NCBI GenBank assembly: GCA_021740915.1
Contig: JAIOYW010000015.1
Location: 1-64,000 of the forward strand
Direction of reading: 5' to 3'
Source: Ignavibacteriales bacterium
GTDB taxonomy: Bacteria > Bacteroidota > Ignavibacteria > Ignavibacteriales > Melioribacteraceae
DNA: 64,000 nt
This document shows positions 1-64,000 of the stretch, piece after piece; within the stretch, counting starts at the first letter, position 1; each line of letters opens with the position of its first letter. The translations under genes were made by a program, and so were the position numbers. The notes beneath the pieces were generated by a model. That model was not told where the DNA came from and ran no database searches. It saw only the letters and a list, made by a program, of their open reading frames with translations.

Positions 1-140
1 GGGAAATTCTGCTTTTTCTTTTCGAAATCAAATTGCGGACAGACCCGCCACCTGCCGGAATACTTGGAAGTCAGAACTGGCTTCCTTATTCGGAGTTTTC
101 CTCAAAAATAGTTCGAACATCAACCAAAAAACACCACAAT

Positions 141-177
141 AAAATCCCCGGAATACTTTATGTGTTTCGGGGATTTT
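141..177. terminator. Stem-loop, probable terminator
   Basis: Arms 141-150 (AAAATCCCCG) and 168-177 (CGGGGATTTT) are perfect complements. Three more weak pairs extend the stem inward and leave an 11-base loop. A/T tracts lie on both sides, so it could end transcription from either direction. The gene it serves is not visible. Confidence 0.5.
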
Positions 178-404
178 GAGTTTTAAAGTTTGTTTTGATA
201 AGGCAATCACCCGAATTTTTAATACACGAGTGCTAAATAAATGATACAATTCACTTGACCTCACGACAGAATAACTTTTCCGAAAATATTTTCAGCAGTT
301 CTGTATAAGAGCCTAAACATAATTTTCATCCATTTTACACCTGGAATAATTACATCTATAAATTCCACTCTAAACCGGGTTAACAAAAAAATCTCACGAT
401 TTTC

Positions 405-435
405 TTGACAAACTTAAAAATTCAATATATATTTG
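405..435 (+). promoter_or_regulatory. Promoter of the TetR/MMPL module
   Basis: TTGACA at 405-410 is followed after 17 bases by TATATTTG at 428-435, a perfect match to the Bacteroidetes -7 element TAnnTTTG. The TetR start codon is 31 bases further on. The same arrangement (TTGAC, 17 bases, TAttATTG) occurs before the second TetR gene of the window. Confidence 0.7.
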
Positions 436-453
436 TTAGTGATCGTTCACAAA
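436..453. promoter_or_regulatory. TetR-type operator palindrome
   Basis: TTAGTGA at 436-442 and TCACAAA at 447-453 form an inverted repeat (6 of 7 pairs) around TCGT. The core GTGATCGTTCAC looks like classic TetR-family boxes. It begins directly after the -7 element and covers the expected transcription start, so binding would block the promoter. Autorepression by the adjacent regulator is inferred from position. Confidence 0.65.
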
Positions 454-466
454 CTTATATAAATAG

Positions 467-1054
467 ATGCCAAGATTGACAACAGAACAAAGACAAAAAG
501 AAATAATAGACGAGGCTTTGAATATAATACATGAATGCGGGTATGGATCTCTATCAATAAGAGAACTCGCCATACGAGTAAAAATCAGCGAACCTGCAAT
601 TTACAGGCATTTCCTCAACAAGGAAGATATTATCCTTGGAATACTCTCACGCATCAGCGCATTCGACCAGATATTAGCAGATTCTCTGCATAATAAGAAA
701 ATGCCGCTTGATAAACTTGATGAATTTATTATGTTCCATTTCAGGTTCCTTGAGAAGAACAGAACCCTCACTTCTGTGATATTCGCAGAGGATATCTTCA
801 CGCAGAGTAAAATTCTGAAAGAAAAGCTCATGAAAATAATCTCACACAGGCAGAGACTGCTTGTGGAAATAATCGAGGAGATCAAAAAACAGGACTCGGT
901 AAAGGGACTAAGTTCTCAGGAGCTTTCCAAAATTATCCTCGGTTTTATTCGGATCACTATCATGGAATGGAAATTAAGTGATTTCAGTTTTTCTCTCATC
1001 GATAAGGGCGAAAGCATTAAAAATACTTTTGAAAAATTAATTTTTAATAAATAG
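467..1054 (+). CDS. TetR/AcrR family transcriptional regulator
   Basis: A 195-residue one-component repressor of the usual length for TetR proteins. The N-terminal helix-turn-helix lies at about residues 8-55, with the recognition region LSIRELAIRVKISEPAIYRH. The C-terminal two thirds are helical and variable, as expected for a ligand-binding and dimer domain. It sits ahead of a co-directional MMPL transporter, a LolA-like protein and an outer-membrane barrel, and its promoter carries a TetR-type palindrome. It probably represses itself and the transport genes. The ligand is unknown; a lipid or hydrophobic compound would suit MMPL transport, but that is inference. The ATG at 467 has no clear Shine-Dalgarno but starts the domain correctly. 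Confidence 0.92.
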   Translation: MPRLTTEQRQKEIIDEALNIIHECGYGSLSIRELAIRVKISEPAIYRHFLNKEDIILGILSRISAFDQILADSLHNKKMPLDKLDEFIMFHFRFLEKNRTLTSVIFAEDIFTQSKILKEKLMKIISHRQRLLVEIIEEIKKQDSVKGLSSQELSKIILGFIRITIMEWKLSDFSFSLIDKGESIKNTFEKLIFNK

Positions 1055-1060
1055 TATTGA

Positions 1061-1110
1061 ATGTGTCCTGAGGCAATCAGATGCCTCAGGACACATTTAT
1101 TATTTTTTTC
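1061..1110 (+). terminator. Intrinsic terminator after the TetR gene
   Basis: Arms 1061-1075 and 1082-1096 pair perfectly over 15 bp around the loop ATCAGA, followed by a T-rich tail to 1110. It separates the regulator from the transporter gene, so the transporter probably has its own promoter. Confidence 0.85.
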
Positions 1111-1116
1111 ACAAAA

Positions 1117-1136
1117 TATGTTAGTTAGTATTAACT
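1117..1136 (+). promoter_or_regulatory. Candidate promoter/operator before the MMPL gene
   Basis: TATGTTAG at 1117-1124 is one base from TAnnTTTG. It overlaps the inverted repeat AGTTA-GTAT-TAACT (1123-1136), whose 4-base spacer matches that of the operator at 436-453. This could be a second, weaker site for the same TetR protein. The arms are short, so this is a suggestion only. Confidence 0.35.
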
Positions 1137-1149
1137 CAAAGGAAAATAT

Positions 1150-3441
1150 ATGAATAAAATACTGATCGGATTATTGAAATATCCTTACTGGATATTTGGG
1201 ATCACGTTAGTGATCACAATAGTTTTTCTTTCTCAGATGGCTCAGAATTCAAGAATGGAGACAAATCTTGATGAATACATGCCTCAGGAGCATCCGGCTT
1301 TTGTTTACAGCAATCAGGCCGAAAACTGGTTTAATATCAAAGACGGAATTATTGTTGCAGTCCGGAATGAGAAAAATATATATAACGAAGAAACTCTCAG
1401 CATTATCAAAAAACTGACAAAAACTTTTCAGAAAATGCCGCAGGTAGAAAAGGATGATGTCACTTCTCTTTATACTGCCGATAATATCATCGGAACTGAA
1501 GACGGGATGGACGTAAAATCATTCTATTCCTCTATTCCCGCTTCACAGGAAGAACTCGATGATTTAAGGAAAAAAGTAAAAGCAAATAAAATGGTTTACG
1601 GCAGGCTCGTTTCAGAAGATGAGACGGTGTCGATGATAATCGCCGCCATAAATGATGATGTTTTCACTCAGGAATTTTATGAGGAGATTCTATCAATCGC
1701 CCGTGAAACCGAAACAGAAAACGTCAGTATTTATGTTGCAGGAAGACCGATTGTAGAAGGAACGATGGCACTTTTAGGGCCGGCGGATATGAAAAAAATG
1801 GTTCCGATTGTATTGCTGGTGATAACTATAGTTCTTTATCTGACGCTGAGAAGTATCAGAAGTACAATTCTTACGCTTTTAGTCGTTCTCTTAAGCACAA
1901 TCTGGGCTTTCGGATTGATGGCATTAGTCAGCATACCCATTTATGCCGTCTCAACAATGATACCCGTAATGCTTATTGCGATCGGTGTTGCTGATGGAAT
2001 TCACTTATTCAGCCATTTACAGCTATTCAGATGGAAAAATCCAGAAGTAGTGCTTAAGGATGCTGTGTCGGATATGCTCAAAAAAATGTGGAAACCGGTT
2101 GTTATGACTTCAGTTACAACTGCGGTTGGTTTTATTTCTCTTCTGACCTCCCAGGTTTATCCAATTAAGTATTTCGGACTCTTCACTGCTTTCGGCGTAC
2201 TCTCAGCAATGCTTTTTTCGCTCGTGATATTGCCAGCGGGAATTATGATCTTCAAACTGCCGGCAGCAAAACAGAGAAAAGCCGAAAAAAATGATATTAA
2301 TTCCGGATTCTCCATTGCAGAAAAAATCCTTAAATATAAAAGCATATCAATATTGATCACCGTTATAATAATTGCTGTATCTATTGCGGGAATCGGGAAA
2401 GTCTGGATAAATTCAAGTTTCCTGGACAAATTTGAAAAAGACAGCGATATTGTTCTGACCGATGCTTTTATTAACCAACATTTCGGGGGGACTTCAACTC
2501 TGAACCTTATCTTAGACAGCAAGGAGCCGGGAGTATTCAAAAAACCTGAGGTTCTCAGATTGGTTAACAGGATGCAGACTGAAGTTGTTGCTGCAAATCC
2601 GCAGGTTGGTAATTCATTCTCCCTTACGGATTACGTAAACCGGATGAATAAAGTAATGCATGCCGACAGCGCCGAATATGACAATATCCCCGGAAATCAG
2701 GAGCTTATTGCCCAGTACATCCTGCTTTATGAAATGTCCGGTGATCCGGAAAATCTCTGGAAAGTGGTTGACTATAATTATCAAAAACTGAATGTGAATT
2801 TTCAGTTAAAAAGCGATAATTCAAAAACGATAAATTCAGCAATAAATAAAGTGGAAACTTTCAAAGATGATTTTCAAAAATTAGGCATTGATATGAACTA
2901 CGCCGGTTCAGGCTATACAGGTTTGGTCTTCACTGATCTTATACTTGAAGGTCAGATCATGAGTCTGGTGCTATCATTGTTCATCGTAATTATGTTGCTT
3001 GGGTTAATGTTTAAAAATATTTGGATTGGGCTTATTGGCTCAATACCAATTTCAATAACTGCAATAATAAGTTTTGGGATAATGGGGTGGAGCGGAATTC
3101 CACTAAACACTACAACCGCATTGCTCTCCAGCATAGCTATCGGGATAGGAATAGATTTCGCTGTCCACTTTATTGAGCAATATAAACTCTATTCAACCCG
3201 GGGAGATAAATTACTGACCGCTGAAAAGACAATTTCACACACCGGGCGAGCAATATTATTTAATGCTGTGGTTGTCATCGCAGGATTTTTAGTGCTCCTT
3301 TTCTCTGTTTTCCCTCCTAACCGGGAACTGGGCGCACTCGTATCGGCAAATATGTTTATCAGTTTTGCGGGAACCCTGACGATAATGCTCATTATGCTTA
3401 ATAAATCAAATATTTTCTTTAAAAATAAAAAGGATAATTAA
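1150..3441 (+). CDS. MMPL/RND superfamily transporter
   Basis: A 763-residue inner-membrane exporter powered by the proton gradient. The family moves lipids or hydrophobic molecules, often together with periplasmic LolA-like carriers. The two-fold RND plan is visible: TM1 at about 13-32, a periplasmic porter loop, a bundle of five helices at about 215-370, then a second helix/loop/bundle half from about 395. Each half has the intramembrane Asp typical of proton relay: D282 in GVADGIHL and D669 in IGIDFAVHF. An AAAGGA ribosome-binding site lies 6 bases before the ATG. The LolA-like gene follows after 1 base. Length matches the compact RND/MMPL type rather than AcrB-like pumps (about 1000 residues). 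The substrate is unknown. Confidence 0.88.
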   Translation: MNKILIGLLKYPYWIFGITLVITIVFLSQMAQNSRMETNLDEYMPQEHPAFVYSNQAENWFNIKDGIIVAVRNEKNIYNEETLSIIKKLTKTFQKMPQVEKDDVTSLYTADNIIGTEDGMDVKSFYSSIPASQEELDDLRKKVKANKMVYGRLVSEDETVSMIIAAINDDVFTQEFYEEILSIARETETENVSIYVAGRPIVEGTMALLGPADMKKMVPIVLLVITIVLYLTLRSIRSTILTLLVVLLSTIWAFGLMALVSIPIYAVSTMIPVMLIAIGVADGIHLFSHLQLFRWKNPEVVLKDAVSDMLKKMWKPVVMTSVTTAVGFISLLTSQVYPIKYFGLFTAFGVLSAMLFSLVILPAGIMIFKLPAAKQRKAEKNDINSGFSIAEKILKYKSISILITVIIIAVSIAGIGKVWINSSFLDKFEKDSDIVLTDAFINQHFGGTSTLNLILDSKEPGVFKKPEVLRLVNRMQTEVVAANPQVGNSFSLTDYVNRMNKVMHADSAEYDNIPGNQELIAQYILLYEMSGDPENLWKVVDYNYQKLNVNFQLKSDNSKTINSAINKVETFKDDFQKLGIDMNYAGSGYTGLVFTDLILEGQIMSLVLSLFIVIMLLGLMFKNIWIGLIGSIPISITAIISFGIMGWSGIPLNTTTALLSSIAIGIGIDFAVHFIEQYKLYSTRGDKLLTAEKTISHTGRAILFNAVVVIAGFLVLLFSVFPPNRELGALVSANMFISFAGTLTIMLIMLNKSNIFFKNKKDN

Positions 3442-3442
3442 A

Positions 3443-4225
3443 ATGAAAACTTTAAGGCTGATCACATTTTTAGTGGCTCTTTTAGTACTTAATTCCAATG
3501 AATTTTACCCTCAAAAGCTGACCGGTCTTCAGATAATGGAAAAAGTTTATGACCGTCCCGAAGGAAATGATATGACATCCAATCTGACAATGACTCTCAA
3601 AAACGATTCAGGAGATGAGAGGGTCAGGAAGATAAAACAATTTACCCGTGATTTCGGCACAATGGAGAAAAAAATTATGTTCTTCATCTCCCCTGCCGAT
3701 GTTAAGAACACTTCATTTATGAACTGGAGCTATTCCAGGCAGGGACAGGACGATGATCAATGGATATATCTGCCGGCTTTGAAAAAAACAAAAAGAATAT
3801 CCAGTGAGAGCAAAAGTGATTACTTTATGGGTTCAGATTTCACTTACGATGATTTGGGCGACCGTCAGCCCAATGAAGATAGTCATAAATTACTTAAAGA
3901 AGAAAAGTACAATAGCGATGATTGTTACGTTATTGAAAGTAAACCCGAACAATTGGACTACATGTATTCCAGGACGGTTTCCTGGGTTGCAAAGGATAAA
4001 TGGATTGTCCTGAAAAAAGAATTCTACGATGAAGATGGTGATCTTTTAAAAACTCTGACAGTCAAAAAATTCGAAAATATTAGCGGTATTCTTGTTGTTA
4101 CCCACACCGAGATGAAAAACGTACAGAAAAATCATCAGACAATTATGGACCTTAAAAACGTAAATATTAATTCCGGCATTGAAGATTCGAAATTTACAGA
4201 AAGAATAATGACGCGCGGTTTATAA
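3443..4225 (+). CDS. Outer membrane lipoprotein-sorting (LolA-like) protein
   Basis: A 260-residue exported protein with an N-terminal signal peptide (hydrophobic residues about 4-18). The conserved blocks DDQWIYLPALKKTKRIS and FMGSDFTYDDL are typical of the LolA-like family (PF17131) that accompanies MMPL transporters. Such proteins have an open half-barrel that can hold an acyl chain, so a periplasmic shuttle between the MMPL pump and the outer membrane is the likely role. The start lies 1 base after the transporter stop, with AGGATAA in front, so the pair is translationally coupled. It lacks a lipobox and is probably soluble. Paralogy with true LolA is distant, so I give no gene symbol. 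Confidence 0.82.
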   Translation: MKTLRLITFLVALLVLNSNEFYPQKLTGLQIMEKVYDRPEGNDMTSNLTMTLKNDSGDERVRKIKQFTRDFGTMEKKIMFFISPADVKNTSFMNWSYSRQGQDDDQWIYLPALKKTKRISSESKSDYFMGSDFTYDDLGDRQPNEDSHKLLKEEKYNSDDCYVIESKPEQLDYMYSRTVSWVAKDKWIVLKKEFYDEDGDLLKTLTVKKFENISGILVVTHTEMKNVQKNHQTIMDLKNVNINSGIEDSKFTERIMTRGL

Positions 4226-4302
4226 AGTTTTATCGGGTAAATGCAGGCTCACGACCGAGGGCTGTTTTACACAATAATTAACAAATATTACAAGGATTAT
4301 AA

Positions 4303-5544
4303 ATGAAAAGGTTTTTAGTTTTTATATGGATTCTGCTCACTTCCGGATTATATCCTCAGAGCCTGGATTTTTCCGGATACCTGAGAAATTATTCAGGGAT
4401 GCGGGCTGGAAATGGGAATACTGATTTTGTGATTTTACAAAATACGTTCAGTCTGAATATGGAAAAGAATATGGGCGGATCTGCATTCAAAATCAACACG
4501 ATGCTCTATCATAATGGATCTGCAAATGACAGTATCCTGTTTAAGTTGCGCGAGGCATATCTCGATCTCTATTTCGATAAATTTGATATAAGAATTGGTA
4601 AGCAGCAGATTGTATGGGGAAAAGCCGATGGTGTATTTATAACTGATATCGTTTCCCCAAAAGATCTTTACGAATTTTTACTCCCTGAATTCGATGAGAT
4701 CAGGATTGGAGTAACCGGAATTAAACTGAATTATTATCTGGGAGATAGCGGTTTTGAAATAGTCTGGCTTCCAGTATTTAACCCGACTAACTCTCCGGAA
4801 CAAAACTCGATCTGGTATCCTTCGAGCGGGTTGAATTTGGCTGCAGCTCCCGACCTTTCAGAACAAAATGTTGCTGCCTCATTAAAAAACAGCGAGATTT
4901 TTCTTAAGTATTCATCACTGACAGGAGTAATTGACTTTGAACTGATGGCTGGCTATACGTGGGACGATGATCCGGCAATGTTTTTTTCTATGACGCCAGA
5001 TCCGTCAGGAATCAGCCTGACTGTAAATCCTGAATATAAAAGAATTTCATTAGCCGGGGGAAGCTTAAGTTCTACTTTAGGACCTTTGGTAATTCGAAGC
5101 GAAGCCGCTTACTATTTTGGAAAGTACTTTAATACGGCAAATCCCGCTACTGATAATGGAACAATAGTAAAAGACTATATCCACTATATGCTGGGTGCGG
5201 ACTTTATGCTCTGGGATATTAATTTTAGCGCCCAATATATTCAGAAAGCTATCATAGATTACGAGCCAGTAATTATCTCCAATAATTTATTTAACGGGCA
5301 GTATAGCGATATGATGACATTTCTTGCAAAATATTCAATGCTGAATGAAACACTTAACCTGGAACTGTTCACTTATTATGACTTTGAATTCGATGATTCT
5401 CTTATAAGACCAAGAGTTCTTTATGACTATTCTGATTCAATAAATCTTCAGTTCGGAGCCAATATCTTTACCGGCGAAAAAGGACAATTCGGACAATTTG
5501 ATAAGAATGATATGATCTACGGTAAAATAATTTACAGTTTTTAA
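4303..5544 (+). CDS. DUF1302-like outer-membrane beta-barrel protein
   Basis: A 413-residue protein with a signal peptide ending near SGLYPQ, then alternating amphipathic strands and a C-terminal aromatic residue (IIYSF) as in outer-membrane barrels. The segment GKQQIVWGKADGVFITDIVS resembles the RQxxxWG block of the DUF1302/alginate-export porin group. It follows the MMPL and LolA-like genes after 77 bp (AAGGAT ribosome-binding site), and the three probably form an inner membrane, periplasm, outer membrane route. Whether it is a channel or a receptor for the cargo cannot be told from sequence. A strong terminator follows at 5557. Confidence 0.7.
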   Translation: MKRFLVFIWILLTSGLYPQSLDFSGYLRNYSGMRAGNGNTDFVILQNTFSLNMEKNMGGSAFKINTMLYHNGSANDSILFKLREAYLDLYFDKFDIRIGKQQIVWGKADGVFITDIVSPKDLYEFLLPEFDEIRIGVTGIKLNYYLGDSGFEIVWLPVFNPTNSPEQNSIWYPSSGLNLAAAPDLSEQNVAASLKNSEIFLKYSSLTGVIDFELMAGYTWDDDPAMFFSMTPDPSGISLTVNPEYKRISLAGGSLSSTLGPLVIRSEAAYYFGKYFNTANPATDNGTIVKDYIHYMLGADFMLWDINFSAQYIQKAIIDYEPVIISNNLFNGQYSDMMTFLAKYSMLNETLNLELFTYYDFEFDDSLIRPRVLYDYSDSINLQFGANIFTGEKGQFGQFDKNDMIYGKIIYSF

Positions 5545-5556
5545 TTTTTTTTCAGA

Positions 5557-5598
5557 CCGGTGGTTTTATTAGTTGAAAATAAAATCACCGGGATTTTT
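5557..5598. terminator. Bidirectional terminator between convergent genes
   Basis: Arms 5557-5570 and 5578-5591 pair over 14 bp with one G-U wobble and a 7-base loop. T-rich sequence follows on the plus side, and an A-run (5539-5550 region) gives a U-run on the minus strand. It sits between the barrel gene and the convergent sensor kinase. Confidence 0.8.
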
Positions 5599-5697
5599 CC
5601 TTTATGGAAATATCAGCATCTCCCATGTTTGAAATAACGCCGCTTCATTTTACTATTTCTGAAAAAGCTGACTTTATTCCCGGGAATAATTTTTGTG

Positions 5698-8600
5698 TCA
5701 AATGTCCGCTTGCGGAAGAGTGAAGCTGAAAATGCTTCCTTTACCTGGTTCACTTTCAACGAACAATTCACCACCATTCTTACTGATGAACTCTTTGGAA
5801 AGTAATAGCCCCAATCCGGTTGTGGGTTCATCCTCAGTTCCCTTTCTGCCGGTTTTAACATCAAGGTTAAAGAGGTTCTCCTTCATAGTCGAAGGAATTC
5901 CAATTCCGGTGTCCTCGATCGAAATGTTCACAAAACCATTACCTGAATTCTCGTAAGCAATAATGATTCTTCCTTCCCTTGGTGTAAATTTAACAGCGTT
6001 CGTAATAAGATTCATCAGTACGGATGTTATCATGTTTTCATCAGCAAGGACGAATAGACTATGACCAATATTGTTCTGTATAGTTATTTTTTTATTCTCA
6101 GCGGAAGATCCCAATATACCAAGGGTTCTTTCCACTAATTCTTTTACGTCAACTTTTTTAATTTCCAGATTAACTTTTCCCTGCTTGATCTGTGCCCACT
6201 CGAGCAAATTTTTCAGAAGCTTAAATAAATTCTGTGCTTTTTTTCTCATTTCATTTGAAAGTTCCTGGAGTTCTTTCAGAGAAAATGTGTCAATATCCTC
6301 TGCCATTATTTCTGTTATCCCCAGAAAACTCTGGAAAGGACTCCGCAGATCATGAGCGATAATAGCAAAGAATTTGTCTTTTTCAATATTAAGATTTTCG
6401 AGTTCTTGTGCGTAACGCCGGATTTTTTCCTTCGCTTCTCGTCTTTCTGTAAAATCTTCCACGATAGCTACCGCACCGTTAAATTCATTATCAGCAGTAT
6501 AAACCGGGCTTATTTTCATCCTGATAAATGTTGACTTATTCCCTGTAAAAGATGTATAATTTCCCTCGAATTCTGCGGTCTCACCAAGGTAACATTTTTT
6601 AAAAGTCTCCTTTATTCTGTCATCCGGAAGATTGTGGAAATTAAATCCAATAATTACCTCTTTCGGCGAGCCTAATAATTCAGCAAACTGGTCGTTACAG
6701 GAAAGAACCACACCGGATTTATCATAGCGTACAATTCCAATTGGGGCATTTTCAAAAACAACCCGAAGGCGGTTCTCATTTTCCATTAATATACTTTCAA
6801 ACCGCTTTCTCTCTGTTATATCCCTGCTGACAAATATTAGTCCGTTTATTTTTCCGTTCTGATCCCTTAGAATTTCTGCTTTTGTTTCACAGAAAAATGT
6901 GCTGCCATCCTTCTTCAGCATTAAAAATTCCTGCGGTCCTGAAAATTGACCTTTCAGCAATTTTTTAATTATAGAAATTGACCTCTCCCGAAAAGCAGGG
7001 GTAATGAATTCAGTAATATGTCTGCCAAGTAATTCACTGCTGTCATCATATCCCCACATCTCTATTGTTCGGCGGGAGACCGAAAGCAGGATTCCTTGTG
7101 CTGATGTTGTGGCTATTCCGTCTGGCGAGAGTTCAAAAAGCTTACGCCATAATTCCTCACTCTCTTTTATCGCCTTTTCATTTCTCTTTCTTTGGGTGAT
7201 ATCAGTGGCGATTCCGCAAACGCCATAAATTTCACCTCTTTCATTTTCCAATGGGAATTTGGCGCTGAAAAAATGCATGGTATCCTGTCCCTGAACAAGA
7301 ACCTCTTCGATCTCAATCAGTTTTCTTTGCCGTATAGCAAAAAGATCATTCATTCGGAACTGCTCTGCAATATCTTTTGGAAAAATCTCAAAATCTGTTT
7401 TGCCGAGAGTGAACTCTCTGCTGATCCCGGTAAAACTACGCCAATTGTCATTCACCAGGAGATATTTCCCATCCATATCTTTGACAAATATTATTGATGG
7501 AATCGAATTAATTAATTCGGAAAGAAAACTCTTATCCGAAATTAGTTCCTCAAGTATCCGTTTTTTTTCTGTTACATCTCTGGTGACGCCGATAAAACCT
7601 ATAAAGGCACCCGAAGAATCCTGCATCAAATTCAATTTCGTTTCTGTCCAGATCAATTCTCCATTCTTACGTATCATTTCAAGATTCAGCGAGTTATCAA
7701 CATCAATCCCGACTTTCATCTTATCGAATAATTCCCTAAATCTTTTTTGGATCAGAAGCGCGGAGTCGTTGGTGAATCTTTTAATAAGCCCGAGCGCTAA
7801 ATACTCTTCGGGTAAATAACCTGTTAATTTTTGAATGGATGGGCTTACATAAGTCAGAATCATTTTTTCATTAGTGGACCAGATAACATCGTCAGAATAG
7901 TGGGCGAGCATTCGGAATTTTTCTTCGCTTTTTCTTAGTTCCTGCCGTGTTTCTTCAGCTAATGCAGCCTCCGTTTTTAATTTTGAATACCTCGAGTGAA
8001 AAAAGTATGCGAGCCAGCCAAAAATTCCGAGACCAATGATAAATATTAGCAAAAGTCCCGTAGGAAACTGTGGCGGTTTTTTGATATAGTTTTGATATAA
8101 CAACTCTTTTGTACTTACTTTATTTTTCAGCAATCCAACTCTTTCATAAGTCGCAATAATATTATGCCATTTTTCTTCATTCGAGTATCCGATATTAACC
8201 AGATCGGGCAATACAAATTCGTTAATTTTATCGGCTTCGAAAGAAAGATGCTCCCTGGAATACCTTTCTGAATATTTTTCTAAAATCAGATCAATCATTT
8301 CTTCATGATTGTTGAGGGCATATTTCCATCCTTCGAGGGAGGCTTCCAAAAAATCCTTAACCAGTTTTGGATATTCCTTCACCATGATTTCTGTAGTGTA
8401 GATACAGTCACCATAAAAAAGAGCGCCATTATCTGAAGGAGTAAATCGAATATAATTAAAATGAGCCTGGTCTAATGTGAAAATATCGTCTGAAGCATAG
8501 CCGGTAATTGCATCAGCTTTGCCATTGATAAGGTCGTTAATATCAAGAGGATTTCCAACCCTGTTCAGTTTGTCTGTATTGATCCTGTTTTCTTTCAGAT

Positions 8601-9039
8601 AATCAATCAGTGCTGCAGAATTCGGATTGAACATAATTCTTTTATCCTGCAGATCCTCAACATGTTTTATTCCTGCTGACCGGGAAGCTAATAGAACCAA
8701 AGGTGATCTTTGAAATATCGGAGCCAGAATTACAACTGGTTTTTCCGGTGAGCGCTCCATAATTATTTGCGTTGAAGCAATCCCGAAATGCGAATCTTCG
8801 CTGAAAACTGATTCTTCCGAAACATTGCCCGATGGAGGTTCAATAAGGTTGACTTTCAGCCCGCGCGACTGAAAGTACCCTTTTTCAATAGCAGCATAGT
8901 AGCCGGCATTTTGAAACTGGTGCTTACATTTTAACTGCAGATTGATCTCTGTCAGATTATCCTGTGCGCTTAGAGTGTAGGTAGAGCAAAAAGTGACCAG
9001 AATAATGAGATTCAATCTGATTCGAAGAAATGATCTCAT
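5698..9039 (-). CDS. NMT1-domain, multi-PAS sensor histidine kinase
   Basis: A 1113-residue membrane kinase. A signal peptide (1-25) is followed by a periplasmic NMT1/THI5-like substrate-binding domain (about 30-310), a family that binds thiamine precursors, nitrate, taurine or similar small ligands. One TM helix lies at about 323-346. Four PAS domains follow (about 370-490, 500-620, 625-745, 755-875). The HisKA region has phospho-acceptor H896 (FFAIIAHDLRSPFQ), and the HATPase domain has all boxes: N (MNLITNAVKF), G1 (EDTGIGI) and G2 (TTGLGLLLSKEF). All catalytic residues look intact. There is no receiver domain and no response regulator gene next to it, so the partner is elsewhere. It is probably monocistronic, with its own promoter in the 9040-9336 gap. 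Confidence 0.9.
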   Translation of the reverse strand: MRSFLRIRLNLIILVTFCSTYTLSAQDNLTEINLQLKCKHQFQNAGYYAAIEKGYFQSRGLKVNLIEPPSGNVSEESVFSEDSHFGIASTQIIMERSPEKPVVILAPIFQRSPLVLLASRSAGIKHVEDLQDKRIMFNPNSAALIDYLKENRINTDKLNRVGNPLDINDLINGKADAITGYASDDIFTLDQAHFNYIRFTPSDNGALFYGDCIYTTEIMVKEYPKLVKDFLEASLEGWKYALNNHEEMIDLILEKYSERYSREHLSFEADKINEFVLPDLVNIGYSNEEKWHNIIATYERVGLLKNKVSTKELLYQNYIKKPPQFPTGLLLIFIIGLGIFGWLAYFFHSRYSKLKTEAALAEETRQELRKSEEKFRMLAHYSDDVIWSTNEKMILTYVSPSIQKLTGYLPEEYLALGLIKRFTNDSALLIQKRFRELFDKMKVGIDVDNSLNLEMIRKNGELIWTETKLNLMQDSSGAFIGFIGVTRDVTEKKRILEELISDKSFLSELINSIPSIIFVKDMDGKYLLVNDNWRSFTGISREFTLGKTDFEIFPKDIAEQFRMNDLFAIRQRKLIEIEEVLVQGQDTMHFFSAKFPLENERGEIYGVCGIATDITQRKRNEKAIKESEELWRKLFELSPDGIATTSAQGILLSVSRRTIEMWGYDDSSELLGRHITEFITPAFRERSISIIKKLLKGQFSGPQEFLMLKKDGSTFFCETKAEILRDQNGKINGLIFVSRDITERKRFESILMENENRLRVVFENAPIGIVRYDKSGVVLSCNDQFAELLGSPKEVIIGFNFHNLPDDRIKETFKKCYLGETAEFEGNYTSFTGNKSTFIRMKISPVYTADNEFNGAVAIVEDFTERREAKEKIRRYAQELENLNIEKDKFFAIIAHDLRSPFQSFLGITEIMAEDIDTFSLKELQELSNEMRKKAQNLFKLLKNLLEWAQIKQGKVNLEIKKVDVKELVERTLGILGSSAENKKITIQNNIGHSLFVLADENMITSVLMNLITNAVKFTPREGRIIIAYENSGNGFVNISIEDTGIGIPSTMKENLFNLDVKTGRKGTEDEPTTGLGLLLSKEFISKNGGELFVESEPGKGSIFSFTLPQADI

Positions 9040-9336
9040 AGTAGCGTTATTATTCTGTGTTTATCGTATTAAAATAGTAAAAAAAATATTAAAATGGTAG
9101 TAGTTTAACTAAAAAGAGAATTGTGTAATTAATATCTCTAAAACATTATATCGGTAAGATTGCCAAATATTTGCCAGCCTAAGTATAACTGTAGGCATTA
9201 ATTTTTTTTTAACAATCTATATTATTGTCTGAATTAAAATGAGACCGGATGTCGGGATTAAATTTACCGAAATCCTCATCCTGCTTCAGAAGGTCTGAAA
9301 TATTTCGTAAATTTAATGCTGAAATTAATATAAATT
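9040..9336. other. Divergent intergenic region
   Basis: This 297-bp gap separates the divergent sensor kinase and ABC exporter genes and should hold promoters for both. TATTATTG at 9220-9227 is one base from TAnnTTTG and could serve the exporter. No convincing operator or hairpin was found. Confidence 0.4.
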
Positions 9337-11085
9337 ATGCACGAACTAAAAAAATTAAATAAATACTTCCTTCGCTACAAAAGAAAATTATTTCTCGGAA
9401 TTCTGTTTATTCTCCTTTCAAACTTAGGGCAGGTCTATATACCTTTGCTGCTGAAGGATAGTATAGATAACCTTACGTCTGGATTCAGCTATGATGTTCT
9501 TCTCGATAAAGCTCTTTTTATCGTAGGCGCCGCCTTTTTTGCAGGTATATTCAGATATCTTATCCGAATGACTGTAATAGTCGTTTCAAGGGATATAGAG
9601 TACGATCTCAGACAAGATTTCTGGAGCCATATTCAAAAACTCCCGCTCAGATTCTTTCAGAATAACAGTGTCGGAAATATAATGGCTCATGCCACAAATG
9701 ACATCGGCTCAGTACGGATGTTTGTGGGACCCGCTGTGATGTACTCAATTGATACCGGCACAAAACTGATCGTGATAATTGCGATACTACTCTCAACCAG
9801 CGCTGAACTCACTTTTTATTCTTTGCTGCCGCTGCCTTTTCTTTCATATTTCGTTTACAGGCTGAGTAAAAAAATACATATTCGTTTTATGCGTATCCAG
9901 GAAAAATTCTCTGATCTTACAACCAAAGCCCAGGAGAGTTTTTCAGGTATCAGAGTTGTTAAAGCATATGTTTTTGAAGACCGCGAAATTGAGGATTTCT
10001 CTGAAATAAGCCGGGATTACATGGAAAAAAATATGGCTATGGTTAAAATTCAGGCATATTTCCAGCCGATTCTTTTTCTGATCGCGGGCTTATCGATAAT
10101 TATTGTGATCTGGGCAGGCGGAAATAAAGTCATTGCCGGCGAACTTTCCCTCGGGGAGATATCCGCATTTATCGTTTATCTCGGAATGCTGATCTGGCCT
10201 GTGATTGCATTTGGCTGGATAACAAATATTATCCAGCAGGCTTCTGCAAGCATGAAAAGGCTTACTGTCTTTCTCAACGAGCCCGTTGAAATAAAGAACA
10301 ACGAACTGACAAGCTATGTAATAAACGATTATTCCGGAGATATTGAATTCCGCAATGTTTCATTCCGCTATTCAGAAAACTTTCCTCTCGTCCTTGATGG
10401 AATCAGCCTGAAGATTAAACGCGGCTCTACTGTGGCTATTGTTGGAGGAACGGGCTCCGGAAAAACAACTCTGCTGAATCTCATTCCGAGGCTTTATGAT
10501 GTATCCGGAGGTGAAATTACTATTGACGGAAACAATATCAGGCATATTCCCCTCGATGTGCTAAGGCGCAGAATTGGATTTGTTTCTCAGGAAACATTCC
10601 TTTTTTCAGATACGTTAAAGCGTAATATTCTTTATGGTCTTGATAAGGACAATGATTCCGAAGTTGACAAAGCGGCAGAAATCTCGAAACTTAACAACGA
10701 CCTGGATAATTTCCCCAAAGGATATGAGACAATTCTGGGAGAAAGGGGTATCACTCTTTCCGGAGGTCAGAAACAAAGAACCTCTCTTGCACGCGCAATA
10801 GCCGTTAACCCGCGAATACTTATCCTGGACGATTCCTTTTCTGCTGTTGATACAAATACAGAAGAAGCTATACTCAGGAATCTTCGCGAATTTATGAAGG
10901 ACAGAACAAGTATTATTGTGAGCCACAGAATCTCAACAGTCAAGGATGCTGATACTATTTTCGTGCTCGATAACGGCAGGATAAAAGAGCAGGGAACACA
11001 TGAAGAACTTATCGCGCTTAAGGGTTATTATGCCGACCTGCATTACAAACAATTATTAGAAGACGAATTGAAAGAATTATCATAA
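9337..11085 (+). CDS. ABC exporter subunit with degenerate Walker B (heterodimer partner 1)
   Basis: A 582-residue half-transporter with six membrane helices (about 15-300) and an ATP-binding domain (about 335-575). Walker A is GGTGSGKTT (K376), the signature is LSGGQ and the H-loop is VSHR. After Walker B Asp498 there is Asp499 instead of the catalytic Glu (ILDDSFSAVD). This substitution marks the degenerate-site subunit of heterodimeric exporters such as TM287/288 and BmrCD. The second half-transporter starts 1 base after the stop, so the two are co-translated. Substrates of such pairs include drugs, lipids and peptides; nothing here tells which. The ATG at 9337 has no strong ribosome-binding site. 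Confidence 0.9.
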   Translation: MHELKKLNKYFLRYKRKLFLGILFILLSNLGQVYIPLLLKDSIDNLTSGFSYDVLLDKALFIVGAAFFAGIFRYLIRMTVIVVSRDIEYDLRQDFWSHIQKLPLRFFQNNSVGNIMAHATNDIGSVRMFVGPAVMYSIDTGTKLIVIIAILLSTSAELTFYSLLPLPFLSYFVYRLSKKIHIRFMRIQEKFSDLTTKAQESFSGIRVVKAYVFEDREIEDFSEISRDYMEKNMAMVKIQAYFQPILFLIAGLSIIIVIWAGGNKVIAGELSLGEISAFIVYLGMLIWPVIAFGWITNIIQQASASMKRLTVFLNEPVEIKNNELTSYVINDYSGDIEFRNVSFRYSENFPLVLDGISLKIKRGSTVAIVGGTGSGKTTLLNLIPRLYDVSGGEITIDGNNIRHIPLDVLRRRIGFVSQETFLFSDTLKRNILYGLDKDNDSEVDKAAEISKLNNDLDNFPKGYETILGERGITLSGGQKQRTSLARAIAVNPRILILDDSFSAVDTNTEEAILRNLREFMKDRTSIIVSHRISTVKDADTIFVLDNGRIKEQGTHEELIALKGYYADLHYKQLLEDELKELS

Positions 11086-11086
11086 T

Positions 11087-12871
11087 ATGGAACAAAAAGA
11101 CGATGAAGTATTAGGCAAAGCCTACGATTCCCAGATAATGAAAAGACTTCTGGGATATGTCAAGCCATATAAACGCTATGTTGTTCTTGCAATTATGCTG
11201 AACGTGCTCGTCGCTGCGCTCGGTCCGCTTCGCCCTTATCTTACCAAACTAGCTATTGACGATTATATTGCAAAAGCGGATCATAACGGACTACTTGTCA
11301 TATCTCTCCTTCTCGCCGGTTCTCTTGTGTTTCAGGCGGTAATGCAGTATTTCCTGACATATTACACTCAGCTAATGGGTCAGAAGATAATTTATGACCT
11401 GAGAATCAAAATTTTTTCTCATATCCAGAAACTCGCCCTCAGATTTTTTGATAAAACACCAATCGGACGGCTTGTTACAAGAACAACAAATGATGTGGAA
11501 TCTCTCAACGAACTTTTTTCCTCAGGAATAATAACTGTTTTCAGTGATATATTTATTATCGTCTGGATATTCATTTTTATGTTTACAATGGCATGGGACC
11601 TTTCACTTGTAACTTTGAGTGTTCTTCCTGTTCTTTTCTATGCAACTTTCCTTTTCCGCAGGAAAGTGAGAGAATCTTACCGGGATGTAAGATATCATCT
11701 TGCCAGGCTTAACAGCTACATGCAGGAACATATCGGAGGAATGAGCATCGTTCAACTTTTTTCAAAAGAAAAACGTGAGATGGGAAATTTCTCATCAATC
11801 AATAACGCTCATAAAAATGCAAATATTAATTCGATCTTCTATTATGCAGTATTTTTTCCTGTTGTAGAACTTCTTAGTTCAATCGCTATTGCACTCATTA
11901 TCTGGTATGGCGGCGGTGAAGTAATACAGGGGACACTCACTTTGGGGGTTCTTTTCGCCTTTATTCAATATACGGAAATGTTCTTCCGCCCGGTGCGTGA
12001 TCTTTCGGAAAAATACAATGTCATGCAGACTGCGATGGCTTCAGCGGAAAGAATATTTAAACTACTTGATAATGAATCATTTATAAAAAATCCTCTGAAT
12101 CCAAAACCGCTTCCCGTGGTGAACGGCGAAATTGAATTCAGAGATGTCTGGTTTGCATATAAGGATGATGAATACGTCTTAAAAAATGTTTCCTTTAAAA
12201 TAGAACCTGGTCAGACTGTGGCGATAGTTGGAGCAACAGGTGCCGGTAAAACAAGCATTATCAATCTTCTTACCAGATTTTACGATATCAGCCGGGGGCA
12301 GATTCTTGTAGATGGTACAAATATCGCCGAAGTGGATAAAAGAGAACTGCGCCGGCATATTGCTATTGTGCTTCAGGATGTTGTTCTTTTTTCGGGCACT
12401 GTGAAATCCAATATCGGGCTGAATTCTTCAGAAATATCAGAAGAACAGATAATAAAAGCTGCTGAGACAGTTGGTGCGGCTAAATTTATTACTGCCCTTC
12501 CAAATGGCTATAATCAGGAAGTAAAAGAAAAGGGTGCGACACTTAGTGTCGGACAAAAACAATTAATTTCTTTTGCGAGGGCTTTGGCTTATAATCCGCA
12601 AATTCTTATTTTGGATGAAGCAACATCAAGTATTGATACGGATACTGAAATTCTAATTCAAAAGGCTATTGAAAAATTACTGGAAGGCAGAACATCGATA
12701 GTAATTGCCCACAGGTTATCGACAATTCAGAATGCAGACAAAATTCTTGTTATGCATAAAGGCGAGATAAGGGAATCGGGAACCCATACCGAACTCCTGG
12801 CACAAAAAGGGATCTACTATCGTTTGTATCAGCTTCAGTATAAAGATCAGGAAATTACCCGCTCAGCCTGA
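11087..12871 (+). CDS. ABC exporter subunit with canonical catalytic site (heterodimer partner 2)
   Basis: A 594-residue half-transporter that completes the heterodimer with the preceding gene. There are six helices at about 30-310, then the nucleotide-binding domain with Walker A GATGAGKTS, Walker B ILDE with catalytic E511, and H-loop AHRLST. Its signature is LSVGQ rather than LSGGQ. In a head-to-tail dimer this signature faces the Walker A/B of the first subunit, so the degenerate Asp499 and the altered signature would fall in the same ATP site. That is the pattern expected for asymmetric exporters. The fbp gene follows 12 bp downstream. Confidence 0.9.
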   Translation: MEQKDDEVLGKAYDSQIMKRLLGYVKPYKRYVVLAIMLNVLVAALGPLRPYLTKLAIDDYIAKADHNGLLVISLLLAGSLVFQAVMQYFLTYYTQLMGQKIIYDLRIKIFSHIQKLALRFFDKTPIGRLVTRTTNDVESLNELFSSGIITVFSDIFIIVWIFIFMFTMAWDLSLVTLSVLPVLFYATFLFRRKVRESYRDVRYHLARLNSYMQEHIGGMSIVQLFSKEKREMGNFSSINNAHKNANINSIFYYAVFFPVVELLSSIAIALIIWYGGGEVIQGTLTLGVLFAFIQYTEMFFRPVRDLSEKYNVMQTAMASAERIFKLLDNESFIKNPLNPKPLPVVNGEIEFRDVWFAYKDDEYVLKNVSFKIEPGQTVAIVGATGAGKTSIINLLTRFYDISRGQILVDGTNIAEVDKRELRRHIAIVLQDVVLFSGTVKSNIGLNSSEISEEQIIKAAETVGAAKFITALPNGYNQEVKEKGATLSVGQKQLISFARALAYNPQILILDEATSSIDTDTEILIQKAIEKLLEGRTSIVIAHRLSTIQNADKILVMHKGEIRESGTHTELLAQKGIYYRLYQLQYKDQEITRSA

Positions 12872-12883
12872 TAAGGAGAAATT

Positions 12884-13903
12884 ATGCATAAACCTACTTT
12901 TATGACACTCACCCGGCATATTCTTGAAGGCGAAAGAATGCATCCGGAAGCCACCGGAGAACTATCTGCTCTTCTTCACGACCTGTCACTTGCTGCAAAA
13001 GTCCTTTCCCTCGAAGTAAACAAAGCCGGTTTAGTTGATATTCTCGGTCTTACAGATCAAAGTAATGTTCATGGAGAAACTCAGAAAAAATTAGATATTT
13101 ATGCCCACGATACGCTGATCCGCGCAATGGATCATGGGGGGCATCTATGTGTGATGGCTTCTGAGGAAGAGGAGGATATTATACATATTCCGCCGCATTA
13201 TAAGGTGGGAAAATATGTGCTCCTTTTCGATCCGCTGGACGGTTCATCCAATATTGACGCAAACATTAGTATCGGTACAATTTTTTCTATTTACAGAAGA
13301 CTCTCACCCGAAGGTACACCGGGTACTCTTGAGGACTGTCTGCAGCCAGGTGATAAACAGGTTGCCGCGGGATATATTGTATATGGATCAAGCACCATTC
13401 TTGTATATTCTGCGGGCCATGGAGTTCATGGCTTCACACTCGATCCTGCTTTTGGTGAATTTATCCTCTCACACCCCGATATCAGGATACCGGAAAAATC
13501 AAATATCTACAGCATCAATGAAGGTAATTACAAATACTGGCATCTGGGGCTAAAAAAGTATATCAAATTCCTGCAGGATGCTGATAATATAAGAGGCGAA
13601 GCTTATACAGCAAGATATATCGGTTCAATGGTTGCTGATATTCATAGGAATATGCTTTATGGCGGTGTGTATATGTACCCTTCGGATATCCGCAGCCCGA
13701 ACGGGAAACTTCGCCTCATGTATGAGTGCAACCCGATGGCATTTATCATTGAAGCTGCAGGCGGAAAGGCAACTGACGGGAAACAGAGGATTCTCGAAAT
13801 TCAGCCTTCCAGTCTTCACCAGCGGACTCCCATATTTATTGGCAATGCGTCTGAAGTAGATAAAGTACACGAATTTCTTGAAACTGAGATCCTCCCGGAT
13901 TAA
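12884..13903 (+). CDS. fbp: Fructose-1,6-bisphosphatase, class I
   Basis: A 339-residue cytosolic gluconeogenic enzyme that hydrolyses fructose-1,6-bisphosphate to fructose-6-phosphate. The metal-site motif DPLDGSSNID begins at D116, preceded by the acidic run SEEEED. NIYSINEGN and YIGSMVADIHRNMLYGG are the substrate and C-terminal signature segments. Length is normal for the class. AAGGAG lies 6 bases before the ATG. The gene sits 12 bp after the ABC exporter pair and is probably on the same transcript. I see no functional link between export and gluconeogenesis, so the shared operon may be incidental. Confidence 0.96.
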   Translation: MHKPTFMTLTRHILEGERMHPEATGELSALLHDLSLAAKVLSLEVNKAGLVDILGLTDQSNVHGETQKKLDIYAHDTLIRAMDHGGHLCVMASEEEEDIIHIPPHYKVGKYVLLFDPLDGSSNIDANISIGTIFSIYRRLSPEGTPGTLEDCLQPGDKQVAAGYIVYGSSTILVYSAGHGVHGFTLDPAFGEFILSHPDIRIPEKSNIYSINEGNYKYWHLGLKKYIKFLQDADNIRGEAYTARYIGSMVADIHRNMLYGGVYMYPSDIRSPNGKLRLMYECNPMAFIIEAAGGKATDGKQRILEIQPSSLHQRTPIFIGNASEVDKVHEFLETEILPD

Positions 13904-13970
13904 AAGTCGATTTTAACTTCGATATTTTAAGAAAAATTTTCAATTTATACTTATCCGGAATAAATACGGT

Positions 13971-13989
13971 GATTCTCTGCCGGAGAATC
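13971..13989 (+). promoter_or_regulatory. Small hairpin at the DinB-like gene leader
   Basis: GATTCTC (13971-13977) and GAGAATC (13983-13989) pair perfectly around TGCCG. The hairpin ends a few bases before the AAAGGA ribosome-binding site of the next gene. There is no U-run, so a role in translation or mRNA processing is more likely than termination. Chance is possible with a 7-bp stem. Confidence 0.3.
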
Positions 13990-14004
13990 TGAAAGGATGA
14001 ATAA

Positions 14005-14517
14005 ATGCATACAATCGTAAATTCAATTTCTGAATTATTTCGATTACTCAATAATTCCACGGCTGCTTTTACCAAGGTTCTGGAAGATTTCCCCGATAAT
14101 CTATTCACGGCAAAACCCGATGAAAATAAGTGGTCTGCTGCGGGGATTGCCGAACATATAATTATTACAGATGTCCTGCTCGAAAGATTTTTCAGGGGAA
14201 AACTGGAAAATGCTGAAAACAGAAAACCCTTCGAAAAAATAAGCAGAATTGGTGATGATTTCGGTGATTCGGAAAAGAAATTTGCGGCTTTTGGAATGTT
14301 GAATCCGAGAGATAAATTTGGCTCTCGCAAAGAAGCTTTGCAAAAATTTGAAACATCCCGAAAAAATTTCACCGCTACAGCGCTTAATCAGAATCTCACT
14401 TTTGTTGTAAAGACATTTCCGCACCCATTATTCGGAGAACTAACACTGGCAGAATGGATTTTTCTAGTGGCTGTGCACACAGAACGACACTGCAGACAGA
14501 TGGAGAATATTCTTTGA
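14005..14517 (+). CDS. DinB-like four-helix protein
   Basis: A 170-residue soluble protein of the DinB/YfiT superfamily, four-helix bundles that usually bind a metal through three His. The typical N-terminal block is KPDENKWSAAGIAEHII, and the C-terminal helix carries VAVHTERHCRQ; the His residues in AEHI and HTERH are probable metal ligands. Members act as thiol-dependent transferases (bacillithiol, mycothiol) or have unknown roles, and this sequence does not decide between them. An AAAGGA ribosome-binding site precedes the ATG. The next gene overlaps its stop codon. Confidence 0.75.
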   Translation: MHTIVNSISELFRLLNNSTAAFTKVLEDFPDNLFTAKPDENKWSAAGIAEHIIITDVLLERFFRGKLENAENRKPFEKISRIGDDFGDSEKKFAAFGMLNPRDKFGSRKEALQKFETSRKNFTATALNQNLTFVVKTFPHPLFGELTLAEWIFLVAVHTERHCRQMENIL

Positions 14518-15011
14518 TTAATTCTCTTATCGATTTCAGTTCAAGTGAGCAGAACTGGTTTTGGGAAGCGGTTGATGACTCGGTAATGGGAGGTCTTTCC
14601 GGAGGAAATATCATTGTAAACCCGGACGGTTACGCTGTTTTTTCCGGTACAATCTCTCTGCAGAACAATGGCGGATTTTCTTCAGTAAGAACCCGCGTCC
14701 GGCCATCTTCTTTTGAAGGCGCAAAAGGGGTCCGGATAAATATCTGCGGCGATGGAAAAAAGTACAGCCTGAGGTTCAAAACGGATGATAAATTTGACGG
14801 CGTTTCGTATAAAAAAGAATTCATTACGAAAGCCGGAGAATGGGAGGAAATGGAATTTCAGTTCCAGGATTTCATTCCGGTTTTCAGAGGCGTCAAATTA
14901 TACAATGAAGCTCTTCTGCTTCCCGGAAAAATCCGCCAGCTCTCTTTTATGATTAGCGATAAACAGCCCGGCAAATTTGAACTGAAAATTAAATCCGTTA
15001 AGGTTATTTGA
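14514..15011 (+). CDS. CIA30 (NDUFAF1-like) domain protein
   Basis: A 165-residue protein made almost entirely of the CIA30 jelly-roll domain. Diagnostic blocks are WEAVDDSVMGGLSGG, GGFSSVRTR, KYSLRFKTD and GEWEEMEFQFQDF. In mitochondria the family (NDUFAF1) assists complex I assembly; bacterial members are poorly characterised and some relate to carbohydrate binding. I chose TTG at 14514: it overlaps the previous stop (TTGA), has GGAGA at 14502-14506 in front and begins just before the domain. An ATG at 14454 in frame would overlap the DinB-like gene by 64 bases with no domain content. It is cytosolic by lack of signal. Confidence 0.8.
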   Translation: MINSLIDFSSSEQNWFWEAVDDSVMGGLSGGNIIVNPDGYAVFSGTISLQNNGGFSSVRTRVRPSSFEGAKGVRINICGDGKKYSLRFKTDDKFDGVSYKKEFITKAGEWEEMEFQFQDFIPVFRGVKLYNEALLLPGKIRQLSFMISDKQPGKFELKIKSVKVI

Positions 15012-15141
15012 TATGGATTTTATCCAGATCATCAGAGCAGATAAACTGTGGAATAAACCACTGCATTGCTAAGAAAAAGAAGCGATCCATTTACTCCAGC
15101 GATAAAATAATCGGCAAGTGCATTCCCCGATCTAGTCTAAT

Positions 15142-16758
15142 CTAAGGTTTTATGATTAGTGTATGTGTTCCCGGCAATAAATTGTATTCAGTGACTTTAT
15201 CGTTATTAACCACAACAAGTCTGAAAGCAGCGTTGGTAGTAACATTTAATACAGGAGATTGTTCAAAACTTTCTCTTTCCTTACAAATGACATTGATTGA
15301 ATTGTTTCCAATCATCAGGTTTTTAATCCCATGTCTGTCTTTTCGGGTTATCCTCCATAACAATTTATTCTCATAAGCATTGACCCTGAACCCCAGAATA
15401 TTTTCGATCAGCAATGCAATGGGACCGATACCTGTCCACCCCACAAAATCAGGTTTAGCAGGCACTCCCGGTTCGGAAAATTCGGCGCTGTAGTTCTCCC
15501 ACACTGTACCTGTATTCCGGTAAACCTCATACATTTCGGATAAATAACGTTCTGCCGATTGTGAAGCAAAATCCTCATATCCGTAACTTTCCAGCCCTTT
15601 TATAATAGCATAATTAGTCGGAGCCCATACGGCGCCAAGCCAGTAGCCGCCTTTAGGATCATATCCCGGCTGATCGGCCGCCAGAGTCGGGAAAACATTT
15701 TTTCGCCGGAATGAACTCGTATCTTTGAGATGAGAAACAAGCCTGAGTGCCTGTTCCGGTGAAGCCGCCCCTGCCAGCAAAGGCCAGAAAGCTCCTGAAG
15801 TTTTCCATTTCACATGATTTCCGGCGCTGTCAACATCATAATAGAGCCCGTCCTCTTCGTTCCAGCAGAAAGTATTTATCCTTTCTATTATTTTTTCCGC
15901 CTCGGATGTGAAATAATCTGTTTTTTGAGTATCGCCAAGAATTGAACTCATTTCTGCAAGATTTTGATACTGAATTACCATCTGGCAGGACATATCCACC
16001 CAGCCGTCTCCCCCACGGGGAGTGTTGTCCATTCCCGAACCAAGCCCGGTGTTCCAGTAAAGATGATGAACAGACCGGGTTGATTTCCGGCCGTATTTAT
16101 ACCATGTGTCAGGATTCCCTGCTGAGCTGACATCACCGTCAGTGTTAAGCCATTCAACATATTTTTCGAGCACAGGCAGCACCATCCCGAACCGTGAAGC
16201 ATCACCGGTATTCCGGAATGATTCAACTTCGGCCCAACTGAAAAGCGGCGGATTTATTGTATGCTCTCTGCCCATAAAAACAAAATCTTCACCGGTTTTT
16301 TCGGAAATTTCTCTGCATATATATCCGCTGCTGTGCTGTCGGCAGTAAAAATTATCAAGAGAATTCACAGCGGGAAATATTTCATGAGCATATCTGGCAA
16401 ACATTGTAATAAAGATCATATCCCACTGAAATATATTTTCATTAAAAGCCTCATCCAGGATATCCGATACAAAAGGAGAGCCCTCCGGAGGAGTTTTGAA
16501 ATGCCCGAATGCAAGTTCCCAGCACTTGTAGTACATATCGATCCAATCAGCGTTTTCCGTCATGACTGGATGCGGCAGTTTTTCCTTTGAGGCTGAGTAG
16601 TTTGGGATTTCAATACCGGAGTAATGCTTTTTTGAAAAATATATTCCCCGCTCATCATTATTCTGAGCTGATAATTCAGGAGAGAGAATAAATAGTATCA
16701 TGAATAAAGTTAAATATCCTGAAGTAAACCGTAATGTTGAAACGGAATGTTTTCCCAT
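15142..16758 (-). CDS. GH63/GH37-like (MGH1-type) glycosidase
   Basis: A 538-residue exported enzyme with a signal peptide (about 10-31, ending near SAQ). The (alpha/alpha)6-barrel signature of the GH63/trehalase/mannosylglycerate-hydrolase group is present: WDMIFITMFARY, ESxAGNPDTW-like SSAGNPDTWYKYGR, YWNTGLGSGMDNTPRGG, KWKTSGAFWPLLAG, GGYWLGAVWAPTNYAIIKGL and VWENYSAE. These enzymes invert alpha-glucosides or alpha-mannosides. A short C-terminal beta domain follows (about 455-538). It is the last gene of the minus-strand operon with GH125, EEP, ROK and MFS genes, which suggests action on an imported mannose-containing glycan. Exact substrate is not determined. Confidence 0.8.
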   Translation of the reverse strand: MGKHSVSTLRFTSGYLTLFMILFILSPELSAQNNDERGIYFSKKHYSGIEIPNYSASKEKLPHPVMTENADWIDMYYKCWELAFGHFKTPPEGSPFVSDILDEAFNENIFQWDMIFITMFARYAHEIFPAVNSLDNFYCRQHSSGYICREISEKTGEDFVFMGREHTINPPLFSWAEVESFRNTGDASRFGMVLPVLEKYVEWLNTDGDVSSAGNPDTWYKYGRKSTRSVHHLYWNTGLGSGMDNTPRGGDGWVDMSCQMVIQYQNLAEMSSILGDTQKTDYFTSEAEKIIERINTFCWNEEDGLYYDVDSAGNHVKWKTSGAFWPLLAGAASPEQALRLVSHLKDTSSFRRKNVFPTLAADQPGYDPKGGYWLGAVWAPTNYAIIKGLESYGYEDFASQSAERYLSEMYEVYRNTGTVWENYSAEFSEPGVPAKPDFVGWTGIGPIALLIENILGFRVNAYENKLLWRITRKDRHGIKNLMIGNNSINVICKERESFEQSPVLNVTTNAAFRLVVVNNDKVTEYNLLPGTHTLIIKP

Positions 16759-16787
16759 CAGATCACCGGATTTTTAAGCATATTAAA

Positions 16788-18224
16788 CTAAACCTTCAAA
16801 AGAATTTCAGGTTTATCCCTGTAAATCTTAAGAATAAACTCGCCGAAAAGTGTATTAGCCCAGGCAAACCATTTTCTCGTAAAATTAGCCGGATCATCCT
16901 TATGAAAAGCCTCATGCATAAATCCTGTGCCTGCATGGGTTTTTAGCAGAGTTCTGAGACAATACAGAATTTCATCCGGATCTTCTGAAGTCATCCCCCG
17001 CATTATTATGCTCATTGGCCAGATCATATCCAGCCCTACATGCGGACCACCTATTCCCTCGGCATATTTCCCTTTGTGGAAATAGGGATTTTCTTCGCTC
17101 AGCAGAAAACGCCGCGTATTTTGGTAGGTCTCATTTTCATTATCAATCAGGCTCAGATATGGCATCGAAAGAAGTCCCGGCACATTGCTGTCATCCATAA
17201 AAAGCCTGTTCCCGAAACCATCAACCTCAAATGCGAAAATTTTAGCGGATTTTTTATGTCCGGCAACTCCATACTCCATCACGGCTGCTTTAACTTCATC
17301 TGCAAGAGAACTCAAATTTTCAGAAAAAGAATAGTCCCGAATCACTTCAGAAAATATTTCGGAAAGCTGGCGGAGACTCTTAACGGCAAAGAGATTGGAG
17401 GGAATAAGGAAAGGGAAAATTGTTGAATCATCGGAAGGACGGAAAATGGAGCAGATCAGTCCTACAGGCTTCACCGGATTACCGTAACCGCCCAGCGCCA
17501 CGGTATCAGTCTGCACTGCGGTCACACGCTGAAATTTATAGGGGCCGCGGTTTTCCTTACGCTGCTGCTCAATAAAAGTCCTGTAAATAAGTTTTGCAGC
17601 CTTCACCCATGCAGCATCAAAACAAGACACATCTCCTGTCTTTTTCCAAAAATTGTACGCTAAACGTATCGGATAACAGAGCGAGTCTATTTCCCATTTT
17701 CGCTCATGCAATTCGGGTTTCATCGCAGTAAGATCCTTTTCCCACTCACTGCCGGCTGGTCCGTCATTAAATGCATTGGCATATGGATCGATCAGAATGC
17801 ACCTGGTCTGCCTATTAATGACACCGGCGATCAGGTTTTTTAATTCCGGGTCTTCATTAACCAAAGTCAGATAAGGCCAGACCTGCGCTGAGGAATCACG
17901 CAGCCACATGGCATGAATATCACCGGTAATGACGAATGTATCAGGCTTCCCTTCGAATTCCCTGAATGCTATTGTAGTATCGAGAGTATTTGGGAAACAA
18001 TTCTCAAACATCCAGCCGAGTTCTTTATCCGGGATAAAAGATTTTAATTCTTCGATAGTACTCTCCACCGCAGTGCTGTTAAAATTCCTTGCGGCGGGAT
18101 CGGGTCTTCTGCTTTGGAATACCGGATCATTATGAGCCAAAACCGGAGTTTTAATAACAGGTGCCATAAAAATACCTCCTGCCAGCAGACCGGCTTTTTT
18201 AATAAAATCCCTTCTGCCTGTCAT
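16788..18224 (-). CDS. GH125 exo-alpha-1,6-mannosidase
   Basis: A 478-residue enzyme of GH125 (Mug157/DUF1237 family), which removes alpha-1,6-linked mannose from N-glycans or yeast mannan. The family block GDIHAMWLRDSSAQVWPYL is intact, as are AFNDGP, KRRRWEIDSLCYP-like KWEIDSLCYPIRLAYNFW, and the C-terminal GTGFMHEAFHKDDP and RKWFAWANTLFGE. The N-terminus reads RRDFIKKAGLLAGG, a twin-arginine signal, so it should reach the periplasm folded. Neighbours within 30 bp are a GH63-like glycosidase and an EEP hydrolase. Specificity is assigned from the family. Confidence 0.92.
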   Translation of the reverse strand: MTGRRDFIKKAGLLAGGIFMAPVIKTPVLAHNDPVFQSRRPDPAARNFNSTAVESTIEELKSFIPDKELGWMFENCFPNTLDTTIAFREFEGKPDTFVITGDIHAMWLRDSSAQVWPYLTLVNEDPELKNLIAGVINRQTRCILIDPYANAFNDGPAGSEWEKDLTAMKPELHERKWEIDSLCYPIRLAYNFWKKTGDVSCFDAAWVKAAKLIYRTFIEQQRKENRGPYKFQRVTAVQTDTVALGGYGNPVKPVGLICSIFRPSDDSTIFPFLIPSNLFAVKSLRQLSEIFSEVIRDYSFSENLSSLADEVKAAVMEYGVAGHKKSAKIFAFEVDGFGNRLFMDDSNVPGLLSMPYLSLIDNENETYQNTRRFLLSEENPYFHKGKYAEGIGGPHVGLDMIWPMSIIMRGMTSEDPDEILYCLRTLLKTHAGTGFMHEAFHKDDPANFTRKWFAWANTLFGEFILKIYRDKPEILLKV

Positions 18225-18232
18225 TCTAATCC

Positions 18233-19114
18233 TTAATTTTCTTTACCCAAAAATATTTCAGCATAAACAGGAAAATGATCGGAAGGCCACCCTTCATCAA
18301 ATTTATCCGAGATAATTCCATGCTTCAAAACTTTAATACCTGGTCCGGTAAAAATAAAATCTATCCGCTCCCTGGGGGAAATGTTTTCCTCAAATCCATT
18401 GAACGACCATGTGGGTCCATAATGCGGGAGCGCTGTTATTTTTATTGCATCCTGAAGAAGAAGATTTTCTTGCCCGGTTAGATACTTATAGGGTTCGGAT
18501 GTATCGGTAACATTAAAATCACCCATGAGTATAACCGGAAGCCCGGGAGCAAGAGCGGAAATTTTTTCGACGATCAATTCCGAGCTCTTCAGTCGTGCCT
18601 TTTCTCCCATATGGTCAAAATGCGTGTTAAGAATAAAAAGATCGGATCCGGTATCTCTGCTTTTTAAGATTGCCCATGTCACAATCCGCTCAAGCGCTGC
18701 ATCCCATCCGACTGAACCCGGAATATCGGGAGTCTCCGAAAGCCAGAATGTGCCGCTCTCTTTTAATTCAAATTTTTCTTTCCTGAAAAATAGCGGCGAG
18801 TATTCGCCTTGTGTTTTTCCATCCTTACGCCCCAAACCATAAGACTCGTATTCAGGCAGTTCCTGCTCCAGGTATTTTTTCTGATGGAAAAGTGCTTCCT
18901 GAAATCCGAATATGTCCGGCTCAAAAAATTTCAGCAAACTAACGACTTTTGTTTTCCTCAATTCCCATCTGTTAATGCCGTCAGCGGGATTGTCATATCT
19001 TATGTTAAAGGTCATTACTTTAACAATGCCGCTCTCAGACTGAGCCTTTGCGATATTGAATGAAGTAAAAATTATTAACAGGAGCGCGCTGACTTTCAGA
19101 ACTGAATTTTTCAT
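18233..19114 (-). CDS. Secreted endonuclease/exonuclease/phosphatase (EEP) family hydrolase
   Basis: A 293-residue exported metal-dependent phosphoesterase with a signal peptide (ending near AKAQ). All catalytic blocks of the DNase I-like fold are visible: MTFNIRYDN, FGFQEAL (Glu ligand), ILNTHFDHMG, LMGDFNVTDTS and PSDHFPVYAEI. Members of this clade are often encoded beside GH125 and GH92 mannosidases, where they may cleave a phosphodiester in phosphomannan or a phospholipid-type link. The gap to GH125 is 8 bp and to the ROK gene 11 bp, so they share a transcript. The substrate is inferred only from context. Confidence 0.85.
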   Translation of the reverse strand: MKNSVLKVSALLLIIFTSFNIAKAQSESGIVKVMTFNIRYDNPADGINRWELRKTKVVSLLKFFEPDIFGFQEALFHQKKYLEQELPEYESYGLGRKDGKTQGEYSPLFFRKEKFELKESGTFWLSETPDIPGSVGWDAALERIVTWAILKSRDTGSDLFILNTHFDHMGEKARLKSSELIVEKISALAPGLPVILMGDFNVTDTSEPYKYLTGQENLLLQDAIKITALPHYGPTWSFNGFEENISPRERIDFIFTGPGIKVLKHGIISDKFDEGWPSDHFPVYAEIFLGKEN

Positions 19115-19125
19115 AACACTGCTCC

Positions 19126-20226
19126 TTATAGCCTACTGAGTGCAAAAGCATAGGCGCCCGATGCAATCGCTTTGCTTGTCCCGATCCGTGAGATTCCGAT
19201 ACCTGTCCTTGGGATAGGATCGTATATCACTTTTTTATTTGTCCCCGGAACTGTAATTTCTTTTTTAGAGGATTTCAGAAATTCTTCCATTCCGTTTTTA
19301 TCTTCCAGATTATAAACTTTCATTCCCAGACGGGGGAACTGCCTGCCTGAGAAAGAAGTAAATCCGGAATTCATTTCGTTCAGAATAAAAGGCATAAAAA
19401 CCGGGGAAGCGCCAGAAAGCCCTCCGCCGATCACTACCAGACAATCCAGCATTGTCACCACATCAGAGATGGCATTACCGACAGCCTCTCCCATTTCCTT
19501 AAATGCGCCAAGAGCCGCCTCTTTGTTCCCTTCGGTCATTCCCTCTGCTATTTCAAAAATCTCTTTGGGTGTGGGGGCAGATTCAAAATTTATTCCGGCC
19601 AGCCGTGAATAAACCCTTTTAACACCCCTGATGCTTGCACTTTCCTCAATATTAAGCTGCGGATAAAGTTTATTCCGGACAAGCCATATTTCTCCCGCCA
19701 TCGAATTATCACCACGTAAAAGAATTCCATCCGAAACGATACCTCCGCCAAAACCTGTTCCGAGTGTTAGTCCAAGCAGGTTTTTGTATCTTTTCGGGCT
19801 TCCGGCTTTTTCCAGAAGCCTGTTCACATATGGCAGGAATCCCGAAATAGCTTCACCGTAAGCATAAAGATCACCGTCATTATTAATAAACACGGGGATG
19901 CCGAAAATATTTTCGAGGTAATCCGCCAATGGAAAGCCGCCTGTATTGAACCCGGGAAGATTTGCCAGATCGCCGATAATTCCGTTATCATAATCAGCCG
20001 GACCCGGAAATGCAAAACTGATCGCATCGGGTTTTACTCCGAGTTTTGCAATAGTCTCACGGAATCCTGTGACAATAGTAGTAAGGCAGAGACTCAGATC
20101 ATGTCCGTTTGAATCCATTCGTAATTCATCGGTAATAAATTCATTGCCCTGAATTGCAGCGAAAACGAAATTTGTTCCGCCGGCATCAAGGGTCAGTACT
20201 ATTCTTTTATCATTTTTCAGGCTCAT
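19126..20226 (-). CDS. ROK family sugar kinase
   Basis: A 366-residue cytosolic kinase that probably phosphorylates the hexose brought in by the adjacent transporter. The N-terminal phosphate loop is LTLDAGGTNFVFA, and GLTLGTGFGGGIV and VVIGGGLSGASPVF are the second phosphate and adenosine motifs. It lacks an N-terminal helix-turn-helix, so it is a kinase and not a NagC-type repressor. The zinc motif CxCGxxGC common in ROK kinases is absent, and the region is longer than average (typical about 300 residues). AAGGAA precedes the ATG. Fructokinase, mannokinase or glucokinase activity are all possible; mannose is favoured by context. Confidence 0.85.
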   Translation of the reverse strand: MSLKNDKRIVLTLDAGGTNFVFAAIQGNEFITDELRMDSNGHDLSLCLTTIVTGFRETIAKLGVKPDAISFAFPGPADYDNGIIGDLANLPGFNTGGFPLADYLENIFGIPVFINNDGDLYAYGEAISGFLPYVNRLLEKAGSPKRYKNLLGLTLGTGFGGGIVSDGILLRGDNSMAGEIWLVRNKLYPQLNIEESASIRGVKRVYSRLAGINFESAPTPKEIFEIAEGMTEGNKEAALGAFKEMGEAVGNAISDVVTMLDCLVVIGGGLSGASPVFMPFILNEMNSGFTSFSGRQFPRLGMKVYNLEDKNGMEEFLKSSKKEITVPGTNKKVIYDPIPRTGIGISRIGTSKAIASGAYAFALSRL

Positions 20227-20232
20227 AATAAC

Positions 20233-21411
20233 TTATTTCCTTAAATTTATCAGCGCCACCCATCCAATATATATGAGAGCCGAAAGAGGAACGACAAAAC
20301 CGATGAGTGTCGAAGTATTATCTGCTACTAATCCCATAATTGGCGGAATTATTGCACCTCCGACAATCGCAGTAACCATCAGTCCGGAAAGTTCATTCGT
20401 CTTTGCAGGGATCTTATCAACCGTGATTGAAAAAATTAGCGGGAAAATATTGGCAAAGCCCAACCCGGTCAGAACAACGCCCGAAAGAGCAAAGAATTCA
20501 TTTCCCAATAGCAAAAGCAGTACACCGGCAATCGATAAAACAGAAGTTATAACCAAAAACTTTTTTGCTTCAAGAATTCTTAATATTGCTGAGCCGGCAA
20601 ATCTGCCAATGAGTATCGGGAGAAAAAACAATGCCCAGCTCACTGTTAATCCGAATCTCTCCATACCAAAGGATTCTTTCAGTAAAATCGGCACTCCGGA
20701 ACTCATTGAGACCTCTGCCCCTACATAAAGAAAAATGCCGAGAACCATCATTAAAACATAGCTGTTATTGAATAACAATTTGATTGAAGACGCAAAAGAA
20801 GCAGGGCTTGAATCCTGATCCTTTTTTTCAATTACTTTTAACATTCCGACTGAAACAAGAGTCACAGCTATAACAAAAGCAAAAATCGGGAAGAGGACAG
20901 ACCAGTCTAATCCGAACTGAATAAGAACAAACGGCGGCACCAAAAATCCCATTGATGAGCCGATTGCCTTAATTGACTGTGCAAGCGAAAGATTGCTCGA
21001 AAATTTACCTTCATCGGAAACATCTCTCATTATAGGATTGCCTGCTACCTGAAGAGTGGTTGCACCTGCTCCGAGCAGTAATATCGATATCAGCAGGAAA
21101 TAAAAGGTGGTGCCGCTATCAGAGAGGTCGGTCTTAACTCCGTACATGCCGTTGACCATCGGAAGAATTAACCCGATCAGGGCGATTGACAATCCCAGCA
21201 TCAGTATGAATTTCTTACCTTTTTTATCCTGATAAACACCCAGAGGCACTGAAAGCAGCCCGAACATAATAAATCCAGAAAACGTGACAAGCTGAGCCAT
21301 AAAATTTGAAATAGCGAAGGAATCCTTGACCAATCCGACAAGCGGACCAACAACATCACCGAAGCCCATCGCAAAAAAGGCAAGAAAAATCGGAAAGTTT
21401 TTTGCTTTCAT
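20233..21411 (-). CDS. MFS sugar transporter (FucP-like)
   Basis: A 392-residue inner-membrane symporter with about 12 hydrophobic helices. The start is typical of the FHS/FucP-type sugar:proton family (PIFLAFFAMGFGDVVGPLVG), and the loop 2-3 motif is VYQDKKGKKFIL. It heads the five-gene operon and is followed by the ROK kinase after 6 bp, which implies import of a free monosaccharide released by the glycosidases. AAGGAT precedes the ATG. Mannose is the likely substrate from context; glucose, galactose or fucose cannot be excluded. Confidence 0.85.
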   Translation of the reverse strand: MKAKNFPIFLAFFAMGFGDVVGPLVGLVKDSFAISNFMAQLVTFSGFIMFGLLSVPLGVYQDKKGKKFILMLGLSIALIGLILPMVNGMYGVKTDLSDSGTTFYFLLISILLLGAGATTLQVAGNPIMRDVSDEGKFSSNLSLAQSIKAIGSSMGFLVPPFVLIQFGLDWSVLFPIFAFVIAVTLVSVGMLKVIEKKDQDSSPASFASSIKLLFNNSYVLMMVLGIFLYVGAEVSMSSGVPILLKESFGMERFGLTVSWALFFLPILIGRFAGSAILRILEAKKFLVITSVLSIAGVLLLLLGNEFFALSGVVLTGLGFANIFPLIFSITVDKIPAKTNELSGLMVTAIVGGAIIPPIMGLVADNTSTLIGFVVPLSALIYIGWVALINLRK

Positions 21412-21674
21412 TGAATTATCCTTAAGGTAGTTAAATTCATAATTTATTTTTCGTCAGGCAGCCGGAACAAAGTCTTATCTTTAACATCCGTCTCATTCTA
21501 TTTGCCCGGACAAATCCTATAGTGAAATTAGCGAAATCCGGATACCTGATCAATTTCGTTTTGCAGAAAAATTCTTTCCTGAATTTTAATCTATCTCCGC
21601 ATAAATTCTGTAAAAGCCGGAGAATTGAAATAAAAATTGCTTTCAGATATAAAAAGTCAGAAACAGCCCATCTA

Positions 21675-22691
21675 TTACTTTATTTCTTCCCTGCCGTCCA
21701 GATGTTTTGCAAATCGTCCCTTCTCCCCCGGGTAAACATTTTCATATTCCGGCCAGGGCCAGCCCCCGAACCGGGTTGTCTGATAATCACTAAAAGCCTG
21801 TCTTATTTCTTCTTCTGTATTCATAACAAAAGGACCATACTGGATTACGGGCTCTCCTATCGGTTTCCCCTGAAGCATCAGTAAGCGGCTCTCATCCTTA
21901 CCATTTTTTATAATTGTCTGAATATCCGATATCAATTCTATATGCTGCCCTTTTGGGATAACCGTGTTTTCAATATTAACGGATTCACCCTGAAAAAAGT
22001 AAAGACTTCTGTTAACTCTGTTAACAGATTGAGGTATCCTCCACAGGCATCCCGGCTGTAATCTGATTATCCAGATCTGAACTTCATTTGCCGGATCGGC
22101 TGCCCAGGAATCAGGAGCAGGCGCCGGGGCTTTGCTGTTATTATATTCTCCTGCCACCACCCTAACCTCAGATTCGACGCCATTTTCATCTGAAATTTTT
22201 ACGAGCGGAATCTCTTCGCTCCATAGCATTTTGAAGAAAGGTTCGGCAAACTTTTTCGGTGCCGGAAGATTCAGCCAGATCTGAAAAAGCTCCAGAGGAT
22301 TATCTTTATCCTTATTCAGCAGAGGGAACATTTCACTGTGCTGAAGACCTTTTCCGGCAGTCATCCACTGAACATCCCCCATCCCGTATCTTCCGGATTG
22401 GCCATGAGAATCCGAATGGTCAACAAATCCTTTCAGCACTGCCGTAACAGTCTCAAAGCCTCTGTGAGGGTGTCCCGGAAAACCCGGCACAGTTTTTCCG
22501 TGATACATTCTCCATGCATTCTTCGGATCAAAATCATTGCCCAGATTTCTGCCCTTCAACGAGGCATTGGGACCCATTGAGTCATTTCCCGAAGGATAAT
22601 CATCCTTATGATAGACGCAGAAAAGGAAAGGATCTCTTGCAGGCCATATAGCCTGGAGCAGATTTACACTAATAATACTTTTATTATTCAA
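21675..22691 (-). CDS. Pirin family protein
   Basis: A 338-residue bicupin. The N-terminal cupin carries the pirin signature: HPHRGFETVTAVLKG, then GDVQWMTAGKGLQHSE, which hold the His and Glu metal ligands. The second cupin is at about 225-320. Some pirins are quercetin dioxygenases, others transcription cofactors or redox sensors. The start is TTG at 22691 with GAGAAAG in front. The length is somewhat above that of common pirins (about 230-300). It lies between the sugar operon and a serine hydrolase on the same strand with no evident functional link. Confidence 0.9.
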   Translation of the reverse strand: MNNKSIISVNLLQAIWPARDPFLFCVYHKDDYPSGNDSMGPNASLKGRNLGNDFDPKNAWRMYHGKTVPGFPGHPHRGFETVTAVLKGFVDHSDSHGQSGRYGMGDVQWMTAGKGLQHSEMFPLLNKDKDNPLELFQIWLNLPAPKKFAEPFFKMLWSEEIPLVKISDENGVESEVRVVAGEYNNSKAPAPAPDSWAADPANEVQIWIIRLQPGCLWRIPQSVNRVNRSLYFFQGESVNIENTVIPKGQHIELISDIQTIIKNGKDESRLLMLQGKPIGEPVIQYGPFVMNTEEEIRQAFSDYQTTRFGGWPWPEYENVYPGEKGRFAKHLDGREEIK

Positions 22692-22711
22692 TTTACTTTC
22701 TCAAAATTCTT

Positions 22712-24220
22712 TTATGATTTTTGCCTGCCGAAAAGAAGTTCTGTGAAAATAATATCCGGTGAATCAGGGACTTCTATCTCGAATTCTTTCACATTACCCT
22801 TAAAATCAAGGTTGAACTTAATATACCCCCTTGTAAGGAATTCGTCCTCCCAGTCAACCGAAAATGTATCGAACTGATAATGGTTGAGAATACCCCTGAA
22901 TGTTGGTGAAGGGATAAACTGCATATAAAGCTGGTCAGCTTTAATACTCACTTCAACTTTTCCATACATTTTATCTTCATAAATTCCGCAGTATTTTTCT
23001 ATTGAAAGACTCGGGCTGGTATTTTCAGCCCTTTCCTCTTCCTTTTTCTTCAGGGCTTCCTCAGCTCTTTTTTCGCGTTTTTCAATTAATTCGAGCATCA
23101 TTTTACTATAATCTTTCTCAGGCAGTCCATGAAAATAATCCCATATATAATTTGAGATTGCACGGGTAAATGAGCGGTCTGAATTGGTTAAGATAACAAT
23201 ACCAATGCTGTCCTCAGGAGAAAAAGCAACTTCTGAGATCATTCCCGGCATCCCGCCGCCATGGTTGAGTATCTTTTTACCATCCCTGTAGCGGATAAAC
23301 CATCCAAGACCATAATTCATATTGCCAAGGAACATCTGATTTACTGTCATTTCGCGCCATTGTTTATCGCTGAAAATAGTACCGCCTTCGTATTTGCCCT
23401 CAGCAAGCTGAAGTTTAAGCCAACTGGTAATATCAGACACACATGAATTGAGCCCCAGCGCTCCGGACGCATTATCTTTCTGAATCGTGTTATATGCCCC
23501 TATTTTTCCGTCTTTGTAATAATGTGCTGAGGATACATTTTCCGCAGTTTTCATTTCAGCATAGCTTATTGTGGTATTTTCCATTCCCAGCGGATCCAGA
23601 ATGTTCGCTCTGATAAAATCGCCCCAGGAAGTATCAGTTATTGATCTGATTACTTCTGCCGCTGCCATAAACATAAGGTTCTGATAACCATATTTCGATC
23701 TGAAACTGGATACGGGTTTAAGATTTGCCACTCTTTCAAGGATTTCCCTTTTTTCGTATTCGGACCTCAGCCATAGAATATCTCCGCTGAACGTCTCCAG
23801 TCCGCTTTTGTGTGTTACAAGGTCCCTAATAGTGATCTCATCGGTAACCCATGGATCGTACATCCTGAACCACGGGAGATACTTTATAACTTTGTCATCC
23901 CAATTCAGGGCGCCCCGGTCAGCAAGTATGGCCAGAGATGCTGTTGTAAATGCTTTTGAACAGGATGCGATCTCAAACTGCGTAAACTCATCAACAGGAA
24001 GATTTTTTCCGAAGGTCCTTGTGCCGTAACCTTTCAGAAAAATAACCGAATCATTCCTGACGATACCGACAGCACAACCGGGCAATTGCCATTCTGTTAA
24101 CGATTTCTGTATGTATGAATCAATTTCTGAAAGGTCTCTCGTCTGCGCTGAAACAGGTATTACAAAGAGCAGTGAGAGAAATAATATCTTTTTGATCAGG
24201 ATTCGTAATAATTTCTTCAT
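22712..24220 (-). CDS. Secreted beta-lactamase-like serine hydrolase
   Basis: A 502-residue exported protein with a signal peptide (about 8-25). The class C beta-lactamase/esterase fold shows SxxK as SCSKAF, the tyrosine motif YQN, and HGGG in place of KTG. A Glu/Lys-rich linker (about 385-410) leads to a C-terminal DUF3471-type beta domain (about 410-502). Such proteins are esterases, D-aminopeptidases or peptidoglycan hydrolases more often than true lactamases. The gene ends 20 bp before the pirin start, so the two may be co-transcribed. Specificity is unknown. Confidence 0.88.
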   Translation of the reverse strand: MKKLLRILIKKILFLSLLFVIPVSAQTRDLSEIDSYIQKSLTEWQLPGCAVGIVRNDSVIFLKGYGTRTFGKNLPVDEFTQFEIASCSKAFTTASLAILADRGALNWDDKVIKYLPWFRMYDPWVTDEITIRDLVTHKSGLETFSGDILWLRSEYEKREILERVANLKPVSSFRSKYGYQNLMFMAAAEVIRSITDTSWGDFIRANILDPLGMENTTISYAEMKTAENVSSAHYYKDGKIGAYNTIQKDNASGALGLNSCVSDITSWLKLQLAEGKYEGGTIFSDKQWREMTVNQMFLGNMNYGLGWFIRYRDGKKILNHGGGMPGMISEVAFSPEDSIGIVILTNSDRSFTRAISNYIWDYFHGLPEKDYSKMMLELIEKREKRAEEALKKKEEERAENTSPSLSIEKYCGIYEDKMYGKVEVSIKADQLYMQFIPSPTFRGILNHYQFDTFSVDWEDEFLTRGYIKFNLDFKGNVKEFEIEVPDSPDIIFTELLFGRQKS

Positions 24221-24469
24221 TTTTCATTTTCCCATTATCGAAGCAAAAATAATAATTCCACGAATTGTTTGGTGTGTATGATTAGAGAAAAGTTAATATA
24301 AATTATATATTGAAAGGTTTGCAGGAATGAAAGGAGTGACTTTATTTGATCTGTGAGTAATTACCACCCGGCATAAATCTCACTTTTTAAGGCGGTTGTG
24401 TTCAAACCATTGTAAAGATATAAAAAAAGGATCTGAGAATTATTCAAAAAAACAATTATCAACCCGGAG

Positions 24470-25546
24470 TTATTTTCCGTCTTTCTTGTTTTTATGATAG
24501 TCGTGCATAAATTTGCCGAATTTTTTATCTTTCTGCCTTTTTTCCAGATAAGACATTTCGTTATACTGCGATTCCTTAAACATCTTCAGGTAATTATTGT
24601 ATCTGGATTCGGAAATCTCACCCGTTTTAACTGCTTCCAGAATTGCACAGCCCTGCTCAACTGTATGGGTGCAATCTGCATACCTGCAATTCTGTGATTT
24701 TTCCGATATCTCATTAAATGTCTCATTTATGGCCGAATCGGCTGAGATTATACCAAGCTCCCGCATACCGGGGTTGTCAATCATTATTGCTCCGTTTCCC
24801 AGAACAATAAGTTCACGGCGGGTTGTAGTATGCCTGCCGCGCCCGTCTTTTTCTTTTACCGGAAATGTCTTGTAAAGCTCTTCGTCAATCAGGTTGTTCA
24901 GCAAAGTGGTTTTCCCGACACCTGAAGAGCCGAGAAGACAATATGTCTTTCCGGGAATCAGCCGCGCCTTGATTATATCTATATCCGGTTTACTGATATT
25001 GCTGAAAGAAATGATATCAATTCCGGGAGCTGTTTTTGATATTTCATTTTTTCTTTCTTCAATCTGATCGGGACTGATAAGATCACATTTGCTTAATAAA
25101 ATTATGGGATGAATATCATTTTGAATGATCATTGTAAGATATCTTTCGAGTCTGCGGAGATTAAAATCCGACTCCATCGACTGCATAATAATTGCCGTAT
25201 CAATATTGGCTGCAATAAGCTGATATTCAATCTTTTTGCCCGGAGTTTTTCTTTTGAGCAACGATTTTCGCGGAAGTTTTTCATGAATAATTGCGAATGA
25301 ATCATCATCAAAGGACTGAACAAGTACCCAGTCACCGACTGTGGGCAAATCGAAAACAGTATCCGTATTGAACAAAAACTTTCCGGTCAATTCCGCGAAT
25401 ATTTCCCTCGCGCCTGTCGAGATCATAAAGCTGTTTTTATTTACGGCAATAACACGCGCTATCGTAAACTGATCGAATAAAGCTGGTTCAACGTTCCTTC
25501 TGAACCGGTCGTTAAATCCAAGTTTTTCAATACTATCTGTATCCAT
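24470..25546 (-). CDS. rsgA: Ribosome small subunit-dependent GTPase A
   Basis: A 358-residue assembly GTPase that checks 30S subunit maturation and releases RbfA. An N-terminal OB fold (about 25-100) is followed by the circularly permuted GTPase: G4 (LLSKCDLI) comes before G1 (GSSGVGKTT) and G3 (DNPGM). The C-terminal zinc knuckle has C..C.H...C ligands in CRYADCTHTVEQGC. A Lys-rich tail ends the protein. All core motifs look intact. It is a single gene with its own upstream region. Confidence 0.96.
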   Translation of the reverse strand: MDTDSIEKLGFNDRFRRNVEPALFDQFTIARVIAVNKNSFMISTGAREIFAELTGKFLFNTDTVFDLPTVGDWVLVQSFDDDSFAIIHEKLPRKSLLKRKTPGKKIEYQLIAANIDTAIIMQSMESDFNLRRLERYLTMIIQNDIHPIILLSKCDLISPDQIEERKNEISKTAPGIDIISFSNISKPDIDIIKARLIPGKTYCLLGSSGVGKTTLLNNLIDEELYKTFPVKEKDGRGRHTTTRRELIVLGNGAIMIDNPGMRELGIISADSAINETFNEISEKSQNCRYADCTHTVEQGCAILEAVKTGEISESRYNNYLKMFKESQYNEMSYLEKRQKDKKFGKFMHDYHKNKKDGK

Positions 25547-25642
25547 TCTTTTACTCGTCCCCTGTTATTTCAAAAGTTTTCACAAACATATGCTGCATCA
25601 TATCATCCGCAAATTTAATAAATTGATTACAAAACAAACTGG

Positions 25643-25664
25643 CCTGATCAGGATTATGATCAGG
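25643..25664 (-). terminator. Probable terminator of the RND efflux operon
   Basis: CCTGATCA (25643-25650) and TGATCAGG (25657-25664) pair perfectly around a 6-base loop. Read on the minus strand the hairpin follows the RND stop by about 45 bases and is followed by a T-rich but interrupted tail (GTTTGTTTTG). Confidence 0.5.
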
Positions 25665-25708
25665 GCAATATTACAGTAATCTATTTTTCTTAATTCCGGA
25701 AATATCAA

Positions 25709-28700
25709 TTACTCTTTAGATTTTGTTTTCGTGAATACTTTATAAAGTACCGGAGTTACAATCAAAGTTAATGCGGTTGAGAAAATTAGTCCGCCGATGA
25801 TAGTCCATCCCATCGGGCCCCAAAGCGATCCCCCGGCAATTGTCAGCGGAAGCAGACCCCCGATGGTAGTGGAAGTTGTCACCAGAATCGGAACAAATCT
25901 GGTTTTAGCTGCTTCAATAATTGCTTCCGAAATCTGTTTACCATCCTGCATAAGCTGATTCGTATAATCAACCAGTATGATTGAATTATTCACAACTATG
26001 CCTATCAGACTCGTAAGCCCGACAAATGCCAGAAATGAGAATGTGTAACCGGTCATCAGCAGAAAAATTAAAGAGCCAATTAACGCTAAAGGTATAGCAG
26101 AGAAAATTATCAGCGGCTGGCTGATTGATTTGAATTGAAGTACGAGTACAGCAATTATCCCAAGAACAGCAATAAAAACAGCTTTATACATATCCCCAAA
26201 GGATTCCTTTCTTGTTTTAAGCTCACCGGCCGCTGAATATGAATAGCCTCCGGGCCAATTATAATCCTCTATCTTCCGGAGAATTTCCTGTGTGGCGTCA
26301 TTAACTGAATACCCTTTTATTACATCTCCGGTGATAAGCACATTCCTTTTAAAGTTGTAATGGTTTATTTTCAGGGGACTTTCTTCAAAAGCGATCGATG
26401 CGATTTGATTAAGCGGTATTTGCTTTCCTGTAACTGATGATACATATATCCTGGAAAAATCATCGAACTTTGTTTTACCGTTAACAGGCAAACGTAATGT
26501 AATATCGAATTTATTGCCGGAATCATCCCTGAATTCGGAAATTGCAAGTCCATTCATCGCAGCCCTGATCGTCCTGTCAATTTCGATAACAGGGATTCCG
26601 TAAAAAGCTGCTTTGTCCCTGTTTACAGAAATTTTCAGATCGGATTTCGTCGTTTTTAATGGATTATTTACATTAATAACTCCTTCAGTTTCACGGAATA
26701 TTTTCTCCATATCCAATGATATTTTCCGAAGCACATCGAGATTTTCTCCTGCTGCACGTATGGCGATCGGGGCATCGACAGGCGGTCCCTGCTCAAATTC
26801 CCTTACGTTTATCTCCACTCCGGTAAAATTCTCCAGATCCTTTCTAAGTTCACGGACAACTTCGTTCAGTATTTCCTCTCCAAACTGATCCAGTTCAATC
26901 AATATTTCGGCATAATTTGCGGTTTCCTGTTTCTGCAGAATATTATAATACACCCTCGGATTGCCTTTTCCGACATTAGCCACATAGACCCTGATATGCT
27001 CTTTCTTTTTTAATATTTCCTCCACCTTTCGGGTGATCATGTCAGTTTCATCAAGATTGTAACCTGCTGGAAGGTTTATTTCAATCATAAACTGCGGTCT
27101 GTCCGATTTCGGGAAAAAACTCACGCCTATAAAAGGAAAGAGTGACAGACTCATCATAAAAACAACAACCGAAATGACCAATACTTTTGCAGGATTCTTA
27201 ATCGCGAGATTAAGAATTCTGTCATAAAAACCATTCACGAATTTGTCAACAGCTCGCCTGAGAAAATTCATTCTGTTATCTTTTCTTGTACGAAGAAATC
27301 TCGATGCCAGATAAGGCGTAAGTGTAAGGGAAATAAGGAGTGAGGAAAATAAAGTGTACATCACAATAAGCGGCATACTTCTTATAAATTCACCGGTCAT
27401 ATCGCCGATCATAATGACCGGAACAAATGCAAGCACAGTGGTTATTGTGGAAGAACTTACTGCCCAGCCTATCTGGCTTGTTGCCAAGGCTGCGGCTTCT
27501 TCAGGAGGATAACCCTGATTCATAAATCTGTCAATATTTTCCGTAACGACAATTGCATTATCGACCAGCAGCCCCAGAGAAATTACAAGTCCCGCGATCG
27601 ATATTTGCTGAATTCCGTATCCGCTGAAATCGATAAACAAAATTCCCATTAGAATTGATAATGGAATAGCGACTATTACTATCAGAGAGGGCCTGGGACC
27701 AATGATAAGAAAAACAACAAAACCCACAAGGACGAGTCCCTGAAGGAGATTCACAAAAAACCCCGTCAACCTGTTGCTGACATTCAGCGACTGGTCAATA
27801 AGAATTTCGCAAGTAATATATCCGGGCAGTGTTGCTGAAAAATCCTTTATCCCGGATTTAAGTCCATCCATAACATCATAAATATTTGTATTGGCCTTCT
27901 GAGTCGCAGTGATCAAAACTGCTCTTTTTCCGTTAGCCCTTGCAATATAGCTCCTGTCCCTGTAATCGAACCGGACATCCGCAATATCCTTAAGATAAAC
28001 CACCTTGCCGTCATAAGAACTTACGACCGTATTCCTGATATCTTCAAGTTTATTGTAACTGCCGCTTGTCCTGATACTGAACCGTTTTTTGCCGATATCG
28101 ATGCTGCCGCCGGGAATATTCATATTTCCGCTGCTGACTGCCTGAATTATCCTCGAAAATGATACATTTTTTGCGGCCATATTGCCCATATCAAGCGATA
28201 CTCTCACTTCCTGTTCCGGGAAAGCCATTATGTTAATATCCTTTACGTCGGGCACCATTTCAAGAATGTCCTGCAGTCTTTCTGCTTCAGATTTAAGCTC
28301 ATCATAAGGAGCAGTCTCTGATATCAATGCGGTCTGAAGAATTACAATGTCTGTGCTCTCCCATTTTATGAAATCGATCGTATAGATTTCATCAGGTAAT
28401 TCTTCCCTTATTGAGTTGACTTTCTGGATAACCTCGGAATATTTTTTATCAGGATCGCTGCCGTTTATGAATTCTATGGAAATGTGAGCCAATCCATCCT
28501 GCATAGAAGAATGAATTTCTTTAATATCACTTAATTCATTCAGCTCATTTTCTATCGGCTCAACAATAAGTTCCTCAATATCTGAAGGGCTTCCGCCGGG
28601 TAAAATCACAATAATACCGGTGCCGGGAGGCGAAATCGGCGGGTCTTCAGATCTGGGCATTGTAACAAACGAAGTGATACCAAGAACGAGCATAAGTATA

Positions 28701-28753
28701 AAAACGATCAGAGTAAACTGATGATTCTCAATTGCTAATTTAGGCAGTCTCAA
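25709..28753 (-). CDS. RND efflux transporter, inner-membrane permease (AcrB/HAE1-like)
   Basis: A 1014-residue proton-driven pump of the AcrB/MexB type. It has an N-terminal helix (about 12-32), two large periplasmic porter loops and two bundles of helices (about 330-500 and 850-1005). TM4 reads SLGLLVDNAIVVTENIDR, with one Asp where AcrB has a DD pair, as in many Bacteroidetes pumps. The start is TTG, overlapping the adaptor stop (ATTGAG, 4 bases), with CGGGAG in front, so translation is coupled to the adaptor. Together with the adaptor and TolC-like genes it forms a complete tripartite efflux system. Substrates are unknown. Confidence 0.93.
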   Translation of the reverse strand: MRLPKLAIENHQFTLIVFILMLVLGITSFVTMPRSEDPPISPPGTGIIVILPGGSPSDIEELIVEPIENELNELSDIKEIHSSMQDGLAHISIEFINGSDPDKKYSEVIQKVNSIREELPDEIYTIDFIKWESTDIVILQTALISETAPYDELKSEAERLQDILEMVPDVKDINIMAFPEQEVRVSLDMGNMAAKNVSFSRIIQAVSSGNMNIPGGSIDIGKKRFSIRTSGSYNKLEDIRNTVVSSYDGKVVYLKDIADVRFDYRDRSYIARANGKRAVLITATQKANTNIYDVMDGLKSGIKDFSATLPGYITCEILIDQSLNVSNRLTGFFVNLLQGLVLVGFVVFLIIGPRPSLIVIVAIPLSILMGILFIDFSGYGIQQISIAGLVISLGLLVDNAIVVTENIDRFMNQGYPPEEAAALATSQIGWAVSSSTITTVLAFVPVIMIGDMTGEFIRSMPLIVMYTLFSSLLISLTLTPYLASRFLRTRKDNRMNFLRRAVDKFVNGFYDRILNLAIKNPAKVLVISVVVFMMSLSLFPFIGVSFFPKSDRPQFMIEINLPAGYNLDETDMITRKVEEILKKKEHIRVYVANVGKGNPRVYYNILQKQETANYAEILIELDQFGEEILNEVVRELRKDLENFTGVEINVREFEQGPPVDAPIAIRAAGENLDVLRKISLDMEKIFRETEGVINVNNPLKTTKSDLKISVNRDKAAFYGIPVIEIDRTIRAAMNGLAISEFRDDSGNKFDITLRLPVNGKTKFDDFSRIYVSSVTGKQIPLNQIASIAFEESPLKINHYNFKRNVLITGDVIKGYSVNDATQEILRKIEDYNWPGGYSYSAAGELKTRKESFGDMYKAVFIAVLGIIAVLVLQFKSISQPLIIFSAIPLALIGSLIFLLMTGYTFSFLAFVGLTSLIGIVVNNSIILVDYTNQLMQDGKQISEAIIEAAKTRFVPILVTTSTTIGGLLPLTIAGGSLWGPMGWTIIGGLIFSTALTLIVTPVLYKVFTKTKSKE

Positions 28754-29796
28754 TTCTGATTTTCTCCCGTTATTTTAACTGAATATCCATCCCTGAGGTA
28801 TTCAACCCCGCGGGTTACAATTTCCTGTCCCGGCAAAAGACTGTTTTTCTCCAACACAATTTTTTCATTCAGGATGTTTTTAATGGTGACTCTGTGTTTT
28901 TTAACCTTTTGCTTATCTTCAACGATAAACACGTAAGCTTTTCTTTCATCTGCTTCCACAAGTGACTCAACGGGTATCACGATTTCAGGATTTTCATTTG
29001 CGGGAATTATTTCCGCCCGTGAGCTGAATCCGGAAAATAATTTCAGTTTTGAGCGTTTCAGTGAGATCGTTACTTCATACAGCCCGGTATATGTGTCCTC
29101 GACCCTGCTTATTTCATTCACTGTTCCGTTGATACTTTCGCCCGGATAAGCATCAGGAAAAACTATTGCTTCGTCACCCGTTTTTATTTTTACAACATCC
29201 GCATCTGCAACGGCTGTTTCCATGGTAAGGTCATCAGAATCGGCAGCAAAAAGAAAAACCGGTTCGCCGGCATTAATAAGCTCATGCTCTTCGAACCTTC
29301 TTTTCAGTATTTTACCTGCTGAAGGTGCGCTTATAACAGCATGTTTGTAATTGAATCCGGCTGAATTCAGATCTGCCAGGGCAATATCCCTTGCTGAGCT
29401 GATATCCTGAAATTGTTCAAGTGTGGCGACACTGTCCCTGTATAGTTTTTCCACACGGGCAAAATCCCGTTCTGCCTTCTGAAGCGCAGTCCTGGCTTTA
29501 TTCAGTCCGGCTTCTATTTCTGTGAGATCGAGAGACGCAAGAACTGTCCCCTCCCGAACCACATCACCCTCTTTAACATTGATTGTTTCTACAATGCCGG
29601 GTATTTTGAAGGCAAGCCGCGATTCTTTCGCTGATTTTATTTTCCCCGAAACGTAAACCGGTATTTTAACTGATTTCATACCGACAGTTGTTGTCTCCAC
29701 TTTTATTACGGGTATTTCACTCTCAGTTTTTGACTCCGTATTACATGCGGCAATCAATAGCAGAAACACTGGGATAATTATTTTCCTGTTTATCAT
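28750..29796 (-). CDS. RND efflux periplasmic adaptor, lipoprotein
   Basis: A 348-residue membrane-fusion protein linking the RND pump to the TolC channel. The lipoprotein signal peptide ends in the lipobox LIAAC (Cys about 18). Next come a barrel-sandwich (lipoyl-like) half, KIPGIVETINVKEGDVVREG, a helical hairpin (about 90-150), the returning half and beta-barrel domains. It is translationally coupled to the pump gene by a 4-base overlap. The length is typical. Confidence 0.92.
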   Translation of the reverse strand: MINRKIIIPVFLLLIAACNTESKTESEIPVIKVETTTVGMKSVKIPVYVSGKIKSAKESRLAFKIPGIVETINVKEGDVVREGTVLASLDLTEIEAGLNKARTALQKAERDFARVEKLYRDSVATLEQFQDISSARDIALADLNSAGFNYKHAVISAPSAGKILKRRFEEHELINAGEPVFLFAADSDDLTMETAVADADVVKIKTGDEAIVFPDAYPGESINGTVNEISRVEDTYTGLYEVTISLKRSKLKLFSGFSSRAEIIPANENPEIVIPVESLVEADERKAYVFIVEDKQKVKKHRVTIKNILNEKIVLEKNSLLPGQEIVTRGVEYLRDGYSVKITGENQN

Positions 29797-29811
29797 TCTT
29801 CCACCAGAAAT

Positions 29812-31194
29812 TTATTTCGTTAAAAGTTTTTCTAAAGGATATGCAGCGGTCATTCTCTCCACATAGGCATCAGCGGTAAGCAGATCATACCCGGTGTTTA
29901 TAAAATTGACCCGGGCCTGAAACAATGCTGTTTTTGCATCAAGATATTCAATAAAAGGAGACATTCCGTTTTCGTACTTTTTGGAGATTATACGGAAGTA
30001 TTCATCGGTGCTTTCTTTTCTTTTTGCTGTTGCATCCATTTTTTCCAAAGCAGAAAGATAATTCTGGACTGCTTCCCTTACCTGGAGATTGATACTCTTC
30101 AAAAGCTGAAGCCGGGCATTATCGATTTCTTTATCCCTCCATTCGCTTTGATCTATCTTTGCTTTATCCTGCATTCCGTTAAAAATATTCCATTCCAGAA
30201 CTAATGATGCCATCCAGAAATCGGATTTGTCCGAAAATTCAAATTTCTCTCCTTCAAATCCATAGTCAAGCGCAAAAAATAATCCCGGGTAATATGCTGA
30301 ACTGTTAATTTTGGTTGCAGTTTTCGATAAGTCAATATTCGCATCGAGGACTCTGATCTCTTCACGGTTAGCCCGGGCGAGCGCATAGATATTTTCATCT
30401 AGTTCGTATCTGCTGTGTTTATCAGGGAATTCATCCCCGGTTATGATCTTGCTATCCTGATCTTTGTTCAGCAGATAATTGAAATATGCCGCGGCCTGCG
30501 ATTGTTTATTCTTATAATCCGTTTGATGCTGTCTGATTTCACTGATTTCAGCTTCTGCCCGCAGTAAGATTTCTTTTGTAGCTTTCTGTGAAAGCACTAA
30601 TTTTTCAGATACACGTAAATTTTCTTCGGCAAGTTTTTCGAATTCTTCAACGAGTTTTACTACTTCACTCACTTTCAAATAATCGTAATATGCTTTCTTG
30701 ATAGCATATATCAGTTCCCTCGATTTTAAGTCCCGTGTAATTTCCTCCACCTCAAGAATTTTTCCCTGAAGCTGATGGTTGAAATATATCTCGGATTTGA
30801 AGATCGGCTGCACGAGCCTCAGTTTGGTTTCCTGTTCCTCTTTTCTCAGGAAATTTATCGTCTGATTGGGAATATTCGTGGGGTAAAGATTCTGCCCTGA
30901 AATTGTGTTTAATCCTGAATAAATAGGATTTACGATATCGCCTATAGGTAAATCGATTGTTCTTCCGCCTCCGGCTCTTGAGTATCTCGAATTCAATGCA
31001 ATCGAAGGAAGATATTTTCCCGTTGCCTCATCTACTCCGGCTTTGCTGCGGTTAACTGAGTATTCCTGCGCCTGAATTTCAAGATTGTTTGCAATTCCCT
31101 CCCTAATGTATCTCTCAAGAATATTTTCCTGAGCAATGCCGGGATTCGACAAAATCAAAATTGAGATCATTATAAAAAAATATCGGATTAACAT
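29812..31194 (-). CDS. TolC family outer-membrane efflux protein
   Basis: A 460-residue outer-membrane channel subunit. The signal peptide is LIRYFFIMISILILSNPGIA, and two repeats of long amphipathic helices with short beta segments follow, as in TolC. I place the start at ATG 31194, which has GGAG 10 bases upstream and begins the signal peptide. A TTG at 31224 is in frame but only 5 bases from the regulator stop and would add ten hydrophilic residues. The adaptor gene follows after 15 bp. Confidence 0.9.
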   Translation of the reverse strand: MLIRYFFIMISILILSNPGIAQENILERYIREGIANNLEIQAQEYSVNRSKAGVDEATGKYLPSIALNSRYSRAGGGRTIDLPIGDIVNPIYSGLNTISGQNLYPTNIPNQTINFLRKEEQETKLRLVQPIFKSEIYFNHQLQGKILEVEEITRDLKSRELIYAIKKAYYDYLKVSEVVKLVEEFEKLAEENLRVSEKLVLSQKATKEILLRAEAEISEIRQHQTDYKNKQSQAAAYFNYLLNKDQDSKIITGDEFPDKHSRYELDENIYALARANREEIRVLDANIDLSKTATKINSSAYYPGLFFALDYGFEGEKFEFSDKSDFWMASLVLEWNIFNGMQDKAKIDQSEWRDKEIDNARLQLLKSINLQVREAVQNYLSALEKMDATAKRKESTDEYFRIISKKYENGMSPFIEYLDAKTALFQARVNFINTGYDLLTADAYVERMTAAYPLEKLLTK

Positions 31195-31229
31195 ATTTAA
31201 TTGCTCCGCTTTAATACTTGTCAAAGTCT

Positions 31230-31886
31230 TTATAATAAAAATTTTTCTTCTGTTTTGGATAATGCCCTGGTCATCAGATCCAGGAAGTAATTAAGCAATT
31301 CCTTCGGATCTTCCTTAAAATGACTCCCTATTGCATGACCTTTAAGCGTCATAAGCTGAAGGACTCCTGACGTCTGCCCCCAGAGAATAAGAGCAGTCTT
31401 CAACGGGTCAATATCACTCCGGATTGATTCGTCTTTAATCCCTTCTATAATTGCAGAATAAAGTACTTCCATTACGTCCTTGTTTTCAACAAAGGCTTTT
31501 AATTCTGCTCCCGGACCGGAGGTTTCGTCCATTTGCAGAGTTGAAAAGAACAGGAGCGCTTTATAATGATCCGGGTAGTCTTCATGGAATTGGATATATG
31601 ATTCGCCTATCGCTCTTACTTTTTCCAGACCGCTGGATTTATGAGTTACAGCATTCTCGAAATACTCGCGTAATAATTTCATCGCCTTCAGTACGATTGC
31701 AAGATAAACTTCGTCTTTGCTTTTAAAATATAAATATAGTGTTCCCTTACTCAGTTCGGCTTCAGCCGCCAGATCATCCATTGTCGCAGTCTCGAATCCT
31801 CTGGCAAAGAACACTTTTTCTGCGGCTCTGATTATATCTGATCTTCTCTGCTCCTTTTCTCTTTCTCTTCTCTCAGTAATTCCCAT
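31230..31886 (-). CDS. TetR/AcrR family regulator of the efflux operon
   Basis: A 218-residue repressor. The helix-turn-helix at about 15-60 is classical (AAEKVFFARGFETATMDDLA, then LSKGTLYLYFKSKDEVYLAI). It is the first gene of the four-gene efflux operon, with the TolC-like start 36 bases after its stop. A perfect palindrome sits at 31917-31933, between its promoter and start codon. Autorepression with derepression by a pump substrate is the likely scheme. It shares only family-level similarity with the TetR at 467. Confidence 0.93.
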   Translation of the reverse strand: MGITERREREKEQRRSDIIRAAEKVFFARGFETATMDDLAAEAELSKGTLYLYFKSKDEVYLAIVLKAMKLLREYFENAVTHKSSGLEKVRAIGESYIQFHEDYPDHYKALLFFSTLQMDETSGPGAELKAFVENKDVMEVLYSAIIEGIKDESIRSDIDPLKTALILWGQTSGVLQLMTLKGHAIGSHFKEDPKELLNYFLDLMTRALSKTEEKFLL

Positions 31887-31916
31887 TTTTATTACCCTGT
31901 TGAACTACATTCATTT

Positions 31917-31933
31917 AATGACTATCAGTCATT
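31917..31933. promoter_or_regulatory. TetR operator of the efflux operon
   Basis: AATGACT-ATC-AGTCATT is a perfect 7-3-7 inverted repeat of the kind bound by TetR/AcrR dimers. It lies 31 bases upstream of the regulator ATG and about 10 bases downstream of the -7 element on the minus strand, where a bound dimer would block the start of transcription. Confidence 0.75.
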
Positions 31934-31942
31934 TTATAGACG

Positions 31943-31973
31943 CAATAATAATTCTTTTTAAATTTAAAGTCAA
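31943..31973 (-). promoter_or_regulatory. Promoter of the efflux operon
   Basis: On the minus strand TTGACT (31973-31968) is followed after 17 bases by TATTATTG (31950-31943), one base from the TAnnTTTG -7 element. Element types and spacing match the promoter at 405-435. Confidence 0.6.
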
Positions 31974-32086
31974 TTATGGAAAATATGGTGCGCTTTTCAG
32001 GAAGGGAACTTCTTAACCATCACTGAATTTTTCAGAAATATTGCTACATTTGTACAATAGTAATAAATATTATCAGGAATAATTAT

Positions 32087-32587
32087 ATGGCAAAACCAGC
32101 GTCATTCGATATTGTTTCAGAGATTGACCTTCAGGAAGTTGACAATGCCGTGAACCAGGCATTAAAAGAAATCCATCAGAGATATGACCTGAAAGATTCA
32201 AAGACAGAACTGGAACTGAATAAAAAGGATAAAAAAATCACAATCAACACGAAGGACGATTATACCTATAAACAGTCTATGGATATTCTGGAAAATAAAT
32301 TCATAAAACGTGGAATATCACTTAAGGCTATGAAACCAAAAGAGCCTGAAAATGCTGCAAACGGCAGATTAAAAATAATTATTGATCTGCAGAGCGGTTT
32401 ATCAAAAGATGACGCAAAGAAAATCACTTCGCTCATCAAAGAAATGAAAATAAAAGTTAATACCCAGATAATGGATGATAAAGTCAGAGTGCAGGGAGCA
32501 AAAAAGGATGATCTCCAGGATGTTATAAAAGCTGTAAAAGAAGCAGACTTCGACTTCCACACAGAATTTGTGAATTATCAGGGATAA
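32087..32587 (+). CDS. yajQ: YajQ family nucleotide-binding protein
   Basis: A 166-residue cytosolic protein with two ferredoxin-like lobes. The sequence is close to the family throughout: MAKPASFDIVSEIDLQEVDN at the start, the QRYDLKDSK-type block HQRYDLKDSKTELEL, and a C-terminal DFHTEFVNYQ. YajQ homologues bind cyclic di-GMP in Xanthomonas and bind RNA or tRNA in other tests; the role here is unassigned. Length is standard. A strong terminator follows, so it is monocistronic. Confidence 0.95.
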   Translation: MAKPASFDIVSEIDLQEVDNAVNQALKEIHQRYDLKDSKTELELNKKDKKITINTKDDYTYKQSMDILENKFIKRGISLKAMKPKEPENAANGRLKIIIDLQSGLSKDDAKKITSLIKEMKIKVNTQIMDDKVRVQGAKKDDLQDVIKAVKEADFDFHTEFVNYQG

Positions 32588-32593
32588 TTTTTT

Positions 32594-32627
32594 TGCAAGG
32601 GACATTCATTTTGTGTCCCTTGCTTTT
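32594..32627 (+). terminator. Terminator after yajQ
   Basis: GCAAGGGACA (32594-32603) and TGTCCCTTGC (32613-32622) pair perfectly over 10 bp around a 9-base loop, followed by TTTTG. A run of eight T immediately before the stem would act for minus-strand readers. Confidence 0.85.
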
Positions 32628-32787
32628 GAGATGATTTTGTTACCCGTTAATCATAAATGACATATTCATTTTCCTGAACTGGCGGAAATAAATAGATTAT
32701 TTTTAATAAGTGTTTTCTGCTATCTTTTTGCTCACCTAAAAAAGTTTTGCTTTCTTTATCTTTACGATCGATAAATTTTGGATTTTT

Positions 32788-33945
32788 TTGATTAAGACTT
32801 TATTCACCATTAGTTTCATTCTTCTTTCTATTTCATCAGCAATTGCCCAGAATGGTATTGTCCGCTCATATTATTCAAAAGGAATAATTCAATCAGAAAT
32901 TTCCTATATCGATGAGATACTTGATGGTACAAGTTTCCGTTATTATCAAAACGGTAATCTTATGGAAGAAAAGAACTATGAGAAAGGGAAACAAAAGGGT
33001 TGGGTAAGAGAATACTATGAGAATGGATTAGTAAAAACTGAGTATTACATTGATGATGGGATCATTGATGGAATTTACAAATCATTCTATCACAGCGGCA
33101 GCCTGAAAGAACTTAGAAACTATTCATTTGGCAAACTTGTCAGCCGGTCGGAATTTGCTAACGATCCTGGATATGTACCATCGATAAATGAATTCAAAGG
33201 CACAAAAAAACAGTATGAATTGCGGATGAAAAGAGAATCATTCCTCTGCGACATTGATATTTGTGCTGAACCTATCGGAGGATTGGATGCGGTACAGAGG
33301 TTGATTGCATATCCCGAACATGCCCGACTATATGGATTGGAGGGGTCTGTATTATTAACAGCCACAGTTGACCGTGAGGGGAATGTATTGAAAACCGAAA
33401 TCGTCCGGGGTATCGGTCTGGGTTGTGATGAGGCAGCAGAAGAAGCAGTAAAAAAGGTGCGGTTTTTACCGGGCATTAATAAGGAAGTACCTGTTCATTC
33501 TCAGGTTACTTTCAGAGTTGAATTTCGACTAAGCGGTGCTGCAAAACTGGCAGCGGTTGATTATAAAAAATTGAATGGTAATGAACCCGCAATTACTGAG
33601 TCTTCTGATAATAATAATGGCCTACAGGCAGAAAAACCCATAAAAAACTTCGAGTGTGATGCTGATATTTGCCCGGAACCCGTGGGTGGACTAAAATCTA
33701 TTATCGACAAAATACGTATTCCTGAGAAATTCCGGCCTTCTGATCCAAGAGCTCATGTGAAAATTTCGGCACAGATTGACGAGTATGGAAATGTACTCAA
33801 CACAGATGTTCTTGAAGGTATTAACGCGACCATTAACAATGCAGCCGAGATGGCTATTCTTGAAACTGAATTCAAGCCTGCCCTCAAAAACGGTAAAGCA
33901 GCAGATGCTTCTGTAATAATAATTGTACCTCTTATTAAGGATTGA
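32788..33945 (+). CDS. MORN_2 repeat protein with two TonB C-terminal domains
   Basis: A 385-residue exported protein. The start is TTG at 32788, directly before a good signal peptide (ends SSAIAQ); no Shine-Dalgarno is seen. About four MORN_2/YwqK-type repeats fill residues 25-115 (SYYSKGIIQSE, RYYQNGNLMEE, EYYENGLVKTE, SFYHSGSLKE). Two TonB C-terminal-like domains follow, at about 155-255 and 285-385. Each is preceded by the same motif, CD(I/A)DIC(A/P)EP(I/V)GGL. There is no Pro-rich spacer and no inner-membrane anchor, so it is not a normal energy-transducing TonB. It is probably a periplasmic or surface scaffold. The second TonB domain looks more divergent. Confidence 0.75.
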   Translation: MIKTLFTISFILLSISSAIAQNGIVRSYYSKGIIQSEISYIDEILDGTSFRYYQNGNLMEEKNYEKGKQKGWVREYYENGLVKTEYYIDDGIIDGIYKSFYHSGSLKELRNYSFGKLVSRSEFANDPGYVPSINEFKGTKKQYELRMKRESFLCDIDICAEPIGGLDAVQRLIAYPEHARLYGLEGSVLLTATVDREGNVLKTEIVRGIGLGCDEAAEEAVKKVRFLPGINKEVPVHSQVTFRVEFRLSGAAKLAAVDYKKLNGNEPAITESSDNNNGLQAEKPIKNFECDADICPEPVGGLKSIIDKIRIPEKFRPSDPRAHVKISAQIDEYGNVLNTDVLEGINATINNAAEMAILETEFKPALKNGKAADASVIIIVPLIKD

Positions 33946-34059
33946 TCTTAACCATTTTCTGCTTCTGCAAAAATTGTAAAAAGCACAAATTTACTTCCGT
34001 TTGCTTTCCTTTGTGTTAAATTTTCCCTAAGTTTTATCCTGATTCTAATGGAGAGACTT

Positions 34060-34242
34060 ATGAATTACAAAGTTCACAAACTGGATGTTTATAATCAGAA
34101 TATGCAGGAAAAATTACAATCTTTTCTTGATAGACTTGAAGGCAAAGTCATATCGATTGTCCCAAATGTAAGGCCAACTTTTCAGCTTATGGGAGCAACA
34201 GCAAAGATAGATTTTTTGCTGATTGTAGAAGAAATCAGGTAA
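34060..34242 (+). CDS. Small conserved-looking protein (DUF4177-like?)
   Basis: A 60-residue protein of unknown function. GGAG at 34050-34053 is spaced 6 bases from the ATG at 34060, which decides that start over the ATG at 34048 that overlaps it. The sequence is compact and mixed alpha/beta (YKVHKLDVYNQNMQEKL, then VISIVPNVRPTF and FLLIVEEI), without signal or membrane segment. The beta-alpha-beta pattern with a final hydrophobic strand recalls small DUF4177-type proteins, but I cannot confirm this. It is flanked by non-coding sequence and a downstream palindrome, which suggests a single-gene unit. Confidence 0.6.
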   Translation: MNYKVHKLDVYNQNMQEKLQSFLDRLEGKVISIVPNVRPTFQLMGATAKIDFLLIVEEIR

Positions 34243-34330
34243 CGATTTTCAATTATTGGTTCTCCTTGAAGTATCAGCACAACCCCAATATTTTTAATCA
34301 AATTTGGCGTTTTCAGTTCATATTTCCGTA

Positions 34331-34933
34331 TCATGAACTGCTTTTCAAAAGCAGTTCTTTAAACTCTTTTATCAGTTCTATTCCTTTATTCCTACCGTAC
34401 CAGAGATGAATATCATTCAGAATTTCTTCTTTGGAACGGCTGGAAGAAATCTCCGAAATATATTTTTGAAGCGCTCCCGGACGAGGTCCCCAGGTAAATA
34501 ATTCCCGGTTGTTATTAAAAACCACGAGTTTGGGGATGCTCCTCGATTTCCCATTAGTCAGGTACATATCCATCAATTCAATATTTTCATCCCTGAAAAC
34601 AATTTTCAGTTTAATATTTTTATTAAGGGCAGCAATTTTAGCAATATAGGGCAGATTTTGAGCAGAATCTCCGCACCATTCTTCAGTAATTACAAGCCAA
34701 TACTGCTCTCCGGAAATACCTTGGGCAATTTGGACTAAATCCTGATCTGGTATGAATGTTTTTTCGATTCTGGATGACCGCTGTTTGTTCATCTTTATAT
34801 AATCAGAATATTTTAAAGCAGTCTCATCAAAAATTGCCGGGTTTATTAATCCCTCATTGATAAACTCAGAAAATGCTTCATATGTTATTCCGGAATTAAA
34901 CCAGATTTTTAATCGCTCTATTTTGTTTTCCAT
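34331..34933 (-). CDS. Thioredoxin-like protein (Thioredoxin_9 type)
   Basis: A 200-residue cytosolic protein with a thioredoxin fold at about 50-170. The active-site position reads TEEWCGDSAQNLP: one Cys in WCGDS instead of WCxxC. This CGDS form is usual in the Thioredoxin_9 family of Bacteroidetes, so it is not a broken gene. A monothiol role or a non-redox role is likely. The cis-Pro region (RSIPKLVVFN) is present. The gene stands alone on the minus strand, convergent with the small protein gene. Confidence 0.82.
   Translation of the reverse strand: MENKIERLKIWFNSGITYEAFSEFINEGLINPAIFDETALKYSDYIKMNKQRSSRIEKTFIPDQDLVQIAQGISGEQYWLVITEEWCGDSAQNLPYIAKIAALNKNIKLKIVFRDENIELMDMYLTNGKSRSIPKLVVFNNNRELFTWGPRPGALQKYISEISSSRSKEEILNDIHLWYGRNKGIELIKEFKELLLKSSS
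34335..34357. terminator. Perfect palindrome at a convergent gene end
   Basis: GAACTGCTTTT (34335-34345) and AAAAGCAGTTC (34347-34357) are perfect complements around one C. It overlaps the last codons of the thioredoxin-like gene. In the plus direction it is followed by TTTAAACTCTTTT and may terminate the small upstream gene, with its stem built into the neighbour's coding end. Confidence 0.45.
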
Positions 34934-35099
34934 AGTAATCCGTTAATTAGCGGGTTTTAATAAGATTTGATATTTATATTACAACAAAAAAACCGCTGAA
35001 TACAGTTCAAAAGAATGTCAGAATGCTAATTGGTTTTTACTTTCAGTTTAAAATGCTAAGTTTAGACATTTTTTCAAACTCAATAATCCTGGGGTTCTT

Positions 35100-38000
35100 G
35101 TGAATTTTCCACAAACAAATAATCTGATTGCAAAACTCGAGAAAATCCGTGATAATAAGATAACGATCTGGAAACGAAGTGAAAACCTGCCGAGAGGGAT
35201 TGAAATGGAGGGTGAACCCTGGTCTCCCCATTTCGATGATAAAGATTGGAAAAATTTTCGCTTAGAGGACTGGAGTACTTTTGAATCTATCTGGGTAAGA
35301 TATTCATTTGTTATGCCTGAAAATATAATGGGAATAGAGCCATCTGGAGAATTATTACTGAAAATTTCGGTTGACGATCATTTTTATGCCTGGATAGACG
35401 GTGAAGCGAAAGGTTACTTTAGCTGGGATTCAGTAATTTCTCTCGGTAAGTATGAGCAGGGAAAATCAATTACAATTGCCCTGAAAATTTTTAATAAGAC
35501 CGGGATGCTGAGAATTCTTTCATCTGAACTTGTCTGCCAAAACACAAAAAAGCTTGGAGAACTAATTGATGATTTCTCTATGAATTTGAAAACAGCAGTT
35601 AAGCTTCTGGGATTTGATACTTATCAGACAAATTCGAGAGTCAGGACTGATCCCGGAACGGATCTGAGCAGAATGGATACAAACCTGAAACTGGAGCTCG
35701 CTGCAAAACTTGAAAAAAAAAGCAAATCATTTTATTTAAACTTTCACACAAATGAAGTTCATAAAACAGAAACTGCAATAAAAGATTTTCTTGAGTCCCT
35801 CCCTGAGATCAAGTCTTTTATAAAACAATTCTCTCTCTATTTTGTGGCAAACGCACACATTGACGCTGCCTGGCTCTGGCGGGAAATTGAGACAATTGCA
35901 GTAGCAAAAAATACTTTTGAATCGGTATTCAGAATAATGGATGAACATCCGGATTTTGTTTTTTCACAGAGTTCGGCACAATATTATGAATGGATGGAAA
36001 AACTCTATCCCGGCATTTTTTGTAGAATCAATGAAAAAATATCTGAAGGAAGATGGGAAACGATCGGAGGAATGTGGATTGAACCGGATTGCAATCTGAT
36101 CAGCGGTGAATCATGGTATCGTCAGCTTCTTTATGGACAGAAGTATTTTATTGAAAAAACGGGTAAACCTGTTAAAATTGGCTGGAATCCCGATTCCTTC
36201 GGGTATAATCTGAATATGCCGTCATTATTCAAAAATGCAGGCATTGATGGCTTTATAACACAGAAAATCGGATGGAATGATACAACAGTTTTTCCTCACA
36301 GAATGTTTTGGTGGACTTCCCCTGACAATTCGAGAGTACTCGTTTATTTTCCTTTCGATTATGTAAATACCATGCTACAGGGTTTCCAACTAATTGACTG
36401 GCTGCGCCAATACGAAGCAAACACAGGTGAGCAGGATATGATGGTTCTTTTTGGCGTTGGAGATCATGGAGGCGGTCCTACCATTGATATGCTTCAAAGA
36501 ATTGAGAAATTGAAATCTCTTGATTTCTATCCCGCAATTGAATTTGGGACAGTTGAAAAATATATGAATCGGCAGTTAGAAAAGGGTCTCACTCATCTGC
36601 CGGTTTGGAAAACAGAATTGTACCTCGAATATCACAGGGCTGTTCTGACAACCCAGTCAAGAATGAAATTTTACAACCGTGTAATTGAAAGCAAACTTTT
36701 GGCGCTTGAAAAACTGATCAGCATTCTCGAAATAAATGGATATAAAACAACAAATCCCGATCTGAAGGAATTTTGGAAACGGTTTCTATTCCATCAATTC
36801 CATGATATTCTGCCCGGCACCAGTTTAAGGGAAGTTCACATTGATGCTTCCGAATCTCTGGCTGAATTGTTAAGTAATATTGAAACTGAAATTTCAATGC
36901 TAATGAATCAATTTTATGATACCGCGACAATAAAGACGGAAAATAAAAAAATATTATACTTATTTAATCCTCTGTTTTTTGACAGAAATGATGTTGTAAA
37001 TATTAGATTCAGTAACCCTGATGGAACACGTTTCTCACTTACGGATACAGAGGGGGAAAGTATTGACAGCAGCTTTAACCAGATTTCAAAATATGAATCT
37101 GAAATCTCGTTCCGAGCCAATCTCTTAAAAGCAGGCGCTGTATCAAAATTTTATTTATTTGAAGGAAATAATGAGATTGAAAGTGATTTATCCGTTAGTC
37201 AAACACATCTGGAAAATGCCTTTTATAGAATCGAAATTGATTCTGTAAGCGGAGATATTATCAGTCTGAGAGATAAAAGGGATGGTCGTGAATATTTCTG
37301 CGGAGCAGCAAATCAGATACAACTTCTTGAGGATAAGCCTTCAGACTGGGATGCATGGAATCTGGGTCTCACCGGGCGGCAGTACCCTATCAGGCTCGAT
37401 AGAATTGAGGTCAGTCATCACGATAAATTCCGGATCAGCATTGATATTTTTTCGGACTTCCTGAATCCGGAAATAAAAAAAGCCTACCCGACACCGGATT
37501 TTCCTAATTCCTTTTTCAAAAGAAGAATTACGCTTTATAAAAATTATGAAAGAATAGATTTTGAACTATATGCAGACTGGTGGGAAACGAATACAATGCT
37601 TAAGATTGCATTCCCGCTCAACTTTTCTTCAGCAGACACGAAATTTGATGCCCCCTATGGCTCAATAAACAGGTCCAACAGAAAAGAAACGGATGCAGAG
37701 AAAGCGGTTTCAGAAGTTTGTGGATTAAAATGGGTGCATTGCTCAGACGGCGAATACAATTTCACACTGCTCTCTGATCTTAAATATGGATATGATTTAA
37801 AAGAAAATACCCTCAGGATTTCAATGCTGCGCTCACCGAAATGGCCAGATCCCACAGCCGACAGGGGAAAACACATGATACGGTATGCTTTGTTAACGGG
37901 AAATCCCGAACATTCTGGAAATAACCTCCCGCGGCTAGGATACGAATTTAATAATCCTCCTCTATATTTCTCAAAATTGCAGGACTCGAAGCTAAAGAAG

Positions 38001-38270
38001 CTCTCGGAGCCGGCAATTGGCGTTTCGGCAACAAATGTAATTATTACGATCCTAAAAAAATGTGAGAATGGTAAAGGTTATTTCATACAGATGTATGAAA
38101 CGGAGGGTAAAACTATCGAATTCGAACTTTTGTCAAAAAGAAAAATAAGGGCGGCTTTTATTTCTGATTTTTCAGAAAACAAAAAGTGCGAAGTGAAAAA
38201 CGACTCTAATTCAATCAGCATCTCAATAAATGCTTATTCGGTTCTCTCTTTGGTGGTAAATTTTGAATAA
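35100..38270 (+). CDS. GH38 alpha-mannosidase
   Basis: A 1056-residue enzyme that removes alpha-linked mannose with retention. Catalytic features are clear: zinc ligands H253 and D255 in AHIDAAWLW, nucleophile D330 in MWIEPDCNL, NPDSFGYN, and a late zinc His in FHQFHDILPGTSLREVH. An N-terminal beta domain (about 1-150), three-helix linker and C-terminal GH38C beta domains (about 650-1056) complete the fold. The start is GTG at 35100 with TGGGG five bases upstream. No signal peptide is present, so it acts in the cytosol, unlike the exported GH125 and GH63-like enzymes at 15-18 kb. It may finish degradation of imported manno-oligosaccharides. Confidence 0.93.
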   Translation: MNFPQTNNLIAKLEKIRDNKITIWKRSENLPRGIEMEGEPWSPHFDDKDWKNFRLEDWSTFESIWVRYSFVMPENIMGIEPSGELLLKISVDDHFYAWIDGEAKGYFSWDSVISLGKYEQGKSITIALKIFNKTGMLRILSSELVCQNTKKLGELIDDFSMNLKTAVKLLGFDTYQTNSRVRTDPGTDLSRMDTNLKLELAAKLEKKSKSFYLNFHTNEVHKTETAIKDFLESLPEIKSFIKQFSLYFVANAHIDAAWLWREIETIAVAKNTFESVFRIMDEHPDFVFSQSSAQYYEWMEKLYPGIFCRINEKISEGRWETIGGMWIEPDCNLISGESWYRQLLYGQKYFIEKTGKPVKIGWNPDSFGYNLNMPSLFKNAGIDGFITQKIGWNDTTVFPHRMFWWTSPDNSRVLVYFPFDYVNTMLQGFQLIDWLRQYEANTGEQDMMVLFGVGDHGGGPTIDMLQRIEKLKSLDFYPAIEFGTVEKYMNRQLEKGLTHLPVWKTELYLEYHRAVLTTQSRMKFYNRVIESKLLALEKLISILEINGYKTTNPDLKEFWKRFLFHQFHDILPGTSLREVHIDASESLAELLSNIETEISMLMNQFYDTATIKTENKKILYLFNPLFFDRNDVVNIRFSNPDGTRFSLTDTEGESIDSSFNQISKYESEISFRANLLKAGAVSKFYLFEGNNEIESDLSVSQTHLENAFYRIEIDSVSGDIISLRDKRDGREYFCGAANQIQLLEDKPSDWDAWNLGLTGRQYPIRLDRIEVSHHDKFRISIDIFSDFLNPEIKKAYPTPDFPNSFFKRRITLYKNYERIDFELYADWWETNTMLKIAFPLNFSSADTKFDAPYGSINRSNRKETDAEKAVSEVCGLKWVHCSDGEYNFTLLSDLKYGYDLKENTLRISMLRSPKWPDPTADRGKHMIRYALLTGNPEHSGNNLPRLGYEFNNPPLYFSKLQDSKLKKLSEPAIGVSATNVIITILKKCENGKGYFIQMYETEGKTIEFELLSKRKIRAAFISDFSENKKCEVKNDSNSISISINAYSVLSLVVNFE

Positions 38271-38271
38271 A

Positions 38272-38300
38272 AAACTGCCGGCAAAAACCGGCAGTTTAAT
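38272..38300. terminator. Bidirectional terminator
   Basis: AAACTGCCGG (38272-38281) and CCGGCAGTTT (38288-38297) pair perfectly around CAAAAA. A-tracts on the left and T on the right let it work for both the GH38 gene and the convergent M16 peptidase gene. Confidence 0.85.
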
Positions 38301-38317
38301 AATCTTGCTAAAAAAAC

Positions 38318-41152
38318 TCAGAGCCTGTTACCATCCTTATCAAGTAATACAGGATCACCAAAACCAAGTTCTTTCAGTTTTTCCATCTGAGTATTTTTAT
38401 CTCCGGCAATAAGATAAATCATATTTGCAGGTTTAATGTACTTTTGGGCAAGAGATTTATGCGAATCAAGAGTCATTTCTGTTATTTGCTGCTCCTCTTT
38501 TTTCACATAATCGGGCTCTGCATTATACCAGCCTATTCTGTATAGCATACCCAAAAGTGCCTCAAGAGTTTCAAATTTAAGTGCGTTTGATTTAATTAGT
38601 GCACTCTTCGTAAACTCAAGTTCTTCAGTTGTAATACCCGGGATAGAATATTTTTCCATCTCATCTTTAAATATTTGCGTTGATTCGAAAGTAGCATTGC
38701 TCTGAACACTCGATGAAGCCAGGAAATAACCTGGATATTCCGTGCCCATAAATCCTGTCCTTGCACCATAGGTATATCCTTTCTCTTCCCGGAGTATCAT
38801 GTTAACTCTCCCGTTAAAACTCCCTCCTAATGCATAATTCATCACGCCAAGTTTGAAATAATCAGGATCGTTTACAGAAACTGCAGGATTACCTATCCTG
38901 ATCTCGGATTGTCTTGCACCCGGGAAATCAATGAAATATATCTGTGATGAAGAGATAGGCTCCGCTGGCGCAATTTCAGGGAAATTGACCTGGAAATTTT
39001 TCCAGTCATCATTCAGATCTTCAAATACTTCTGCCACATCAGCATCATCAAGATTTCCGGCAAACAAAGCCAGAGCAAGATCTGATGAAAGGTTTTTTGA
39101 ATACCATTCTTTAAGATCATCAAGAGTTATGTTTGCAACACTCTCTTCATCTCCAACCGCACTCCTTGAGAGTTTATTATTATCTCCATAAACAAGTTTT
39201 CTGAAAACGTTCGATGCAACATTGTTTGCTGAGGACTTGCTTCGTTTAATACCCTCAAGAATATCCGATTTAACCCTTTCGAATTCTCTTTCGTCCCAAC
39301 GTGGTTCAAGCAATATTTCCTTTGCAAGTGCAAAAGTCTCCTTGAAATTTTTAGTCAGGCAATTAGCCCTCAGCATAATCAATTCATTGGATGCCATCAC
39401 ACTAATTCTTGATCCGAGATCTTCAATAGCTTGTTCCAGTTCTAAGGCTGTCTTGTTTTTTGTCCCCTGATTCAGCATACTTGCAACAAGATTTGCCGTC
39501 CCCGTTTTGGTATCCTCGTCAAGGATCATCCCGCCACGAACAATTATCCTGAATTCAGCCAGCGGTAATTCAACGTATTCAATGCCGTATAGTCTAAGAC
39601 CGTTTGAAAATGTTTTATTCCATATTTGCTGCTGTTTCAATAATGGTTCCGGTCCATTGAGAGGTGTTTTTGTACGGTCGAAAGAAGAATTCACATTCTC
39701 AGCAACAACAGAATTTTCGGGCAAATTTCTGAGAACAGTTTTTTCCTCATCGGTATATGTTTTAACTTTATCACCCGGTACTTCAAAAAGCTCTGAATTA
39801 ATCGCAGCCAGTTCAGCTTTCCCTTTTGGCACAAAGCTCACAAGCACCGAATTTTTGCCTTTAATATATTTATTATAAACCTCCCAGATATCCTCCGAGG
39901 ATACTTTAAGGATATTATCCAAATCCGTAGTAATATAATCAGGTGACCCTGCGAAAATATTATAATTTGCCAACTGACGTGATTTTCCAAGCACACTTGC
40001 AATTGCATTGTAGAAACCTGTTTCAGTATCTGCTTTAGAGCGTTCAACATCTTTATCAGTAAATTTCTCCTCCTCAAACCTTGCAAAAGCTTCGTTGATG
40101 GCATCTTCAACCTCTGAAAGTTTTTTGTTCGGGAAGGTTCTTATTCTGATCGAAAATTCCCCGGCGAGCTCACTGCCGCTGTTATAAATACGCAGGGAAG
40201 GTGCAAGCTTTTTCTCTTCGACAATGATCTTATATAATGGAGATTTTTTTCCTCTCCCAAGCAAATCTGCCAGGACATTGAGTGCGTATCCGTCCTTATG
40301 GAATTCCTGAACAGTGGGAAATATCATAGTAAGTTCAGGTGACTGTGCAAAATTATCTTCGACATAAGCCCGTTTACTTGATTCCAGCGTTACAGGCATT
40401 GGGTCCAATGGTTTTACAGGGGCGGAAGCTTTTAGTCCCCCAAAATATTTTTCCACTAATTTTCTGGTTTGGTCAAAATCAAAATCACCTGCAATAACAA
40501 GAGTAGCATTATTAGGACCGTACCATTTTTTATAAAAATCGTGAACATCTTTAAGAGTTGCATTCTGAAGATCTTCCAGCGAACCAATTACTGTCCAACT
40601 GTAAGGATGTCCCTTTGGATAAAGTAATGTTGAATTAACATAGGAAGAATGACCATATGGTTTGTTGTCATAATTCTGCCGTTTTTCATTCTGCACAACA
40701 TTTTGCTGATTTAGAAATGCTTCATAAGTCACTGTCGGGAGAAGATAGCCCATTCTGTCCGATTCAAGCCATAATGCCAGTTCCAAAGCGTCTTTGGGTA
40801 AAATTTCGTAATACATGGTACCGTCCTGCCATGTCCCGCCGTTAAGTGTTCCGCCATTTCCCTGTATCAGTTTAAAGAACTGATCCTGACCAACATGCTG
40901 GGATTCCTGGAACATAATATGTTCGAACAGATGTGCAAATCCTGTTTTTCCAGGATTTTCCCTGTTAGAACCAACATGGTAATGAATTGAAACTGCAACA
41001 ATCGGATCTGATTTATCCTGATGGAGGATAACATCCAGACCATTATCCAGCTCATATTTTTCATACTCAAGTTTAAATTCTTGCTGGGCAAATACACTGG
41101 TAATTAATAGAAAGAAAAAGATCAAAGCTGAGGAGATTTTGTGATTGTTCAA
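38318..41152 (-). CDS. M16 family zinc peptidase, two-domain
   Basis: A 944-residue secreted peptidase with a signal peptide (ends VFAQ). The N-terminal M16 unit carries the inverted zinc motif HLFEH (H74, E77, H78). The second unit (from about 500) lacks it (GTANLVASMLNQG) and is the usual non-catalytic half. The pitrilysin-type clamshell degrades peptides up to small proteins. The start is TTG at 41152 with AGGGTGAT in front. It is the first of three exported peptidase genes on this strand read from left to right, with 181 bp to the next, so they may be separate units. Confidence 0.93.
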   Translation of the reverse strand: MNNHKISSALIFFFLLITSVFAQQEFKLEYEKYELDNGLDVILHQDKSDPIVAVSIHYHVGSNRENPGKTGFAHLFEHIMFQESQHVGQDQFFKLIQGNGGTLNGGTWQDGTMYYEILPKDALELALWLESDRMGYLLPTVTYEAFLNQQNVVQNEKRQNYDNKPYGHSSYVNSTLLYPKGHPYSWTVIGSLEDLQNATLKDVHDFYKKWYGPNNATLVIAGDFDFDQTRKLVEKYFGGLKASAPVKPLDPMPVTLESSKRAYVEDNFAQSPELTMIFPTVQEFHKDGYALNVLADLLGRGKKSPLYKIIVEEKKLAPSLRIYNSGSELAGEFSIRIRTFPNKKLSEVEDAINEAFARFEEEKFTDKDVERSKADTETGFYNAIASVLGKSRQLANYNIFAGSPDYITTDLDNILKVSSEDIWEVYNKYIKGKNSVLVSFVPKGKAELAAINSELFEVPGDKVKTYTDEEKTVLRNLPENSVVAENVNSSFDRTKTPLNGPEPLLKQQQIWNKTFSNGLRLYGIEYVELPLAEFRIIVRGGMILDEDTKTGTANLVASMLNQGTKNKTALELEQAIEDLGSRISVMASNELIMLRANCLTKNFKETFALAKEILLEPRWDEREFERVKSDILEGIKRSKSSANNVASNVFRKLVYGDNNKLSRSAVGDEESVANITLDDLKEWYSKNLSSDLALALFAGNLDDADVAEVFEDLNDDWKNFQVNFPEIAPAEPISSSQIYFIDFPGARQSEIRIGNPAVSVNDPDYFKLGVMNYALGGSFNGRVNMILREEKGYTYGARTGFMGTEYPGYFLASSSVQSNATFESTQIFKDEMEKYSIPGITTEELEFTKSALIKSNALKFETLEALLGMLYRIGWYNAEPDYVKKEEQQITEMTLDSHKSLAQKYIKPANMIYLIAGDKNTQMEKLKELGFGDPVLLDKDGNRL

Positions 41153-41230
41153 ATTATCACCCTGGTGTTTTGTTGATATTTAAGAATTATATTATTTATG
41201 ACTATTACCGGATTTTGTATGAATCCAAAA

Positions 41231-41254
41231 TCCATATTTCCATATTTCCATATT
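41231..41254. repeat. Three tandem copies of TCCATATT
   Basis: An 8-base unit is repeated three times without gap in the intergenic space upstream of the M16 gene. It is probably a slippage product; no protein site is recognised. Confidence 0.7.
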
Positions 41255-41333
41255 AAAAAAATAACCTGAAGCAAGGAGCATAAATATTCTGCTTATATAG
41301 ATGCGAACCTTGTTTTGTCAATAAAACCATTTC

Positions 41334-42995
41334 CTAATTAAGCTCGCTCTGAATAGCAAATATTGGCTTGATATCAACTGGCAGATCATTCAATTTTCCA
41401 ATCAATATTTTCATTGACTCTGATAACCTGCCGTATTTGGCATAAAAATCCTTAGCACCCTGGTAGTCACCAGTAGCTTGAATCAAAAGTATTTGAGCTG
41501 CAAGATCTTTAACTGCCGGAAACATTTTTTCATAATTAATCTTTAGCTTTTGATCAGAAGGATCAAAGTACAGTGCGTTTTCCGATGAGAGGTAATTATA
41601 AATTATTGCATTACCGCCGCCATGGGCAGAAGATATTCCGAAGCGAACAGAACGGAAAATACCAGTTGCAAATGTTGTCCATAATTCTTTCTCAAATTCT
41701 TTTGCAAAAACATTTTTATTCGTAAGGTAAATATTGTTAAATAATCCAAGGATATCAGCTTTGCATTCCTCAAAAATCGAGTACATTTCTTTAAGTTCTT
41801 TTTTTACTTCCGTATCCTTTCCATCAATCTTTATGACCCCGGGACCAATACCGTGCGACATTTCATGCATAAGAGTGTGGTTAAAAAATGCATCAAAAGT
41901 AACATACTTCAGATAAGATTCATCTAAAATTTTTCCGGCAATTGGTTTAAGAAGTTTCTCAAATTTTGCCTCATGAACATTTTTTAACATCACTTTTTTT
42001 GAACCTTTTGCAGCCCTGACTCTCTCATCGTTCGGCAAGTTGAATGCGAGAGTCTGAACACCGGCTTTTGTATCACCTGCAGTAAACACCTCATTTGCAA
42101 CAACTATCGGGGATTCTGACCCCCTTTTATATTGTTTGTGCTTATCTGCGAGCGGCAGGTTCGCTTCCATATCATCTAAATATGAAGCAAAAATTTCGAG
42201 TTTTTTAGTCTCGATAGGATCAACAAGAGTGAGGAAACATTCGAACGATGCCTTATAATTGAATAATTCATCTTCATATACTTCGTAGGGTCCTATTATT
42301 ACTTCAATAACATGATTTTTCAGATCCATCCATGCCATATCGCTCTCATAATAATCATTCGTTTCGAAGGCAAGAGCCCTTTTATTTAAGTATTCTGATA
42401 AAGTACTGTTTTCAGTAAAAGTAGCGGCTTCCCTTAAATATGCAGATGCTTTTTTGAGTTTATCCTTAAAGTATTCGCTGTAAGGTATAGCAGTTAACTG
42501 ACCGGCTTTCCTTCTTATCATTGTAAATTCACTTGTAAATTCTTTCTCTGATGAAGGATGGTCCAGAATATATTTTTCAAATTCATCTTTGGACATATCT
42601 GCAGGATAGAAATTCGCTCCAAGCGGTTTAGCGGTTGTGCCATAAAAAGGTTTATTTGCATCAAGCCTGTCAAATGGTCCAAACATTATTTCAAAGTACT
42701 TTAGATTTAGTTTCTCTTTTTCTGAATTCCCTGAAATTAATTTATTTCTGATTTCGGAATTCTTCTCATAAACCTGTTCAAGAAATATCTCATCTATCAC
42801 TTTTGCAGCTTCATAGATTTTCACGAGAGTCTTTTTTTCATTTTCACTTAAAATTGAATTATCATATCCTATCTCGACTTCGGCGAATTTCGCGATTTTT
42901 TCATTTAACATTTTGATCCCTTCATCTTCCTGTGCAGAGAGCACAGTGAAAAAGTAAAAATAGATTGAGAAAACAATTAAACCTTTAAATTTCAT
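41334..42995 (-). CDS. M49-like (DPP III-related) zinc hydrolase
   Basis: A 553-residue exported protein with a signal peptide (ends SAQ). The metal site is HEMSH at 377-381 (HEMSHGIGPG), and EECKAD at 409-414 supplies the third ligand, as EECRAD does in dipeptidyl peptidase III. Classic DPP III has HExxxH with one extra residue; this protein has HExxH, as in the peptidase-like domain of plant NUDT3. The N-terminal half (about 20-330) is helical. It is flanked by M16 and M28 peptidases, all secreted, so a shared role in peptide use is plausible. Actual peptidase activity is unproven. Confidence 0.82.
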   Translation of the reverse strand: MKFKGLIVFSIYFYFFTVLSAQEDEGIKMLNEKIAKFAEVEIGYDNSILSENEKKTLVKIYEAAKVIDEIFLEQVYEKNSEIRNKLISGNSEKEKLNLKYFEIMFGPFDRLDANKPFYGTTAKPLGANFYPADMSKDEFEKYILDHPSSEKEFTSEFTMIRRKAGQLTAIPYSEYFKDKLKKASAYLREAATFTENSTLSEYLNKRALAFETNDYYESDMAWMDLKNHVIEVIIGPYEVYEDELFNYKASFECFLTLVDPIETKKLEIFASYLDDMEANLPLADKHKQYKRGSESPIVVANEVFTAGDTKAGVQTLAFNLPNDERVRAAKGSKKVMLKNVHEAKFEKLLKPIAGKILDESYLKYVTFDAFFNHTLMHEMSHGIGPGVIKIDGKDTEVKKELKEMYSIFEECKADILGLFNNIYLTNKNVFAKEFEKELWTTFATGIFRSVRFGISSAHGGGNAIIYNYLSSENALYFDPSDQKLKINYEKMFPAVKDLAAQILLIQATGDYQGAKDFYAKYGRLSESMKILIGKLNDLPVDIKPIFAIQSELN

Positions 42996-43068
42996 AAATA
43001 TCTCCCATAGAATGCGCTTTATTTGTAAAGAAGTAAATTATTAAAAAATGCTTCCTTAAAAAAACTGT

Positions 43069-44439
43069 TTAAATACCATATTCTGAAATCAGCATCAGCA
43101 AAATAGCCATTGAAGCGGAGCCAAGCTGCATTTCTCGCGGATGAACAACATCAAATGTATCATTGGCGGAATGATGATAATCGAAGTACCTTTGCGAATC
43201 AGGCACATAGCCAATGTATGCCTGCATATTTTTTATCTTACCGATGTCGGCTCCTGATCCACCAGGCCGAATCCAGTCTATAAGTGATTTGTTAAGCAGC
43301 GGCAGCCAGCTATTCATTTTTTTTAATGTGAGCGAATCTGCAGTAACACTGAATCCTCGCGGTGTGCCAAGTCCCCTGTCAGACTCAATTCCTGCGATAT
43401 GTTTTTCACCTGATTTGAGCGCCGAATCAGCGTAAGCCTCTGCTCCTCCTGAACCATTCTCCTCATTTGTAAATAAAACACAGCGGATTGTCCGTTTAGG
43501 CGTATATCCGACTGCTTTTAACAGCAGAAGTGCATCAATACTCTGCATACATCCGCCTCCATCATCATGTGCTCCTGAACCTTTGTCCCAGGCATCCAGA
43601 TGCCCGCCAATTACTATTATTTCATCAGGGTATTCAGAGCCTTCGATTTCTCCGATTACATTATAGGACATTATTTCAGGCAGATTTTCACAATTCAACT
43701 TAATACTTATCTGAAGATCGGGGTCAGTTTTCAGCATCCCACTAAGAAAATCTGCATCCTGGACTCCGATTGCACAGGCAGGAATTTTTGCGAGAGAATC
43801 AGCGTATCTCATAACCCCGACGTGCGGAGTATTATCCGGTTTCGACGTAACCGATCTTACGATCACCGCCTTTGCACCATATTTTGATGCCTCAATTGCA
43901 CCGAATACTCTTTGATCAACGGCCATTCCATAAGAAATGAAGGGATTCACATTGGTATTATCGAAAGCTCTATTGTAAAATATTATTTTTCCCTTTGCTT
44001 CCGCTTTCCTGGTCTCTAATTCTTTAAAATTTTTAACTTCTAAAACATTCCCGACGATACCTTCAGCCGGTGTGCCTATACTCCCTCCAAGAGCGGCAAT
44101 GTTCAGTGATCTGTTTGCCATTCTTATTTTCTTAAATCGTATCTCCGCGGATTCGATGTCATTTCTTACCCAATGCGGAACCATTGCTTCCTGCAGATAA
44201 ACATTCGCTAAACCGAGTTCTTCCATTTTTAATTTCGCCCAGTTTATTGCTGACAAGGATGAAGCACTTCCACTAACTCTCCCCCCTAATTCGGTCAGTT
44301 CTTCGAGAAGTTGATAGCCTATCTGTTCAGTCAGTGCAGATTTTATTATCATATCGGCTTTCTTATTTATCAGACTATCTAAAGTCTGTGCCGGAAAAAA
44401 AGAAAATGTTGTCAGGATTGTGATAAGGACTGATTTCAT
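43069..44439 (-). CDS. Secreted M28 family aminopeptidase with PA domain
   Basis: A 456-residue exported metallopeptidase. I place the start at ATG 44439 (MKSVLITILTTFSFFPAQ, a clear signal peptide). An upstream in-frame start near 44472 would lie inside the L28 terminator. A protease-associated (PA) insert lies at about 105-215. The co-catalytic zinc ligands are visible: GGHLDAWDKGSGAHDDGGG (His, Asp), TNEENGSGG (Glu pair), a later Asp in ESDRG and a final His in YHHSANDT. Members release N-terminal amino acids or dipeptides. Confidence 0.9.
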   Translation of the reverse strand: MKSVLITILTTFSFFPAQTLDSLINKKADMIIKSALTEQIGYQLLEELTELGGRVSGSASSLSAINWAKLKMEELGLANVYLQEAMVPHWVRNDIESAEIRFKKIRMANRSLNIAALGGSIGTPAEGIVGNVLEVKNFKELETRKAEAKGKIIFYNRAFDNTNVNPFISYGMAVDQRVFGAIEASKYGAKAVIVRSVTSKPDNTPHVGVMRYADSLAKIPACAIGVQDADFLSGMLKTDPDLQISIKLNCENLPEIMSYNVIGEIEGSEYPDEIIVIGGHLDAWDKGSGAHDDGGGCMQSIDALLLLKAVGYTPKRTIRCVLFTNEENGSGGAEAYADSALKSGEKHIAGIESDRGLGTPRGFSVTADSLTLKKMNSWLPLLNKSLIDWIRPGGSGADIGKIKNMQAYIGYVPDSQRYFDYHHSANDTFDVVHPREMQLGSASMAILLMLISEYGI

Positions 44440-44460
44440 ATGGATTCCGAATTTAAAACA

Positions 44461-44489
44461 AAAAAAGCCCAATAAAATTGAGCTTTTTT
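44461..44489 (-). terminator. Terminator of the L28 gene
   Basis: Arms 44461-44473 and 44477-44489 pair over 13 bp with one G-U wobble and a 3-base loop. On the minus strand it ends in seven U. It lies 21 bases after the rpmB stop and before the M28 gene, so the two are separate units. Confidence 0.85.
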
Positions 44490-44509
44490 TTGCAAATTAA
44501 AAAAATTAT

Positions 44510-44749
44510 TTATCTCGATTTGATAGCACCCTCATTAACCAATTTAGCAATCTCGGATGTTCCGTTTTTTGCAATAGTCCTAAGTGCGCGTGTTGTCAGT
44601 TTTACTGTCACAAATTTATTTAATTCACTGACCCAAAGACGTTTTTTCTGTAAATTGGGAAGAAATCTTCTCTTTGATTTATTATGCGCATGTGAAACAC
44701 TATTACCGCTCGTAGGCTTTGCACCGGTTACCTGACATACTCTCGACAT
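44510..44749 (-). CDS. rpmB: 50S ribosomal protein L28
   Basis: A 79-residue basic protein of the large ribosomal subunit. The family start is [20 protein letters not shown], followed by [15 protein letters not shown] and the C-terminal [11 protein letters not shown]. The ATG at 44749 is fixed by AGGAG five bases upstream; a longer in-frame extension has no family match. It is monocistronic, with the terminator at 44461-44489. Confidence 0.97.
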
Positions 44750-44869
44750 TTTATCTCCTAAGAAATTTACAGACGTGAAATATAGGAAATTTTTATTCAA
44801 AATGAAAATATTTTTATTTCCCCGTTTGCAGAAATTCCGGATGAGATAGAATATATTCAAGTATCTGTA

Positions 44870-45406
44870 TTATTCAGTAATACCGCCAAAAATAATCCTT
44901 AAAATAACGATCGCTATAGCAATGCCCGTTCCAATCATAAAAGTTAGAAACGCATACCTTAGGTAACGGAATTTTTTATTCACGAGAATACATCCCGAAT
45001 CGTATATTTCCCTGAGCTGCATTTCATATGTCTTCATCGGGTCGGCGAAGGTATTCATCATCAGTTTAAGGTAGGTGGAGTAATCGTACCGGATAAATCC
45101 GGTTGCAAAACTTGAATCAATAAACTTATCATCAGTCACTTCAAGATGCTGCAGTTTTGTACCGCTGAATTTTGGCATAATTGTAACTGAAGAAAAAATG
45201 ATAACTAATAACGATTGAATGATGGTAATAATTGCTGATATCTGGTAAAGTTCTTTCCCAATCACGCTTACAGAAAGATTTAGCGTGAAGGCAGAGATGA
45301 CTATGAGGATATGTGCTTTCGTATCAGTAAGTTGTGTGAGCCGGTAATGATTTTGCCTTGATTGGGCTAAAAGAGAATCAATCTGGGACCTCGGTTCAAT
45401 ATCCAT
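44870..45406 (-). CDS. PycTM/DUF5706-like membrane protein, orphan
   Basis: A 178-residue protein with three probable membrane helices (about 28-48, 53-77 and 150-174) and a soluble linker between the second and third. The start of the first helix, LTDTKAHILIVISAFTLN, resembles the DUF5706/PycTM family, in which members act as membrane-disrupting effectors of Pycsar anti-phage defence when bound by cyclic nucleotides. I see no pyrimidine cyclase or other defence gene nearby: neighbours are rpmB and an epimerase. It may be a housekeeping relative or an orphan effector. Family assignment is by pattern and is moderate. Confidence 0.6.
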   Translation of the reverse strand: MDIEPRSQIDSLLAQSRQNHYRLTQLTDTKAHILIVISAFTLNLSVSVIGKELYQISAIITIIQSLLVIIFSSVTIMPKFSGTKLQHLEVTDDKFIDSSFATGFIRYDYSTYLKLMMNTFADPMKTYEMQLREIYDSGCILVNKKFRYLRYAFLTFMIGTGIAIAIVILRIIFGGITE

Positions 45407-45711
45407 GTTTCTCCAAAAAAAAGTGCGACCACAATAGAAATATCAACTATATTCATCAAGTTTGCAAATAGTTGAGATAAAAATTATTCCCGGAAATTCA
45501 ATTTCGTATATTCTTATAGAGAAATATTCCCTATCTGTTAAACAATGTCAGGTTTGTTGTCTATGGCAATTAAAACAGTCATTTTTTGATCTGAGTTATC
45601 AAGTGATATAATTATTTCGTTTCATAAATTCATGAAAAATTATAGGTTTGTAAGATTGTTTAAAAATTATTTAACACCGGGCATTATTATTCCCCTGCCT
45701 TTGGAGATTTG
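45407..45711. other. Intergenic region between divergent genes
   Basis: About 305 bp with no reading frame of note. TAGGTTTG at 45643-45650 fits the TAnnTTTG -7 element and could drive the epimerase gene 62 bases downstream; its -35 region is weak (TTTCAT). GGAG at 45703-45706 is the epimerase ribosome-binding site. Confidence 0.45.
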
Positions 45712-46653
45712 ATGATTAAGAAAAAAATTGTGGTTACCGGAGGTGCCGGATTTATCGGGAGCCACATTGCCGAAGAATACACAAAAATTGGTTACGATGT
45801 TCACATTATTGATAACTTACGCACAGGCAAAATTGAAAATCTAAACGATTTTGAAGGATACACCTTTCATAATTTTTGCATAACCGAAAAAGAAAAAGTT
45901 TACGAAGTTCTGACTGATGCAGATTTTGTTTTCCATCTTGCAGCACTTGTTTCCGTACCCCAGTCTTTTGTGAGATTTGATGAATGTCTTCAGATAAATG
46001 TCTTTGGTTTAACAAATGTGCTCAACGCTGCAAGAGATTGCGGGGTAAAAAAGGTTATATTCAGTTCATCCTCGGCAGTTTACGGGGATAATCCTATCTC
46101 ACCTAAAAAAGTAGATCTTCCTTTAGCGCCGAAATCGCCATATGGAATAACTAAAGTTGATGGTGAATTCTATCTGAAAATGTACTATGAACAGTATGGT
46201 TTAAAATCAGTATCGCTGAGGTATTTTAATGTTTTTGGTCCAAGACAGGAACCTGAAGGAGCCTATGCAGCAGCTATTTCAATATTCGTAAGTCACGCAC
46301 TAAAGAACCAGCCGATTACAATATACGGTGATGGACAACAAACGAGGGATTTCATCTTCGTAAAAGATGTAGTGAATGCTAACATTATTTCAGCCGATTC
46401 CGACATCCACTCAGGGATTTTTAATATTGCTACAGGAAGTTCTATAACTATATCGGATATTGCAAAATTAGTTATTAGTGAAACCGGCAGTAAAAGCAAG
46501 ATAATATTTGCACCTGCAAGGACAGGAGATATCAAGCATAGTGTCGCCGATATAAAAGATACTGAGGAGATTCTTGGGTTTAAACCTTCTTTCGATCTGA
46601 TACATGGATTAAAAACAACAATTAAGTATTTCTCAGATTTATTTGGGGGCTGA
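45712..46653 (+). CDS. NAD-dependent sugar-nucleotide epimerase/dehydratase
   Basis: A 313-residue extended SDR enzyme. It has the NAD-binding GGAGFIGSHIAEEY, FHLAALVSVP, FSSSSAVYGD and the catalytic YGITK motif (Tyr-x-x-x-Lys). RYFNVFGPRQEP and TRDFIFVKDV are typical of UDP-glucose 4-epimerase-like and related C4-epimerases. GGAG five bases before the ATG at 45712 decides the start over TTG at 45709. The PIG-L deacetylase gene follows after 35 bp, so both may act on a sugar nucleotide or glycoconjugate. The exact substrate cannot be read from sequence. Confidence 0.9.
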   Translation: MIKKKIVVTGGAGFIGSHIAEEYTKIGYDVHIIDNLRTGKIENLNDFEGYTFHNFCITEKEKVYEVLTDADFVFHLAALVSVPQSFVRFDECLQINVFGLTNVLNAARDCGVKKVIFSSSSAVYGDNPISPKKVDLPLAPKSPYGITKVDGEFYLKMYYEQYGLKSVSLRYFNVFGPRQEPEGAYAAAISIFVSHALKNQPITIYGDGQQTRDFIFVKDVVNANIISADSDIHSGIFNIATGSSITISDIAKLVISETGSKSKIIFAPARTGDIKHSVADIKDTEEILGFKPSFDLIHGLKTTIKYFSDLFGG

Positions 46654-46656
46654 TAA

Positions 46657-46692
46657 ATGAGAACATCTGTACAGGCTGTAATTACATTATGA
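46657..46692 (+). other. Possible 11-codon leader ORF coupled to the PIG-L gene
   Basis: An ATG at 46657 follows GGGGGC and opens a short frame that ends in TGA at 46690-46692, overlapping the PIG-L ATG (46689-46691) as ATGA. Since the PIG-L gene has no Shine-Dalgarno of its own, ribosomes ending here could restart on it. It may equally be chance. Confidence 0.3.
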
Positions 46693-47393
46693 GAGCTTTG
46701 TATATTTACCCACATCCCGATGATGAATCATTCGGACCTGCCCATGTCATGGCAAAACAATTAAGAGAGGGGCATGAAGTATTCCTGCTCACATTGACAC
46801 GCGGAGGTGCCACAAAACAAAGATTTATTTACAATAAGAGTATTTCTGAAATGGGAGAAATCCGGTATAATGAGATGTTGAATGTTGCAAAGACACTTCA
46901 GCTGACCGGGATGACCGTGCTGGACTTACCAGATAGCGGACTCAAAGAACTTGATCCGTCAGAAATGGAAAAAGTAATTGAAGAATATATTCATACAATC
47001 AAACCTGATGTAGTACTGACTTATGCCGTTCATGGAATAAGTGGTTTTCACGATCACCTTATTTCCCACGCAGTAGTAAAAAGTGCATTTTGCAGGATCA
47101 GAATTAACTATCCTTATCCTAAAAGACTGGCATTTATAACTCTGGACAAGAAGACAGCAGAACAAAGCAAACATTTCCGGCTGCACTACTCAACTGAAGA
47201 AGAAATCGATTGTGTCGTCATTACTGAGGATGAGGATATTCGGAAGTGTAAGGCAGCGCTGGATTGTTATACGACATTTAAAACTGTCATTGACCAGTCA
47301 GGTGTTAAGGAACTTTTACGAAATGAGGCGGTTTTTGAAATATTTATGGAAAATCATAAACCACCTCTCGATGATTTATTCGCCAAACTTTAA
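46689..47393 (+). CDS. PIG-L/LmbE family deacetylase
   Basis: A 234-residue zinc-dependent N-deacetylase. The metal motif is HPDDES (residues about 9-14), and HGISGFHDHLISH supplies the second His-Asp-His set. Relatives deacetylate GlcNAc-malate in bacillithiol synthesis, GlcNAc-inositol in mycothiol synthesis or other N-acetyl sugars. The 35-bp distance to the epimerase gene suggests a common transcript. No bshA or bshC partner is in the window, so a BshB role is not supported. Confidence 0.88.
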   Translation: MRALYIYPHPDDESFGPAHVMAKQLREGHEVFLLTLTRGGATKQRFIYNKSISEMGEIRYNEMLNVAKTLQLTGMTVLDLPDSGLKELDPSEMEKVIEEYIHTIKPDVVLTYAVHGISGFHDHLISHAVVKSAFCRIRINYPYPKRLAFITLDKKTAEQSKHFRLHYSTEEEIDCVVITEDEDIRKCKAALDCYTTFKTVIDQSGVKELLRNEAVFEIFMENHKPPLDDLFAKL

Positions 47394-47411
47394 TAAAAGA
47401 TAAGGTTTTAT

Positions 47412-48269
47412 ATGAGAACCAAAGTAATAATGTCTGTATTGTTATTATTATCGTTTAACTCCTGTGGACTGAAAGAGCTTATACAAACTGCAAACATGTC
47501 CAAACCCTCTGCAAAACTTGAAAATGTTAAAGTTCAGGCACTCACATTTTCCTCTATCGATCTGCTTTTCGAAATAAAAATTGATAATCCTAATCCTGTT
47601 GCAATAAAATAGTTATCCTTTGATTATGATTTGAAGATTGAGGATAATTCCTTCGTGAAAGGGAACCAGAATAATGGATTTTCTATTGATCCCAATGCTT
47701 CTTCTGTCGTCAAAATTCCAATATCCCTGGGATTTAAAGAATTGTTCTCAACGATAAAAACTCTTACAACAAGCGATAGTGCTGGGTATAAACTTGCCGG
47801 GAATCTTGAGTTCGATCTCCCAATTTTAGGAGCTCTTAAAATGCCTTATTCAACAACTGGACAACTTCCCGTTTTCAGACTTCCGGCGATAAGTTTCGGT
47901 TCAATAAAACTTAATTCGATCTCATTTACAGGCGCTGAAATAAATCTGAATTTGAAAGTTGAGAATAAAAATCCTTTAGGAATTTCGATCGATAAAATTG
48001 CTTATGCATTAAATGTGAACGATCGTCCGTGGGTGAGCAGTCTTAGTAATAATTCAATTGAAGTAGGCGCAAAAAGCATCTCAGAGGTAGCAATTCCGAT
48101 CAAATTAAATTTTGCCGAGATAGGCAGATCAGTTTCGGATATAATCAGCGGTAATTCGGATATGAAATTTAAACTACAGGGTGATATGGATTTTAAGTCT
48201 GTGAATGATCTGCTGCCCAAATCTGTCATCGAATTTATGGAAGAGGGAAAAACAAAATTAATCCGATAA
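47412..48269 (+). pseudogene. LEA14-like lipoprotein, interrupted by in-frame TAG
   Basis: Two open frames in the same phase (47412-47609 and 47613-48269) form one 285-residue protein of the LEA14/WHy family, split by TAG at 47610-47612. The first part has a lipoprotein signal (lipobox FNSC) and the start of the first WHy domain up to KIDNPNPVAIK. The text resumes directly as LSFDYDLKIEDN and contains a second WHy domain with VENKNPLGISIDKIAY. No base is missing, so it is a nonsense change, not a frameshift. TAG is a normal stop elsewhere in the window (the TetR gene at 1052-1054). A sequencing error, a recent pseudogene, or readthrough are all possible. The family buffers desiccation or stress in other organisms. 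Confidence 0.8.
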
Positions 48270-48334
48270 AACATCTGCTTTGATTATAATCTGCCCAAAG
48301 TTACAATAATTGAAACTGCAATTATCACAAATAC

Positions 48335-48364
48335 AGAGGCGGCAGTGTAAACTCTGCCGCCTTT
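48335..48364. terminator. Stem-loop between convergent genes
   Basis: AGGCGGCAG (48337-48345) and CTGCCGCCT (48354-48362) pair perfectly over 9 bp around an 8-base loop, with two weaker outer pairs. It lies between the LEA-like pseudogene and the end of the GH57 gene. The following T-tract is weak on both sides, better on the plus strand. Confidence 0.65.
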
Positions 48365-48370
48365 GAAATT

Positions 48371-51300
48371 TTATTTCATTAGAATAAGTTTCTTCGTTTC
48401 ACTGAAACCAGAGGAAGATCGCAAAGAATAAAAATATATACCACTGGCAAGGCCTTTTCCAACTTGATTGGCATCAAATCGAACAGAATAATTTCCAGCC
48501 GTTTTTTCTCCCGAAACAAGAGTCGCCACCTCATTCCCAAGCAAATCATAGACCTTCAGACTGATTACGCCTGATTCAGCCAATGAATAATTGATAATTG
48601 TTGCTGGATTAAAAGGATTAGGATAATTCTGTGAGAGTGAGAATGAAGAGAATAATTCCGCTTTATCGTTATTTCCTGTAACCACAAAATCGAATTCATA
48701 AACTTCTTCCGATGTGATATCGCCATCCCCGTTTCCTGCAGGAGCCTGCCCATTCAGGGATCCGCCATCTGCCGTATTATATTTTCCAACCCACAAAAAT
48801 AGATTGAGAGGAATCTGACCAAACTCTTCCTCGAGATTTATTGTTCCCTCAACAACTTGTCCCGCCGAAACTTCAACACTGCCAGATTGGTCAAACCAGC
48901 CTGCCCAATTATTAGTACTCTCATTTCCAATAAACGCTGCCCACTCAGGTACCTGACCAGCTTTCCCCCATGGTGAGCCAACCTGGGTTCCTACCTGATT
49001 ACTCAGGAAAATGAATTTATCTCCACCCTGCGATTGTGCGGATTGTGTGGCGAAATATAAAACCGGCGGACTCCATTTGAGCCATAAATCATCACCGCCT
49101 GAGGTTGCAACATTAACAGCGCCGGGATCAAGTGAGCCATCCATAATGAAATTTCCTGTTCCACCGTCATCGAAAACTATGCTGTAATCCTGACCATTAT
49201 TGTTATCCCAGGTGTCATCATTATAGTGAATAACAAAAGCGATCCGGTTCACAGTTTGAACTGGATTGTTGAATGGACCAATTTTGATAATTAGATTACC
49301 ATCGTTATCCGGATTGGAAAAAGGACTTTCGATAGAAGGACCGGAATTATTAAAAAGTACCGTGCCTTCAGGCCAATAAGCCTGATTCGGAGTTTGCCAG
49401 CTTGATCCCGAATTATTTACACCCCAATGCAGTTTTGCCCCGATAACAGAATTTGCAATTGTGATAGTAATAGTATCGTTGATAGTTGCCTGCACCGGAT
49501 CCCATGAAAGACCTCCGGTACCACTTCCGCCGCTGCTTTCTCCAACCCAGACGTGTTTTATTGTCGATTTAGTGATATTGCCCTTATCATCGGTAGCTTC
49601 AACATAATAATCAACAAGCACATCATTTAAACCCGAAATCTCGCCTTCATAATACATTGCTTTATGAAGTGGTTGCGGATCAGTATTTGAAGCTTGAAGT
49701 GTACCCGTCATAATAATTTCGTTCCAAGATGACACATCGCTGCCGCCAGAATAAGTTTCGTTATGAATATTATCCCAAGCATTAATGCCGTCCAAATCGG
49801 TGCGATATTTAAGTTTCACACTCGATACACCGTTTACATCATAAACGTAAGTCCAGACTGTGAAATTTGAGGGCATCTGCTGCATCCATTCCTTTCCTCC
49901 AGGATTGTAAGGCTCTCTCTGCGGTTCAAAAATCGTAGGACCAACTGTTTCATTTACACCCGGAGCTATCACTGTACCGGCATGTTGAAAAACATAATTT
50001 GATGCTCTTGTTGGATTAGAATCCCAAATTCCGCCAAGCGACCCATCCCAGTACCAGTAATCGGATGCCTGTGCATTCATATAATACCGCCGGGCTTCTC
50101 TGGTATTGTTGTTATTTGGGTCAAGAAGTTCAGCAGTTTTAACAAAATTTCCGGCTGCCGTCAAAACAGACCAACTGTGTCTGTCCGGGCTATAACCATC
50201 ATTTCCGGGATCACCAAGCCATTTTTTGAATTCCGGATCACCGTTATCTGCACCTGACCAGCTGCCCGGTTCTATGTGAATAACGTCGTTCGGATCAGGC
50301 GGATACATTTCAAGGTAATCCTCAATAGTAGTGCAGACAAATCGCGTGGGATCAGACTTCACCCAGTCAACAAATCCCTGAAAATTTCCATTATAATATC
50401 CTTCACTGCCACCACCGTAATTATCGCCATCATGTGCGAGAACAATCAGCATTGGCTTAGCAGGATCAGTATTATAAGCTTCGAGCTGGCTCATTACACT
50501 TTCGTATTGTAATGCGCCAAATCCTCCTCTGCCGTCTTCATTGCCCAGATAGCGATCGGCAGGTACTGCAATCATTTTGGATTCTGTTCCGGTGGCCGGA
50601 TCGACATATGAGACATACCTTGGCTGCCGGGACCAAAGAGCCGAAACTTTTGTCGGTGCCCAGAGATTGTTCAACTGCATCCAATCACCAGGATCTGAAT
50701 TCCGGATATCAGATTTATTCGGCTCCCATAAATTGCCGGAAGTACTGAATGGATATCCTTCCGCTGCCCTTTCAAAATGTACATTATCAACAAGAACCCA
50801 GTTGATGCCTTCAGATTTTAAAGCAGGTATCATACGGTCAACGTATGCATTTTCAGGAGGGAATATTCCTTTTGAATATGTTCCGCTAAAATTTTCCGAG
50901 AATATCAATTTATGAGCTTGAATCTGTTTCCTGATATCATCATTATCAATTAGTCCCATAAGAGGATGGTGGTAGCCGAATCCGACCATATCAAGTCTGG
51001 GATTCCCAAGTGATGTGTTTTTAACCTTAACACTGTTCCAATGGGATTTCCAGTTTTGGAAATTATTATTACCTCCATTTTCAAGCGCATTCAGATTTTC
51101 GACGAGTGATCCGGAAAAACTAACCTGCGCTCCAAAATTTGCTAATCCTGCGGCGATCCCTTTCTCAACAGCTATTTTGGGCCAGGCATTATAAGGTCCC
51201 AGCCTCTGATTGTGGATGTCAACAACTGAGAAAGGAAATCTTCCATTCTGATCCGACTGTATCGGATTTTCGTAGGGCCAATATATTGGTTGATGCATAT

Positions 51301-51406
51301 GCCAAAGAAATGCAATATATATTGGAGGATTCTGTTTCGGTTTTAAATCCTGAGCCAGATAAATACTATAAAATGCAAATAATAGAATTAAAATTTTTCT
51401 CATCAT
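48371..51406 (-). CDS. Secreted GH57 glycoside hydrolase with T9SS sorting domain
   Basis: A 1011-residue multidomain enzyme. After the signal peptide (1-18) comes a GH57 catalytic domain (about 25-420) with HMHQP at 36-40, the probable nucleophile E185 in FPPENAY, and HDGDNYGG (D326, D328) near the acid/base region. Two beta-sandwich modules follow (about 500-620 and 625-760; the second resembles starch-binding insertions), then a jelly-roll-like part (about 770-915). The last ~90 residues are a type A T9SS sorting domain with [25 protein letters not shown] and GIYFYSLRS, so it should be exported to the surface or medium. GH57 enzymes act on alpha-glucans such as starch, glycogen or pullulan. 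Confidence 0.9.
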
Positions 51407-51430
51407 TCATGAAGCCTTGGTTAAAAACTG

Positions 51431-51438
51431 CAAATATA
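51431..51438 (-). promoter_or_regulatory. Candidate -7 element for the GH57 gene
   Basis: On the minus strand TATATTTG (51438-51431) is an exact TAnnTTTG element, 25 bases upstream of the GH57 start codon. The matching -35 sequence (GTTCGA, 18 bases further out) is weak. Confidence 0.45.
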
Positions 51439-51597
51439 TAGATTCTCGTCGAAATATCGAACACGCGAATATGGCTAGTTTTTTCTATGCTCTTGGCTGA
51501 ACTTTTCGTTTTTGCTAAATACCTCTTCAGACGAAATCCAAACCCTAAAAACTTTTTTTCAATTGTCTCGTCTAAAAATTCAATTCTGGAGGAAAAT

Positions 51598-52056
51598 ATG
51601 GAAAAAAGACTTTATCGATCGCGAAAGGAAAAAATGATAAGCGGAGTTGCTTCCGGACTCGGATTCTATTTGAATATAGACCCTGTCATTCTTAGAATCA
51701 TCTTCGTAATTCTCACTCTCATAAATGGGACCGGATTAATAATCTACCTGGTAATGTGGGCAATAGTGCCACAGGAGCCTTATGAGCTATCATTTTCCTC
51801 GCCTAGTCCGGGCGAATCAGCGTTCACAAATGAGAACAAGGGTGAACAGAAAACTGAAGAAGATTCAAAATTCTCTGGTCCTGCTTATTCAAAACCTGAA
51901 TCGAAAGGACATACTGTTTTTGGTATTTTTCTTATTGTTTTAGGTTCCATCTTCCTGATCGCGCGACTGATGCCTGAATTTGATTTCTTCGACATCATGC
52001 CAGTGCTTTTGATCATCGGGGGACTTGGGCTAATTTTTGCAAATAAATTAAAATGA
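51598..52056 (+). CDS. PspC domain protein
   Basis: A 152-residue membrane protein. The PspC domain occupies residues 1-60 (EKRLYRSRKEKMISGVASGL, then a membrane helix of about 33-55 ending in WAIVPQEP). A polar linker (about 60-100) leads to a C-terminal two-helix segment (VFGIFLIVLGSIFLIARL and IMPVLLIIGGLGLIF). GGAGG at 51588-51592 fixes the ATG at 51598; the frame is open further upstream but without domain content. PspC-type proteins sense envelope stress. The next gene starts 9 bp after the stop and codes for a LiaF-like partner. Confidence 0.9.
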   Translation: MEKRLYRSRKEKMISGVASGLGFYLNIDPVILRIIFVILTLINGTGLIIYLVMWAIVPQEPYELSFSSPSPGESAFTNENKGEQKTEEDSKFSGPAYSKPESKGHTVFGIFLIVLGSIFLIARLMPEFDFFDIMPVLLIIGGLGLIFANKLK

Positions 52057-52065
52057 GAAAATAAA

Positions 52066-52974
52066 ATGCAGAACGGAAAATTATTTTGGGGTTTCTTATT
52101 AATCTCGCTCGGTGTTATTTATTTATTAACAAAAGCATCTATAATCACCTCCGGCTTTGGTTTTGTCTGGGATATCTGGCCAGTCTTCTTTATCTTCTGG
52201 GGTGCTCTGGTATTACTGAAGGAAACATTTGTACGCCCTTTTGCAGCAGCGGGACTTGGGATTCTTGCAGGTTTACTTATTTATGGTTTTGCTTTCAGAG
52301 CAACTCATAGTATATGTGATTTTGAAACTGATTTCCCCGGTATAGGAACGATCTCAACTTTTGAAGAGAATTATGAAGGAAATATTAAGAGTGTCAAGCT
52401 TAAACTGGAAGGTGGTCTTGGAAAACTGAAGATCAACGGCGAGACAGATAAGCTGTTTAGTGCAAGGGGGGTTATTCTTGGATCAAATTTCAATTATGAG
52501 TCGGACGACCGCGATTCAACTGCTCAGGTCAGAATAGATATGGACACAAACTTAAGATTTAAAGTTTTTGGTAAACAGGTATCACCAAAACTTGAACTTA
52601 ATTTAAATCAAAATCCTGATTGGCAGTTAAAATTTGAATTAGGAGCAGTTCAGGGTAAGATAGACCTTTCTGAGAATAAAGTCTCAAAACTCAGCCTCGA
52701 TGCAGGGGCAGCAGAAATCGATCTGAAATTGGGAAATAAACAATTAAATAGTGATGTTAGGATTGATCTCGGCGCTTCTGATCTGGTCGTTAGAATACCG
52801 ATGGATTCAGGATGCAGAGTCTCCGGCAGTGTCTTTATGGTTGACAGGGAACTCGATGGTTTTATCAGGGATGAAGATGATAACTTTATAACTCCTGATT
52901 ACGCTACAGCAAAAAATAAAATCAATTTGGAAATAAACGGCGGTGTATCAAAACTTACAATTGATCGTTATTAA
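52066..52974 (+). CDS. LiaF-like/DUF5668 membrane protein with toastrack domain
   Basis: A 302-residue protein with three hydrophobic segments in the first ~85 residues (GFLLISLGVIYLLTKASI, then IWPVFFIFWGALVLL and AAAGLGILAGLLIYGF). A long beta-rich domain follows (about 95-302), with the repeat-like pattern of the LiaF/DUF2154 toastrack fold. Together with the PspC gene it forms the two-gene envelope-stress pair common in Gram-positives and Bacteroidetes. Its stop codon overlaps the stop end of the convergent GHKL gene by four bases (52971-52974). Confidence 0.82.
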   Translation: MQNGKLFWGFLLISLGVIYLLTKASIITSGFGFVWDIWPVFFIFWGALVLLKETFVRPFAAAGLGILAGLLIYGFAFRATHSICDFETDFPGIGTISTFEENYEGNIKSVKLKLEGGLGKLKINGETDKLFSARGVILGSNFNYESDDRDSTAQVRIDMDTNLRFKVFGKQVSPKLELNLNQNPDWQLKFELGAVQGKIDLSENKVSKLSLDAGAAEIDLKLGNKQLNSDVRIDLGASDLVVRIPMDSGCRVSGSVFMVDRELDGFIRDEDDNFITPDYATAKNKINLEINGGVSKLTIDRY

Positions 52975-53471
52975 ACCGACTTTTCGGAATCATCCGGGAA
53001 AATAACCGTAAACTTAAACCCGGATTTTTTATTTGTCTCGACAACAAGTAATGCGTTGCTGATATTACAGCATCGTTTAACGTCTGATAATTTTTTTTCA
53101 TCGCTATTGCTGCTTGAATTATTATTAAAGAAAGGCAGGAACATATCCTCAATAAATTCCTGTGTCAGTCCCTGTCCAAAGTCTTTAATTCTAAAAATAA
53201 GACTTCCTGAGAAATTCTTAGAAAGACTGATTTCAATTGAACGATCTGAAGAAAATTTTATGGCATTCTCAATCAGTTTCCGCACAATTTCTTCGATTGA
53301 TACCTTATCGCCTTCAAGCGAAGATTCTTTTGTATCGTTTATTAAATGGATTGATATCGAGCGAGTATCTGCAAGCGGTTTAAGTTCCTCAATGATTGGA
53401 ACTATCACCTGATGATATATATCAAATTTCACCCTGTTACCCCAATAGTGGATGGAATCATTTTCGGACAT
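52971..53471 (-). CDS. Stand-alone GHKL (HATPase-like) protein, degenerate lid
   Basis: A 166-residue protein consisting of little but a histidine-kinase ATPase domain. The N-box is VRKLIENAIKFS, the G1 box is RIKDFGQGLT and an F-box (FLPFF) follows. The G2 GLGL motif is missing: the region reads SDVKRCCNISNALLVVET. There is no HisKA domain or phospho-acceptor His. It could be a decayed kinase, an anti-sigma-type GHKL protein or a nucleotide sensor. It lies downstream of the half-receiver and sigma54 activator genes, on the same strand, but separated by 643 bp of non-coding DNA. Confidence 0.6.
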   Translation of the reverse strand: MSENDSIHYWGNRVKFDIYHQVIVPIIEELKPLADTRSISIHLINDTKESSLEGDKVSIEEIVRKLIENAIKFSSDRSIEISLSKNFSGSLIFRIKDFGQGLTQEFIEDMFLPFFNNNSSSNSDEKKLSDVKRCCNISNALLVVETNKKSGFKFTVIFPDDSEKSV

Positions 53472-54114
53472 TTATACAGCCAATGCACATTACTAAATCA
53501 CAGTATGTTCAGAGTATTCAGCTACTCACGCAGGAAATAAAATGATTTAATGAGCAATGAAATTCTGTTAATTTCGTAATTCCTGTGCTTAATTTGTTGC
53601 GCCAAATGCAATTATTGTAATAATAAATGCCGTCCGCCTGCTTCAAATAAAAAAGATTGAAAAAAAAATTAACAATCATAAAGTGAAATGAACCTGAGTG
53701 CAATATAATTAATTTAAGTGAAGATTAAAATCCTGAATTGTACAGTATGTGCAAAAGCTGATCACATTTCCAGCAGAGAGTAAGAATTAAATATTTCAAT
53801 TTTGGTGTTTAATATTTATGCGATAATGAAAATCTCAAGAGGAAATAATTCCAACAGCACAAATTCCAAAGAAGGCAAGTTGACTACCAAATTATCATAT
53901 TTGATTTGCCTGGCACAAAAGAGGGCAGAACAAAGCCTCTGTTTGAAGGCGACTTTCTAAAAATAATGTCGTAATTGGAATACAACAAGGAGAATTTATG
54001 TCGCCTGAAAGCAACATCATGCTTTAAATATTATTAATAATAAATGAGTATTGAGGTGGAGGGAAAACTGCAAGATATTTTCGGGATTTGCAAACACAAT
54101 ACTACGTTTTCTGA
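53472..54114. other. 643-bp gap with decayed or micro-coding sequence
   Basis: No full gene is found. A 44-codon plus frame (53826-53960) and a 9-codon frame with a good ribosome-binding site (AAGGAG at 53987-53992, ATG at 53998) are the only items. A 61-codon minus frame (53518-53703) has no domain and no ribosome-binding site. The gap may be an eroded gene, as both flanking minus-strand genes are signalling fragments. Confidence 0.4.
53998..54027 (+). other. Nine-codon ORF with strong ribosome-binding site
   Basis: AAGGAG (53987-53992) is followed after five bases by ATG and nine codons (MSPESNIML) before TAA. It could be a leader peptide or the remnant of a lost gene. It is not linked to a clear downstream plus-strand gene, so a decayed gene start is more likely. 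Confidence 0.25.
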
Positions 54115-54345
54115 TTAACAAGCATCATCACCTTGATTCATTGGATCAACAGTTGATTCTGAATCCTCCTCAATCTTGTCAAGCAGATACCTGATTTTAA
54201 TTTTCCCAATCAAATCTCTTGCAGTCGATCTGCTTGTTGCCGTTAATATACTGTAACCCTCTTTAACGAGTAATTCACGTAATTTTCTTAATTCATTTGT
54301 ATTGTTATCTATGATCAGAAAATCTATAGGCTGACTTTTTTTCAT
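54115..54345 (-). CDS. Half receiver-like domain (truncated response regulator?)
   Basis: A 76-residue protein that matches only the first part of a response-regulator receiver: beta1 with one acidic residue of the usual pair (FLIIDNNTNEL), helix 1 and beta2 (LRKLRELLVKEGYSILTATS). The frame leaves the family before the phospho-acceptor Asp and ends in a polar tail (DKIEEDSESTVDPMNQG). It therefore cannot be phosphorylated in the usual way. It follows the sigma54 activator by about 70 bp on the same strand. It may be a truncated gene or a small partner protein. Confidence 0.5.
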   Translation of the reverse strand: MKKSQPIDFLIIDNNTNELRKLRELLVKEGYSILTATSRSTARDLIGKIKIRYLLDKIEEDSESTVDPMNQGDDAC

Positions 54346-54414
54346 TTGACTTTTGCTTGTTTATTAAATTAAGTCAAATTTAATGCCAACCCAGCCCTTG
54401 TAATTATCAATCAC

Positions 54415-56142
54415 TCAATAAGGAATATCCAATTGACTCAATAATTTATAAAAATGTGTTCTATTAACTCCGAGTGCTTTTGCTGCATCAGATTTAGTAC
54501 TGAATTTTCTGAGTGTTTTGAGTACGTACATTTTCCGAAATTCATGTTCAGCCTCCTGAAGGGTCAAACCAGATTTAATTGCTACTTCTTCAGATCTGAC
54601 TTCAATAATTTCCGGCGGCAGATCATCCACATCAATTTCTTTAGCTTTTGCGAGAACTATACATCTCTGGACCACATTTTCCAATTCGCGGATGTTACCT
54701 GGCCAGCCATATTCTTCAAGTACATTCATTGCTTCGGCTGTGAAAAAATGTTGCTCATCATCCAGTGAATATTTCTCCAAAAAATACTCAACGAGTAATT
54801 CAATGTCCTCTTTCCTTTCCCGAAGAGGCGATAACTTAATTTCAATCACTTTTAAGCGGTAATAAAGGTCTTCTCTGAATTCACGATTTTCAATCATTTC
54901 AGTAAGATTTTTATTTGTTGCAGAAATGAAACGTACATCAATTTTTCTGGTATTTGTGGAACCCAGACGTTCAATCTCATGCGTCTGTATAACCCTTAAC
55001 AGCTTTGCCTGGAGATTCTGTGACATCTCTCCAATTTCATCGAGAAAAATAGTGCCGCCCTCAGCTAATTCAAGACGACCCGGTTTACTTTTGGTGGCTC
55101 CAGTAAAAGCACCGCTTTCATAGCCAAATAATTCTGATTCCAGCAGATCTGCCGGAATCGCACCGCAGTTAATTGCAATAAAAGGTTTGCTTTTCCTCGG
55201 ACTATTTAAATGGATTGCCTGCGCCAGTAAATCTTTGCCGGTTCCATTCTCGCCAAGGATAAGTAGATTGACGTTTGTTTTGGAAACTTTTTCAGAAACT
55301 CTCAGAACTTCATAAAGTTTTCGGCTTCGCCCGATAATGTCTCCAGAAAAAAAAGAATTCCGCAATTCTTTGAATTTAACTGTTAAATCGGATTGTAGTT
55401 CGTTTTCTAAAGTTTGAATTTCCTCCGAAATCTCAATACCTTTAACTATCTGTTTTGCAAAAGAGATAAGATATTTAAGATCTGATTCTGTAAAGGGATT
55501 TTCTTTCTGTCTCCTATCAAGGTAAACTGCTCCAAAAACTACCTTGCCTGAAATAAGCGGGACGCAGATAGTTGATTTGAGTCCGAGACTGATAACACTA
55601 TTTTGCTGTGCAAAATCATTTTCTGTCTTAAGATCATCAAATTTTACTGGTTTCAGCCTTTGGAGAGCATTTTTTATCACACTCGTACTCATTTCTTTGG
55701 CACTGTGATGAACATTGTCGTCCATGTTTTTTGTGACAATATTCTCAAAATTAAGCTGGTCATCTGTGAGTACAATGAATCCTTCATCTGCTTTTAACTC
55801 ATTTACAACTGTATCCAAAGCCTTTTCGAGCAATTTTTTCATCTCCATCTCTGAAAGGAAATAGATACCGGTAGTGTATAAAGTTTCAAGTCTTCTTTTT
55901 TCTTCAAGAAGGATTTTCAACTGTCTGTTTTCAGATGCGTGATTTTTTTCCAGAATAACAAAATCTGCCTGAAGCCCTCTGAAATAGCCCAAAATTGATA
56001 TAAAAACCTTCTGAACCCTTGAAGCTAATCCCGGATCATTTTTTGTGTGATTTGCAAGTTCAAGGAAGTCCTTTGTGAATGCAGAGATAATTTCATCAAT
56101 TTTTTTAGAAACCGGAACTTTGTCCGTTTGAGACTGAGTCAT
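54415..56142 (-). CDS. Sigma54-dependent activator with GAF domain
   Basis: A 575-residue enhancer-binding protein. The N-terminal helical region (1-90, with a coiled coil at about 70-90) and GAF domain (about 95-240) replace the receiver of NtrC-type proteins. The AAA+ domain has Walker A GENGTGKD (297-304), the sigma54-contacting GAFTGA (344-349) and Walker B GGTIFLDEI (362-370). A FIS-type helix-turn-helix closes the protein (KSDAAKALGVNRTHFYKLL). All motifs are intact, so it should open sigma54 promoters. It starts 2 bases after the stop of the FG-GAP/Ser-Thr kinase gene, so the kinase is the obvious partner. Confidence 0.93.
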   Translation of the reverse strand: MTQSQTDKVPVSKKIDEIISAFTKDFLELANHTKNDPGLASRVQKVFISILGYFRGLQADFVILEKNHASENRQLKILLEEKRRLETLYTTGIYFLSEMEMKKLLEKALDTVVNELKADEGFIVLTDDQLNFENIVTKNMDDNVHHSAKEMSTSVIKNALQRLKPVKFDDLKTENDFAQQNSVISLGLKSTICVPLISGKVVFGAVYLDRRQKENPFTESDLKYLISFAKQIVKGIEISEEIQTLENELQSDLTVKFKELRNSFFSGDIIGRSRKLYEVLRVSEKVSKTNVNLLILGENGTGKDLLAQAIHLNSPRKSKPFIAINCGAIPADLLESELFGYESGAFTGATKSKPGRLELAEGGTIFLDEIGEMSQNLQAKLLRVIQTHEIERLGSTNTRKIDVRFISATNKNLTEMIENREFREDLYYRLKVIEIKLSPLRERKEDIELLVEYFLEKYSLDDEQHFFTAEAMNVLEEYGWPGNIRELENVVQRCIVLAKAKEIDVDDLPPEIIEVRSEEVAIKSGLTLQEAEHEFRKMYVLKTLRKFSTKSDAAKALGVNRTHFYKLLSQLDIPY

Positions 56143-56144
56143 AA

Positions 56145-59100
56145 TTATTTTATACTATCCAAATCTTTTTTTACTTCGTAAATGTAACTATATCTATTAT
56201 TTTTTTCCTTCATGAGACATTTTGCAATTATCCTATCCCATACCGGACTAAGATTCTCAACTATCTCTGATGGAGGAATTGGCTCATCATTAAAGATCGA
56301 ATGTATCAAAGCAATTTCATTCTCTCCGGTGAAAGGCAAACGATTTGTGAGCATCTGATAAATAATGACTCCAAAAGAAAAAATATCGCTTCGGTTGTCT
56401 ATCTCTGAATTCGTTATCTGTTCAGGTGATACAAAACCCAGTGTTCCGATCACCGTGCCGATTGTTGTCATTTTCGAAACATAGAATGATTTGGATAGGC
56501 CAAAATCCATTAATTTAATATTCATTTCAGAATCAAACATCAGGTTTCCGCTTTTCATATCACGGTGGATAATTCCTTTTGAGTGAATAAAATTCAAAGC
56601 ATCCGAGATCTGAATCAGAATATTAATAACTTCAGGAATAGGAATTGGGTATCTTTTCTCAATATAATCTGCTAAAGAGCCATTTGGCAGATACTCCATC
56701 GCAAAATAAGCCCGATTTTTTTCTTCCCCCAGTTCAAAAAGTTTTACAATATTTGGGTGCTCAAGACCCGCTAAAAGATCAGCTTCAGATTTAAGTCTTC
56801 GTTTATTTTCTTCGTCTTTAACAAGATCGGTATTAATAACTTTAAGGGCTGCGATATTGTTATGCAGTGTACTTTTTACTTTGTAAACTTTGCCCATTCC
56901 CCCACTGCCGATCAGTTCTAAAATTTTATAGTGTGAGATATAAGAACTTTTCCTTTTCTCTGATATATAAACCCCGGTTCTGACTGCCAGAAAACTTAAG
57001 GCGAGCGGTATTGCCATTGTCGTGACCGCCTGGAAATATGGGTTTTTTAATATCAGAAAATGAAAAATGATATGATAAATAAAAATATTCAAAGGAATGA
57101 AATACCAGTTAATAACCCATGGCTCATACTGGCTCTTCCAGACAAAAATGCTTATAAGAATAAGTAAGCCAAGAAAAAATAAAAGTAATGGAATATGTGT
57201 TTTCGCCTCATATAATGTATATGTGCGAAGTATATCCTTCTTTATAAATATCAGATAACTCCTTAGCAGTGAAGATTCATTAATATCATAGATTGTGTTT
57301 TTCTTAAGATTTTCAACTTTTACAATATTACCTGAAGGGAATCTGATTTCGGCATGAATACTTGCTCCCTCTGGAAGCCCGAAAAATGTGTTTTTTTTCG
57401 AATTCTGAGACATCGGATTTTCACCCATGCCCGTTTCTTTGAAGGCAATATTTGTTCGAATTCCAGCCGAATCCGAATAAAGATATATCACCGAACCAAT
57501 AGCATCCCGGTTTGAAATATCCCCGGATAAACGAAACCCGACGAAAGCTTTGGGGGATAAATTATTTCGAAAAAGAGCTGCTCTTTTACCTTCGCCGAAA
57601 CTATTTCGAGTTGCAGCAATAAAGATATCCTGATCTCCATCAAGATCATAATCTTCAAAAACAGGATTGCCGGTAAAGTCGATTCCTGTCTGATTTGTAA
57701 CATCAGTAAATTTAATGCCGTTTTCATTCAAGAGCACCCTTGACCCAATGAAAAGATCAGGATAATTATCGTTATTGATATCAGCAAAATTTGCTATTCC
57801 ATTTGACGGATCGTTATGTGTAAGAATAAAATCGAAGCCGTATTCAATTGTCCGGTCAGTGAACTCGAATCCCCCTTCATTTATGAACAACTTATTCGCT
57901 TCGCGATTATTTATAACAAAGATATCGGGAAATCCGTCCTGATTAACATCTTCAGAACAAATTGCATAAGTAAGCAGTGTCGATCTGCTTTCCGAAGCGG
58001 GCAAAGATATTGGTGAGAAATTGAAATTGCCCATATTTTCGAATATCTGAAAATACTTCCCGTTTTCTGCAAATTTGTATGGAATAATTATATCGGCAAA
58101 TCCGTCCTTATTTAGGTCAGTAAATGTAGCGCCATATGAATCACGATACATTAATTTTTCTGACATCACTTTCTTTGTCAATTGGAAAAATTGTCCGCTG
58201 CCATTGCCTCTGAAGATCGCATCCGGGAGGTTATTATTTGAAAGGAACAGATCGAGATTCCCATCCGAATCCAGATCAATAAATTTGGCGGAAATATTAG
58301 CCTGATCATCAATATGCGGAAGTTTAAGAAGACTTTTTTCTGTGAAATCGACGAGACTTTGATCGCTGCCTCCAAGAAAAAATCTAAAGTACGCATCATT
58401 CAGGATCTGCAGAAGATCAGTAAAACCATCGTTATTTACATCTCCGATAGCAATAGTCCTCGATTCTATTATATATTGGTCATCACCAGGCGTAGTTAAT
58501 TCTCCAAAAAATTTACCATCAATATTAATTGAAAGTTGCCCGGGAGCTTCTTCCACCCGTGTTATTAAATCCGGATAATTATCATTGTTCTTGTCGAAAA
58601 ATGAACCGGCAAAAGATTGAGTTCTCAGATTGACTTGCGCTGTCACGTCGGTAAATGAAAAGCCGAGAGACTGAGAATTTGAATATATTCCATCGGCTCC
58701 AACCAGCCAGACATTTTCATTGTTCTCGTTTACGTTAACGACTGAAATATCATAAAAATCATCATTAATAAAACTAATTTCAGGTACTATCTCCAGTCCC
58801 CTCTCAGAAATTACGAGAAAAGTCGATCGGCTTCCGGCTATATAAGTTTTATCTCCAGAGAACTCCAAAGAATGTAAAACAGATCGGGTATTAGAAGGAA
58901 AATTTTCCCATTTACCATTAATGTATCGAACAATGGTACCCCTGCCGCCGACTGCCCAGCCGTTCCCATTTGTATCAAACTTCACTTTATTGAGATTCAC
59001 ATCTGTCGGGCTTTCAGACTTCTCCCACCGTTCTCCATCGTACTTTAAGATCGTACCTTTCCAGCCGACAGCCCAACCTTCCTTTTCATTCACCATGCAT

Positions 59101-59675
59101 ATAGAATTCAAATCTCCATCAGCAAGATTATTATACTCAATTTCTCTCATAGGACTTGGAAACTCACTCCACGATTTTCCGTCATAATGCAGAATATATC
59201 CCTGCTGACCCACCATCCATGCTGTACCATCCTCAAGAATACTCAGATCTTTCCACATAACATAGTCTGTTTCATCCCACATAATTGAGGGAAGTGAAAT
59301 TTCTTCTTTTTGTGATGAAGTCAGTTTATATAATCTGGGTTTATAATTATTATGGTGGCTCTCATGATGAATGAACCAAATTGAATTTTTATTGTAACGG
59401 GCAACCAATGGAAAATCACTATATGGATATTCGGCTAATGCACGCCATCCTCTGCCGTTAAATTCATATATTTTACCATTTTTATCTTCTCCCTTTCCTC
59501 TTGAGACAGCAAATCCTGAAGTGGATGAGTGCATTGAAATCCTTGAACCAAGATCAACAGGCATCTGTTTGTACCAGATACTGGAAAATTGTTCCGATTC
59601 ACCCGGCACACTCCTGGAAATATTACAGGAGAAAAAGATAATTGTGAGGCAAAATATTAATATCCAGGATTTCAA
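56145..59675 (-). CDS. Transmembrane Ser/Thr kinase with propeller, FG-GAP and ASPIC ectodomain
   Basis: A 1176-residue receptor-like kinase. The signal peptide ends at FFSC, a possible lipobox. YCF48-like repeats (about 80-330; three copies of GWAVGxxGTIxxY-type text) are followed by seven calcium-type FG-GAP motifs (for example DVNNDGFTDLL, DLDSDGNLDLF, DYDLDGDQDIF). An ASPIC/UnbV domain (about 695-785) and three membrane helices (about 805-905) come next. The cytosolic kinase (915-1176) is complete: GSGGMGKVY, Lys945 in AALKV, HRDMKSGN (D1039), DFG (D1057) and SPEQ. The start is TTG at 59675 with AAAGGGA 5 bases upstream. The sigma54 activator gene follows after 2 bases. Confidence 0.9.
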   Translation of the reverse strand: MKSWILIFCLTIIFFSCNISRSVPGESEQFSSIWYKQMPVDLGSRISMHSSTSGFAVSRGKGEDKNGKIYEFNGRGWRALAEYPYSDFPLVARYNKNSIWFIHHESHHNNYKPRLYKLTSSQKEEISLPSIMWDETDYVMWKDLSILEDGTAWMVGQQGYILHYDGKSWSEFPSPMREIEYNNLADGDLNSICMVNEKEGWAVGWKGTILKYDGERWEKSESPTDVNLNKVKFDTNGNGWAVGGRGTIVRYINGKWENFPSNTRSVLHSLEFSGDKTYIAGSRSTFLVISERGLEIVPEISFINDDFYDISVVNVNENNENVWLVGADGIYSNSQSLGFSFTDVTAQVNLRTQSFAGSFFDKNNDNYPDLITRVEEAPGQLSINIDGKFFGELTTPGDDQYIIESRTIAIGDVNNDGFTDLLQILNDAYFRFFLGGSDQSLVDFTEKSLLKLPHIDDQANISAKFIDLDSDGNLDLFLSNNNLPDAIFRGNGSGQFFQLTKKVMSEKLMYRDSYGATFTDLNKDGFADIIIPYKFAENGKYFQIFENMGNFNFSPISLPASESRSTLLTYAICSEDVNQDGFPDIFVINNREANKLFINEGGFEFTDRTIEYGFDFILTHNDPSNGIANFADINNDNYPDLFIGSRVLLNENGIKFTDVTNQTGIDFTGNPVFEDYDLDGDQDIFIAATRNSFGEGKRAALFRNNLSPKAFVGFRLSGDISNRDAIGSVIYLYSDSAGIRTNIAFKETGMGENPMSQNSKKNTFFGLPEGASIHAEIRFPSGNIVKVENLKKNTIYDINESSLLRSYLIFIKKDILRTYTLYEAKTHIPLLLFFLGLLILISIFVWKSQYEPWVINWYFIPLNIFIYHIIFHFLILKNPYFQAVTTMAIPLALSFLAVRTGVYISEKRKSSYISHYKILELIGSGGMGKVYKVKSTLHNNIAALKVINTDLVKDEENKRRLKSEADLLAGLEHPNIVKLFELGEEKNRAYFAMEYLPNGSLADYIEKRYPIPIPEVINILIQISDALNFIHSKGIIHRDMKSGNLMFDSEMNIKLMDFGLSKSFYVSKMTTIGTVIGTLGFVSPEQITNSEIDNRSDIFSFGVIIYQMLTNRLPFTGENEIALIHSIFNDEPIPPSEIVENLSPVWDRIIAKCLMKEKNNRYSYIYEVKKDLDSIK

Positions 59676-59902
59676 TCATATCCCTTTTTATGAGATAAAA
59701 ATTAATTGAGAACTAAAGCCAAATTATTAAAATTAATTGAGTTTAGCCAATTGAACTTCAAACAGAAAATAATCTGATTTATAACCGGGTAAAAAAAAGA
59801 AAGCAGCATTTCAGCAAGGATTTTCAGAATTTGAACTCAATCATCCCCGACCAACCTTAATACTAATAACAATATTTTGTTAAAGTATTCTGATTTATGA
59901 AG

Positions 59903-59933
59903 TTAGGCTAAATATTTATTTTTTTAGGCTAAA
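59903..59933 (+). repeat. Two direct TTAGGCTAAA boxes, 21 bp apart
   Basis: TTAGGCTAAA occurs at 59903-59912 and again at 59924-59933, exactly 21 bases apart (two helical turns). Each core TTAG-G-CTAA is itself a palindrome. The second box lies between the expected -35 and -7 elements of the promoter at 59942, so a protein bound there would repress. The sequence recalls DtxR-type boxes, but the regulator is not known. Confidence 0.6.
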
Positions 59934-59941
59934 AAAAATAT

Positions 59942-59949
59942 TATCTTTG
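59942..59949 (+). promoter_or_regulatory. -7 element of the copper operon promoter
   Basis: TATCTTTG is an exact match to TAnnTTTG, 21 bases before the start codon at 59971. The -35 position is a T-run without a clear consensus, so activation or relief of repression through the TTAGGCTAA boxes is plausible. Confidence 0.6.
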
Positions 59950-59970
59950 ATTAATTATTTCAGGAAATAA

Positions 59971-60762
59971 ATGGATACGACTTCTCTCATATACGATGCC
60001 CTGTTTTTTGGTACAATATTTATTACCGGATTATTGGTGTTTTCATATATTACTTATAAAATAAGAGTCAAAAAAAGCGGTGGGCGAAGACCTTACGATA
60101 CTCCAGAGCCAAAAAAATCTGAAGTTGCACCGGCTAAAAAGGAGACAAATAAACCGGCAGAAAAACCTGTCTCCTCTGCTTCTTCATCGAAGGATAAAAG
60201 TAATGCGGTAAAAAGTGGATCGGAAAAGCAAGGTCAGGAAAGAGATAAAAGACCACAGAGGGAATCTGAAAAATCAAGTTCCCCGGGAAGAGGATCCCAA
60301 CCGCAGAATTCTTCCGGTTCAGGTTCGGATGTCAGGCGCTCAAAACCCTCAGGTGATGAAGATAAAAATCGGAGGAGAAATGATGATAGAAGAGATTCAG
60401 GAAACGATAAATCGAATCAGGAAAACAGAGACCGGGAACGCAGAAGAGAATATGAGAGACAAAAAGAGCGTGAACGTGAAAAAGCCCGGGCAAAAGAGCG
60501 TGAACGTGAAAAAAGCCGCATGAATGATAGGGATGCTCAGAAAAACAGATCATCCGACAAATCAGGCGATCGCTTCAAGGTTCTTTCAAGCGACGGTAAA
60601 GAAGAAAATATCCGGCGAGAGGCAACTGAGAAGGAAAGAGAAGTATTTAAACGATCAAAAAGAATTCCCGGAAGGGATAAAAGAATAAAGATCATCAATC
60701 CCGGATCTGAGATAAAGGATGAAAAAAAGGATAAGGATGATGATCGGATTAAGTTCGATTGA
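59971..60762 (+). CDS. Membrane-anchored, highly charged low-complexity protein
   Basis: A 263-residue protein. One N-terminal membrane helix lies at about 10-30 (ALFFGTIFITGLLVFSYITY), followed by an almost wholly charged, disordered region rich in Lys, Arg, Glu, Asp and Ser. The coding DNA carries a 30-base tandem repeat encoding KEREREK units. No catalytic motif, Cys or His/Met cluster is seen, so a direct metal-binding role is not supported. The gene lies first in the operon: copZ-like starts 9 bp later with an AAGGA site. Function is unknown; it may be a scaffold or a nucleic-acid or membrane-surface binder. Confidence 0.7.
   Translation: MDTTSLIYDALFFGTIFITGLLVFSYITYKIRVKKSGGRRPYDTPEPKKSEVAPAKKETNKPAEKPVSSASSSKDKSNAVKSGSEKQGQERDKRPQRESEKSSSPGRGSQPQNSSGSGSDVRRSKPSGDEDKNRRRNDDRRDSGNDKSNQENRDRERRREYERQKEREREKARAKEREREKSRMNDRDAQKNRSSDKSGDRFKVLSSDGKEENIRREATEKEREVFKRSKRIPGRDKRIKIINPGSEIKDEKKDKDDDRIKFD
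60462..60522 (+). repeat. 30-bp tandem repeat in the charged protein gene
   Basis: AAAAGAGCGTGAACGTGAAA is present at 60462 and again at 60492, 30 bases apart, encoding two KEREREK units. It is a likely slippage expansion that lengthens the charged helix by ten residues. Confidence 0.7.
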
Positions 60763-60771
60763 AGGAAAACA

Positions 60772-60969
60772 ATGAGCAAAATAAATATAAAAGTGGGCGG
60801 AATGTCCTGTGGACATTGCGTCAAGGCTGTTGAAAAGGAATTAACAAAATCAGGTGTTTCCGGTTTTTCAGTCGAAATTGGATCGGTGATATTAGCAACC
60901 GATGACAAAACCAGCATAGAAAAAGCTAAAAATGCAATTCTGGAAGCCGGTTATTCAGTTTTAGAATAA
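60772..60969 (+). CDS. Copper chaperone, HMA domain (CopZ-like)
   Basis: A 65-residue metallochaperone. The metal-binding loop is GMSCGHCVKAVEK (Cys-x-x-Cys), and the rest fits the ferredoxin-like HMA fold (EIGSVILATDDKTSIEKAK, ILEAGY). It should carry Cu(I) to the P-type ATPase encoded 1 base after its stop. AAGGA precedes the ATG. The length is standard. Confidence 0.92.
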   Translation: MSKINIKVGGMSCGHCVKAVEKELTKSGVSGFSVEIGSVILATDDKTSIEKAKNAILEAGYSVLE

Positions 60970-60970
60970 G

Positions 60971-63166
60971 ATGCAAAAAAAAATAACTCTACCCGTTGAG
61001 GGTATGACATGCGCTGCATGTGTGGCGCGTGTTGAGAAAACTGTATCAAAAATTGATGGGGTAAAGAATGTTAATGTCAATTTTGCAACAGAAAAAATTT
61101 CTTTTGAATTAGAAAACACTAAAGTTTCAATAAAAAACATTCAGGATGCCATCCTCGATCAGGGATATAAACTAATTATTCCTGCTGAGAAAAATGAAAC
61201 AACTGAAACAAAATCACATTTCAGTAAGATAAAGCTGCAATTTATTGTTTCGCTTATATTTACTGTTCCCGTATTTGTTATCAGTATGTTTTTAGAGTTT
61301 GATTTTTTTAAATATTACTGGAAATTTTCCCTCTCTCAAACAAATCTGATCCTACTTGTCCTTAGTCTTCCCGTTATTTTTTATGCCGGGAGCAGATTCT
61401 TTGTGTTATTTTGGAAAAATCTTCTCCGCTTTTCCGCAGACATGAATTCACTTGTTGCAATAGGAACAGGTTCCGCATTTATTTACAGCCTTTTTGTCAC
61501 TCTGTTTCCTCAATTTCTAGCAGGTATAGATCATCACGTCTATTTTGAGACTGCGGCAGTAATAATAACACTCATCCTTTTGGGAAGGCTGCTTGAGTAC
61601 AGGGCAAAAACAAGAACTTCTGCTGCTATCCAAAAACTGATGGAGCTCAGACCAGAAACGGCACTTATCATAAGTGATGGAATTGAGAAGTTAATTCCGG
61701 TTTCAGAATTAAGAATCGGAGATCAGGTTATAGTGAAGCCGGGGGAAAGAATTCCCGCAGATGGTGTTATTATCAGCGGCTATTCCTCGGTCGATGAAGC
61801 TGCGATCACTGGTGAAAGTCTGCCTTCTGAAAAATTACGGGGGTCTAAAGTGCTCTCCGGGACTATAAATATCAGCGGGAGTTTTACTTTCACAATAAAT
61901 GCGTTGGGTGAATCTTCAGTGCTGGGGAAAATAATCAGAATTGTTGAAGAAGCACAAACAACAAAAGCCCCTATACAAAGAATGGCAGATCAAATTTCCG
62001 CTGTGTTTGTTCCGGCTGTGGTGTTGATTGCATTGGTCACTTTTGCCGCCTGGTACCTCACGGGTGCTGATTTTACGTCTGCGCTAAAATACTTTATAGC
62101 AGTACTCATAATTGCGTGTCCCTGCGCTCTCGGACTTGCAACTCCAACTGCAATTATGGTTGGAACAGGACTTGGTGCGTCGAATGGGATTCTGATAAAA
62201 AGTGGTGAAGCGTTGGAGATTGCGCATAAACTTAATCTTCTAATCTTTGATAAAACCGGAACACTTACTCAAGGTACCCCTTTCGTTACTGATATAAAAA
62301 CTTACAATTTTGATGAAAACGAACTTATCAAAATCACAGCTTCCCTTGAAAGCAGGTCGGAACACCCTATTGCAAGAGCTTTTCATAAATTCGCTGAGGA
62401 AAAACAGCTAAAACTTTCAGAGCCGGAACAGTTTGACAATTTCGCTGGTTTTGGTATTGGTGCAGTTCTGAATGAGAATGAATATCTGATTGGAAAAAAA
62501 GAACTAATGACCGATAATGGTATTCCTACAAATGATTTCTCATCTGACATTGAAAAACTTTTTGACGAAGGTAAAACCGTAATTTTTGCGGCAGAGAACA
62601 AAAGGATAATCGGAATTTTCGGTATCGCCGACCGTTTGAAACAAAATTCTCCTCAAGTAATTGCGGCACTGAAAAAATTAAATATTCGAACGGTGATGCT
62701 GACAGGCGATAATGAAATTGTCGCCGAAAATATTTCTAAACTTGCAGGTTTGGATGAAACCCATGCAAATGTTCTTCCGCAGGAGAAAGCATTCGAAGTC
62801 AAAAAGTATCAAAAGCAGGGGTTTATTGTTGGTATGGTTGGAGACGGAATCAATGACGCGCCTGCGCTTGCAACTTCGGATGTCAGTTTTGCAATTGGCA
62901 AAGGCACTGATATTGCTATGGAAACGGCACAGATTACATTAATCAATGGCGACCTCGAGGCAGTATTAAAAGCTATAAAACTTTCTAACATTACAATAAA
63001 GACTATTAAAGAGAACCTTTTCTGGGCTTTTTTCTATAATATTATTGGGATTCCGCTCGCCGCTCTAGGAATGCTCAATCCTATGCTTGCTGCCCTTGCG
63101 ATGTCGCTAAGTTCAGTATCAGTTGTAAGTAATTCACTAAGGTTAAAAAAAATCTCCTTCCGATAA
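60971..63166 (+). CDS. copA: Copper-exporting P1B-type ATPase
   Basis: A 731-residue inner-membrane Cu(I) pump. The single N-terminal HMA domain has GMTCAACVARVEK. Eight membrane helices include the CPC motif (IACPCALGLATPTA). The cytosolic domains carry TGES (actuator), DKTGTLT (phosphorylated Asp), SEHP (nucleotide-binding His) and GDGINDAPAL. All signature residues are intact. It lies in a compact operon: chaperone 1 base upstream, cupin gene 1 base downstream. Cu(I)/Ag(I) export is assigned from CPC and the HMA pair. Confidence 0.95.
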   Translation: MQKKITLPVEGMTCAACVARVEKTVSKIDGVKNVNVNFATEKISFELENTKVSIKNIQDAILDQGYKLIIPAEKNETTETKSHFSKIKLQFIVSLIFTVPVFVISMFLEFDFFKYYWKFSLSQTNLILLVLSLPVIFYAGSRFFVLFWKNLLRFSADMNSLVAIGTGSAFIYSLFVTLFPQFLAGIDHHVYFETAAVIITLILLGRLLEYRAKTRTSAAIQKLMELRPETALIISDGIEKLIPVSELRIGDQVIVKPGERIPADGVIISGYSSVDEAAITGESLPSEKLRGSKVLSGTINISGSFTFTINALGESSVLGKIIRIVEEAQTTKAPIQRMADQISAVFVPAVVLIALVTFAAWYLTGADFTSALKYFIAVLIIACPCALGLATPTAIMVGTGLGASNGILIKSGEALEIAHKLNLLIFDKTGTLTQGTPFVTDIKTYNFDENELIKITASLESRSEHPIARAFHKFAEEKQLKLSEPEQFDNFAGFGIGAVLNENEYLIGKKELMTDNGIPTNDFSSDIEKLFDEGKTVIFAAENKRIIGIFGIADRLKQNSPQVIAALKKLNIRTVMLTGDNEIVAENISKLAGLDETHANVLPQEKAFEVKKYQKQGFIVGMVGDGINDAPALATSDVSFAIGKGTDIAMETAQITLINGDLEAVLKAIKLSNITIKTIKENLFWAFFYNIIGIPLAALGMLNPMLAALAMSLSSVSVVSNSLRLKKISFR

Positions 63167-63167
63167 T

Positions 63168-63533
63168 ATGAATAATTACTATATTCAAAAAAAGCCCTTT
63201 TCGATTCCTGTGCCCGATGATAAAATTATCCGTGAACACTTTGGTCTGGCAAGTATATTCTGCGGTGATTTTAGTTTTGCTCATATGGTTGCCCCCTCAG
63301 GCTGGTCGGAACCAGCTCAGGTTCCTGAATTTGATGAGATCACATTTATCATTTCAGGAAAAAAACAGTTCGAGATTGATGGCGGTATTATTATGCTGGA
63401 AGCAGGTCAGTCAATCTGTATAAAAAAAGGGACAAGAGTCAGATACTCTAATCCCTTTCATGAAAAATGCGAATATGTGTCGGTCTGTATTCCTGCTTTC
63501 TCCGTTGACCGGGTACACAGAGAATCAAAATAA
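63168..63533 (+). CDS. Cupin domain protein (EutQ-like)
   Basis: A 121-residue single cupin. The hydrophobic, Gly-rich strands fit the fold (EFDEITFIISGKKQFEIDGG, MLEAGQSICIKKGT), with the overall shape of EutQ-type cupins. The usual metal His residues are only partly present (AHMV and FHEK), so metal binding is uncertain. Its ATG lies 1 base after the copA stop, so it is co-translated with the copper pump. Its role in copper handling is not known. Confidence 0.75.
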   Translation: MNNYYIQKKPFSIPVPDDKIIREHFGLASIFCGDFSFAHMVAPSGWSEPAQVPEFDEITFIISGKKQFEIDGGIIMLEAGQSICIKKGTRVRYSNPFHEKCEYVSVCIPAFSVDRVHRESK

Positions 63534-63564
63534 AACTTATCTGAAAAATCTAAATTTGGGCAGC

Positions 63565-64000
63565 TTATTTTTTAGGCAGCCTTTCCAGAAAAGAGCTATT
63601 GCTTAACACTGCAAAGGCAGCTTTTTGCTGCAATTCTGCAATCGTCATGCAGTTCATGTAACTTAGAGCGCTCCGGAGTCCATCAGATATCGAATTTATT
63701 ACATTTCCGACTGCTCCCTTATAAGCGACCATAGTTTCTTCGCCTTCGATAAATTCGCCTTTCATTTTCACGCCAAATGAAGCTGATCCGCGGTATTTTT
63801 TCCAGAGCTGGTCATTATATTTAATAATTTCACCAGGCGTTTCTTTTGTACCTGCAAGCATTCTCCCAAGCATAACAACATCAGCGCCAAGCGCTAAAGC
63901 TTTTGCCGCATCACCGGGACTTTTAATTCCGCCGTCTGCTATAACAGAAATATTTATTTTCTTTTCTTGCCTTTGCTGAACAACATCCAGAACTGATGAT
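63565..64000 (-). CDS. IMP dehydrogenase/GMP reductase family enzyme (partial, cut by window edge)
   Basis: The 3' part of the gene: 144 residues are visible, and the frame stays open to the end of the window, where the 5' part is cut off. It carries the phosphate-binding loop [20 protein letters not shown], then [19 protein letters not shown], and the C-terminal [20 protein letters not shown]. These are the core barrel motifs of the IMPDH/GMPR family. The short C-terminal region suggests GMP reductase or a CBS-less IMPDH, but the catalytic Cys loop and any CBS insert lie outside the window. It is convergent with the cupin gene. Confidence 0.88.

Follow-up and report, generated by a model that had tools for sequence, protein, structure and literature searches.

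A Receptor Ser/Thr Kinase with an FG-GAP/ASPIC Ectodomain Is Inherited with a Sigma-54 Activator and, Usually, a Half-Receiver

Introduction

What does a bacterial Ser/Thr kinase with a large, propeller-bearing ectodomain control? The question is raised by one gene in a 64,000-nucleotide stretch of an Ignavibacteriales genome (assembly GCA_021740915.1, contig JAIOYW010000015.1, positions 1 to 64,000; hereafter the window), for which the original prediction described a single protein whose ectodomain acts directly on an intracellular kinase. This focus on one protein proved too narrow, as the kinase, a sigma-54 activator (EBP), and usually a small half-receiver (mini-REC) are inherited together. 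Together they point to a signaling route between cell envelope and gene control that has not been described. The kinase–EBP system is more unusual than the kinase protein alone.

The Receptor Kinase and Its Ectodomain

The gene and its parts are as follows.

56145..59675, minus strand: receptor Ser/Thr kinase gene, 1176 aa, TTG start (Pfam, ortholog alignment)
59625..59675, minus strand: signal segment ending in lipobox-like Cys17, residues 1-17 (alignment, by eye)
58671..59588, minus strand: N-terminal propeller, YCF48-like, residues 30-335 (Pfam, predicted structure)
57555..58670, minus strand: FG-GAP propeller with seven motifs, residues 336-707 (Pfam, motif scan, fold)
57288..57503, minus strand: ASPIC/UnbV-like domain, residues 725-796 (below the Pfam cut-off, upheld by fold)
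56970..57194, minus strand: three hydrophobic helices, residues about 828-902 (hydropathy)
56187..56930, minus strand: Hanks-type kinase domain, residues 916-1163 (Pfam, alignment)

As had been predicted, a single uninterrupted frame encodes the protein, with AAAAAGGG a few bases 5' of the TTG start. The kinase domain is complete and conserved and, by its sequence, of Hanks type: Pkinase is matched at E 8.5e-60 over residues 916-1163 (202.8 bits against a cut-off of 31.7), the catalytic motifs (glycine loop, Lys, Glu, HRD, DFG) are present in all 10 aligned full-length orthologs (32-43% identity with the window's protein), and K945, E964, H1037-R1038-D1039, N1044, and D1057-F1058-G1059 are unchanged in every one of them. 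Among solved structures and NCBIfam models this domain is closest to the PknB/Stk1 PASTA kinases. An identity as a PASTA-type PknB (Stk1) was rejected (282.9 bits against a cut-off of 450, with the match confined to the kinase part), and Pfam found no PASTA repeats in the protein. A histidine kinase with a fused response regulator, as in hybrid two-component systems, is likewise absent from Pfam and NCBIfam searches of it. Three hydropathy peaks, near residues 828-846, 858-876, and 880-902, agree with the predicted membrane helices and, together with the signal segment, fit a topology in which a large extracytoplasmic sensor would be joined through the membrane to an intact kinase. The lipobox-like Cys, found in 10/10 aligned orthologs and, as judged by eye, in 19 of 20 complete N-termini, suggests that the protein is probably a lipoprotein.

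The ectodomain that had been proposed was largely recovered by Pfam and by structure prediction. The YCF48-like repeats give a PSII_BNR/YCF48 match (E 9.6e-11, residues 146-252), and the model over its range 13-318 resembles seven-bladed propellers in a fold search; as many unrelated propellers give near-equal fold scores, the YCF48 kinship of this propeller rests on sequence. The FG-GAP calls are real (FG-GAP_3, E 1.8e-24; FG-GAP, E 4e-19), and all seven DxDxDGxxD-type motifs were found, at residues 361, 412, 467, 520, 576, 632, and 675, with N replacing G in those at 361 and 632. In six of the seven the aspartates are unchanged across the 10 orthologs, as expected if calcium binding has been retained. 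The ASPIC/UnbV domain stands by fold and falls short by sequence: UnbV_ASPIC stays below its cut-off of 23.4 bits both in the kinase protein (E 0.011, 16 bits, residues 725-796) and in a whole-genome search (21.7 bits), and it is seen at E<=0.1 in 4/10 members of the kinase family. The ectodomain model (pLDDT 84.6, pTM 0.83) aligns with the murine form of CRTAC1, a matrix protein of animals (PDB 9etn), at Z 31.1 and rmsd 3.0 over 437 residues with 16% identity, and this alignment covers model positions 319-785, that is, protein residues 336-802, spanning the FG-GAP propeller and ASPIC. Furthermore, UnbV_ASPIC exceeds the cut-off, at 27-38 bits, in all three histidine-kinase relatives scanned. 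We thus reject the notion that the ASPIC call is spurious and uphold it, despite the sub-threshold Pfam score, because the predicted fold matches CRTAC1 across it.

A Co-inherited Sigma-54 Activator

54415..56142, minus strand: sigma-54 activator (EBP), 575 aa, with GAF, AAA+, and Fis-like HTH, 2 bp 3' of the kinase gene

The product of 54415-56142 is assigned as a sigma-54 activator from its AAA+ domain with Walker A and GAFTGA, both of which are unchanged in 11/11 aligned members; an identity as NifA was rejected (380.6 bits against an equivalog cut-off of 528.85). Among the matches listed for 58 genomes of relatives, the window's own included (up to 12 kinase candidates and up to 23 EBP candidates scored per genome), the kinase and the EBP (E<=1e-150) are found in the identical 12 genomes and in none of the other 46, the kinase being full length in 11 of the 12 and, in G025, split in two at contig ends. 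Across 21 kinase-bearing genomes the EBP is the next same-strand frame of at least 90 aa in 18, and it lies three genes from the kinase in L038, four genes from it in L041, and on another contig in L040. The pair is kept in L043, a MAG titled Deltaproteobacteria, in which the kinase protein has 28% identity (best segment, among the best 80 matches).

It might be argued that the protein is an unremarkable fusion of an FG-GAP/ASPIC protein to a kinase, serving no dedicated pathway, as the ectodomain search, with two candidates per genome scored, also yields shorter FG-GAP-type relatives whose open frames span 527-650 aa. This is highly improbable and is largely refuted by the conserved partner gene, which is kept across the 21 genomes along with the architecture, the catalytic residues, and the lipobox-like Cys (19/20).

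A second alternative accepts that the two genes are co-inherited and co-expressed and holds that the kinase phosphorylates other proteins while the EBP senses a small molecule via GAF. Pfam does detect a GAF domain in the EBP, and Hanks-type kinases are described as encoded by few genes in each genome, with targets that are pleiotropic rather than exclusive (PMC4601284). In addition, four genomes of another family (f39) encode the EBP and mini-REC with no matching kinase ectodomain among two candidates scored per genome, and no such kinase lies beside the EBP in these four; the EBP therefore seems able to work without the kinase. Conversely, a related kinase is encoded in four f21 genomes in which no EBP reaches threshold among three candidates scored per genome. 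We nevertheless consider separate roles quite unlikely, given that the two proteins share one distribution, that their linkage persists at 28% identity, and that genomes in which the two genes are separated retain the EBP. As to how the kinase might reach the EBP, Pfam finds no FHA domain in the latter, which thus has no known phospho-threonine reader, and Ser/Thr near the EBP N-terminus are also found in the f39 EBPs, so the N-terminal serines are not decisive as phosphosites.

The Half-Receiver

54115..54345, minus strand: half-receiver (mini-REC), 76 aa (profile searches, alignment, dN/dS)

With all candidates scored, 11 of the 12 kinase-bearing genomes have mini-REC, with scores of 92-112 bits, and 0/46 others do. 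Its members have 64-76 aa; the core stops after beta3, where the conserved Asp is absent, so a complete response-regulator receiver, with its phospho-acceptor Asp, was rejected. PF00072 detects 10/12 members and misses the window's own copy, which scores 72 bits against a profile built without it, the lowest of 13 (the others score 100-113). Receivers rank at the top of a Foldseek search with mini-REC, the best E being only 0.067. The gene is under purifying selection in two close pairs, with a dN/dS of about 0.1; synonymous sites are saturated in a third.

These data bear on another possibility, namely that the kinase inhibits the EBP, or works through the half-receiver as its real substrate or as an anti-activator. 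It overlaps our best explanation on the kinase–EBP link and draws on the presence of mini-REC in the 11 kinase-bearing genomes and beside the EBP in 4/4 f39 genomes, which argues that mini-REC is at least a partner of the EBP. Against it, mini-REC is absent from the whole genome of G032, no copy was detected at the L038, L040, L041, and L043 loci, and it is thus not essential to the kinase–EBP link. We regard this possibility as unlikely.

Candidate Control Region and Regulon

54375..54388, minus strand: sigma-54-like box TGGCAT-N5-TTG, 5' of mini-REC, palindrome not nearby
53999..54016, no strand: palindrome TGTYGC-N6-GCRACA, the sole exact copy in the 4.35-Mb assembly, downstream of mini-REC
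53874..53889, minus strand: weak sigma-54-like box with two mismatches to YGGCAY-N5-TTG, downstream of the palindrome, of doubtful function

An initial sigma-54 scan weighted for the -12 GC gave no enrichment, and the box ending in TTG, which lacks the conserved C, emerged after mini-REC was found. In relatives the palindrome TGTYGC-N6-GCRACA and a sigma-54-like box lie 5' of the mini-REC operon. A palindrome with at most two mismatches accompanies an exact box in 16/27 system loci and in 0/72 background loci (697 kb), and with one box mismatch allowed the counts are 20/27 and 6/72; the motif was derived from the very loci used for its count, and the background set represents other taxa and is unmatched in composition. 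Ten exact palindromes occur in 8 of the 12 kinase-bearing genomes, six of them within the kinase–EBP–mini-REC locus, against two in 2 of 12 kinase-free genomes hand-picked from the 46. Of the four off-locus copies, two precede BNR genes that are alike in size and opening sequence (G024 and G032), and in G024 the BNR gene is followed by a lipoprotein that elsewhere follows mini-REC.

In the window no palindrome/box pair satisfies these limits, so that the control region of relatives is not intact here, and the lipoprotein and small proteins of their operons have left no trace in it. With one mismatch allowed, the window's genome has seven palindromes, none with a box, against nine in the control; a wider regulon is thus not visible in it. 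The 252-257-aa lipoprotein is missing from this genome as well. It occurs in 17/58 genomes, comprising 9/12 with the kinase (weakly in G047, 80 bits) and 8/46 without (partial in G050 and G054), and is not specific to kinase-bearing genomes.

Proposed Pathway

From the observed anatomy, co-inheritance, conserved gene order, and promoter/palindrome layout of relatives, we think it probable that the receptor Ser/Thr kinase controls a dedicated sigma-54 activator within a three-part module of kinase, EBP, and half-receiver. The ectodomain would reside in the periplasm, probably lipid-tethered by its N-terminal Cys, and would sense a ligand of the envelope or surface, its FG-GAP propeller probably being shaped by bound calcium. 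The signal would pass via the three membrane helices to the cytoplasmic kinase, which would act on its operon partner, with phosphorylation as the simplest route. The EBP would then bind the TGTYGC-N6-GCRACA palindromes, causing the sigma-54 promoters of a small regulon to fire. Its members would be the half-receiver and, in several relatives, also the lipoprotein, a small protein that is secreted, and BNR proteins that carry type IX sorting tails. As a feedback or adaptor protein, the half-receiver probably binds the EBP. A kinase with a single co-inherited EBP and a recognizable promoter code would be a clean one-to-one Ser/Thr pathway.

The Ectodomain on Other Outputs

Histidine kinases with REC regulators next to them carry the same ectodomain as well: L022, L023, and L024 were scanned and have a HisKA_3/HATPase output, with a REC-GerE partner in the two scanned for it, and L159 is included by likeness. 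The FG-GAP/ASPIC parts of the receptor kinases and histidine kinases have a mean identity of 26%. The ectodomain is thus a portable input to transcriptional control, and its outputs have been exchanged. In an ectodomain tree the 16 EBP-linked kinases, four f21 kinases, and four histidine kinases each group together; its deep order is weakly supported, and three of the six secreted-type sequences are fragments with very long branches.

We tentatively entertain a further reading, in which the system is a Ser/Thr counterpart of a two-component system. In it, a receptor kinase that is anchored by a lipid and bears twin propellers and a CRTAC1-like head would switch a dedicated EBP, and the phosphorylation-incompetent half-receiver would, as a co-evolving part, read or damp that EBP. 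Were the N-terminal lipid anchored in the outer membrane, the receptor would reach across the periplasm. As the same ectodomain is carried by histidine kinases, the phosphotransfer chemistry would have been swapped in evolution and the sensor retained. The histidine kinases would allow a direct comparison of one sensor driving two chemistries, and the CRTAC1 fold is placed in a bacterial signaling context.

Comparison with Known Systems

Our literature search found no paper on FG-GAP joined to a Hanks-type or other bacterial protein kinase, and none on an enhancer-binding protein phosphorylated by a Hanks-type kinase. The original prediction had stated that bacterial receptor kinases usually carry PASTA or small sensor domains, which passes over PknD of Mycobacterium tuberculosis, a receptor kinase whose sensor is a beta-propeller. 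PknD reaches the SigF regulon via the anti-anti-sigma factor Rv0516c and has its sensor C-terminal, after a single membrane region (PMC4601284). Like PknD, the window's protein is a Hanks-type kinase with a propeller part that is probably outside, and it would feed an alternative sigma factor pathway; unlike PknD, it has two propellers plus ASPIC, three helices, and a C-terminal kinase, and its partner is a sigma-54 activator. The PknB/Stk1 kinases are alike in the kinase domain and differ in the PASTA repeats that the window's protein lacks. Conversely, the FG-GAP/ASPIC histidine kinases (L022, L023, and L024) have the ectodomain layout in common and a HisKA_3/HATPase output instead of a Ser/Thr kinase. 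The BT4663-type hybrid two-component systems of Bacteroides (PDB 4a2m/4a2l), whose periplasmic sensor structures take Foldseek ranks 2-6 and 8 for our ectodomain, similarly feed a large propeller ectodomain into transcriptional control; we take their layout to be a histidine kinase with a fused regulator, whereas the window has a Ser/Thr kinase with a separate sigma-54 activator and places ASPIC ahead of the membrane. Finally, CRTAC1 shares the FG-GAP propeller and ASPIC and is presumably secreted, without a kinase or membrane helices, whereas here the same fold heads a receptor kinase.

The receptor kinase and its ectodomain

The kinase gene (56145-59675, minus strand) is a single intact open frame encoding 1176 aa, as originally predicted, and starts at a TTG codon preceded by a purine-rich stretch. 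Pfam bears out the predicted Hanks-type kinase (Pkinase, 8.5e-60), FG-GAP domains (FG-GAP_3, 1.8e-24; FG-GAP, 4e-19) and YCF48-like propeller (PSII_BNR, 9.6e-11), and the proposed seven FG-GAP motifs are recovered as seven DxDxDG-type motifs with 43-56 residues between neighbors, the spacing expected for a seven-bladed propeller. The ASPIC/UnbV domain is sub-threshold in Pfam (UnbV_ASPIC) and is instead supported by fold. In an AlphaFold2 model of residues 18-825 (nine sequences in the alignment; pLDDT 84.6, pTM 0.83), the second half of the predicted ectodomain aligns with the propeller and ASPIC of murine CRTAC1 (Z 31.1, rmsd 3.0, 437 residues), and the whole model resembles the BT4663 periplasmic domain (E 2.4e-17, TM-score about 0.45). 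The conserved aspartates and the Dx[DN]xDG "calcium blades" reported in PMC3123361 suggest that the FG-GAP part may bind calcium.

Genetic coupling to a sigma-54 activator

Two bases past the kinase stop begins the gene of a 575-aa sigma-54 activator (EBP) with GAF, AAA+ and, as a weak match, Fis-like HTH domains (Pfam); its Walker A and GAFTGA motifs are invariant in 11 of 11 aligned sequences. In a set of 58 genomes from the same family and order, those with the kinase and those with an EBP orthologue (E<=1e-150) are the same 12 (G000, G003, G005, G010, G011, G020, G023, G024, G025, G032, G047, G052). The kinase is full length in 11 of these, and the G025 copy is split in two between contig ends. 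A naive calculation puts the chance of identical sets at 1.1e-12, a figure that ignores shared ancestry and is not a probability. In a phylum sample of 395 genomes, partly overlapping the 58 and with two to three candidates per genome scored, 10 genomes have the full-length ectodomain (at least 990 bits) and 14 have the EBP, namely those 10 and four of family f39.

Across 21 kinase-bearing genomes, to which a scan of named genomes added loci L037-L043 among the matches listed, the first same-strand frame of 90 aa or longer after the kinase is the EBP in 18, counting G047 and G052, where a half-receiver (mini-REC) sits between the two. The EBP is displaced by three genes at L038, by four at L041 and to another contig in the genome of L040. 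Opposite-strand genes lie between kinase and EBP at L038 (9546-11955) and L041 (11007-13620); their sequence starts hint at a 112-aa PII-like protein, a product of 230-237 aa and one of 449-504 aa, maybe an ammonium transporter.

The half-receiver and its control region

Features downstream of the EBP gene:
54375-54388, minus strand: sigma-54-like box before mini-REC, with no palindrome close by
54115-54345, minus strand: mini-REC, a 76-aa frame matching short frames in other loci
53999-54016: palindrome downstream of mini-REC, the only exact copy in the 4.35 Mb assembly
52971-53471, minus strand: orphan HATPase_c frame, 166 aa, about 640 nt downstream of mini-REC

In an alignment of 12 mini-REC members (64-76 aa), the core ends where the phospho-acceptor of a receiver would sit. 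The model is beta-alpha-beta-alpha-beta (pLDDT 74), a fold search places receivers on top, weakly, and the Pfam receiver model matches 10 of the 12, the window's copy being unmatched. Of the 12 kinase-bearing genomes, 11 have a mini-REC at 92-112 bits, and none of the other 46 has such a match; the window's copy, at 92 bits, is among the lowest. Mini-REC is missing from G032, and in G011 it still co-occurs with the kinase while lying on another contig. Weaker matches (37-41 bits) in G032, G012 and G031 fall within longer frames (390-458 aa) that are presumably full regulators. Mini-REC was found in 16 of the 21 kinase-bearing genomes and, among the loci searched, not in L038, L040, L041 or L043; in f39 it adjoins the EBP in all four genomes (three by profile, one by motif reading). 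Its dN/dS is about 0.1 in two close pairs, a third being saturated at synonymous sites.

An exact YGGCAY-N5-TTG box, with the spacing of a sigma-54 promoter, lies 40-91 nt upstream of mini-REC at 13 of 18 starts inspected. L034 and L160 have the box with one mismatch, L025 and L032 have none, and at L042 it precedes an upstream operon gene instead. Upstream of the box stands the palindrome TGTYGC-N6-GCRACA, either singly or as two copies, which are often about 34 bp apart. Of 27 system loci from 25 genomes, 16 have a palindrome with at most two mismatches placed 25-130 bp ahead of an exact box, against none of the 72 background loci (697 kb in all), and the counts become 20 and 6 when the box may carry one mismatch; these counts are descriptive, because the motif was read from the same loci and the background was not composition-matched. 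More independently, searching 12 kinase-bearing and 12 hand-picked kinase-lacking genomes gave 10 exact palindromes in eight of the former, six of them within the kinase/EBP locus, versus two in two of the latter; the reversed pattern, used as a control, gave 2 and 2.

Of the four off-locus copies in kinase-bearing genomes, those of G024 and G032 (contig C48) precede, with one-mismatch boxes, genes for BNR proteins (401/403 aa) with type IX sorting tails, followed in G024 by a lipoprotein of the A5 alignment and a 180-aa protein. The G047 copy comes with a box of one mismatch and a frame of 385 aa, and that on G032 contig C126 has no box. Lipoprotein genes in G052 and G032 carry a two-mismatch palindrome and an exact box, with a 182-aa gene ahead of that in G052. 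The A5 lipoprotein-like family (252-257 aa; no Pfam match in the one member scanned) lies beside mini-REC in L025, L028, L029, L030, L042 and L163, and also occurs in L162.

Whole-genome search of the window's genome found no lipoprotein relative and no other palindrome site with a box; the circuit in the window may have been rearranged or be in decay. The orphan HATPase_c frame has no Pfam phospho-acceptor domain match, and none of the system loci compared contains a relative.

The sensor on other outputs

Three proteins (L022, L023, L024) combine an FG-GAP/ASPIC ectodomain, hydrophobic segments, HisKA_3 and HATPase, with ASPIC above cut-off (27-38 bits), and L159 looks like a fourth histidine kinase of this layout. 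Downstream of all four, on the same strand, comes a regulator of 209-214 aa, REC-GerE in both of two scanned. Four genomes of family f21 encode a divergent ectodomain-kinase, scoring 215-298 bits in the ectodomain and 216-235 bits in the kinase, and no EBP at threshold among the up to three candidates scored per genome. A convergent response regulator and histidine kinase, OmpR-type in the one set scanned, lie beside it at L155, L156 and L158 and are absent beside L157. Since the same ectodomain type stands on Ser/Thr and histidine kinases, this kind of sensor feeds at least two phosphotransfer chemistries.

A cysteine closes the hydrophobic signal in 19 of 20 complete N-termini (FFSC in the window; elsewhere, for example, LSAC, ITSC or LNGC), L043 being the exception. 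By eye, no comparable cysteine is present in the f21 kinases L155, L157 and L158 or the histidine kinases L023, L024 and L159, and that of histidine kinase L022 lacks the preceding small residue. The EBP-linked clade is therefore likely to combine a lipid-anchored N-terminus, with lipidation predicted from sequence, and membrane helices ahead of the kinase.

In f39 (L151-L154), EBP and half-receiver come with palindromes and a sigma-54-like box but lack an adjacent receptor kinase, and may have a different input. Separately, among the matches listed, contigs G057:C95, G056:C12 and G037:C13 show runs of six to eight consecutive Ser/Thr kinase hits, each run within 13-20 kb and with frames about 700-1430 aa long.

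Proposed circuit and comparison with known systems

We propose that a signal received by the ectodomain would activate the kinase, which would act on the EBP; this in turn would drive transcription from sigma-54 promoters of mini-REC and of any surface proteins present, with mini-REC as a putative feedback partner. The steps after the kinase are suggested by inheritance, gene order and promoter layout. In the open-licence literature we found no paper joining FG-GAP or EBP with a Hanks-type kinase. A known parallel to the proposed route from kinase to sigma-54 activator is PknD, which, according to PMC4601284, is a propeller-linked kinase acting through Rv0516c on the SigF regulon. The kinase itself is a novel variant within known receptor Ser/Thr kinases; what is unusual is how strictly it is coupled to a sigma-54 activator, in most cases together with a half-receiver.
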